35,475 nucleotides of DNA, taken from positions 1-35,475 of the forward strand of contig PXPT01000083.1 in assembly GCA_003021505.1 (NCBI GenBank), given 5' to 3'. A model generated the notes under the pieces. The model had not been told where the DNA came from. It did not search any database and was given only the letters and a program-made list of their open reading frames with translations. Source of the DNA: Cyanobacteria bacterium QS_4_48_99 (GTDB taxonomy: Bacteria > Cyanobacteriota > Cyanobacteriia > Cyanobacteriales > Rubidibacteraceae). Of this stretch, positions 1 through 35,475 are shown piece by piece (position 1 is the stretch's first letter; every line of letters begins with the position of its first letter). Made by a program: the position numbers and the translations under genes.

Positions 1-88
1 GGGTTTTTTCTTCTGAGGGGCTGATTTTTACGAAGACTCGGTCTGCTAGGGGTTTGACTGTGGATACGCTGAGGGTAACTGCTGCCAT
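1..88 (-). CDS. groES: GroES co-chaperonin, N-terminal part (runs off the window)
   Basis: Only the first 29 codons are present. They read [20 protein letters not shown] and continue to SEEKT, the typical start of cyanobacterial GroES, the heptameric lid of the GroEL folding chamber. The start codon is the ATG whose complement lies at 86-88, with an AGGAG ribosome-binding site about 6 bases upstream. A perfect CIRCE operator sits just before it, as expected for a groESL operon. groEL is presumably further left, outside the window. The identity is secure despite the short length because start, operator and sequence agree. Confidence 0.93.
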
Positions 89-103
89 AATTTCTCCTGT
101 TTT

Positions 104-130
104 TTAGCACTCTCGGTTTCTGAGTGCTAA
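104..130 (-). promoter_or_regulatory. CIRCE operator (HrcA binding site) of groES
   Basis: TTAGCACTC (104-112), nine spacer bases, then GAGTGCTAA (122-130): an exact match to the CIRCE inverted repeat. It lies between the probable groES promoter and its ribosome-binding site. In bacteria with HrcA this site represses chaperonin transcription until heat stress inactivates HrcA; hrcA itself is not in this window. Confidence 0.96.
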
Positions 131-158
131 TTTAGGGGAATGTTAGCGGCAATTGCAA
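129..158 (-). promoter_or_regulatory. Candidate groES promoter
   Basis: On the minus strand TTGCAA (153-158) and TAAATT (129-134) are separated by 18 bases, resembling sigma-70 type -35 and -10 boxes. The -10 box touches the CIRCE operator, the usual arrangement for HrcA repression. The match is imperfect, so this is a candidate only. Confidence 0.45.
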
Positions 159-321
159 CTCCTCTCTCTGTACGGGTTCCCGAACGCTGTGGTGATGCGA
201 TACTTTCTGCTAGAAATGATACAGTAGTAGGCTTGAATCACCTCGATTCCAAGCGAGTTCGCGCTTAGTAAGTCTGTGTACTTATACAATCTCAAAAAAT
301 AGTTGCTCACACGAAACTACT

Positions 322-618
322 GTGCCCCTTATTTCAAGTCTAAGCTCATTAAGTAACAAAGCCGTGACTCACTCTAGCCCAGAAAAAGAATTAGAACTAG
401 ACCAACCCAACCAAGTTCATCTGGGCTACATTTTTCGCACTAAAGCCAACTGCCTGCGAGTTTGTGCCGCTGGTCCCATTCTTTTGGTTTATCCCGATGG
501 TGTCTGGTACTGCAACGCCACTCCAGAGGTAATAGAACGAATCATCCAGCAACATCTAATTGGCAACAAAGTCGTGGAAGAATACGCGCTGCTCAATCAT
601 CCTTTGCCAGAAGGATAA
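322..618 (+). CDS. C-terminal half of a (2Fe-2S) thioredoxin-like ferredoxin domain, probably truncated
   Basis: The 98-residue product starts at GTG. Residues about 38-90 carry the signature of the C-terminal half of the thioredoxin-like [2Fe-2S] ferredoxin family: [10 protein letters not shown], then [13 protein letters not shown] and an [15 protein letters not shown] tail. These proteins normally have an N-terminal strand with the first cysteine ligands, often a CGDQTKPKCC-like segment. None is seen here: the upstream frame is open back to 220 but does not encode it. With only Cys44 and Cys48 of the ligand set (Cys63 lies outside it), a normal cluster is doubtful. It may be a decayed gene, a 5'-deleted remnant, or a short protein that has lost its cluster. 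It is divergent from groES. Confidence 0.6.
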
Positions 619-936
619 ACAAGCGAAACAGCAAAGGAAAGTTCTTAATCGCTTTGCTTGGTGCAACTGAATGGAACCAGTTAAATAATGTTGGTATAAT
701 AACATGTATTCTGGTAAAACTTCAGTAGTTATACGGGATTTGCCTGCATGGGAATGGCGACGTATCTCAATATACAGTTACTCAAGTAGCAGTTTCAAAA
801 GTTAATTGGAGCTGTTGAGCCAATTATTATCGAAACAAATCAAGCTTGTTAGATAGTTAACTGGTTTCACTTCTGTAATTACACTGAGGGCACAGTGCCT
901 TCCCAAATCTGACCACAAGGATTTCTGCCGCAGGGA
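619..936. other. Gene-free gap with a candidate promoter
   Basis: This 318-bp stretch shows no credible coding frame. An extended -10-like motif TGGTATAAT lies at 692-700 on the plus strand, without a clear -35 box. It could start a transcript with a leader of about 230 bases ahead of the response regulator at 937. Nothing else was recognised. Confidence 0.4.
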
Positions 937-1593
937 ATGGGAATGAAAGAAAACGCTCCAACACCAAATAAGCAACTCCTACTGATTGATGATGACCCCA
1001 ACTTGATTTTACTGGTGAAGGATTACCTGGAGTTTCGTGGGTACCAGGTTTTCACGGCGGAGAATGGTTGGCAAGCACTAGAGATTCTCGAGCAGCAAGT
1101 GCCTGACATGATTATCTGTGACATCATGATGCCGGAGATGGACGGCTACGAACTAGTTCAGCAAATTAGGGAGGATTCCCGTCTTGAGTGGATTCCGGTA
1201 CTATTTCTCTCAGCCAAGAGTCAAAGCCAAGACCGAGTAAAAGGTCTCAACACAGGTGCCGATGTCTATATGGTGAAGCCTTTTGAGCCAGAAGAACTCG
1301 TGGCACAGGTGGAATCCTCACTTAAACAGGCAAATCGCCTCATCAGACATAATGACCAGGAAGTAGATGTGAGTGAAAGAATCCAAGTTCCCGACAACAT
1401 TGGATTAACTCGCACCGAAACCAGAGTTGTTCAGTTAGTGGCACAGGGCTTGGCTAACCGCGAAATTGCTCAACAGCTCAATGTCAGTCAGCGGACAGTG
1501 GAAAGCCACGTTTCCAATATGCTGAATAAAACCCGCCTTCACAATCGAACTGAGTTGGCACGGTGGGCGATTGAAAGCAAACTGGCTCAATAG
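937..1593 (+). CDS. NarL/FixJ-type two-component response regulator
   Basis: This 218-residue cytoplasmic transcription factor has a receiver domain (about 12-130) followed by a LuxR-type helix-turn-helix (about 153-215). The receiver has the acidic pocket at Asp18-Asp20, phospho-acceptor Asp62 in the MIICDIMMPEMDG motif and the conserved Lys114 in VKPFEPEELV. The output domain reads LTRTETRVVQLVAQGLANRE and then QRTVESHVSNMLNKT, typical of the DNA-binding helix. The start could be the first ATG (937) or the one two codons later (943); neither has a strong ribosome-binding site. No histidine kinase is adjacent, so it is an orphan regulator, common in cyanobacteria. It resembles the plastid/cyanobacterial Ycf29/Rre1 architecture, but the output helix differs enough that I do not assign that name. 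Confidence 0.93.
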   Translation: MGMKENAPTPNKQLLLIDDDPNLILLVKDYLEFRGYQVFTAENGWQALEILEQQVPDMIICDIMMPEMDGYELVQQIREDSRLEWIPVLFLSAKSQSQDRVKGLNTGADVYMVKPFEPEELVAQVESSLKQANRLIRHNDQEVDVSERIQVPDNIGLTRTETRVVQLVAQGLANREIAQQLNVSQRTVESHVSNMLNKTRLHNRTELARWAIESKLAQ

Positions 1594-1678
1594 AAATAAG
1601 GTAGAGGGCAGGATGAGGTAACGATCACTGTTATCCCTCAATAAAGAGTGAACAAAATTTGCTATCGTAATCATGATT

Positions 1679-1750
1679 GCTGGTGTAGCTCAGCGGTAGA
1701 GCAGCGGTTTTGTAAACCGCCGGTCGCAGGTTCAAATCCTGTCACCAGCT
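1679..1750 (+). tRNA. trnT-UGU: tRNA-Thr (UGU)
   Basis: The cloverleaf folds fully. The acceptor stem is GCTGGTG (1679-1685) with CACCAGC (1743-1749), with discriminator T at 1750. The anticodon stem GCGGT/ACCGC encloses the loop TTTGTAA, giving anticodon UGU. The T arm contains GGTTCAAATCC. The 3' CCA is not encoded. Confidence 0.96.
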
Positions 1751-1840
1751 TCTAGAGTTGGAGAGGGATAAAGCTTTGTTAGCAGATAATAATTTATAGG
1801 CTTTACCCCAATCTTAAGCAGCAATTACAGAAAACGAAAG

Positions 1841-1872
1841 CCCACGACCCCTCACGAAGTGGAAGTCGTGGG
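1841..1872. repeat. Perfect-stem hairpin, possible terminator or IS200/IS605-type end remnant
   Basis: CCCACGAC (1841-1848) and GTCGTGGG (1865-1872) form an 8-bp perfect stem; CAC/GTG inside the loop can pair further. Hairpins of this look occur at the ends of IS200/IS605 and tnpB elements in cyanobacteria, from general memory. No tnpA or tnpB remnant is visible here. It lies 50 bp past the stop of the minus-strand CAP gene and could serve as its terminator, though there is no T run. Confidence 0.4.
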
Positions 1873-1921
1873 AGCGTCAATACAGATGCAGCATACTGAA
1901 CTTAGTTGGGTCTAACTTGGT

Positions 1922-2605
1922 TCAGGCAGGCGTAGCAAAATCCTGAGTCCAGTAGTGGTTATAATTCACACTACCTGTGTCGTTGGCTAGATATTCATAG
2001 CCAATTCCAATCTCAGTAAAGTCAGGGTTGAGAATGTTAGCACGGTGCCCAGAACTACCCATCCAGCTATCAACAACCATTTGTGGCGTCTGCTGTCCGA
2101 CGGCAATGTTTTCTCCGGCAGTGCTGTAATCATAACCCGTATCCTCAATGCGCTCAAAGGGAGAGGAGCCATTCGCACCAGTATGGCTGAAGAAGTCCTT
2201 ACTCGCCATTGCATCACTATGATTTTGAGCAGCTTTGGCGAGGTCGGCATCCATCTCTAGCGGATCTAACCCGCGCTGAGTGCGCTCATCGTTGGTGAGT
2301 TCCACAACCTCCTTAGCGAAACTCATTTCCTCGCTTTCGTTAGTATCATTTTCGCTGTTATCCCTTTCTACGGGATCTTCTTTACCTACCGGATCATCCT
2401 TTTGATTAGAAGAGTCATCAGTGGTCATGCCTTCTTCAGAAGTAACATTATTATCCTCATCTATGTTGGGAGTTTGAATTTCACCTTCACTGTTAAATAA
2501 ATCACTTAAACTATTATCAAAGTATTTTTCCATTAACTGGTCGAGAGCTTTTTGCTGTTCTCCTGCATTTGCTTGATTTAGTTGGGTGTCAAAGACGGTA
2601 GGCAT
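1922..2605 (-). CDS. CAP (SCP/PR-1 type) domain protein
   Basis: The 227-residue product has two parts. Residues 1-95 are low-complexity and strongly acidic (Asp, Glu, Asn, Ser). Residues about 96-225 form a CAP domain: ELTNDERTQRGLDPLEMD, the NHSDAM helix with a conserved His, FFSHTGANGSSPFERI, GENIAVGQ, and the SGHRANIL motif before the WTQDFA ending. CAP proteins are usually secreted, and some bind lipids or cell-wall components; the bacterial forms mostly have no known activity. No N-terminal signal peptide or membrane segment is visible from the ATG chosen, and no better upstream start was seen. Export may use another route, or it may be intracellular. It stands alone on its strand. Confidence 0.9.
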   Translation of the reverse strand: MPTVFDTQLNQANAGEQQKALDQLMEKYFDNSLSDLFNSEGEIQTPNIDEDNNVTSEEGMTTDDSSNQKDDPVGKEDPVERDNSENDTNESEEMSFAKEVVELTNDERTQRGLDPLEMDADLAKAAQNHSDAMASKDFFSHTGANGSSPFERIEDTGYDYSTAGENIAVGQQTPQMVVDSWMGSSGHRANILNPDFTEIGIGYEYLANDTGSVNYNHYWTQDFATPA

Positions 2606-3470
2606 TAGTTTGTATCTTAGGCGGTAGTATGTACTGACAACAATTTAGCTGTATTCAAATACACTTTACTACCGTATAAGTACTGAAAATTGCTATAGCA
2701 TCATATCGTACAAATGAGATAGCCAACAGTGCGCTTAGCAGAATTCACTCAGACACAGCACTCTCAACTTCCACCCTTGTAAGTTCAACTATATGCTCCT
2801 CAACCTAAGGAGGAAGGGAGTATCGTTAATCTGGACAAATTTAGGACAGTCTTGGTAGTCGTTTGGAGATGAGATGGAACTGCGCTCGGAATCTCGACTC
2901 AGGCACGCCGTGTCCGAGAGTGGGTGGCTCAAATCTCAGCAATTAGAACTATTCTGCTTGCGGCCCTACATCCGCATAGCGCAACCCGGATGGTTTTCTC
3001 AACCAGGACATTCAAACCAATGTGTTAGGCCGTAGCCGACCGCAGTATACCGCTGAACTGGTGCGAATGGTGCGAGCTTACCAGCACCAGATTCAGCAGT
3101 GGCCGAACCGAATGAGCCGTTACTTCTGGGCGCCCTCGGTGAAATAAACAGGCCTCTAAGTTGCAACTATTTAGTGCACGGATTAATACTTCTACTTTCC
3201 ATCGCTTATGGAGTCCCATCAAGCGTAGATTATTCTAATTAACCAGAGTTGGTTTTCGCATATTGTGGCTTAACAGAACATGTTGAACCCCGGATTTTCC
3301 CCCTGGCGATTCGTTTTTTCCCACCAAACTGATCAGCTACCTTCTTACGGTGCGTTCAGGTTGTTACCCAATTAACTTCTGAGTGGAACCTGCCGAAACT
3401 TAAGTATAAAGTGAAATTATTATACCATCCTGTAAAGTCCTTCTCTGTAGGAGTGAAGCACGCCCAAGCT
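2606..3470. other. Long non-coding stretch with traces of decayed coding sequence
   Basis: No intact gene is visible in about 860 bp. A 53-codon frame starts at ATG 2874 and stops at 3035. An overlapping frame, open from just after a stop near 2979 to the TAA ending at 3147, reads like ordinary protein (for example QYTAELVRMVRAYQHQIQQW). Together they look like one gene broken by a frameshift, but I do not recognise the family. The remainder, including 3150-3410, shows nothing convincing on either strand. Confidence 0.3.
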
Positions 3471-3938
3471 ATGAGCCAGTTCGAGTTTAGAGAATTTGGT
3501 GTTGTCACTAATGGTGAAATCGATTTAAAGATTCGGGAAAGATGTCCTGTCGATCAGTTTAATGGAGAGGCTCCAGTATACAAATTTAACATCACCTTAA
3601 CAGGTTCTAATGAACCCATTGGTTCAATTGATTTACGCCTTGGAAACACCCATCACATTATTATGTATGCAGGTCATATCGGTTACAGAATCAAGCAGAG
3701 CGATCGCGGACACCGATATGCAGCTAAGGCATGCAGCCTAATCAAGCCAGTTGCCTTGTCTAGCGGTCTAAAGACTTTATGGATAACATGCAACCCGGAC
3801 AATTATGCATCGCGCCGCACCTGCGAGATTATCGGCTGCCAATTGGTAGAAATTGTCGATTTACCTAAAAATACAGATATGTACCGGAAAGGCGAAAGGA
3901 AAAAGTGTCGATATAGATGGGAGTTACTAAATACCTAA
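3471..3938 (+). CDS. GNAT-family N-acetyltransferase (RimJ/RimL-like)
   Basis: From the ATG at 3471 the product has 155 residues. A GTG at 3411 would add 20 residues, but the family normally begins near the FEFREFG strand, so the shorter form is preferred; neither start has a clear ribosome-binding site. The acetyl-CoA binding core is seen as HIGYRIKQSDRGHRYAAKAC, followed by LWITCNPDNYASRRTCEIIG and the C-terminal EIVDLPKNTDMY and GERKKCRYRWEL blocks that mark one GNAT subgroup. Such enzymes transfer acetyl from acetyl-CoA to an amine; the substrate cannot be read from sequence. It is isolated, between a decayed region and a convergent gene, and may be an accessory gene. Confidence 0.85.
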   Translation: MSQFEFREFGVVTNGEIDLKIRERCPVDQFNGEAPVYKFNITLTGSNEPIGSIDLRLGNTHHIIMYAGHIGYRIKQSDRGHRYAAKACSLIKPVALSSGLKTLWITCNPDNYASRRTCEIIGCQLVEIVDLPKNTDMYRKGERKKCRYRWELLNT

Positions 3939-4058
3939 GTTGCAATGTCACTCCATTGCCTTTTTTGACAAATTTGGTTAGGGCACTCTCTAAGCAAGGA
4001 GAAAGAAACCCCCTATAAAACCGTAAAAACAAAAGACCCAATCCCGAATTGCCAATTC

Positions 4059-4952
4059 CTAATCACTCTTCTTTTCAGGGCGCTTAGTGGGTTTAGGGCG
4101 GGGTTTTTGCTTTGAGGCTGGTCTATCTGCTGCTTGCTCTCCTCTTGGATGGGGACGCGGGCGTGAGGGAGCGCCTTGCGTGCGCTCAGGGCGACTTGAA
4201 CCTTTCTTCGGTGGTTTTTTGCGACCTTTCTTGTTCTTGGGAGATAGAATACCAATTTGCTCTGCTCCCTGAATCGCAAGGGCATTATCTTGCCACTGCA
4301 CCTGCAAATCCCAAAAGCGACCGAGTGGTTTTTCTGGAAGAGTGCCTTGGAGTTTCAACTTAAAGAACTTGGGTGATTCTGAGTCCCGTCGGGGAGACTG
4401 TTTAATTTTAACGATGACCTTCTCTTCCTCCTGGGAATAGTAAACTACCTCACCACGAACGGAAAAATAGCCCCCCTCCTTGGCAAGTGCCACAGGCGAA
4501 GTGCCTTCTGATTCGGCTGAGGTCGATTCTGTCGAGGAAGGCTGCGGTTGCCCCAGAGTCTCTGGCTCCCAAACACCGACAATTTGGACGTGTAGGTGGT
4601 CGTCATTTTGTCTTGTCCTGGGATAGACAACCCAGAGGTGAGCTTGCTCTAAGTCTACGTGATTTTTAACCACGCCGATCGCGCGGCCCAGTAGCACTGC
4701 ATCAATTTCGGTTCCATCCGACAGAGACAGGGTACCTCGCGTCAATTGCTCCTTTTGTGGCTGGTATTGACCCCAAAGCAGACCGATAGCTCGGTATTGC
4801 ATGGCGTGAGTAGGTGGGGAAATCGGTTGTTGCCGCGAGGAACTGCTAGTTGCTGCATTCTGAGGCTTGCTGGACACATGCGATGAGTCTGGCGATGGTT
4901 GGCCAGAAGAGGGAAAAGATTGGGAAAACTGATTCACAGGGAAGTTCATCAA
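4059..4952 (-). CDS. Conserved-looking hypothetical protein with basic Pro/Lys/Arg tail
   Basis: The 297-residue product has three zones. Residues 1-50 are rich in Ser, Pro and Gln. Residues about 51-220 form a probable folded core, including AIGLLWGQYQPQKEQLTRGT, GEVVYYSQEEEKVIVKIKQ and KFFKLKLQGTLPEKPLGRFW. The last 70 residues are Lys/Arg/Pro-rich and probably disordered (KNKKGRKKPPKKGSSRPER and onward), which suggests nucleic-acid or ribosome contact by inference only. I recognise the overall pattern as a cyanobacterial hypothetical but cannot name a function. Two ATG codons are adjacent at the start (4952 and 4949). No membrane segment is seen. It has no close neighbour on its strand. 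Confidence 0.75.
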   Translation of the reverse strand: MMNFPVNQFSQSFPSSGQPSPDSSHVSSKPQNAATSSSSRQQPISPPTHAMQYRAIGLLWGQYQPQKEQLTRGTLSLSDGTEIDAVLLGRAIGVVKNHVDLEQAHLWVVYPRTRQNDDHLHVQIVGVWEPETLGQPQPSSTESTSAESEGTSPVALAKEGGYFSVRGEVVYYSQEEEKVIVKIKQSPRRDSESPKFFKLKLQGTLPEKPLGRFWDLQVQWQDNALAIQGAEQIGILSPKNKKGRKKPPKKGSSRPERTQGAPSRPRPHPRGEQAADRPASKQKPRPKPTKRPEKKSD

Positions 4953-5232
4953 AAATTACGGCTGGATACCTCATCCATGAGAAGCATGGGCGAGGAGGAA
5001 AGCCGTCCTCCTGACAAGTTAAGGGAGTGGCGAACACTCTAAACTAAAGCGAGTTAAACTAACCCAAGTAGAAATATCAACGCTCAAAATGGCTCACACT
5101 GTAGACAAATCGTAGTAGAGCGCTGGAGTTACTTGGCACTAACCCGATCATTTTACTCAATGCAGTGACAGGAAAGCTAGCTCCCCATCGCTAATCTAAT
5201 CTTGATCCATAACTTTATCAGATTTCAATACC

Positions 5233-5859
5233 ATGAGTTCATCCCCAAACAAACGCGGTCGCTGGGTCTATGTCGTCTTAGTGATTGTGGTGTTGGCATT
5301 CGTAAGCATTTCGACACTTCCCTTACTGAAAGGCATTCTCGGAGAAAATCAGCCCTCGGTAAGGACAACTACTTCACCCACCCAACCAAACCAACCGGAT
5401 CTCGAAGCGAAAGCTGAAGGTTACAAAACGGTTTTGCAGAGGGAACCGGGGAATGTCGCCGCCTTGCGAGGATTGGCAAAGGTACGGCTGCAACAGGACA
5501 ATTTTGAGGCGGCAATTGCGCCTTTGCAGAAGTTAGCAAAGCTTAATCCTCAGCAAACCTCTGTTCAGTTACTCTTGGCTGAAGTGTATACGAGGACACA
5601 GAACTACGATGAGGCGATCACCACCTATAACCAAGCGATTAAGTCCGACAAACAGAATTTCCGTCCCGTCCTAGGAAAAGCGCTGGTGCTGCAAAGGCAA
5701 GGGAAACAGGCAGAAGCTCAGTCCCTGTTAACTAAGGCTGTTTCTCTAGCGCCACCGAAGTACAAAGACAAAATTAAGCAAATGACAACTCAGCCGGGTG
5801 GGGGAGACACGGAAGGGGACAAGGGGACAAGGAGACAAGGGGAACAAGTGAGAGGGTGA
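5233..5859 (+). CDS. Membrane-anchored tetratricopeptide-repeat protein
   Basis: The 208-residue product has a short basic N-terminus, one hydrophobic segment (about 11-31, WVYVVLVIVVLAFVSIS), a linker, and three to four TPR-like helix pairs (about 53-175), such as AALRGLAKVRLQQDNFEAAI and AEVYTRTQNYDEAITTYNQA. It is probably anchored in the cytoplasmic or thylakoid membrane with its TPR domain acting as a protein-binding scaffold; the partner is unknown. The last 20 or so residues (GGGDTEGDKGTRRQGEQ onward) are encoded by the GA-rich tandem repeat that fills the following intergenic region, so the original stop codon was probably lost to repeat expansion. The ATG at 5233 is the only reasonable start. 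Confidence 0.88.
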   Translation: MSSSPNKRGRWVYVVLVIVVLAFVSISTLPLLKGILGENQPSVRTTTSPTQPNQPDLEAKAEGYKTVLQREPGNVAALRGLAKVRLQQDNFEAAIAPLQKLAKLNPQQTSVQLLLAEVYTRTQNYDEAITTYNQAIKSDKQNFRPVLGKALVLQRQGKQAEAQSLLTKAVSLAPPKYKDKIKQMTTQPGGGDTEGDKGTRRQGEQVRG

Positions 5860-6045
5860 CAGAGTTGGGGAAGCAGGGGAAGCAGAGGAGGAAGTGAGCA
5901 CATGAGAGCGTGAGAAAGTGGGGAATAGGAATAAGATTTTCTCTCAAACAAGCCAACCCATCACTCCTCACTCCTCACCCCTCACCCCTCATTCCTCACT
6001 TGGATCACCTTCAACCTTTAACCTACAACCTGCCGCCTGCAACTT
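5800..6045. repeat. Mosaic of short tandem repeats
   Basis: From 5800 to about 5905 the DNA is GA-rich with GGGGACAAGGAGACAAG and GGGGAAGCAGAGGAGG units. From 5961 to 6000 there are five-to-seven-base CTCACTCCTCACCC units, and at 6003-6045 AACCT-type heptamers. The same three unit types recur elsewhere in the window. They overlap the end of the TPR gene. Confidence 0.8.
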
Positions 6046-6660
6046 TTAAATCTGAAACACGGCGACTGCGGCAAATATGAAAAAGAGTAGTCCTCCTATG
6101 GCAGTAATCATCCGCTCGGAGATTTGTTTGGCGATTAAGCTCCCCCCAATCACGGCGATCGCGGTACAAATCGCATGAGCTAAAATTGCCCCAAACGTAA
6201 CGCCGAGGAGATTATTAGAGGCGGCTAAGGCAATAGTGGCTACTTGAGTGCGATCGCCCCACTCAGCAAAAAATGTCATGAAAAAAGCACTCGATATAAT
6301 TGCCAAACCAGCTTTGTTCTCAGGCAGTTTCGATGTCGCCTTATTAACTGCAGCCGTTGCTTCTTTTGCCTCGCTACTATCAGACTGGGGTGACATCTGA
6401 GAAGCATCATATAGCAGCTTGAACCCAAAACCTATAAACAAAGCAACTTCGAGGTATTTCAGATAATTTTTGGGAATGAAAGAAGCAAATTGCCCTAACA
6501 ATACTGACAAAACAGTCATTAAAATTAAACCTGCTATCACTCCCATCATTATGAGTCGTCGAGAATAGCAACTCGATAAAATGACAGCAACGAAAAATGT
6601 TTTATCACCTAGTTCTGAAACGGTAACTAGTAAAAGACTAGCAGTGAAGGCACTTAGCAT
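6046..6660 (-). CDS. mnx: Mnx/UPF0016 (GDT1/TMEM165 family) manganese transporter
   Basis: This 204-residue membrane protein has two copies of the family motif, SELGDKT (Glu16) and AEWGDRT (Glu133), each in a hydrophobic half of about three helices, joined by a polar linker (88-118). The family exports Mn2+ (and in eukaryotes also Ca2+) in exchange for protons. In Synechocystis the single-protein homologue Mnx moves Mn out of the cytoplasm into the thylakoid lumen, supplying photosystem II and preventing Mn poisoning. I chose the ATG at 6660 rather than a TTG at 6669 because GGGAGAG (6672-6678) is then spaced correctly. A manganese riboswitch lies directly upstream, which independently supports the substrate. 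Confidence 0.94.
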   Translation of the reverse strand: MLSAFTASLLLVTVSELGDKTFFVAVILSSCYSRRLIMMGVIAGLILMTVLSVLLGQFASFIPKNYLKYLEVALFIGFGFKLLYDASQMSPQSDSSEAKEATAAVNKATSKLPENKAGLAIISSAFFMTFFAEWGDRTQVATIALAASNNLLGVTFGAILAHAICTAIAVIGGSLIAKQISERMITAIGGLLFFIFAAVAVFQI

Positions 6661-6664
6661 TGGT

Positions 6665-6736
6665 ATCAAGCTCTCCCGAAGTTTCTCGGCATTGTCGGTG
6701 AGCTTGATGCAGCAATAAAGACCCCACCAAGCTCAC
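6665..6736 (-). promoter_or_regulatory. Expression platform of the Mn riboswitch: two mutually exclusive hairpins
   Basis: On the minus strand the arm GTGAGCTTG (6728-6736) is complementary to CAAGCTCAC (6698-6706). The second arm also overlaps ATCAAGCTC (6700-6708), which is complementary to GAGCTTGAT (6665-6673) beside and partly over the GGGAGAG ribosome-binding site. Only one pairing can form at a time. The layout suggests control of translation, with ligand-bound RNA favouring the first pairing and freeing the start. The pairing is visible; its direction is inferred. Confidence 0.65.
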
Positions 6737-6750
6737 TTTAGTTGTGAACT

Positions 6751-6875
6751 CAGTGAAGGTCTCGCTTTCCGCAGCGCACTTGCGCTCCTTGTCACCTGAA
6801 CCAGGCTCATCGCCAGTTTGTTGACTCAGGTGGACTGGCTATTAATTCGCCAGCAGCTACTCCCCTTCTGTAGTA
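6751..6875 (-). ncRNA. yybP-ykoY manganese riboswitch aptamer upstream of mnx
   Basis: On the minus strand the leader carries the hallmark AAGGGGAGTAGC near 6855-6867 and the second conserved loop GCGAGACCTTCACT near 6752-6765. Between them are perfect stems: CTGGC/GCCAG (6849-6853 with 6835-6839), CACCTGA/TCAGGTG (6826-6832 with 6793-6799) and AGCGCA/TGCGCT (6781-6786 with 6773-6778). Docking of the two conserved loops around Mn2+ is the known mechanism of this class. Known targets are Mn exporters including this family. The exact boundaries are approximate. Confidence 0.9.
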
Positions 6876-6888
6876 TTAATGATACTAC
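6870..6888. promoter_or_regulatory. Perfect dyad just upstream of the riboswitch
   Basis: GTAGTAT and ATACTAC flank five bases, a perfect 7-5-7 inverted repeat immediately before the aptamer and near the expected transcription start. It could be an operator for an unidentified regulator or a small 5' hairpin of the transcript. No family is assigned. Confidence 0.4.
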
Positions 6889-6989
6889 ACGAACCCCGAT
6901 CAAGCAATTAAGAAAAAAACTTCGAGCGATTTTCATAAAGCTTTGAATTGTTATTCATTTTTTATTTAAATTTAGTTCATTTTTAGAAA

Positions 6990-7155
6990 AACTCGAAAAA
7001 GGCGAAAGGCTAAAGTAAAGAATAAGGCGAAAGGCGAAAGTACTATCGCTTACATCATTATTTTCCCCTTTTGCCTCTAGCAAGAGTGCTTTTTGCCTTC
7101 ATTACCCCTTTTGCCATTTGCCATTTGCCTTACTTAAAGCCTTTTGCCTTTGAAA
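6990..7155. repeat. GGCGAAAGGC / CCTTTTGCC tandem repeat region
   Basis: AAGGCGAAAGGC-type units (6998-7040) are followed by inverted units CCCCTTTTGCC and CATTTGCC (7065-7150). The two sets are complementary in part and could fold together. The segment lies downstream of ispG and upstream of mnx, and the preceding 6890-6990 is AT-rich with no gene. Confidence 0.7.
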
Positions 7156-7169
7156 TGAGTGCCTTCCGA

Positions 7170-8387
7170 TTAAGGATCAACCCAACGACCGTCAGCTTTG
7201 ATTAAATTAATCAACTCCTCTACACCTTGGGACTCTGGCACTTTTTTGATTTCTTCTTTGCCTCGATAGAGGGAGATGTAACCCGGTTGCTTGCCCACAT
7301 AACCATAGTCGGCATCTGCCATTTCTCCGGGACCATTGACAATGCAACCCATCACAGCAATATCTAAACCACTAAGATGACTAGTAGCCTCCCGCACTTC
7401 CTTAAGCACGTCCTCTAAATTAAACAAGGTACGACCGCAGGAAGGACAAGCCACGTACTCCACCATAGTCTTACGCAATCCCAACGATTGCAGGATGTTG
7501 TAGCAAGCGGGAATTTCTTTTTCTGGAGATTCAGTAAGAGAAACGCGAATTGTATCTCCAATTCCCTCTGCCAGAAGCGTGCCAATTCCAGCCGTAGACT
7601 TAATGCGCCCATACTCACCATCCCCCGCTTCAGTGACTCCCAAATGTAGGGGATAGTTCATTCCCAGTTCGTCCATTCGCTGTACCATGAGGTGATAAGC
7701 TGCCAGCATCACTGGTACTCGTGATGCCTTAAGCGAAATTACCAGGTTATAAAAATCGAGGGACTCACAGATTCGGATGAATTCCAGGGCAGATTCCACC
7801 ATTCCTTCTGGAGTGTCGCCGTAGGTAAACAACATCCGTTCGGCAAGTGAACCGTGATTCACACCAATACGCATTGCTTTCCCTTGATCCCGTAGGGAAA
7901 CCACTAGCGGTTCTAGAGTTTGGCGGATTTTTGTGCCAATTTCGTCAAATTCGGCTTGGGTGTATTCGGTGCGATCGCCTTTGGGTTTTTCAAACACATA
8001 CAGCCCCGGATTAACCCGCACTTTGTCCACGTGTTTTGCCACTTCTAAAGCAATCTTCATGCCGTTATGGTGGACATCCGCTACCAAAGGCACAGGCTGA
8101 TAGGTTTCGGCTAATTTTTGCTTAATTCCTGCCAAAGCTTTCGCATGAGCCAGACTGGGAACGGTGACGCGGACAATCTCGCAGCCTTGTTCATGTAGAT
8201 CCCGAATGGCTGCAACTGAGCTATCCACGTCTAAGGTATCTTCATTAATCATGGATTGCACCACGACAGGATGAGCGCCGCCAATGGTGACATCACCGAC
8301 GGGGACGGGACGAGTTTTGCGCCGATGGATTGTGGTGTCAATTTGGGGCGCAGTTGAGGTATTTTGCGGATTAGGGAGAGTTTGCAT
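7170..8387 (-). CDS. ispG: 4-hydroxy-3-methylbut-2-en-1-yl diphosphate synthase (IspG/GcpE)
   Basis: The 405-residue cytoplasmic iron-sulfur enzyme converts methylerythritol cyclodiphosphate to HMBPP, the penultimate step of the MEP isoprenoid pathway that feeds carotenoids, phytol and quinones. The TIM-barrel half includes [20 protein letters not shown] and [16 protein letters not shown]. The C-terminal cluster domain has Cys314 and Cys317 (ACPSCGRTL), Cys348 and Glu355 ([10 protein letters not shown]), the four [4Fe-4S] ligands of the family. The length matches cyanobacterial IspG, which takes electrons from ferredoxin. Start is the ATG at 8387. It is transcribed alone; flanking DNA on both sides is repeat-rich. 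Confidence 0.97.
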
Positions 8388-8759
8388 AACCGGTAAAGCT
8401 AACTTCTTCTGCGAGGATATCTAAGGATTTACCTTTATTGTGTCATTGTCAGTGAATAAGGCAGAGGTGTGGAGATGCGGAGGAGGCAAGTGAGGAGTGA
8501 GGGGTGAGCGAGTGAGGAGAGTCCCGTTGGGACTGACGCGGAGAGCGGAAATGAGGGGTGAGGAGGTAGATGGGCTGGTTTGATAGAAAAATTTATTTCT
8601 ATTTCCAACACTCTCACGTACTCACGCTTTCACGCTCTCACTTTTTTCCCGCAGCTCCCCGCTTCCCCGCGTTCCCGTGTCTCCGCGTTCTCTTTTTCCC
8701 TTGCCTCCCCCTGCCTCCCCTGCTCCTTTGCTCAATCTCTACTACCCCGAGAATGCAGG
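8388..8759. repeat. Intergenic gap dominated by short tandem repeats
   Basis: This 372-bp gap has no supported gene. It holds GTGAGGAGTGAGGGGTGAG-type units (8485-8570, with an inserted GTCCCGTTGGGACTGACGCG hairpin-like piece at 8521-8540), then CTCTCACGTACTCACGCTTT and CCCCGCTTCCCCGCGTT units (8608-8735). The same unit types are found at 5800-6000 and 11640-11680. Confidence 0.7.
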
Positions 8760-9830
8760 TTATAAGCCGAGCTTGCTCATCAATCTGTCCAGTTCAAAGT
8801 GTTCACTCATCAACTCCCGGATACATTGCACTTTGATGGGTTCAGCAAGGCGCACTTGACCGAAGGTGCGGTCTGCAATTTCTACGGTACTCAGGGTATC
8901 GAGAGCAACTGATAGGATAGGGATTTCTAAGTTTTCGGCGTAACTGAGAATATAATCTTGCGGCGGTACGTGACCTGTGAGAATTAGGCAATGGGCAGAA
9001 GTTTCCAGGGCAGCGAGTTGTAAGTCACTGCGATCGCTCCCTGTCACCACTGCCAGATTCTTTCCTTTACGGAAATACTCCACCGCGGAACTGACGTTCA
9101 TCGCCCCGATAGTCAGTTTTTCCACCATCAAATCTAGCCGATCTGGGCGACAGAGAACTTTAGTTTGCAACTGCTGGACGAGTTCTCGAACACTCACACT
9201 TTGCAGCAGACTATTTCTGGGTAACATTCCCAACACTGGAATTCCCTGTTGTTCCAGAAAAGGCTTTACCGAGGCGGTGGTAGATTCTAGCTGTTCGGCA
9301 GGAATATCATTAATCAAAACACCCAGCAAGCGATCGCCTAATGCCTGTTGGGCTGCTAAGAGATGATCAATCAAAAGTAGCGGATTGTAGCGAGCCACCA
9401 AAAATACGGCAGTATCACAAATTTGAGCCATCCCTCCTACGGACAAATCGAACAGCGTTCCCTGTGATAAGGTTGCTGGTGCTTCCAATAGGGCGAGGTT
9501 GCTTGGGAATTGTTGAACGTATTGGCGCAAAGGCTGCGTGTAGTCTTTAGAATCCTTTCCTTGCAGGCGTTTCTCAATCGTTTCACTATCCAAATGCAAC
9601 AGCGGTGTTTGCACTCGGCTTTCGGGTAAATTCAAGGCAGTTGCCATGAACTGCACATCTTCTTCCACCATCTCGGTTTGGGGGTTACTCAGGCGAGTCT
9701 CTAGCGGTTTCCCATAGGCAACAACAACTCCTTTTTCTTGTAGCTGATGGGCTAACCCCAAGATAGTGGCTGACTTGCCACTGTAGGCTTCTGTTGACCC
9801 AATCAGCAAACTTTGGGCATATTTTGCCAT
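8760..9830 (-). CDS. BioD-like P-loop / DRTGG-domain protein (phosphotransacetylase-family N-terminal module)
   Basis: The 356-residue product has an N-terminal dethiobiotin-synthetase-like NTPase with a P-loop around residues 11-21 (GSTEAYSGKSA), an ALLEAP segment and the LLGVLIND strand near 185-193. A C-terminal DRTGG-type domain follows (about 215-330), including MSVSSAVEY-like and VVTGSDRSDLQLAALE sequence. This is the regulatory portion found at the front of long phosphotransacetylases, but the catalytic Pta domain is absent, so it should not make acetyl phosphate. The molecular role is unknown. It starts 16 bp after the ebsA stop codon on the same strand, so the two are very probably co-transcribed. 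The start ATG at 9830 directly precedes the P-loop strand, as expected. Confidence 0.88.
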   Translation of the reverse strand: MAKYAQSLLIGSTEAYSGKSATILGLAHQLQEKGVVVAYGKPLETRLSNPQTEMVEEDVQFMATALNLPESRVQTPLLHLDSETIEKRLQGKDSKDYTQPLRQYVQQFPSNLALLEAPATLSQGTLFDLSVGGMAQICDTAVFLVARYNPLLLIDHLLAAQQALGDRLLGVLINDIPAEQLESTTASVKPFLEQQGIPVLGMLPRNSLLQSVSVRELVQQLQTKVLCRPDRLDLMVEKLTIGAMNVSSAVEYFRKGKNLAVVTGSDRSDLQLAALETSAHCLILTGHVPPQDYILSYAENLEIPILSVALDTLSTVEIADRTFGQVRLAEPIKVQCIRELMSEHFELDRLMSKLGL

Positions 9831-9846
9831 GCCCTTACTCCTTGTA

Positions 9847-10224
9847 TTAATAATTGTCCATCTTAAGCAGCTTCTGGTAAAACTCTTTGGGAAAATCAGC
9901 TGAACGAGAGTGCTTGAATTTTTTGATCACCTCAGTTAAGTAATTAACGAACTCAGAGTTAGCCATGCTCACTTCGTAGTTTAGCTCTGCGTTTCCATTA
10001 AATTGCAATCGGCAGCGAGTCAACTCAGCAGGAAGTTTTGAGACATACCAACTAGCAACAAAGGGAATGCTTTCACTCTCTTCTATTTGACGCTCACCTT
10101 CTAGATATCCTTTTTGATAGAGGCTAATTGCTAGAGGAAGAAGATTGCGCTTGTTTCCGTGGCAGTAGGGCGCATAGACACTGACATCTGCTTGAGTAGC
10201 GGGCTGAAGTTTTTCGATAGACAT
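9847..10224 (-). CDS. ebsA: EbsA-family protein (type IV pilus / biofilm self-suppression)
   Basis: The 125-residue product matches the cyanobacterial EbsA family along its length: MSIEKLQPATQADVSVYAPY, then LPLAISLYQKGYLEGERQIE, SIPFVASWYVSKLPAELTRC, LQFNGNAELNYEVSMAN and the FPKEFYQKLL ending. In Synechococcus elongatus EbsA is required for type IV pilus assembly and for suppressing biofilm formation, and it associates with pilus components. I use the ATG at 10224 (the frame also allows TTG two codons earlier). It is the first gene of a probable two-gene unit with the DRTGG protein. No signal peptide or membrane segment is visible. Confidence 0.87.
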   Translation of the reverse strand: MSIEKLQPATQADVSVYAPYCHGNKRNLLPLAISLYQKGYLEGERQIEESESIPFVASWYVSKLPAELTRCRLQFNGNAELNYEVSMANSEFVNYLTEVIKKFKHSRSADFPKEFYQKLLKMDNY

Positions 10225-10824
10225 GAGCAATTAGAGATATTCCCTATAGCAAAGGATTTAAAACTCGCGCTAAACACCAAGTTTCGGTTCCGCAGAACAC
10301 TTATCTGCGATTCTATTATGGGTAAGTCGGTAGGCGTAATCTAACTAAAATAGTAGTTCGCTCTAATGGGACGATGTGGCGCGTGCCCCTCTCCTGCTTT
10401 GGCAACACTGTTAAAATTTTGTGATTGCTACTTAACTTATTCCCATCTTTGTCCCCTGCGAGTTTAGCCTATGCTCCCTCTTAATGGCAGCGCTGGGTTA
10501 GCAGTTGTTAGGGCGATCACTCAGTTTTACACACTGGGGAAGAGACAACTACCACAGCAGAGATCTTACAATCAAGATTAATAAGCAATGAGTTGGAGTT
10601 GGCAGCGTTTGCTAAATTAAAGCGTTAAAACTATATCTACCCTAAGCTTAGTAAGCATTGTTTAGGCAGCTATACCTTCTGGCAGGTATGATTAACTAAA
10701 GATAATTTGGCTTTTGAGGCGGTTAGGGGTTAACACTGTACCGGGAGATATTATGCAGTAGAAACTTTTACTTAGGTAAAGACATTCCCACACTAATTCA
10801 ATCCCAGTTTTCAGGAGGACAATC
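10225..10824. other. Gene-free 600-bp divergent intergenic region
   Basis: This separates divergent ebsA and the GerMN gene. No credible coding frame was seen. A small hairpin ATACCT/AGGTAT with a six-base loop lies at 10672-10689, and a CTAAGCTTAG palindrome at about 10652-10661. An AGGAGG ribosome-binding site (10814-10819) precedes the next gene. No known RNA family was recognised. Confidence 0.4.
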
Positions 10825-11445
10825 ATGCAAGAGCAACAACAAGATACTCGTTTTCCTAGGAGTGTCGTTGCTGGTATTTCAGCAGCTATTTTGGCGGCTG
10901 GTGGGGGGATAGCTTGGTGGGCTTGGAATTCGTTGCATTCTCCAACCACAACCTCGCCACCGGAAACGTCCCAACTTGCGCCACCTTCTCAGCAAGCCCA
11001 GCCTCCACAACAAGAAACGGTTCGAGTTTATTGGCTCAATCCTACTACTCAAACAATTGAGTTGGTTCCAAGTTCTGTTACTGTAGATAATTCCGAGCAG
11101 CCTAGCCAAACAATAGAAAGGGCAATGCAGACTTTGCTGGCTGAGGAAGGAAAAAGTAAGCCGGAATTAACCACCACAATTCCAGAAGGAACGACGCTAC
11201 GCAGCGTCTCCATGCAACAAGATGGGATTCACGTTGACCTCTCGCAAGAATTTACTCAAGGAGGGGGTAGCACTTCTATGACAGGTCGCGTGGGACAAGT
11301 GCTTTACACAGCTACAAGCTTAGACCCCAATGCTAAAGTCTGGGTCGAGGTAGAAGGTCAGCCCATCAAAACTTTAGGCGGGGAGGGTGTCTTACTTAAG
11401 CAGCCCATGACTCGCCAATCCTTTCAGAAAAATTTTCAATTTTAA
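10825..11445 (+). CDS. GerMN-domain protein with N-terminal membrane anchor
   Basis: The 206-residue product has a hydrophobic segment at about 16-34 (VVAGISAAILAAGGGIAWW), a Pro/Gln/Thr linker (38-68), and a GerMN domain (about 69-195) starting VRVYWLNPTTQTIELVPSSV and continuing through GTTLRSVSMQQDGIHVDLSQ to QVLYTATSLDPNAKVWVEVE. GerMN domains occur in spore-germination proteins and many envelope proteins of non-sporulating bacteria, probably for binding in the cell envelope. The protein should face the periplasm. An AGGAGG 5 bases before the ATG fixes the start. It is monocistronic. Confidence 0.9.
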   Translation: MQEQQQDTRFPRSVVAGISAAILAAGGGIAWWAWNSLHSPTTTSPPETSQLAPPSQQAQPPQQETVRVYWLNPTTQTIELVPSSVTVDNSEQPSQTIERAMQTLLAEEGKSKPELTTTIPEGTTLRSVSMQQDGIHVDLSQEFTQGGGSTSMTGRVGQVLYTATSLDPNAKVWVEVEGQPIKTLGGEGVLLKQPMTRQSFQKNFQF

Positions 11446-11836
11446 CGAGGCAGGCCAGGAAACACTATCTGAGAGCAAATAAGGACTGGGAGAATTAACC
11501 AATCGCCAACCCCCTCCTTGTACGGGAAAAGGGGATTCTTTTACTATTTCAAGGTTACACGCCTTGAGCACAGTTACAGCGGGCAAGCATCTCGATGGAG
11601 TACGGCGAAATCCGAAAGTAGGTTAAAGGGTAAGGGGGAAGAAGTGAGGTGTGAGCGCGTGAGTGTGTGAGAGAGTTAAAAATAAAAATCAAATTTTGTC
11701 TGAAATGTTAATTTTTGCCCCTCACTATTATACTCGGGTTCTGCCGGCTCGCCCGTACTTCTCATTCCCTCACCATTTCCCCTTTCCCGATTTCGCGCCC
11801 AGGTGTACCTCAGCTCGTCGAAAACTGCTGTAAGTA
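11446..11836. other. Gene-free gap between convergent genes, with short repeats
   Basis: No coding frame is supported in this 391-bp gap. GTGAGGTGTGAGCGCGTGAG-type units occur at 11644-11675, the same family as at 8485-8570. A CCCCTCCTTGTACGGG / AAAAGGGGATT piece near 11510-11536 may form a weak hairpin. Confidence 0.5.
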
Positions 11837-12967
11837 TTAACCCCAAAGGCGGCGGCGAGGGGAACCGTTAAGGCGCTGGTGCGTGTCGCGCAATAGAGCT
11901 GGGATATCGAGGTTTTCCGGGCAGCGGGGAAGGCAGTCGCCGCAGTCGGTACAGCGGTTGCCCTTAGCGCCAGGAAACCAATGCCCCGCATTTTCAAACA
12001 TACGGTAGCGGTACTGACCGAAATCAGTCATTTCGTAGGCAACTGCAAGATTGCGTAGCCGTAAAACTTCTGGGATGTTAATTTTTTCCGGGCAGGGTAG
12101 GCATTGGTAGCACTGACTACATTTGTCTGTTCCCAAGGCATCTTCCAGTTGTGCCTCCAAGCGTTGAAAAGCTTCGATTTCGCTGTCGCTTAGGGGGGCA
12201 TCGTGGTCAGCAACTTTGAGGGGGTCTCTCAATTCCTCTGGGTTAGCCGGACCGACGCTGAGGGTGGTAATGCGGCGATCGCTTAATAAAAACCGATAGT
12301 TTAGCTCTAGGGGGGAGAAGGGGTGGCAGAGCTGTTTTAGGGTTTCCGGTGGCGTATAGAGCTGCCCTCCTTTGTCCGCTGGGGAGATAATAAAAATCCC
12401 CATATCCTTCTCGTGTGCCCGCTCCACGGCAGGATCATGGCGCTGAAAAAAGTAATAGTAGTGGAGATTAACGAATTCAAATAAATCAGTCTCAATCGCG
12501 GCGAGGATAATATCGAGGGTAGCGTGGGTGGAAAACCCCACATGCCGCACTCTGCCATCTGCTACGGCTTCGGTGATTGCCTCCATGCATCCTCTCTCTT
12601 CTTTTACCCAGGCGAGATGCTCCCAGGTATTGATGCCATGAATCGCCAAACCATCGAGATAGTCGAGCTGTAAGCGCTCCAGGGAGTGATCGATCCACTG
12701 GCGCATCTGGTCAGCATCTGGAGTTGGTGGGAGCTTAGTCGTGATGTGTAATTGCTCTCGGGGCACGGATAGCTCCGCTTTTAAGGCTTGCCCAAGATAC
12801 TCCTCGCTTTTCCCATAACCTCTGGCAGTTTCCAGATGATTAATTCCCTGTGCCACCGCCTGCTGTAGCGTTTGCGCGTACTCCGCTTCGTTAGCCAAAC
12901 AGCGCATGGTTCCCAAGGAAAACACCGAAAGCATGAGATTAGTTTTCCCAAATCGCCGATAGCGCAT
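11837..12967 (-). CDS. Aldo/keto reductase with C-terminal 2x[4Fe-4S] ferredoxin domain
   Basis: The 376-residue product begins as an aldo/keto-reductase barrel (about 1-270): FGKTNLMLSVFSLGTMR, then ETARGYGKSEEYLG with Tyr51, Lys78 in HITTKLP, and His114. The usual catalytic Asp before the Tyr is replaced by Glu46. Residues about 280-365 form a bacterial-type ferredoxin with CSQCYQCLPCP and CTDCGDCLPRCP, enough cysteines for two [4Fe-4S] clusters. This fusion is a known widespread family, likely a redox enzyme coupling a carbonyl or cofactor substrate to iron-sulfur electron transfer; the substrate is unknown. The ATG at 12967 fits the first strand. It stands alone on its strand, 114 bp downstream of the BFN gene. 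Confidence 0.92.
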   Translation of the reverse strand: MRYRRFGKTNLMLSVFSLGTMRCLANEAEYAQTLQQAVAQGINHLETARGYGKSEEYLGQALKAELSVPREQLHITTKLPPTPDADQMRQWIDHSLERLQLDYLDGLAIHGINTWEHLAWVKEERGCMEAITEAVADGRVRHVGFSTHATLDIILAAIETDLFEFVNLHYYYFFQRHDPAVERAHEKDMGIFIISPADKGGQLYTPPETLKQLCHPFSPLELNYRFLLSDRRITTLSVGPANPEELRDPLKVADHDAPLSDSEIEAFQRLEAQLEDALGTDKCSQCYQCLPCPEKINIPEVLRLRNLAVAYEMTDFGQYRYRMFENAGHWFPGAKGNRCTDCGDCLPRCPENLDIPALLRDTHQRLNGSPRRRLWG

Positions 12968-13015
12968 TTTAATTGTTCTTCGTTAGCAAGTATCACTCGA
13001 TTTTGGTAACGGGGG

Positions 13016-13061
13016 CGCTAATTGCTAATTGTCCATTGCTAATCTTTCATTGCCATTAGCT
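13016..13061. repeat. ATTGCTAAT short tandem repeat
   Basis: Units of the type CTAATTGCTAATTGTCCATTGC, seven to nine bases long, lie between the BFN and aldo/keto-reductase genes. A related set occurs at 15690-15748. Confidence 0.65.
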
Positions 13062-13081
13062 ATAAAATTCTTTGTCGATAA

Positions 13082-13585
13082 CTAGGATTCGCTACTACTA
13101 GAAGAACCCCCCCTGATAAAGTCTTCCGGTCGCAAATGGGAGACAAATTCCTTGAAGGCTTTTTGATCTTCCTCGTCCGCATCCCGGTCTACCGGTATCG
13201 AGGCATCGGCAACCACTTCTTCCATAACCCAGATAGGACTATCGGTGCGTAGCGCAACTGCGAGGGCATCACTCGGTCGGGAATCAATTTCTTTGGTTTG
13301 CTCGCCCCAGCGAAGACACAACAGGGCGTAGAAGGTGTTGTCCTGAAGCGAGTGAATAATTACGCGCTCCAAGTTCATTTCCCATTCCTCTAGGATACTC
13401 GTGATTAAGTCGTGGGTCAGTGGGCGAGGAGGCTTCTGTCTTTCTAAAGCACCCATAATTGCCTTAGCCTGATCCTGCCCAATGTAGATCGGTAGGGCAC
13501 GTCGCTCTGTACTATCCTTAAGCAGCGCAATGGGGCTGCGCGTCACAGCATCTAATGCGATTCCAGCAACTTTCATTTCAATCAT
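13082..13585 (-). CDS. Bifunctional nuclease family protein (BFN, DUF151)
   Basis: The 167-residue product matches the BFN/DUF151 family from its first residues: MIEMKVAGIALDAVTRSPIA, LPIYIGQDQAKAIMGALERQ, RPLTHDLITSILEEW, and the acidic DSRPSDALAVALRTDSPIWV block. Plant members were reported to have RNase and DNase activity; bacterial roles are unsettled. I start it at ATG 13585; a TTG at 13606 would add seven residues outside the family's usual start. The acidic C-terminus (SIPVDRDADEEDQKAFKEF) is normal for the cyanobacterial form. It is upstream of the aldo/keto reductase on the same strand, but 114 bp including repeats separate them. Confidence 0.92.
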   Translation of the reverse strand: MIEMKVAGIALDAVTRSPIALLKDSTERRALPIYIGQDQAKAIMGALERQKPPRPLTHDLITSILEEWEMNLERVIIHSLQDNTFYALLCLRWGEQTKEIDSRPSDALAVALRTDSPIWVMEEVVADASIPVDRDADEEDQKAFKEFVSHLRPEDFIRGGSSSSSES

Positions 13586-13885
13586 CAGTGTAGCCTCGAA
13601 AACCAAATCGGCACTAGGGACTTAAAGTGAGTATTAGACTGGTATTAAATGAATAAGAATCGGAACAATCTCCAAGCTGTTCACCTCACCTTGTCGGTTT
13701 ACCGTCAATCCTGCCTTAGCTTTAGAGAGGATGGGTGGTAGGGTTAAACCCTCCTTTCCAAGTATGCCCCAGTGTAAGGGCAACTGCCCCTAGATAGCAG
13801 GAAAAAATCTACCAGGGACAGCCTAGTTGACACTCACCACTACAAATATAGTCAAGCCTAACCCTATTTTCCCAAACTTAAGACA
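13586..13885. other. Divergent intergenic region before ribE
   Basis: This 300-bp region has no gene. Small dyads occur at AGGGTT/AACCCT (about 13739-13751) and GGGC/GCCC (near 13779-13790). The conserved FMN (RFN) riboswitch core was looked for and is not present, so ribE does not appear to be riboswitch-controlled here. Confidence 0.5.
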
Positions 13886-14569
13886 GTGTTTACAGGTATC
13901 ACTCAGGCACAAGGAATCATGCAACCACTGGGGAGCGATCGCTTTAGCATCTCACTCCCAACCGAAGGCTCTCATCTCCCTTTGTCGGATTTAGCGATGG
14001 GCGACAGTGTGGCAGTGGACGGCGTTTGCCTGACAGTGGAAGAAGTTTCTTCAGACGGTTTTGTGGCGACTGCTTCTCCTGAAACTTTGCGGCGCACTAG
14101 TTTAGGGCAGCGCAGCCAAGCATATGTCAATCTAGAAACCTCTCTGCGAGTGGGTAGCAAGCTGGGGGGACACTTTGTTTTGGGTCACGTGGATGGCGTG
14201 GGTTGCTTAATCGAGTCGGTTCCCACCGAAAAAGCCTGGGAAATGTCGTTTGCTGCCCCAGCTTCTCTATCTGAACAATGGCAGCATCAAATTGCACGTT
14301 ACTTGGTTCCTAAAGGCAGCATTGCTGTCAACGGCATTAGCCTTACTGTTGCAGCTTGTGATGCCGAGAGAAGCTGGTTTAAAGTCGCTGTGATTCCCCT
14401 CACCTATGCCGATACCAATCTCGCTCACTTGGAGATTGGCAGTTGGGTAAATCTAGAAAGCGACCTTCTGGGCAAGTATGTGGATCAATTGCTCAGTAGC
14501 CGCTCCTCAGCTAACGACAGCAGTGAAGAGATTAGCATGACCTTTCTAGCCGAAAATGGATATTTGTAA
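13886..14569 (+). CDS. ribE: Riboflavin synthase, alpha subunit
   Basis: The 227-residue enzyme dismutates two 6,7-dimethyl-8-ribityllumazine molecules to riboflavin. It shows the two tandem lumazine-binding barrels of the family. The first begins MFTGITQAQGIMQPL and has MGDSVAVDGVCLTVEEV and FVATASPETLRRT. The second begins near VGSKLGGHFVLGHVDGVG and has KGSIAVNGISLTVAACD. The start is GTG at 13886, supported because MFTGI is the invariant family N-terminus. The length is typical. petM follows on the same strand after 115 bp with its own promoter-like box. Confidence 0.96.
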   Translation: MFTGITQAQGIMQPLGSDRFSISLPTEGSHLPLSDLAMGDSVAVDGVCLTVEEVSSDGFVATASPETLRRTSLGQRSQAYVNLETSLRVGSKLGGHFVLGHVDGVGCLIESVPTEKAWEMSFAAPASLSEQWQHQIARYLVPKGSIAVNGISLTVAACDAERSWFKVAVIPLTYADTNLAHLEIGSWVNLESDLLGKYVDQLLSSRSSANDSSEEISMTFLAENGYL

Positions 14570-14630
14570 GCTTGTCTTTCCCTTCCTATTGCTGTGAGGG
14601 AAGCGCTGGGGTACGGTTTCTCACCATTGC

Positions 14631-14636
14631 TATAAT
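14631..14636 (+). promoter_or_regulatory. Candidate -10 box of petM
   Basis: A consensus TATAAT lies 49 bases before the petM ATG, with no good -35 box at the usual distance. A transcript would begin near 14643 and include the AAGGAGG ribosome-binding site at 14674-14680. Confidence 0.5.
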
Positions 14637-14684
14637 TAATTAAGCATAAGCTTTCAGTCCAATCCTGTATAACAAGGAGGTTTT

Positions 14685-14804
14685 ATGACCGCTAATGAAA
14701 TGATCTTTAACGCAGCCATATTGTCTATTGCACTGACTTTGTTCGGCGTAGCTTGGGGCTTTTTGATGCTCAAAATCCAAGGTGGCGAACAAGAGTCTCT
14801 TTAG
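14685..14804 (+). CDS. petM: Cytochrome b6f complex subunit PetM (subunit VII)
   Basis: The 39-residue product is a single membrane helix: [20 protein letters not shown], then [16 protein letters not shown]. This matches PetM in length, hydrophobic core and the conserved GFLLLKIQGGE-type ending. PetM is one of the small single-helix subunits at the edge of the thylakoid cytochrome b6f complex, which passes electrons from plastoquinol to plastocyanin. An AAGGAGG ribosome-binding site sits 4 bases before the ATG. The stop codon TAG (14802-14804) overlaps the trpC stop codon on the opposite strand by two bases, and the genes overlap by four. Confidence 0.95.
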
Positions 14805-15685
14805 TTAGAAAACAGAGAGGCGATCGCTTCTGCGGGATCGGATTGCACCAGCAGCGACTCACCGATTAAAACGGCATTCCCACCAGCTTGTTTGACCACA
14901 TTGAGGTCATCTGGCGCATAGAATCCCGACTCGCTCACCACCTGTATGCCTAGCTCTTGCAAGGTTTCCCCTCGCCACTCTAATAGTTGGCGAGTTGTTT
15001 GCAGATCCACCGAAAAATCTTCCCAATTGCGGTTATTGATCCCAATTAGACTAACGCCCTCTAGATTTAACACGCGGTCTACTTCCGAGAGCGTATGCAC
15101 CTCGATTAAAGGTGTCATCCCCAGAGAATTAGCGATTTTGAGGAAGTAGCGCAGATCACGGTCATTCAAAATTGCCGCAATCAGCAAGATTGCATCCGCG
15201 CCGTGGAGACGAGCCAGATAGATTTGGTAAGGATAAATCACAAACTCCTTACACAGTATGGGCAACGCCACTTCTTTTCGCACCGAGGCAAGGGTTTCAA
15301 AACTGCCTAGAAAGAATTGCTCCTCCGTGAGCACACAGAGACAGCTTGCTCCTGCTGTTTGGTATGCCTGGGCGATCGCGACTGGGTCAAAGTCTTCCCG
15401 AATCACCCCTTTGCTAGGAGAGGCTTTTTTGATTTCGGCGATGAGGGCAGGTTCTCTCTTTCTTTGCCACAATGCGCCCAAAAAATCCCGCGCTGGATCG
15501 CTTGCTTGCACCTGCTTGCGTAGATCCAACAATGGCAGGCGAGTGCGTCGCCTCTGCACTTCCATTTCTTTATGCCAGACAATTTTTTCGAGAATATTAC
15601 GTGGTTCCGATTCTGGCAGCGCCACTTGATAGCGCCAGTTATTGACATTGATGGGGGGATTGGGTGGACGTCGTCGAATTTCCAT
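14801..15685 (-). CDS. trpC: Indole-3-glycerol phosphate synthase
   Basis: The 294-residue enzyme closes the indole ring in tryptophan synthesis, converting CdRP to indole-3-glycerol phosphate. The TIM barrel shows [20 protein letters not shown] (substrate-binding Lys), [14 protein letters not shown]-like sequence, [39 protein letters not shown] and [10 protein letters not shown] for the phosphate site. A roughly 25-residue N-terminal extension ([20 protein letters not shown]) is usual in cyanobacterial TrpC. It is monocistronic rather than in a trp operon, as in most cyanobacteria, and overlaps petM tail to tail. Confidence 0.96.
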
Positions 15686-15689
15686 AGTT

Positions 15690-15748
15690 GCTCATTGCTA
15701 ATCGTTCCTTGCTACCCGCTATTAGCCATTAGCCATTAGCTGTTAGCA
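15690..15748. repeat. TTAGCCATTAGC-type tandem repeat overlapping the lpdA end
   Basis: Units ATTGCTAATCG, then three copies of (A)TTAGCCA/TTAGCTG seven-mers lie between trpC and lpdA. The last units form the final codons of lpdA (ending TANS), so the repeat reaches into the coding sequence. Confidence 0.7.
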
Positions 15749-17175
15749 GTAACTTCGGCTCGCTTATATGCTTCATCCAGCACTTCCGAGAGAGTGGGAT
15801 GAGTATGAACTTTAAAGGCAAGATTTTGTACAGATTGCCGTTCCGCGATCGCATTGGCTGCCTCGTGAATTAAATCTGAGGCGTGCATTCCCATAATGTG
15901 TGTTCCTAGCACCTCGCCTGTGTCTTTGCGGTAAACCACCTTTGCCACGCCATCCGTTTCTGCTTCGGCAAGTGCTTTGGAATTAGCTTTGTAGTAGGTT
16001 CGCACCGATGCCACCTCAAATCCTTCTGCTTTACCGATTTCCTTGGCGGCTTCTTCTGTCAGCCCCACATAGCTAATTTCGGGATGGGTAAAGGCAGCGG
16101 CGGGGATGCTGCGATAGTCCACAGTTTGGTCACGCCCACAGATATTTTCAACTGCCACAATGCCTTGAGCGGAGGCGGTGTGAGCCAGCATCAACTTGCC
16201 CGTGGCATCTCCAATCGCCCAAAGGTGGGGAACAGGTTCCCCTTCCCTTAGCACTGCCATACGGTCATTGACTGCAATGTAGCCCCGTCGGTCAGTTTCC
16301 ACTCCGACTGACTCTAGCCCTAGGTTTTTAGTGGTAGGGACGCGCCCTGTGGCAACCAAAGCAGCATCTACTTCCAAAACATCGACAACTTCTTTGGTTT
16401 TGGCATCTGCTAGTTCGATTACTACCGGGGAGCCGGGAATCACTTTTTGCGCTACAACCCCAACTCTAGTTTCAATATCGCGCGGGGAAATCAGCACCCG
16501 CTGGGCAATTTTGGCAATATCCCGGTCAAATCCAGGCATGAGGCGCTCTAGTGCTTCGATCATAGTGATTTCGCAGCCTAGGGCCGAGTAGATATCGGAA
16601 AATTCCAGACCGATGTAACCGCTGCCGATAATGGCAACCCACTCTGGCAACTCCTTAAGCTGGAGAGCATCATCGCTGGTAAAGACAGTTTTCCCGTCCA
16701 CTTCGATGCCGGGGGGAACTAAAGGCTCAGAGCCAGTTCCAATCATGATGTCGCCGGCAGTAATGTTCTTTTCACCACTTTCTGTGGCTACGGTTACTTT
16801 TTGGGAATCTGCTACCTTGCCCCAGCCGGAAATAACATCAATCCCTAGGCGTTTGAGGCTATTGCTCATGTCGCCGCGAATTTTGTTGACTGTGTTGCTG
16901 GCATGGTCAGCGATCGCGCCTCGGTCAAAATCCACTTCCCCCACCTGAATGCCCAGAGACTTGAGGTGGTGAGCATCCCTTAACTCTCGCACCCTTCCCG
17001 CTGCGGCTAATAGTGCCTTAGAGGGAATGCAGCCGCGATTGATACAAGTGCCCCCTAGGTCTTGTGCCTCAATGATGGCAGTCTTCAAGCCACATTTGAC
17101 AGCATGTAAGGCAGCACCGTGCCCTCCCACACCTGCGCCAATAATTACTAAATCGTAATCAAAGTTATTCGTCAT
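15736..17175 (-). CDS. lpdA: Dihydrolipoamide dehydrogenase (E3)
   Basis: The 479-residue flavoenzyme reoxidises dihydrolipoamide with NAD+ in the pyruvate dehydrogenase complex and, in bacteria lacking 2-oxoglutarate dehydrogenase, mainly there and in glycine cleavage. It has an FAD-binding [20 protein letters not shown], the redox disulfide Cys44/Cys49 in [16 protein letters not shown], the NAD-binding [14 protein letters not shown], a second FAD motif [20 protein letters not shown], and the C-terminal catalytic His459/Glu464 pair in HTHPTLSE. All key residues are present. The start ATG lies inside a CATTAGTCCTTAGT repeat, and the C-terminus is partly repeat-encoded. Confidence 0.97.
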
Positions 17176-17200
17176 TAGTCCTTAGTCATTAGTCCTTAGT
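17171..17200. repeat. Two perfect copies of a 14-bp repeat at the lpdA start
   Basis: GTCATTAGTCCTTA occurs twice in tandem, followed by GT. The lpdA start codon (17173-17175) lies in the first copy. There is no recognisable ribosome-binding site within it. Confidence 0.85.
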
Positions 17201-17225
17201 TTTCACCGCGTTCCCGCGTCTCCGC

Positions 17226-18014
17226 TTACCCCCAATCCTGCCGCTGCCGCTGGGCTTCGTATAATAACAGAGCAGAGGCGATCGCTACATTCAACGATTC
17301 CACTCCAGCACTTAGGGGAATTGTGACCTGCTGGTCTGCTAAAGCTACCAAATCGGCTGAGAGTCCTCCTGCTTCATTGCCCAGTAAAATCACAGTGGGG
17401 AGGCGAAAGTCAATTTCCCAGTAAGTGAAAGCCGCCTGGGGTAGAGTAGCAACCACCTGTATCCCCTGTTCCCGATAGCCTTCCACCACTGATTTCAAAT
17501 CGGGGCTTACTGCCATCGGTAGCCGAAACCACTCTCCCGCCGAAGCTCGCAGTACTTTCGGGTGATCCACATCAACGCTATCGGCACTCAGCCATAAACC
17601 ATCGCTATGGGCAGCAACGGCAGTGCGAATTATGGTTCCTAGATTACCAGGATCTTGCAACTTCTCAACCGCCAATCCTAAACTCGGTTTAGTCGCGAGG
17701 GATTGCCGAAGCGCATCGCGCGAAGCCACTGCCACTACTCCATCAGGATTAACCGTAGTAGTGACTGCTTCCATCACCGAGTGGGTAATTACTTCTGCTC
17801 TCTCGCTGCCTTGAGAAGCTTTCTTCCAGAGCTGGGGATAGTGACTTTGCCACTCGGGAGTACAGCAAACAGTCACCAGCGGATAACTCAGCCCGCAGCA
17901 GGACTCCAGCAGGTTAGTTCCCTCCAGTAGCAACAGATTTTGCCTTTGCCGCTCCTTAGTGCGGTGTAATTTACGCATCTGTTTAACTAGAGGATTCTGA
18001 AGACTAGTCAACAT
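17226..18014 (-). CDS. SpoU/TrmH-family RNA 2'-O-methyltransferase
   Basis: The 262-residue enzyme transfers a methyl group from S-adenosylmethionine to a ribose 2'-OH in rRNA or tRNA. An N-terminal substrate-binding module begins SLQNPLVKQMRKLHRTKER and has LLLLEGTNLLES. The SPOUT catalytic domain follows with VEKLQDPGNLGTIIRTAVAA, VILLGNEAGGLS and the knot motif IPLSAGVESLNVAIASALLL. These are the three signature motifs of the family. It resembles RlmB/TsnR-type enzymes, but the exact target nucleotide cannot be read. It lies immediately downstream of tRNA-Leu on the same strand. Confidence 0.92.
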   Translation of the reverse strand: MLTSLQNPLVKQMRKLHRTKERQRQNLLLLEGTNLLESCCGLSYPLVTVCCTPEWQSHYPQLWKKASQGSERAEVITHSVMEAVTTTVNPDGVVAVASRDALRQSLATKPSLGLAVEKLQDPGNLGTIIRTAVAAHSDGLWLSADSVDVDHPKVLRASAGEWFRLPMAVSPDLKSVVEGYREQGIQVVATLPQAAFTYWEIDFRLPTVILLGNEAGGLSADLVALADQQVTIPLSAGVESLNVAIASALLLYEAQRQRQDWG

Positions 18015-18025
18015 CCACAGCTTTT

Positions 18026-18080
18026 AAGGTTGCAGGTTACAGGTTATGACTAACTTGCAACTTTCAACTTTTAACTTGTA
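18026..18080. repeat. GGTTGCAGGTTACAGGTTA tandem repeat
   Basis: Seven-base units AGGTTGC, AGGTTAC, AGGTTAT are followed by the loosely inverted AACTTGCAACTTTCAACTT set. The same family occurs at 6003-6045, 23637-23699 and 34784-34826. Confidence 0.75.
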
Positions 18081-18109
18081 AGCCATACATACCTTACAAC
18101 GATTCGCTA

Positions 18110-18193
18110 TGCGGAACCCGGGACTTGAACCCGGAAGTCCTTTCAGACACTAGAACCTGAATCTAGCGCGTCTACCAATTCCGCCAGTTCCGC
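18110..18193 (-). tRNA. trnL-CAG: tRNA-Leu (CAG)
   Basis: On the minus strand the acceptor stem is GCGGAAC with GTTCCGC and discriminator A (18110). The anticodon stem CTAGA/TCTAG encloses TTCAGGT, giving anticodon CAG. A long variable arm, typical of a class II tRNA, follows, and the T arm contains GGTTCAAGTCC. The CCA end is not encoded. Confidence 0.95.
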
Positions 18194-18418
18194 GTCATCT
18201 AATTGCTGAAGTGCAAATTTTGCTCGGGTAGCCACTTCCGATAGTAGTCAATTTTTACCGACAAGATCAACGCTGACCCTCATCATCACATCATAACCGA
18301 TGCTGGTCTCAAAACTCCTAGAAAAACCTGGACATTTTTACGCTTTAGGCTAAAATCGGAACGATTTTTAACAATATTGCGAGTATATTTAAGGGAGGAT
18401 AGAGCCATTAATCAGCAG

Positions 18419-19765
18419 ATGAATCTCACCGAACCCCAATCTCTGCCCGAACAAGAAGCTCAGGTTCTACAAGTTTGGGGTCGAGCCTCTCTACAGGGGC
18501 ACGTCAAAATCAGCGGAGCCAAGAACTCTGCCTTAGCAATCATGGCAGGAACTTTGCTGTGCCCGCAAGCCTGCCGGATTCGCAATCTACCCTCGTTGGT
18601 GGATGTAACTCGCATGAGTGAGGTGCTGTCCGCACTAGGCGTTCAGCTTGAGAGAGATGGAGATATCCTAGACGTTAATGCTGGCGATATCGGCAACGGC
18701 AGCGCTCCCTACGAACTTGTCTCTCGCTTAAGAGCTAGCTTTTTTGTGATTGGTCCGCTTTTAGCACGGTTGGGAGTAGCTCACGTTCCCTTACCAGGGG
18801 GATGTGCCATTGGCGCTAGACCCGTCGACCTGCACGTCCGAGGGCTACAAGCGATGGGAGCCGAGGTTCGGATTGAGCATGGCATGGTTCAGGCAGATGT
18901 CAGGGGGAGGGGTGGCAAGCTCCAGGGAGGAAAAATTTACCTGGACTACCCAAGCGTCGGTGCCACCGAAACATTAATTATGGCAGCAACTCTCGCAGAG
19001 GGAGAAACCCAAATCGAGAATGCAGCTCAAGAGCCAGAGGTGGTTGACTTAGCTCATTTTTGTCGAGCGATGGGAGCTAAAATTCGCGGTGCTGGCACCA
19101 ACACTATTCTAATTTCTGGCGTGGAGCGCTTACACGCTGTCGATTATTCCATTATTCCAGACCGCATTGAGGCGGGAACTCTGCTGGTGGCAGGGGCAAT
19201 CACCCATTCTGAGCTGAGTCTCTCGCCAGTCGTGCCTGAACATATTAGTCCTGTTATTGCGAAGCTACGTGCGATTGGGGTGAAAATCATTGCAGAGACG
19301 CCTGACCACCTGCGCGTTATCCCTGGGGCACTGCGAGCAACGGATATCGAAACCTTGCCCTATCCGGGATTTCCCACGGACTTGCAGGCACAGTTCATGG
19401 CATTGCTTTCCCTGAGTGAAGGAAACAGCCTCATTACCGAAACAGTGTTTGAAAATCGGCTGCGCCACGTAGCAGAGTTGAATCGCATGGGGGCAAATAT
19501 TCGCGTTAAAGGTCGGCATGCAATTGTACACGGAGTACCCATGCTTTCCGGCGCTCCCGTGGTGGCGACGGATTTACGAGCCTCAGCGGCGCTTGTGCTA
19601 GCTGGATTAGCAGCAGAGGGAAAAACTACGCTTCAGGGATTATCTCATTTAGACCGAGGCTATGAAAATTTAGAGAGCAAGCTGCGGCAATTAGGAGGTA
19701 ATCTCCAACGAGTCACGCCTGAGGCAAAGGAACGAGAGGATAGCCCCTCGGGCGTTGCACAGTAA
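18419..19765 (+). CDS. murA: UDP-N-acetylglucosamine 1-carboxyvinyltransferase
   Basis: The 448-residue cytoplasmic enzyme adds enolpyruvate from PEP to UDP-GlcNAc, the first committed step of peptidoglycan synthesis and the target of fosfomycin. The motif [16 protein letters not shown] (Lys35, Asn36) and the catalytic Cys129 in [15 protein letters not shown], which reacts with fosfomycin, are present, along with [20 protein letters not shown] and [15 protein letters not shown] near the C-terminal domain. I start at ATG 18419. The frame is open upstream to a TTG at 18377; an AGGGAGG (18392-18398) lies 20 bases before the ATG but only 8 before an in-frame ATT. The last 15 residues or so are non-conserved. 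Confidence 0.95.
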
Positions 19766-19802
19766 TGGAGTGAGGAAGGCTACTCTAGGAGCAGAGGTAC
19801 AC

Positions 19803-19832
19803 TAGGGGCAGGGGGAAGCAGGGGAAGAAGGG
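19803..19832. repeat. GGGGGAAGCAGGGGAAG repeat
   Basis: A short GA-rich run of 7-10-base units after murA, of the same family as those inside miaA and after the TPR gene. Confidence 0.6.
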
Positions 19833-19970
19833 AAATTGCTATCCTACTTCAAACTAAGTGGTGAGAAAGAAAGCAAGTTTTCTATCGGGACAGTGAAGAA
19901 TGGAGCAACTAAGCTAAAAATAGCGAAGGATGCGCCTTTCGTTTTTACTAACGCACCCAGGAATAATCTT

Positions 19971-20579
19971 ATGGTTGAGCAATACGACACCGCCTTCTCA
20001 CCGGCTCTCTTGACAGTGCTTGGCAAGGGCAGGTGTTTTGAGTAGAAGCCAATGTCGGTATTTACCACGCTTATAATCAGCCTCCCATTCTTCCCGATGT
20101 TTTCTTTAGCCTCAATGTGCAAGTCCCTCAAAACTGGTGGGATAAGCAAAACCGCTGTTACCTCGTTTGGCAGTTTGGCAAACCTCCCGAATTCGCTATT
20201 GAAATTGTCTCCAATCCAGAAGGAGGGGAACTAGGCAACAAACTCAGTATTTATGAACAAATGGGGGTGAGTTACTATGCTGTATATGACCCAGCCAGCA
20301 ACTCGGTGAGCCGGTATTGCGCGTCTATGAACTCGGGGGAGGCGCTATTTTGAGATCACGGACGGCACCCCATCGAAGTGGCTAGAGCAACTCGGGTTAG
20401 GTCTAACGCTATGGGAGGGAAAATTTGAGCACAGAGAGGATGTCTGGTTGCGTTGGTGTGACAAAGAAGGTAATGTTCTCCCTCCTGGTGATAAACTCGC
20501 CCAACAAGCACAACGACGTGCCCAACAACTAGCAGAGCAATTGCGAACAATGGGTGTTGATCCAGAGACACTCAGTTAA
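19971..20579 (+). pseudogene. Uma2-family (DUF820) endonuclease pseudogene with three frameshifts
   Basis: The sequence reads like a Uma2-family nuclease-fold protein, many copies of which are scattered in cyanobacterial genomes, but in broken frames. Frame one from ATG 19971 gives VEQYDTAFSPALLTVLGKGR. A two-base insertion near 20039 shifts to VEANVGIYHAYNQPPILPDV and EIVSNPEGGELGNKLSIYEQ. Another shift around 20310 leads to EPVLRVYELGGG, and one at about 20345 to RYFEITDGTPSKWLEQLGLG and on to the end. The conserved Uma2 body, including the acidic active-site region EIVSNPEGG, is present, so the decay is recent. The true N-terminus is uncertain. Its end overlaps the miaA stop by 8 bases. 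Confidence 0.85.
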
Positions 20580-21561
20580 GATGCTCTCGAAACACCTGCA
20601 CGCGCTGCCATATTTTCTCTAACAAATCTGGACAATCGATATCAAACCATTCCATTTCGGGAGAGGCGCGAAACCAGGTGCGCTGGCGTTTGGCAAATTG
20701 GCGAGTGTGCGAAATGATTAACTCCTGTGCTTGCGAGAGGGTAACTTCGTGCCTCAGATATTGTTTGATTTCCCTATAACCTAGAGTATCGAGTAGTGGC
20801 AACTCCCAGCCGTATTTGTGAGCTAGGGTTTCGACTTCTTTTACTAAGCCTGCTGCTAACATTTTTTCAGTGCGTCTCTCGATACGACGAGCGATAGCTT
20901 CTGGCTCCCCATCCAAACCAATTTGCAGAATGGGATAATCGGGAGGATTCTCGCCTTGCTGTTGGGAAATAGGGCATCCGGTGACGTAAAATACTTCTAA
21001 TGCCCGCAAGGTTCGCACCTGGTCGTTGGGATGAATCTTGTTGGCGGCAGCAGGGTTAACTAGTGCCAAAATGGCGTAGAGTTGGGTTTGACCTAGGGAT
21101 TGCAGTTGCGATCGCAATTCCGGCTGCGGCGGGACTCTCGGTATCTTCAACCCCCGCACTACAGCTTTAATATACAACCCCGTGCCCCCCACTAGGAGCA
21201 AGGGAGCAGAGGAGCAGGGGAGCAGAGGAGAAGCAATTAACCCTTGAGCTTGATCTTGATATTGTGCCAAGGTTAATGTCTCTGTCGGGTTGCAGATATC
21301 TATTAAGTAGTGGGGAACTAACTGTCGTTCGGCAGGTGTGGGTTTTGCCGTGCCGATATCAAACTCCCGATACACCTGGCGCGAATCAGCACTGATAATT
21401 ACCGTATTGAGGCGCTGCGCCAACGCTAAGGCTATCCCTGATTTGCCCGTAGCCGTAGCACCACAAATTACAATTAGTCCCTCATTATTCGTTGTTGGTG
21501 GTTTGTTTTCACCTCTGCTCCCCTGCCCCTCCGCTCCTCTGTTTTTTTTGATTGGGTTCAT
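20572..21561 (-). CDS. miaA: tRNA dimethylallyltransferase (MiaA) with repeat-encoded insertions
   Basis: The 329-residue enzyme prenylates adenosine 37 of tRNAs reading U-starting codons. It has the P-loop ICGATATGKSG (res 32-42), the SADSRQVYREFDIGTAKPT block with catalytic Asp, LLLVGGTGLYIKAVVRGL, and the C-terminal LGYREIKQYL and TRQFAKRQRTWFR motifs. The ATG at 21561 is chosen; an upstream extension to 21690 would run into gyrB. Residues about 5-22 and 110-121 (ASPLLPCSSAPL) are encoded by GA/GC tandem repeats identical in type to the intergenic ones. Neither disrupts the frame. It is divergent from gyrB. Confidence 0.94.
   Translation of the reverse strand: MNPIKKNRGAEGQGSRGENKPPTTNNEGLIVICGATATGKSGIALALAQRLNTVIISADSRQVYREFDIGTAKPTPAERQLVPHYLIDICNPTETLTLAQYQDQAQGLIASPLLPCSSAPLLLVGGTGLYIKAVVRGLKIPRVPPQPELRSQLQSLGQTQLYAILALVNPAAANKIHPNDQVRTLRALEVFYVTGCPISQQQGENPPDYPILQIGLDGEPEAIARRIERRTEKMLAAGLVKEVETLAHKYGWELPLLDTLGYREIKQYLRHEVTLSQAQELIISHTRQFAKRQRTWFRASPEMEWFDIDCPDLLEKIWQRVQVFREHLN
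21195..21233. repeat. Tandem GGAGCAGAGGAGCAGGGG repeat inside miaA
   Basis: Four to five roughly 8-bp units such as GGGAGCAGA and GGAGCAGGG lie wholly within the miaA coding sequence and encode residues 110-121. A second run of the same family, ACCTCTGCTCCCCTGCCCCT and on, lies at 21511-21542 in the miaA 5' end. Confidence 0.8.
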
Positions 21562-21688
21562 CCCCTTACCAAACTTCTCTTCAAACTGCCCTAGAGTCGC
21601 ATTTAATCCTTTTGTGTTAGAATTTTTGAAGATTTTGCCTTGAAGGAGTCTAAGCACGGCTCCAAACCTTAATAGGAGAGTTCCCTGC

Positions 21689-23614
21689 ATGACTAGCAGT
21701 TACAGCGCCGAGCAAATTCAGGTTCTAGAAGGTCTTGAACCCGTCCGGAAACGTCCGGGAATGTACATCGGCTCTACAGGTTCGAGAGGACTCCACCACC
21801 TAGTATACGAGGTTGTCGATAACTCCATTGACGAAGCGCTGGCTGGCTATTGCACGCATATAGAAATTGACCTCAATGCAGAAGGTTCAGTTACAGTAAG
21901 CGATGATGGGCGAGGCATTCCCGCAGAACCTCATCCCAGAACAGGTAAATCGGCCCTAGAAACTGTGATGACTGTCCTGCACGCCGGCGGAAAATTTGGC
22001 GGCAGCAGCTACAAAGTGTCTGGCGGACTACACGGAGTTGGCGTTTCCGTGGTTAACGCCCTATCCGAGTGGGTAGAGGCAACTGTCTGGCGCAATAACA
22101 AAGTTTATACTCAGCGTTTTGAGCGAGGAATTCCCTTCTCAGAAATCACAGAAAAGCCCAAAAAACAAGAACACACAGGCACTTCTGTGACTTTTATGCC
22201 GGATAGGGAAATCTTCACCAACGGCATCGAGTTCGACTATAACACCCTAGCGGGACGACTGCGAGAGCTTGCTTACCTCAATGGCGGCGTTCAAATTACC
22301 TTCACGGATAAGCGGGAACCGGAACCCCATGTAGAAAGCTATTGCTACGAAGGTGGCATCCGGGAATATGTTGCCTACATGACTCGCGAAAAGCAGCCCT
22401 TGCACCAAGATATTATCTACGTCCAAGGGGAAAGGGAAGGTGTGCAAGTCGAAGTTGCCTTGCAGTGGTGCATTGATGCCTACAGTGATAATCTTTTGGG
22501 CTTTGCCAACAATATTCGCACCATCGACGGTGGCACTCACCTGGAAGGATTGAAAACTGTCCTGACGAGGACAATGAATACGGTTGCTCGTAAGCGCAAC
22601 AAGCTTAAAGAAAAAGATGCCAATCTCGGCGGCGAAAACGTGCGAGAAGGCTTGACTGGGGTGATTTCGGTTAAAGTGCCTGAGCCAGAATTTGAAGGTC
22701 AAACCAAAACCAAGCTGGGCAACACGGAAGTGCGAGGCATTGTGGATTCCCTAGTAGGTGAGGTGCTGACAGAGTACCTGGAGTTTAACCCCGGTATAAC
22801 AGATGCCGTTATCGACAAAGCCGTTCAGGCATTCAAAGCCGCCGAAGCTGCCCGCCTTGCCCGCGAACAAGTGCGACGCAAATCCGTTCTGGAGTCGTCG
22901 CCCCTCCCTGGTAAATTAGCCGATTGCAGTTCTAGAAATCCCCAAGAGTCAGAAATATTTATCGTCGAAGGCGATAGTGCTGGGGGGAGTGCCAAGCAAG
23001 GGCGAGACAGGCGTTTCCAAGCGATTCTTCCCCTACGCGGTAAGATTCTCAATATTGAGAAAACAGACGACAGCAAAATCTACAAAAATAACGAAGTTCA
23101 GGCATTGATTGCGGCTTTGGGATTGGGAGTGAAAGGCGAAGAATTTGACGCTTCTCACTTACGCTACCATCGCCTCGTTGTCATGACTGATGCTGATGTA
23201 GATGGAGCGCACATCCGTACACTGCTGCTGACGTTCTTCTATCGCTATCAGCGATCGCTTGTTGATCAAGGCTATGTCTACATTGCTTGTCCGCCTCTGT
23301 ATAAAATAGAGCGGGGACGCAATCATTATTATTGCTATAGTGATCGCGAAAAAGATAACCTTATCCAAAATGAGTTCCCCGCCAACGCTAACTACAACAT
23401 TCAGCGCTTCAAAGGGTTGGGGGAGATGATGCCTAAGCAGCTTTGGGAAACTACCATGAATTCCGATAGCCGTATCCTCAAGCGCGTCGAGATCGAAGAC
23501 GCTGCCGAGGCGGATCGCATCTTTACCGTGCTAATGGGCGATCGCGTCGCACCCAGGCGCGAATTCATCGAAACCTATGGTTCCCAGCTTAATCTCACTG
23601 ATTTGGATTTTTAA
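21689..23614 (+). CDS. gyrB: DNA gyrase subunit B
   Basis: The 641-residue ATPase subunit drives negative supercoiling with GyrA. It has the GHKL ATP-binding motifs [21 protein letters not shown] and [19 protein letters not shown], a transducer region ending near 390, and the TOPRIM domain with [18 protein letters not shown] and [19 protein letters not shown], the Mg-binding acidic pair. The C-terminus ends QLNLTDLDF. The length is full and no intein is present. The ATG at 21689 is the family start. It is divergent from miaA (127 bp apart) and convergent with the porin gene; gyrA is not in the window. Confidence 0.98.
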
Positions 23615-23636
23615 CAAGGAGTTGAAGGTATGTACG

Positions 23637-23699
23637 GGTTGCAGTTGCAAGTTAAATGTTGAAGGTTATGAATAACCTGCAACCTGTAACCTGTAACCC
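23637..23699. repeat. AACCTGT heptamer repeat with terminator-like dyad
   Basis: GGTTGCAGTTGCAAGTTAA is followed by the perfect dyad AGGTTAT-GA-ATAACCT (23663-23678) and by two AACCTGT units. It lies between the convergent gyrB and porin genes and could act as a bidirectional terminator, though no T run is clear. Confidence 0.65.
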
Positions 23700-25366
23700 T
23701 AAAAACTTAACTGGGCGCGTAAATTACCAATATAAACATTGGGATTGTCGCTGAAGTGGTTGGGATTGCCAATTAGGTAAAAAGCAGGAGTCAGAGCAAT
23801 GTTGTCTGTGAGGGGGTAATAATAGGTAAGTTTCCACTCGTACTGACCCCCCCCATCGCCACCGCCAGAGATGAGAAACTGCTGACCATCGAGAACGGAA
23901 AAAGGGATCAGATAGGATATAGTTGCCTGTGCCCCCTCCTTGCCTAAATCAGGAAACGCCACTCCCAGTTGTAAGGATTGGGCGTTCACTTCCCCATTCG
24001 ATAAACCAGGTGTTTGGGGATTGAGATGGGTAGTGCCATAGCCATAATGCCCGAACACTCCTAAGCCAGAAGAAACGAGCCAGTCGAAATTAAAGCTGAA
24101 AGTGTCTGCTGTGGCATCATCCAGGCTAACCCCAACTCTATTATCGGCAAATCCATAAATCGGTTCTCCCAGTGTGCCATCCACCTGTCTCCCAGTTGCT
24201 TGGAGATGGGAGCGATTGTAAAGGAATCTCAGCTTCACTCGCTCAGTGGGGGAAAAGATTACCTCACTTGTGAGAGTATTCGTACCGCCAAATAAGCCTT
24301 CTGTCGGGTTAGAGGCGGAGTTAAAGGGAGAACTGGGTAGAAATCCGCTGTTTTCTCCCAGATAACCGACTCGCAGCTCCAATTGTTCGCTAATCTCCCA
24401 AAGTAAAATAGCGCCAGCTCCCCGCTCAAGTGTGTTGAGTAAGGTACTGCCACTAGCGTTAACACTACTTGTGCTAGTAATAAAAGATGTGAAACGGTTG
24501 TTATCAAAATAACGATAATAATTAATTCGAGAGCCAATCACTGCTTGGAGGCGATCGCTCACTGGAAAGGCATAGAACAACTCCCGCAGCACCACCTCAT
24601 TTTCGCTTACTCCAGCCGTGCGATCACTATAGGGAACGCCCAAGGTATTAAATAACCCCGCCGAGGCAAACCCATTCCCAACTGCGAGTTGAGTAACCAG
24701 GCGATCCCTACCTGTAAAAGAAGTATTCAGCGTCAGCCACGTTAAATTGCTAAAACTCGTATTCGCCTCATCTACCTGCCGAGTTTCTCCTGGGCGAACA
24801 GTTTGCTGCGCGAGGATCGGGTTAGCTACTTCTGCTGTCACTTCGCCATTGGCAAAGGCTCCCGCAAGGTTGAAAAAAACCTTTCCAGTAAGTTTTGTTG
24901 TCGCAGAGAACTGCGTCAGTTCTAGTTCGGTTACGCGAGCCTGCAACCCATCAACTTCACCCCGCAGAATTGCCAATTCTTGGACAAATTGTTTTTGCAA
25001 ACGCTTCAAGGTGGCAAAATCGGCTGTTTCAGGAGTAATTCGGCTTTTTAACTGTTGCAGGCAGGCGCTTAACTCTGCGGCAAATTCATAACGGGTTAAA
25101 GTCTGGTTGCCGCGTTCTTGGTTAACACACCCGTAGCGCTCAGTGAGGTTTTGCAGCGCCTCGTAAGCCCAATCTCCGGGAGAAACATCTCGGAGTTGCA
25201 AAACGCGGGTGAAGTGCGCCACGTCTGTTTTTTCTAGAGTAGGGGCATTCGGCGTAGCGATCGCTACCTGCACAGGCAGAACTTGCATCAAAGCGCTACC
25301 GGCTAAACAAAACGTCCAGAATCTCCCACAAGCGGAGCCTTCTTTGAAAGCTGCACCTGGAATCAT
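23699..25366 (-). CDS. Cyanobacterial SLH-domain outer membrane porin (Slr1841/OprB type)
   Basis: The 555-residue product has a signal-peptide-like N-terminus (about 1-38, with hydrophobic FWTFCLAGSALMQVLPVQVA), one SLH domain (about 55-105, including SPGDWAYEALQNLTERYGCV and LTRYEFAAELSACLQQL), a coiled coil (about 115-150, LKRLQKQFVQELAILRGEVD), and a C-terminal beta-barrel of about 380 residues ending in a Phe (NLRAQLSF), the usual outer-membrane insertion signature. This matches the major cyanobacterial porins, whose SLH domain grips the peptidoglycan while the barrel spans the outer membrane; some relatives are annotated as iron-uptake porins. The start ATG fits the signal peptide. It is monocistronic. 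Confidence 0.93.
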   Translation of the reverse strand: MIPGAAFKEGSACGRFWTFCLAGSALMQVLPVQVAIATPNAPTLEKTDVAHFTRVLQLRDVSPGDWAYEALQNLTERYGCVNQERGNQTLTRYEFAAELSACLQQLKSRITPETADFATLKRLQKQFVQELAILRGEVDGLQARVTELELTQFSATTKLTGKVFFNLAGAFANGEVTAEVANPILAQQTVRPGETRQVDEANTSFSNLTWLTLNTSFTGRDRLVTQLAVGNGFASAGLFNTLGVPYSDRTAGVSENEVVLRELFYAFPVSDRLQAVIGSRINYYRYFDNNRFTSFITSTSSVNASGSTLLNTLERGAGAILLWEISEQLELRVGYLGENSGFLPSSPFNSASNPTEGLFGGTNTLTSEVIFSPTERVKLRFLYNRSHLQATGRQVDGTLGEPIYGFADNRVGVSLDDATADTFSFNFDWLVSSGLGVFGHYGYGTTHLNPQTPGLSNGEVNAQSLQLGVAFPDLGKEGAQATISYLIPFSVLDGQQFLISGGGDGGGQYEWKLTYYYPLTDNIALTPAFYLIGNPNHFSDNPNVYIGNLRAQLSF

Positions 25367-26168
25367 TTCTCCTCACACCGAAACAGAAAATCAACCTCTC
25401 CCAAAGTTAACAAAATTACGTTCTGGTCACTAAAATACTGAGATTTTTCCACTCTTACCGACGCGGAAGCCTCGGAAGGAAGAAGAACGAGGGCAGGAGT
25501 AAGGGGAACTTACAAGCTAGGCTAGGAAACCTCCTGCGCGATTCCCCTCCAGAACTTAAAGGATGAAGGCAAGAAGGGAAAAAAGGTTAGTAAACAACAT
25601 CTGCCATCTGCACGTCACGCCATCTGCCATGTTTGAACCCCTCTGCCCTCTGCCTGATTCGATAACCGCCTCTCAGCTAATTTTTCCGAGTTCTTGACGT
25701 TTTTGGCTTAGCTTTTAACCAGAGTGATTCTCCATTCAATATGTCACCTGTCGCGATCGCAAATAATATGTTCAACCCCTTTTGAGTAGGGGAATCGCAC
25801 GCTTGATTCCAGAACTTGAGGCAGCTTGTCTAACCTTCATGAAGCTAGGAGACTGCCTAACCACTCCAAACAGTTGAAATTATCTTGCAACAAGTTTATA
25901 CTGTTTCTAACCTTTGACAGAAGCAAGTCTAGATAACTTTACCTTAACCTTCTATTCATATAATTTTTACTGGCTCATAAATCGCCAGTGCTACTCTTAC
26001 CAAGGAAATATTTGTACCAGATTGGCAAAACTTCCCATTCACTGAGATTGATAATTTTTGCAACTAACCAGGCAAGCATTGGTCGGCAAGGCAGCGCTAT
26101 ACAGCTTGAAATAATCTGTAGTTGCCTTTCGGACTGGCGTTACTGGCTTAAACTATTGGAGTTCAGCT
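25367..26168. other. Gene-free 800-bp divergent intergenic region
   Basis: This separates the porin and the Crp/Fnr regulator, both reading outward. No convincing coding frame was seen. Possible promoter pieces are a TATAAT at 25959-25964 on the plus strand and a TTGACG at 25693. A dyad-like CCCCTTTTGAGTAGGGG lies near 25778-25794, and CCCTCTGCCCTCTGCC repeat units at 25638-25654. A GCGATCGC lies at 25753-25760. No known RNA was recognised. Confidence 0.4.
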
Positions 26169-26735
26169 ATGACCCTAACGACTCATCTTCCTACCAAATT
26201 ACCCGCTAATTTAGTGCGGTTTCCCTATAGCCGCAATGACTTGCTACCGCTACGTCCCAACATCCTATGGCGCATCGAATGGGGGACTGTCCGCACCTTA
26301 ACCAGAAGTGAAGAGGGCACAGTTGTCACTCTGGGATATTGGGGAACAGGGGATGTTGTTGGTCACTCCCTGTCGCGCCTCCAACCGCATCAAATGGAGT
26401 GCCTAACCAGTGTGGAAGTCGTCCGCATCCCTTCCCATAACTGGGATCAGGTACTCAATGAAATTATTTCCCACCTCCAACAAACGGAAGAACTGCTGAG
26501 TATTGTTCGCAATGAAAGAGTTTACCAGCGCTTGCAGCAACTTTTGGTTTGGTTAGGCAATAAATTCGGTCGTCCGGTTCCATCGGGAAAGTTGATTGAC
26601 CTGCGCTTGACTCATCAAAGCCTTGCAGAACTGATTGGCACGACGCGAGTGACAGTGACGCGGCTACTCAAGGAGTTAGAAGAAGAAGGTACGATTATTC
26701 GCCAGCAGCGTCACTATATTATCCTGCGCGACTAG
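26169..26735 (+). CDS. Crp/Fnr-family transcriptional regulator
   Basis: The 188-residue protein has an effector domain of the cNMP-binding fold (about 25-110), including IEWGTVRTLTRSEEGTVVTL and GYWGTGDVVG, a dimerisation helix, and a winged helix-turn-helix (about 146-185): LTHQSLAELIGTTRVTVTRL followed by the wing LKELEEEGTIIRQQRHYI. It lacks the iron-sulfur cysteines of Fnr, and the cAMP-contacting Arg pattern of Crp is not obvious, so the ligand is unknown. It is not NtcA. The ATG has GGAG about 8 bases upstream. It precedes the DUF790 gene by 36 bp, so it may be in the same transcript and might control it. Confidence 0.93.
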   Translation: MTLTTHLPTKLPANLVRFPYSRNDLLPLRPNILWRIEWGTVRTLTRSEEGTVVTLGYWGTGDVVGHSLSRLQPHQMECLTSVEVVRIPSHNWDQVLNEIISHLQQTEELLSIVRNERVYQRLQQLLVWLGNKFGRPVPSGKLIDLRLTHQSLAELIGTTRVTVTRLLKELEEEGTIIRQQRHYIILRD

Positions 26736-26771
26736 TGGGCGCTGGGAATAATCTCATCTTGAAACCACATT

Positions 26772-27989
26772 ATGCTACCGACAAATTTGCTCATTCATCG
26801 ACAAAATGGTGAGACAATTATTCCGAAACGGTTGCCTATCGATGAAAATGCGATCGCTGGTGCTACTGATTTAATTACCTGCTTCCAAAATGCCACAGGT
26901 TACACCCAACAAGAACTGGATCGACAACTTTTAGAACTCGAAGGCGACAGCACGGATTACCGGATTAAACGAGGTTTAGCTCACCTTCTCAAAAGTCACT
27001 TCTCTACCTTTGAAATCCTCGCGCCTCTAGAACCCCAACAGTTACGGCAGCGGGTTTTTACCGCAGCAGCTCATGCTGTCCCTATCCCCCAGAGTCGCAG
27101 TCAAACCCTAGAAACCCTAGCTAGCTACCTTAGCCAAGAACTGAATCGAGAAGTTTTAGCGCAAGAAATTCAAAAGGGTCTTTATGCTGATTTACAAGAA
27201 AATCGCATTCTTACCCAATTCGATGCCCCAACGCCGGAGGCACTCTTACATCGATATAACCTCTCGCAAGTCCAAGGAGTGTTTTACCGCGCCAGTGAGA
27301 TTACTTTGAATGCTCATCGTAATGTCCCTGGCGAGTATAAACTGCTGTTTCGCTATCTCAAATTATTTCAGCTCATGGCTTACATTGAAGGCGATGCAGA
27401 TCATGGCTTTACTATTACCATCGATGGTCCAGCGAGCTTATTTAAATCCAGTCCCCGCTACGGAATTGCCCTTGCCAAGATGTTACCTGCGCTGCTGCAC
27501 GTTAGCCGCTGGAGTTTAAAAGCAACGCTAGACTACCGCGATTCCTACAGCGGCACTCACAAGAAGGGACACTTTAGCCTTGACGATGATTGTGGCTTAG
27601 TGAGTCACTATCCGCCTGGAAAACCTTACGACAGCATGCTGGAGTATTCCTTTGCCAATCGTTGGCAGAAGCAGAAAACCGACTGGCAGCTAGAGCGAGA
27701 AGTTGACCTCATCCCCATTCCTGGCAGCGTGATGATTCCCGATTTTCGTCTGGTTCATCCCGACGGACGCGACTTCTTGCTAGAAATTTTGGGTTACTGG
27801 CGACCAGAATACTTAAGAAAAAAGTTTGCTCAAGTGCGTCACGCCGATGCAGACAATCTAATTCTAGCAATTTCGGAGCGACTGAACTTAGAAAAAACTG
27901 GCGTTAAATTTACCAATGTGCCAGCCAAAATTGTTTGGTTTAAAGATAAGTTGTCACCAAAAGCGGTGCTAAATGTCTTGGAAGAATAG
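26772..27989 (+). CDS. DUF790 family protein, Bax1-like PD-(D/E)XK nuclease
   Basis: The 405-residue product aligns by eye with DUF790 across its length: starts MLPTNLLIHRQNGETIIPKR, middle FYRASEITLNAHRNVPGEYK, LFRYLKLFQLMAYIEGD, and the C-terminal nuclease core MIPDFRLVHPDGRDFLLEIL with Asp324 and Glu338, then GYWRPEYLRKK (Lys350/351). That arrangement fits a PD-(D/E)XK active site. In archaea the homologue Bax1 binds XPB helicase and cuts damaged DNA near a bubble. No XPB-like helicase is in this window. It lies 36 bp after the Crp/Fnr gene. The function here is unknown but likely DNA repair. Confidence 0.88.
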   Translation: MLPTNLLIHRQNGETIIPKRLPIDENAIAGATDLITCFQNATGYTQQELDRQLLELEGDSTDYRIKRGLAHLLKSHFSTFEILAPLEPQQLRQRVFTAAAHAVPIPQSRSQTLETLASYLSQELNREVLAQEIQKGLYADLQENRILTQFDAPTPEALLHRYNLSQVQGVFYRASEITLNAHRNVPGEYKLLFRYLKLFQLMAYIEGDADHGFTITIDGPASLFKSSPRYGIALAKMLPALLHVSRWSLKATLDYRDSYSGTHKKGHFSLDDDCGLVSHYPPGKPYDSMLEYSFANRWQKQKTDWQLEREVDLIPIPGSVMIPDFRLVHPDGRDFLLEILGYWRPEYLRKKFAQVRHADADNLILAISERLNLEKTGVKFTNVPAKIVWFKDKLSPKAVLNVLEE

Positions 27990-28031
27990 CATTACATTGT
28001 GACTGTACAGTAACTCATTATTTGAGGAATT

Positions 28032-28424
28032 ATGAAAGATACCTCATCCTCCAGCCAGCGCTTGACAGCGATCGCTTATAGCATGGATGCACTCATTCCT
28101 GGTTTCTACTTCTGGGCTGGCTCTCTCAAGATTCGATTAGGTGGAAGCGAACCTGAACAAAATTATCCAGGTCCTTAGGCTTGGCTGTGGTATTACCAGG
28201 TTACCGGATTTACACCACCTATACCGGAACCTATGACCCTGAATAAGCACGAGCTTGATGGTGTCCCAAAGATTTCAGCTTCAATACTTCCCAGGGAAAA
28301 GTTTGAACAACTGATGGTGCAAACTGGCTATACTCAAGCTGTCTCTGCTCCAGCTAGAGGGAACCGAGTCGCAGCTATCTACAGCCCGGACATGGCGATA
28401 GTGATCACTGCTTACCATCCCTAA
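28032..28424 (+). pseudogene. Small unrecognised gene interrupted by an in-frame amber codon
   Basis: A frame starts at ATG 28032 (48 codons, ending NYPGP) and stops at TAG 28176-28178. The same frame continues without another stop to 28424, and the continuation reads AWLWYYQVTGFTPPIPEPMT and on to AIVITAYHP. Both halves look like ordinary protein, so it is probably one 130-residue gene with a nonsense mutation (CAG or TGG to TAG), or a recoded stop. An ATG inside (28233) could restart translation of the last 63 residues. I do not recognise the family. It is on the same strand as DUF790, 42 bp downstream. Confidence 0.55.
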
Positions 28425-28565
28425 AACCTTGCCTGTGATCGCTCTCAGCAAAATCTCTCTGGCGTTGCTGATAGTGAGGCGATCGCGAACCGAGCTACTG
28501 CCCAAAGCTTCGGAGGTTCTGTTGCAAGCTTTGTCACTGTACACTTTGGCGAGGCGTGCAGTTAA

Positions 28566-29360
28566 TTAACCCAACCCAATATCGAGAAACATCATCACAG
28601 CAAAACCCACCATTACCCCTATGGTTCCTTCTTTCTCCCTACCTTGCTCGTGAGATTCTGGGATAATATCACCACTAATTACAAACAGCATTGCTCCCGC
28701 AGCAAACGCCATTCCCCAAGGCAAGAGAAATTCCCCCAACGACACCACTGCCGCACCGATGAACCCGCCCACAGGTTCCACTAACCCCGTTAGTAGGGTA
28801 GTCCAGAGAGCATAGCCCCTCGTGTATTTCTGAGCCACTAAAGACAATGCCACCACTAACCCTTCTGGAAAGTTTTGCAAACCAATGCCAATTGCTAGAG
28901 GTAGTCCATCGGCAAAATTCTCGCTGCCAAAATTGACTCCCACGGCTAATCCTTCTGGGAAATTATGCAAGCTAATGGCAAAGATAAATAGCCAAATCCG
29001 CTTGAGCTTTGTGACATCGATGCCTTCTCGTCCTTTGATAAAATGCTCATGAGGCACACGCTCATTGGCAACTTGTAACAGAATAGCTCCCAAAGCCACG
29101 CCAGCCACCATGATCAAGGCAGCCATAATCTGAGAGAAACCCTGGGCGATCGCTGCCTCTGTTCCTGGCACAATTAAGGAAAATGCCGTCGCCGCCAGCA
29201 TTACTCCACCGCCAAACCCCAACATCATTCCTTGGGCTCGTCTAGTGTAAGCGACTGGCAGCAGCACCGGTAAAGCTCCCACGAATGTGGCGAGTCCCGC
29301 GCATAGACTAGCAATCACACCAGCAAGAATAGGATTCACGTCGCTTTGCTCCGAATTCAC
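28566..29360 (-). CDS. ZIP-family divalent metal transporter
   Basis: The 264-residue membrane protein has about eight hydrophobic helices and the ZIP metal-binding helix motifs HNFPEG (His132, Glu136) and QNFPEG (Gln162), with a variable loop rich in His/Glu (RVPHEHFIKGREG) between helices. It probably moves Zn2+ and related metals into the cytoplasm, as ZupT does; direction and specificity are inferred from the family. The first helix block is LAGVIASLCAGLATFVGALP. The start is GTG at 29360, without a strong ribosome-binding site; no upstream ATG is in frame. It is unlinked to mnx. Confidence 0.9.
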   Translation of the reverse strand: MNSEQSDVNPILAGVIASLCAGLATFVGALPVLLPVAYTRRAQGMMLGFGGGVMLAATAFSLIVPGTEAAIAQGFSQIMAALIMVAGVALGAILLQVANERVPHEHFIKGREGIDVTKLKRIWLFIFAISLHNFPEGLAVGVNFGSENFADGLPLAIGIGLQNFPEGLVVALSLVAQKYTRGYALWTTLLTGLVEPVGGFIGAAVVSLGEFLLPWGMAFAAGAMLFVISGDIIPESHEQGREKEGTIGVMVGFAVMMFLDIGLG

Positions 29361-29369
29361 GCACTAGTT

Positions 29370-29393
29370 AGTCATTAGTCATTGGTCATTAGT
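29370..29393. repeat. AGTCATT heptamer repeat
   Basis: AGTCATT, AGTCATT, GGTCATT and a partial unit lie just upstream of the ZIP transporter, of the same kind as the one at the lpdA start. Confidence 0.75.
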
Positions 29394-29476
29394 ACTAACA
29401 TTGATATAACTTTACTGATGAGTACGGACTGTGGACTAGTGACTATCAATTTTTAAGTTTTAACTTTTAACCGACG

Positions 29477-29490
29477 CGCAGAAATCTGCG
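29477..29490 (-). terminator. Short hairpin downstream of the hydrolase gene
   Basis: CGCAGA-AA-TCTGCG, 6 bp with a two-base loop, flanked by a repeated GACGCGC. It lies just past the stop of the minus-strand hydrolase and may terminate it. No clear T run follows. Confidence 0.4.
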
Positions 29491-29505
29491 ACGCGCGAGC
29501 ATGGT

Positions 29506-30462
29506 TTAATTGTTATGACTTAGGACACTTGTGGAATTGGGTTCAGCGTGCGGCGAATTCCCTTGCTTGGGCATCTCATCAGAGTGCAGTTGGGCAAGCC
29601 AGTTGATCATCCGCTCATTAACAATTTCGGGTTTCTCATCGTGACAGCAGTGCCCCGCTTGGGGAATTACATCAAATTCTACATCCTCGCTTGTCTCACT
29701 AAGCTGCTGGTAAATCTTCGTCCCGGTGATGGGAGTCCAGGGATCATTTTCTCCCCAGAGGACGAGGAGAGGGTGCTCAAGTTGGGGCAACAAATCTTCA
29801 GGTTTGGGTCCAGCAGGGGCAGTAAGAACGGAGGCAAACACCTTCTGTGCGCCAGGGTTACTAGCAGGAGTGTAAATCAAATCGACCAGTTCATCCGTAA
29901 CTGCCTCCTGGTTGTAATAAACTTGCCCCAACGTGCCGCGGATGCGGGATTTCTGACGAATCCGATTAAATAGGATTTTCCCAATCACTGGAGCACTCAC
30001 CAACTGAGTAAACCCTCCCATAACCAGGTTCAAGGGAAAATTTAGATCCTCGGGGCGGTGATTGAGTCCCCCAGCAGCGTTAATCAAAACGCCACCAGCA
30101 GTCATTTCGGGGAAACTCGTCATCACCATCAGGCTGAGTAATCCCCCAATGGAATTGCCGACAACAACCGTCGGTTGTTGAATCTTCGCCTCCCAGAAAT
30201 CTTTAATCTGCTGCTGCCATAACTCCATAGTGTAGGAAAGTGCTGGTTGATCCGAGCCACCGAATCCCAGTAAGTCAATGGCAAACACTTGGTAGCCTGC
30301 CTCAGCGAGTGCGGAAATATTATTGCGCCAATGTCCCAGGGAGGCTCCAAACCCGTGAATCAGGAGAAGGGGGGTGCCTGTGCCCTTCACAGTATACTGA
30401 ATTTTGTAACCTCGCCAGCTCCAGAAGTGTTTTTCTAAAAAGTTCGCGGTTTGTCCTGTCAC
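29506..30462 (-). CDS. Alpha/beta-fold hydrolase, pheophytinase/chlorophyll-dephytylase-like
   Basis: The 318-residue cytoplasmic hydrolase has the catalytic triad: nucleophile Ser104 in VVGNSIGG, Asp240 in LVLWGENDPWTP and His271 in PQAGHCCHDE. The lid region contains VYYNQEAVTDELVDLIYTPA, SNPGAQKVFASVLTAPAGPK and PEDLLPQLEHP, a signature I associate with plant pheophytinase, which removes phytol from pheophytin, and with related cyanobacterial esterases. Chlorophyll or another phytyl or acyl ester substrate is therefore plausible but not proven. The start is GTG at 30462. No membrane segment is seen. It is divergent from rseP. Confidence 0.87.
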   Translation of the reverse strand: MTGQTANFLEKHFWSWRGYKIQYTVKGTGTPLLLIHGFGASLGHWRNNISALAEAGYQVFAIDLLGFGGSDQPALSYTMELWQQQIKDFWEAKIQQPTVVVGNSIGGLLSLMVMTSFPEMTAGGVLINAAGGLNHRPEDLNFPLNLVMGGFTQLVSAPVIGKILFNRIRQKSRIRGTLGQVYYNQEAVTDELVDLIYTPASNPGAQKVFASVLTAPAGPKPEDLLPQLEHPLLVLWGENDPWTPITGTKIYQQLSETSEDVEFDVIPQAGHCCHDEKPEIVNERMINWLAQLHSDEMPKQGNSPHAEPNSTSVLSHNN

Positions 30463-30545
30463 GGCATTACCAAGTTTTGCTTTAATTTCTTAACTAATTT
30501 TAACGAACCGCAAGTGTCCGTGCGGCGGGGCTTATTTCTTTCTTC

Positions 30546-30623
30546 TGGAGGGGCAGAATACGCGAACTCATTTCGGACGAGGCTTACAAGCGCCGGAAGT
30601 AATTCCGGCGACAGTCCCCTCCA
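30546..30623 (+). ncRNA. Candidate structured RNA upstream of rseP
   Basis: TGGAGGGG (30546-30553) pairs perfectly with CCCCTCCA (30616-30623). Inside is a second perfect 8-bp hairpin, CGCCGGAA/TTCCGGCG (30591-30610), whose loop GTAA is a GNRA tetraloop when read on the plus strand. A smaller CGAA/TTCG pairing can form between them. It lies about 90 bp before rseP. It could be a leader element, a small RNA, or a terminator-like remnant; I recognise no known family. Confidence 0.45.
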
Positions 30624-30712
30624 ATTGAAAAGCGCCGTCCCTCTGCCCTCTGCCTTCCGAGAGTGTTGTCCTACAATGTAGGGGAGTTTAGTTAATTGTA
30701 TTTGTTATTACT

Positions 30713-31804
30713 ATGTCCGTCCTAGCGGCGATCGCAGTCCTGGCAGTTCTCATCGTAGTCCACGAGTTAGGTCACTTCACAGCAGCACGAGTTCAAGGCA
30801 TTCGCGTTAATCGCTTCTCAGTGGGCTTTGGTCCAGTTCTCTGGAAATACCAGGGAGCCGAAACCGAATACGCAGTGCGGGCACTTCCGCTGGGTGGATT
30901 TGTCGGGTTTCCAGACGATGACCCCGATAGTAAAGTTCAACCCGATGATCCCAACTTGATGAAAAACCGCCCCCTGCTAGACCGGGCAATTGTGATCAGC
31001 GCTGGGGTAATTGCCAACTTTATATTTGCTTACTTCCTGCTAGTTGCCCAATCGGGAACAATTGGAATCCCCGAATCTAACTTTCAGCCTGGGGTGGCAG
31101 TTCCAGAAGTAGTCTCGGAAGAAACTTCTCCAGCAGCAGAAGCAGGCATGCAAGCAGGGGATGTCATCGTAGCAGTAGACTCGCAAAAACTGGGAGAATC
31201 AAGGGAAGCAATTAATTCCCTCCAACAAGAAATCCAAAGCTCAGTCAAAGAGCCGCTTGCATTGACCATAAAGCGAGACGAAAAAACCATTTCTGTCACC
31301 GTTACCCCCAAAGCAGACGAAGCAGGCGAAGGCAAAATCGGTGTCATGCTAGCACCGAATGGAGAAATAACGCGACGCCAGCCCGATAACATTCTTGAAG
31401 CGTTTCCCGCTGGGGCACAAGAGTACCAGCGCATTTTTAACCTCACGTTTGAAGGATTTGGGCGGTTAATTGGTAACTTTCAGGAATCGGCTGGTCAGGT
31501 GGCAGGTCCAGTGAAAATTGTCGAAGTGGGAGCCAATATCGCCAGTTCTAATGCCGCCAGTCTGCTTCAGTTTGGTGCCCTAATTAGCATCAACCTAGGA
31601 ATTATCAACATTTTGCCTCTTCCTGTCCTTGATGGCGGTCAGCTTGCTTTTTTAGCTCTTGAAGGAGTGCGCGGGGAACCGCTACCCAGCAAAATTCAGA
31701 ATGGCATTACCCAAACCGGGGTAGTGCTACTACTGGGTTTAGCCGTTTTCTTGATTATCCGGGATACCGCTAATCTGGCTGTGGTTCAGGAACTTTTCCA
31801 ATAG
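30713..31804 (+). CDS. rseP: Intramembrane zinc metalloprotease RseP (site-2 protease family, M50)
   Basis: The 363-residue membrane protease has the zinc motif HELGH at residues 17-21 in the first helix (VLAVLIVVHELGHFTAARVQ) and the second conserved motif NILPLPVLDGGQLAF near 300-312 with the third metal ligand Asp. A PDZ domain occupies about 125-195 (AGMQAGDVIVAVDSQKLGES). The family cleaves membrane-embedded anti-sigma or regulatory proteins in envelope stress signalling; the substrate here is unknown. Four membrane helices are expected. nth follows 13 bp after its stop, suggesting co-transcription. The ATG gives the family N-terminus. Confidence 0.95.
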   Translation: MSVLAAIAVLAVLIVVHELGHFTAARVQGIRVNRFSVGFGPVLWKYQGAETEYAVRALPLGGFVGFPDDDPDSKVQPDDPNLMKNRPLLDRAIVISAGVIANFIFAYFLLVAQSGTIGIPESNFQPGVAVPEVVSEETSPAAEAGMQAGDVIVAVDSQKLGESREAINSLQQEIQSSVKEPLALTIKRDEKTISVTVTPKADEAGEGKIGVMLAPNGEITRRQPDNILEAFPAGAQEYQRIFNLTFEGFGRLIGNFQESAGQVAGPVKIVEVGANIASSNAASLLQFGALISINLGIINILPLPVLDGGQLAFLALEGVRGEPLPSKIQNGITQTGVVLLLGLAVFLIIRDTANLAVVQELFQ

Positions 31805-31817
31805 GTGGGAGGATTGG

Positions 31818-32516
31818 TTGAGTATCACTTGTAAATGGTCCTCGAAGCGGCAGCGAGCACTAGAACTTCTCCTTCGCCTGAAGCGACTGTATCCAGAAGC
31901 AACTTGCACGCTGAACTATGAAACGCCAGTGCAGCTTTTGGTAGCAGTGATGCTTTCGGCTCAATGCACGGACGAGCGGGTTAATCAAGTTACCCCACCC
32001 CTATTCGAGCAGTTTAGTGACGCTGCTGCTATTGCCAGTGCGAATCGAGAAGAACTGGAAAACCTCGTGCGCCCCACTGGTTTCTATCGCAACAAGGCAA
32101 AAAATATTCAAGCAGCCTGCAAAATGATTGTGTCCGAATTTGGCGGTGAAGTGCCCAAGCGAATGGAAGAATTACTGAAACTGCCTGGGGTGGCTCGCAA
32201 GAGTGCGAATGTCGTACTGGCTCATGCCTACGGCATTAACGTCGGGGTGACAGTAGACACCCACGTGAAGCGCCTCAGCAAGCGTCTAGGACTTACAGAA
32301 CAAGACACTCCCGAACGCATCGAGAGAGATTTGATGCGGATACTGCCCCAGCCGGAGTGGGAAAACTGGTCAATTCGCCTCATTTACCACGGTAGAGCAA
32401 TTTGTCAGTTCCGCCAACCCAAGTGTAGCGCTTGCGTGCTGGCAGAGTTGTGTCCTTCTGCGGCACGATTTAACCCAGCGCTGGGAGAAGCGGGTACTGC
32501 CTCCTCCTCAAACTGA
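31818..32516 (+). CDS. nth: Endonuclease III (DNA glycosylase/AP lyase)
   Basis: The 232-residue base-excision enzyme removes oxidised pyrimidines. It has the helix-hairpin-helix LPGVARKSANVVL with catalytic Lys128, the catalytic Asp147 in VTVDTHV, and the [4Fe-4S] loop with Cys196, Cys203, Cys206 and Cys212 (spacing C-x6-C-x2-C-x5-C). The start is TTG at 31818, supported by GGTGGGAGGA about 5 bases upstream and by the normal length. It belongs with rseP and probably rpsN in one transcript, a mixture of functions with no obvious shared purpose. Confidence 0.96.
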   Translation: MSITCKWSSKRQRALELLLRLKRLYPEATCTLNYETPVQLLVAVMLSAQCTDERVNQVTPPLFEQFSDAAAIASANREELENLVRPTGFYRNKAKNIQAACKMIVSEFGGEVPKRMEELLKLPGVARKSANVVLAHAYGINVGVTVDTHVKRLSKRLGLTEQDTPERIERDLMRILPQPEWENWSIRLIYHGRAICQFRQPKCSACVLAELCPSAARFNPALGEAGTASSSN

Positions 32517-32560
32517 AGCGATTCGATAAGATCTAAGACGGTGTTTTAAAGGAAAGATTT

Positions 32561-32863
32561 ATGTCCAAGAAAAGCATGATGGAGCGCGAAAGAAAGCGCC
32601 GCAAGATGGTGGAGAAGTACGCCGCCAAACGGGAAGCCCTCAAGGAACAATTTAGGAATGCAACCTCACAAAGAGAGAAGCTAGAAATTCATCGGCAGAT
32701 TCAACGGCTGCCGCGCAACAGTGCCCCCACTCGCTTGCACAACCGCTGCTGGGTGACAGGACGCCCCAGAGGGGTCTACCGCGATTTTGGTCTCTCGCGC
32801 CACGTCATGCGCGAATGGGCACACAAAGGACTCTTGCCAGGCGTAACCAAATCTAGCTGGTAA
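32561..32863 (+). CDS. rpsN: 30S ribosomal protein S14 (uS14)
   Basis: The 100-residue protein of the small subunit head matches the long, zinc-free form typical of cyanobacteria and plastids: [40 protein letters not shown] and [20 protein letters not shown]. The CxxC zinc pairs of the short form are absent, as expected. An AAGGAAAG lies a few bases before the ATG. It follows nth by 44 bp and is not in a ribosomal-protein operon, as in other cyanobacteria. Confidence 0.98.
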
Positions 32864-32871
32864 GCGAATAG

Positions 32872-33201
32872 TTACTGTCCGCAGCAGTGGTCAATGCCAA
32901 GACTATCCAAGAGTAGCTCGCTAACTGCATTTGCGATCGCAAATTCACCGTAAAAGCTATCTTGGAAGTTAAACCCCTGCATTTCCGTTACAATCGCCAG
33001 CACGAGCGCTCCCAAATCATTTTCTCCCTCTAGGCGCTGCCGAACGAAGATTTGGGAAGCCTGCTGGGCAATTTCGGCGTTCGCTGGCTCGGGAATAAAC
33101 TCCTGGTCAAGCCAATCCCGAAGAGCCTCCTGTAACCACTTGCCCTCCTGCTGCGAATTTCGCATGGGAGGAAGAGTAATCGGTGGAATGGATTCAGCCA
33201 T
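32872..33201 (-). CDS. Small conserved-looking hypothetical protein
   Basis: The 109-residue soluble product has no motif I can name. It is mostly helical by appearance: GKWLQEALRDWLDQEFIPEP, NAEIAQQASQIFVRQRLEGE and FAIANAVSELLLDSLGI. It ends with a CCGQ. A well-formed length, normal codon use and a tight convergent arrangement 8 bp from rpsN support a real gene. No signal peptide is seen, and the function is unknown. It is divergent from aat, with AATTTTAAAT repeats between. Confidence 0.75.
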   Translation of the reverse strand: MAESIPPITLPPMRNSQQEGKWLQEALRDWLDQEFIPEPANAEIAQQASQIFVRQRLEGENDLGALVLAIVTEMQGFNFQDSFYGEFAIANAVSELLLDSLGIDHCCGQ

Positions 33202-33275
33202 GATCCCTATCGCTTCGGTGCCTCCTAGCTATCAGCATACAAAAAATGCGGAGAAGAAGTCGCTTTGCTCCAATG

Positions 33276-33332
33276 CAAAATTCAAAATTTAGGGATGTCA
33301 ATTTTAAATTTTAAATTTCTAATTTTTAATTG
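33276..33332. repeat. AATTTTAAATTT-type AT-rich repeat
   Basis: AAAATTCAAAATTTAGGG is followed by repeats of TTTTAAATT and TTTCTAATTTTTAATTG upstream of aat. It is likely a tandem repeat and not a gene, and may contain the aat promoter. Confidence 0.6.
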
Positions 33333-33359
33333 TTTCTCATCTGTGGTTCGTTAAATTTT

Positions 33360-33932
33360 ATGGAAGTTGACGTTTCTGCCATAATTTCGGGCTATGCCCA
33401 GGGTTACTTTCTCATGGCAGACGAAACCGGGGACTTAGGCTGGTATGCCAGCCGTCGGCGAGCGCTAATTCCCCTCGATGAGCAGTTTCGCTACCCCAAG
33501 TCCCTGCGGCGCATCCTGAATCAACAACACTTTAGCGTAGCGATTGACCGAGATTTTCCAAGCGTTTGTCACGGATGCGCTAACCGAGACATGACTTGGA
33601 TATCTAGCACCCTCCAAGAAATCTACCAGGCACTGCACCAGGCAGGCTGGGCACATAGCTTTGAGACTTGGCAAGGAGATGAGCTTGCTGGAGGCATTTT
33701 GGGAATTGCGATTGGAGGAGCATTTATCGGGGAATCAATGTTTTTCCGTATTCCCGAAGGCTCGAAAGTGGCATTGGTGAAGTTGGTAGAGCACCTCAAA
33801 GAGCGGGGATTCTTACTGTTTGATGCCCAAATTAGCAATCCTCACCTAGATCGTTTCGGTTCCTATGAAGTGAGCGAGCAGCAGTATAAGGCACTGCTAG
33901 AGCAAGCATTAGCACGCCAGTGTATGTTTTAG
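33360..33932 (+). CDS. aat: Leucyl/phenylalanyl-tRNA--protein transferase
   Basis: The 190-residue enzyme adds Leu or Phe to proteins starting with Lys or Arg, making them ClpS/ClpAP targets in the N-degron pathway. It has [60 protein letters not shown] and [20 protein letters not shown], with the family ending [19 protein letters not shown]. It lacks part of the N-terminal domain found in the 234-residue E. coli enzyme; the ATG at 33360 begins at a natural point. A TTG at 33330 would add ten non-family residues. The gene stands alone; clpS is not in the window. Confidence 0.93.
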
Positions 33933-33938
33933 TAACTT

Positions 33939-34739
33939 TCACAAGAGGCTAACCAGCCAGCTCCATGCTAAAGCTAATGATACGGCAAGGATAGCTCCGC
34001 TCGCAGTATTAATGATATTGACGACTTCATTGGTCATCCAGTCAAACTGCGACTGTAGGGTAGCCCCGATGAGACTTTCTAAGTTAGTTGCTACAAATGC
34101 TGCCACCACGCACCAGCCTATCCCAATCAGATTAACTAAACCCACTCCCCAACCTACGAAAGCGATCGCGGCAGATCCCACCATTCCTGCTAAGGTTCCT
34201 TCTAAACTGACAGCCCCTTCTGTGCCTCGCGTTGCAGGTTGCAAGGTAGTAATGAGAAAGGTGCGCTTGCCGTAGGCTTTCCCTACCTCGCTAGCGCTGG
34301 TATCGGAGAGCTTGGTGCTGAAACTTGCCACGTAGCCCAGCAATAACAAAAACCTGAGACTGGGTAGAAAAGATTCATCCCCCATCACCAGTCCCCAATC
34401 CCCAATCCCCACTCCCAAAGCACAAATTGCACCTGTCAATGCTGATCCCCACACGTTCTCTGGTCCTCGAGCGCCAGAGCGCTTTTCAGCAATCCCTTGT
34501 GCCTCTTTTTGCGCCATGCCAATGCGGGTGAGGGCAGAACCCACCAGGAAGTAGAATATTACCACAGCGTATCCTTGCCAACGCAGAGTCCCCCAAATCA
34601 GCACGCCTAGCAGCCAGCCGTTCAGTAGCCCTGCTGGGGTAAGTAACTTTTTAGGAACAATCCAAGCGATCGCGAATAGAATTGTGTTCAAGCCGACTGC
34701 AACCAGCCAAGGATTGAGAAAAAATATAGTAGATAGCAT
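33939..34739 (-). CDS. DUF92 membrane protein, VTE6-like (phytyl-phosphate kinase family)
   Basis: The 266-residue membrane protein has about six or seven hydrophobic helices (for example LNPWLVAVGLNTILFAIAWI and GTLAGMVGSAAIAFVGWGVG) and the DUF92 motifs SFSTKLSDTSASEVGKAYGK and TRGTEGAVSLEGTLAGMVG. In plants the family member VTE6 phosphorylates phytyl phosphate, recycling chlorophyll-derived phytol for tocopherol and phylloquinone, and cyanobacteria have a homologue. Assignment of that activity here is by family only. I start at ATG 34739 rather than TTG 34754. It converges with aat (6 bp gap). Confidence 0.86.
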   Translation of the reverse strand: MLSTIFFLNPWLVAVGLNTILFAIAWIVPKKLLTPAGLLNGWLLGVLIWGTLRWQGYAVVIFYFLVGSALTRIGMAQKEAQGIAEKRSGARGPENVWGSALTGAICALGVGIGDWGLVMGDESFLPSLRFLLLLGYVASFSTKLSDTSASEVGKAYGKRTFLITTLQPATRGTEGAVSLEGTLAGMVGSAAIAFVGWGVGLVNLIGIGWCVVAAFVATNLESLIGATLQSQFDWMTNEVVNIINTASGAILAVSLALAWSWLVSLL

Positions 34740-34783
34740 TGCCAACCCCACCAAGCAGCGATTGGTTGCTAGAATACCATTCC

Positions 34784-34826
34784 GGGTTGAAGGTTATTTA
34801 ACCTGTAACCTGTAACCTCCAACTTG
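34784..34826. repeat. AACCTGT heptamer repeat
   Basis: GGGTTGA is followed by the dyad AGGTTA-TT-TAACCT (34791-34804), then TGTAACC units and CCAACTT, between DUF92 and the VOC gene. It is the same family as at 23637-23699. Confidence 0.75.
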
Positions 34827-34835
34827 CCTCTAATT

Positions 34836-35270
34836 ATGAACTCACCCCGATTTCATCTGGCTATCCCCATTAAAGACGTTGCTAAAGCGAAAGCATTCTA
34901 TGCCGAAGGTTTAGGCTGCGAAGTCGGTCGTGAAAGCCCCGGAGCAGTGATCTTTAACTTCTATGGTCATCAGGTGGTCGCTCACGTCACTCAAGAACAC
35001 CTAACCCCCCAAAAGGGCATCTATCCCCGACACTTTGGCTTAGTTTTCCCCTCAGAAGCCGACTGGGAAACTCTTTTGCAACAGGCTCAAACCCAGCAAG
35101 TGTATTTCTATCAACAGCCTAGGCACCGCTTTCAGGGGGAGTTAACTGAGCATCGCACCTTTTTCTTAGAAGACCCGTTTTATAACATCTTGGAGTTTAA
35201 GTTTTACCGTCATTGGGAAGCAGTTTTTGGCGGTAGAGAGTTAGCCGAGGTGGGCGATCACGCCACCTAG
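34836..35270 (+). CDS. VOC (glyoxalase/dioxygenase) superfamily protein
   Basis: The 144-residue product has the paired beta-alpha-beta-beta-beta modules of the vicinal-oxygen-chelate fold: FHLAIPIKDVAKAKAFYAEG, VIFNFYGHQVVAHV, RHFGLVFPSEADWETLLQQA and FFLEDPFYNILEFKFYRHWE. Likely metal ligands are His7 in the first strand, His72 in RHFGL and Glu122 in LEFKF. Such proteins are metal-dependent lyases, dioxygenases or resistance proteins; the substrate is unknown. The start is ATG 34836 (a TTG at 34824 adds four residues). The reading frame after its TAG remains open to the window end. Confidence 0.9.
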   Translation: MNSPRFHLAIPIKDVAKAKAFYAEGLGCEVGRESPGAVIFNFYGHQVVAHVTQEHLTPQKGIYPRHFGLVFPSEADWETLLQQAQTQQVYFYQQPRHRFQGELTEHRTFFLEDPFYNILEFKFYRHWEAVFGGRELAEVGDHAT

Positions 35271-35475
35271 ATAGCTCTACAAGCGCAGCAGCCCCGACGC
35301 AAACTGGCGTTTTACCAAGGATGCGCCCCACCGAATCGTGGAGATTGTTCCTGTGTTCCTATCGACTCAGATCAACTAAGGCAAAGTACGAAATTATTAG
35401 ACCTCTTGCACAAATTAGCTAGTAGAGAAGGAAAGTTCGAAGTGGTACAGCCCAGCAATGAGATGGCAGCGCCAG
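35271..35475 (+). other. Open frame after the VOC stop codon, running off the window
   Basis: The frame following the VOC TAG has no stop for 68 codons to the window end and includes GCAPPNRGDCSCVPIDSDQL and then KLLDLLHKLASREG. There is no ATG until 35463. It may be a decayed fragment, or part of a gene whose start is not visible. I cannot name it. Confidence 0.25.

Follow-up and report, generated by a model that had tools for sequence, protein, structure and literature searches.

The leader of mnx in Cyanobacteria bacterium QS_4_48_99 carries an aptamer of the yybP-ykoY (Mn2+) type followed by an expression platform. We consider it likely that this leader is a riboswitch of the yybP-ykoY class, in which high cytosolic Mn2+ would turn on mnx translation through a relay of five RNA strands. 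The leader occupies 6661-6868 on the minus strand of the window, by which we mean the whole stretch of DNA analysed (35,475 nt of contig PXPT01000083.1). Manganese builds the photosynthetic water-splitting centre and is toxic in excess. Of the 88 mnx loci that we examined, 60, or about two thirds, have a leader of this kind, which points to direct sensing by RNA at the gene of the Mn exporter.

The mnx gene and its transcription start region

The mnx gene (6046..6660, minus strand) starts with an ATG at 6658-6660 and has a predicted product of 204 aa. This product matches PF01169 in Pfam over two repeats, scoring 151 bits against a cut-off of 27, and its translation carries both E-x-G-D-[KR]-[TS] motifs, as ELGDKT and EWGDRT. 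Homologues keep the same start position. By the PF01169 match and the two motifs, the predicted protein is assigned to the GDT1/UPF0016 (Mnx) divalent cation/proton antiporters, and export of Mn2+ is the function expected from the family.

Upstream of the leader, a probable -10 box, TAGTAT, lies on the minus strand at 6882..6887, 13 nt ahead of the aptamer. Its position agrees with TGTATAAT in homologous leaders, where an upstream TTGACT is often present. Our scan of the mnx promoter in the window found no clear -35 element and no sigma-70 consensus match. Additionally, a perfect palindrome, GTAGTATCATTAATACTAC, at 6870-6888 overlaps the probable -10 box immediately upstream of the aptamer; this palindrome did not turn up in homologous leaders.

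The leader begins with a divergent yybP-ykoY aptamer

A sequence-only reading of this DNA had placed a yybP-ykoY aptamer within 6658-6875, and P1, L1, P2, P3/L3, P4 and GAGACC are indeed all present there, each on the minus strand. P1 is a 5-bp helix, GAAGG/CCUUC, formed by 6864-6868 and 6755-6759. Its 5' side and the start of L1 make up strand A (6862..6868). The 5' half of L1, GGGGAGUAGC, runs to 6856 (6856-6865 in the window) and has its 3' partner, GAGACC, within 6755-6765. Between them lie the P2 hairpin (6835..6854, from folding and homologous leaders), P3 with its loop L3, GUCAACAAACUGG (6794..6831), and the P4 hairpin (6771..6788, from folding), which is a variable region. The whole leader folds much better than its shuffled versions, with a z-score of -5.7 and 0 of 200 shuffles folding as well. 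The L1 motif occurs in 58 of 60 leaders, and P1 covaries from GAAGG/CCUUC in 50 leaders to GAAAG/CUUUC in five leaders from four families.

The X. oryzae structure has the sequence ACA48UACU in L3, with Mn2+ coordinated by N7 of A48 (PMC6754395). The cyanobacterial L3 consensus, ACAUACU, is identical to that of X. oryzae, while the window has GUCAACA..CUGG with ACAAACU, in which the key A6819 is retained. When the ACA at 6819-6821 is aligned by motif with ACA48, A6819 is predicted to correspond to the Mn2+-coordinating adenosine A48. L1 with GAGACC, the L3 adenosine and a P1-P4 four-helix junction with a weak P1, which are the features of the class, are all present, and these features together with the gene content suggest Mn as the ligand.

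At the gathering cut-off of RF00080 (45 bits) there was no match in the window, and none in any of 386 genomes of the cyanobacterial phylum. The covariance-model match anticipated by the sequence-only reading appeared under permissive settings, full-length over the leader and below threshold, at 24.1 bits where 45 are required (E 8e-5, 401 nt searched); it is the sole RF00080 match in the whole 3.6-Mb genome. The best score among 20 relatives, with strict filters off, was 39.4 bits. Because the score falls under the cut-off, we place the element on a divergent branch of this class and do not count it as a formal RF00080 member, so that class membership rests on the L1, L3 and P1 features and on the comparative evidence. 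Standard RNA-family cut-offs miss the cyanobacterial element, and the scores below the cut-off show why routine annotation does so as well.

Five strands can form a chain of mutually exclusive helices

The platform can be described by five strands, which follow one another 5' to 3' in the RNA as A (6868-6862), B (6761-6744), C (6736-6720), D (6709-6698) and E (6677-6665). Strand B (6744..6761, minus strand, as are the others) holds the 3' side of P1, CCUUC at 6755-6759, and the 5' arm of helix B.C. Strand C (6720..6736) is the 3' arm of B.C and the 5' arm of C.D, while strand D (6698..6709) is the 3' arm of C.D and the 5' arm of the sequestor D.E. Strand E (6665..6677) comprises the SD-like GGGAG (6673-6677) and the spacer, its positions 6665-6673 pairing with D. 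The SD of the window is weak, being GGGAG at 12 nt from the ATG.

Helix B.C joins 6744-6761 to 6720-6736 in about 17 bp, is present in the MFE fold and shares CCUUC with P1 (A.B). Helix C.D pairs 6698-6709 with 6725-6736 (12 bp, including one G-U), and D.E pairs 6700-6708 with 6665-6673 in nine perfect base pairs. A.B is therefore incompatible with the base of B.C, as is B.C with C.D, and C.D with D.E. Since the 3' strand of P1 is common to A.B and B.C, Mn binding would be linked to the switch, and by the chain of exclusions the locking of P1 should favour C.D and free the SD-bearing strand E.

Strand D is the shared arm of the sequence-only reading, in which one arm could pair with either 6728-6736 or 6665-6673; both pairings were recovered here, as C.D and D.E. 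That reading had D.E covering the area between the ribosome-binding site and the ATG. The spacer is indeed covered, but so is part of the SD-like GGGAG. Its translational switch of two hairpins on mnx holds as far as C.D and D.E are concerned, both of which have comparative support, but it missed helix B.C. Because neither C nor D overlaps P1, two hairpins alone would not be connected to the aptamer, and B.C supplies that connection.

In the mechanism that we propose, the five strands would form four helices of which neighbours are mutually exclusive. When Mn is absent, B would quit the weak P1 and pair with C in the 17-bp B.C helix, and D, left free, would pair with E and mask the SD region (OFF). 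Binding of Mn at L1/L3 would lock P1 and deprive B.C of its CCUUC base pairs; C would then pair with D immediately after D has been transcribed, leaving E unpaired (ON). The decision would probably be made co-transcriptionally. The ON response to Mn is the direction suggested by the export gene and by SD sequestration, and we infer that control is translational rather than transcriptional, and kinetic.

The platform helices covary across leaders

Over 98 leaders, B.C is paired at 96.9% with two-sided changes in 5 of 17 pairs and D.E at 89.8% with such changes in 8 of 8 pairs, the alignment having been fitted to these two helices, which is a caveat for their counts. C.D, which lies outside the fitted structure, is paired at 88.9% and shows two-sided changes in 5 of 12 pairs. 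For each helix the number of cells with two-sided changes was above that in all 1000 column shuffles, also in 69 representatives of less than 85% identity, although column shuffles control relatedness only partly. One change spans four strands: in seven leaders U-A-U-A becomes C-G-C-G, at the positions corresponding to U6747, A6733, U6701 and A6672 of the window. Covariation in D.E was absent from the first alignment of 23 sequences and appeared only once divergent lineages were added; those lineages retain D.E with different sequences.

Each strand also pairs better with its own partner than with partners swapped between leaders, at -23.4 versus -21.1 kcal/mol for B.C, -25.4 versus -19.1 for C.D and -18.5 versus -14.3 for D.E, and the D.E duplex of the window outdoes 98% of swapped partners. 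The double pairing by itself is modestly unusual, as 66 of 3000 dinucleotide shuffles contained a 7-mer with two complementary sites. With a chance of about 2%, we rejected the two-arm pairing within the window as proof by itself. It is the comparative evidence that places the predicted C.D and D.E pairings beyond chance.

In a Synechocystis salina-like group (L039, L048, L117, L124 and L125), strand D has the sequence GUCAUGC or a close variant of it, so that its possible partner is GCAUGAC, the region of the start codon, and not the SD. D.E can thus be predicted to mask the start AUG itself in one lineage group.

These data bear on two other readings of the platform. The better of them, which we regard as improbable, treats B.C as an intrinsic terminator, so that Mn would lock P1 and cause read-through, with C.D and D.E playing a minor part. 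Our scan did list a terminator-like site in the window, consisting of B.C and then UCUUUAUUGC, and L. lactis is known to work by competition between P1 and a terminator (PMC11087558). However, only 2 of 55 leaders have at least six U among the 8 nt that follow strand C; given this lack of conservation in the U-run, control of transcription may operate in single species but is not what has been conserved. A terminator also leaves unexplained the covariation of C.D and D.E and the way in which they track the SD or the AUG. The other reading is the two-hairpin model as first written, with C.D against D.E alone and the aptamer acting without B.C. Although both of its helices exist and covary, it is very unlikely, because C and D lie outside P1 and hence have no link to Mn binding, and because no helix is more strongly paired than B.C, a competitor of P1 as well as of C.D.

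Locking P1 switches the computed fold

To follow the five-strand relay we performed folding calculations with P1 locked or free, using an energy model that contains neither Mn nor tertiary contacts. Because equilibrium folding with P1 locked left the SD covered, we used a growing-transcript calculation. With P1 free, the transcript of the window formed B.C with 17 pairs at every length past strand C, and D.E with 9.6 pairs once E was made. With P1 locked, B.C fell to 0 pairs and C.D formed 12 pairs once D was transcribed, a state that was still dominant at the start codon. At full length plus 20 nt of coding sequence, the P1-locked RNA had a D.E state at -81.6 and a C.D state at -80.3 kcal/mol, which slightly favours D.E. 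As the locked full-length RNA is near balance, the choice is probably made during transcription.

Across the leaders, locking P1 switched B.C to C.D before the SD had been transcribed in 51 of 58, versus 9 of 116 dinucleotide-shuffled controls; the remaining 7 of the 58 leaders did not show this switch. In the free state, at least five D.E pairs were formed in 57 of 58 leaders. At the AUG, only 20 of 58 lost at least four D.E pairs when P1 was locked, and thus a kinetic decision must be assumed.

The element precedes genes of two Mn-exporter families

To search for the platform we used a covariance model, R1, built from 23 platforms, which includes the start codon and no Mnx coding sequence. 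In the 386 genomes of the phylum, R1 gave 60 matches in 59 genomes. An independent protein search yielded 88 mnx loci, and against these all 60 of the 60 R1 matches directly precede an mnx homologue. Additionally, a sequence pattern made from strands B and C only was run over 84,980 species genomes and found at least 80 loci. Among the matches listed, 80 of 80 are cyanobacterial, 80 of 80 have the L1 and L3 motifs no more than 220 nt upstream, and 77 of 80 precede GDT1-family genes, a few of which are a second GDT1 paralogue. Two of the listed sites precede MntP, in Pseudanabaena biceps O153 and in the Synechococcales isolate AVDCRST_MAG81. The presence of the element on two unrelated Mn-exporter families, GDT1 and MntP, argues for Mn as the ligand. 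A structured leader that is no Mn sensor, responding to another ligand (e.g. another divalent metal) or folding constitutively, would accommodate the ACAAACU of the window where most leaders have ACAUACU, the RF00080 score under the cut-off and the predicted status of Mn as ligand, but it is highly improbable given the retained L1 and Mn-coordinating A and the two exporter families that the element accompanies.

A general link between the platform and MntP was rejected, as RF00080 matches were found in 0 of 10 cyanobacterial mntP loci checked. Of the two mntP-borne riboswitches with a relay platform (L217 and L237; mntP being PF02659), one lies on a contig of P. biceps O153 that is titled a plasmid. 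At the remaining listed site (L248, leader at about 837) the platform stands before a fragment of 56 aa that looks like the beginning of an alcohol dehydrogenase, and this leader is possibly broken or relocated.

Relation to known riboswitches

The cyanobacterial element shares with RF00080, as known from the L. lactis and X. oryzae structures, the four-way junction, L1 (GGGGAGUAGC/GAGACC), L3 (UCAACA..CUGG), an A that never varies where Mn is sensed, a weak switch helix (P1.1) and target genes for Mn exporters. It differs in falling under the Rfam cut-off in all 386 genomes, in a P1 of only 5 bp, and in an aptamer followed by a conserved B.C/C.D/D.E relay and no terminator. Relays of the S-box type use three helices (anti-antiterminator, antiterminator and terminator) in a mutually exclusive chain that starts from P1. 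By comparison, the cyanobacterial relay is one helix longer, which would reverse the sign (ligand = ON), and it ends at the ribosome-binding site.

Locking of P1.1 has been shown experimentally in other members of the class (PMC6754395, PMC11087558), and for the L. lactis member it was demonstrated that the decision is taken at the P1.1 helix (PMC11087558). As in our model, the 3' strand of P1.1 in L. lactis yybP-ykoY is contested co-transcriptionally by the aptamer and a downstream hairpin (PMC11087558). That competitor is a terminator, whereas the cyanobacterial one would be an intermediate helix on which the SD and two more helices depend.

Neither this class of aptamer nor its association with UPF0016 genes is new; a review gives a UPF0016 gene under yybP-ykoY in 328 of 333 screened bacterial strains (PMC7380456). 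The relay platform and its conservation across the phylum appear to be new. A literature search, with most subscription papers outside it, found no description of a riboswitch on cyanobacterial mnx, and priority is uncertain. Work on Synechocystis under Mn stress, published in 2024, states that little is known of Mn-dependent regulation in cyanobacteria and names only ManSR (PMC11649195). The proposed relay mechanism is unusually explicit and can be tested by mutation.

Possible exporter replacement and upstream repeats

In Cyanobacteriia (genomes G000-G059 and the phylum sample), mnx and mntP appear to be almost mutually exclusive. In the genome of the window there is mnx but no match to MntP; G001, a relative from its family, lacks mnx and has two MntP, and G024 has both. 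The pattern suggests that one Mn exporter has taken the place of the other.

Direct repeats of the form ATGA-N7-ATGA (11-bp period) were found in the 250 nt preceding 14 of 26 riboswitch-less mnx genes (L151-L157, L166, L017, L019, L020 and L022-L024) and, among cyanobacterial mntP genes, 7 of 10 (L289, L290, L292-L295 and L297). Only 4 of 58 riboswitch leaders carry them, and the shuffle expectation is below 0.4 per set. The repeats suggest an alternative, DNA-binding Mn regulator, perhaps of the response-regulator type.
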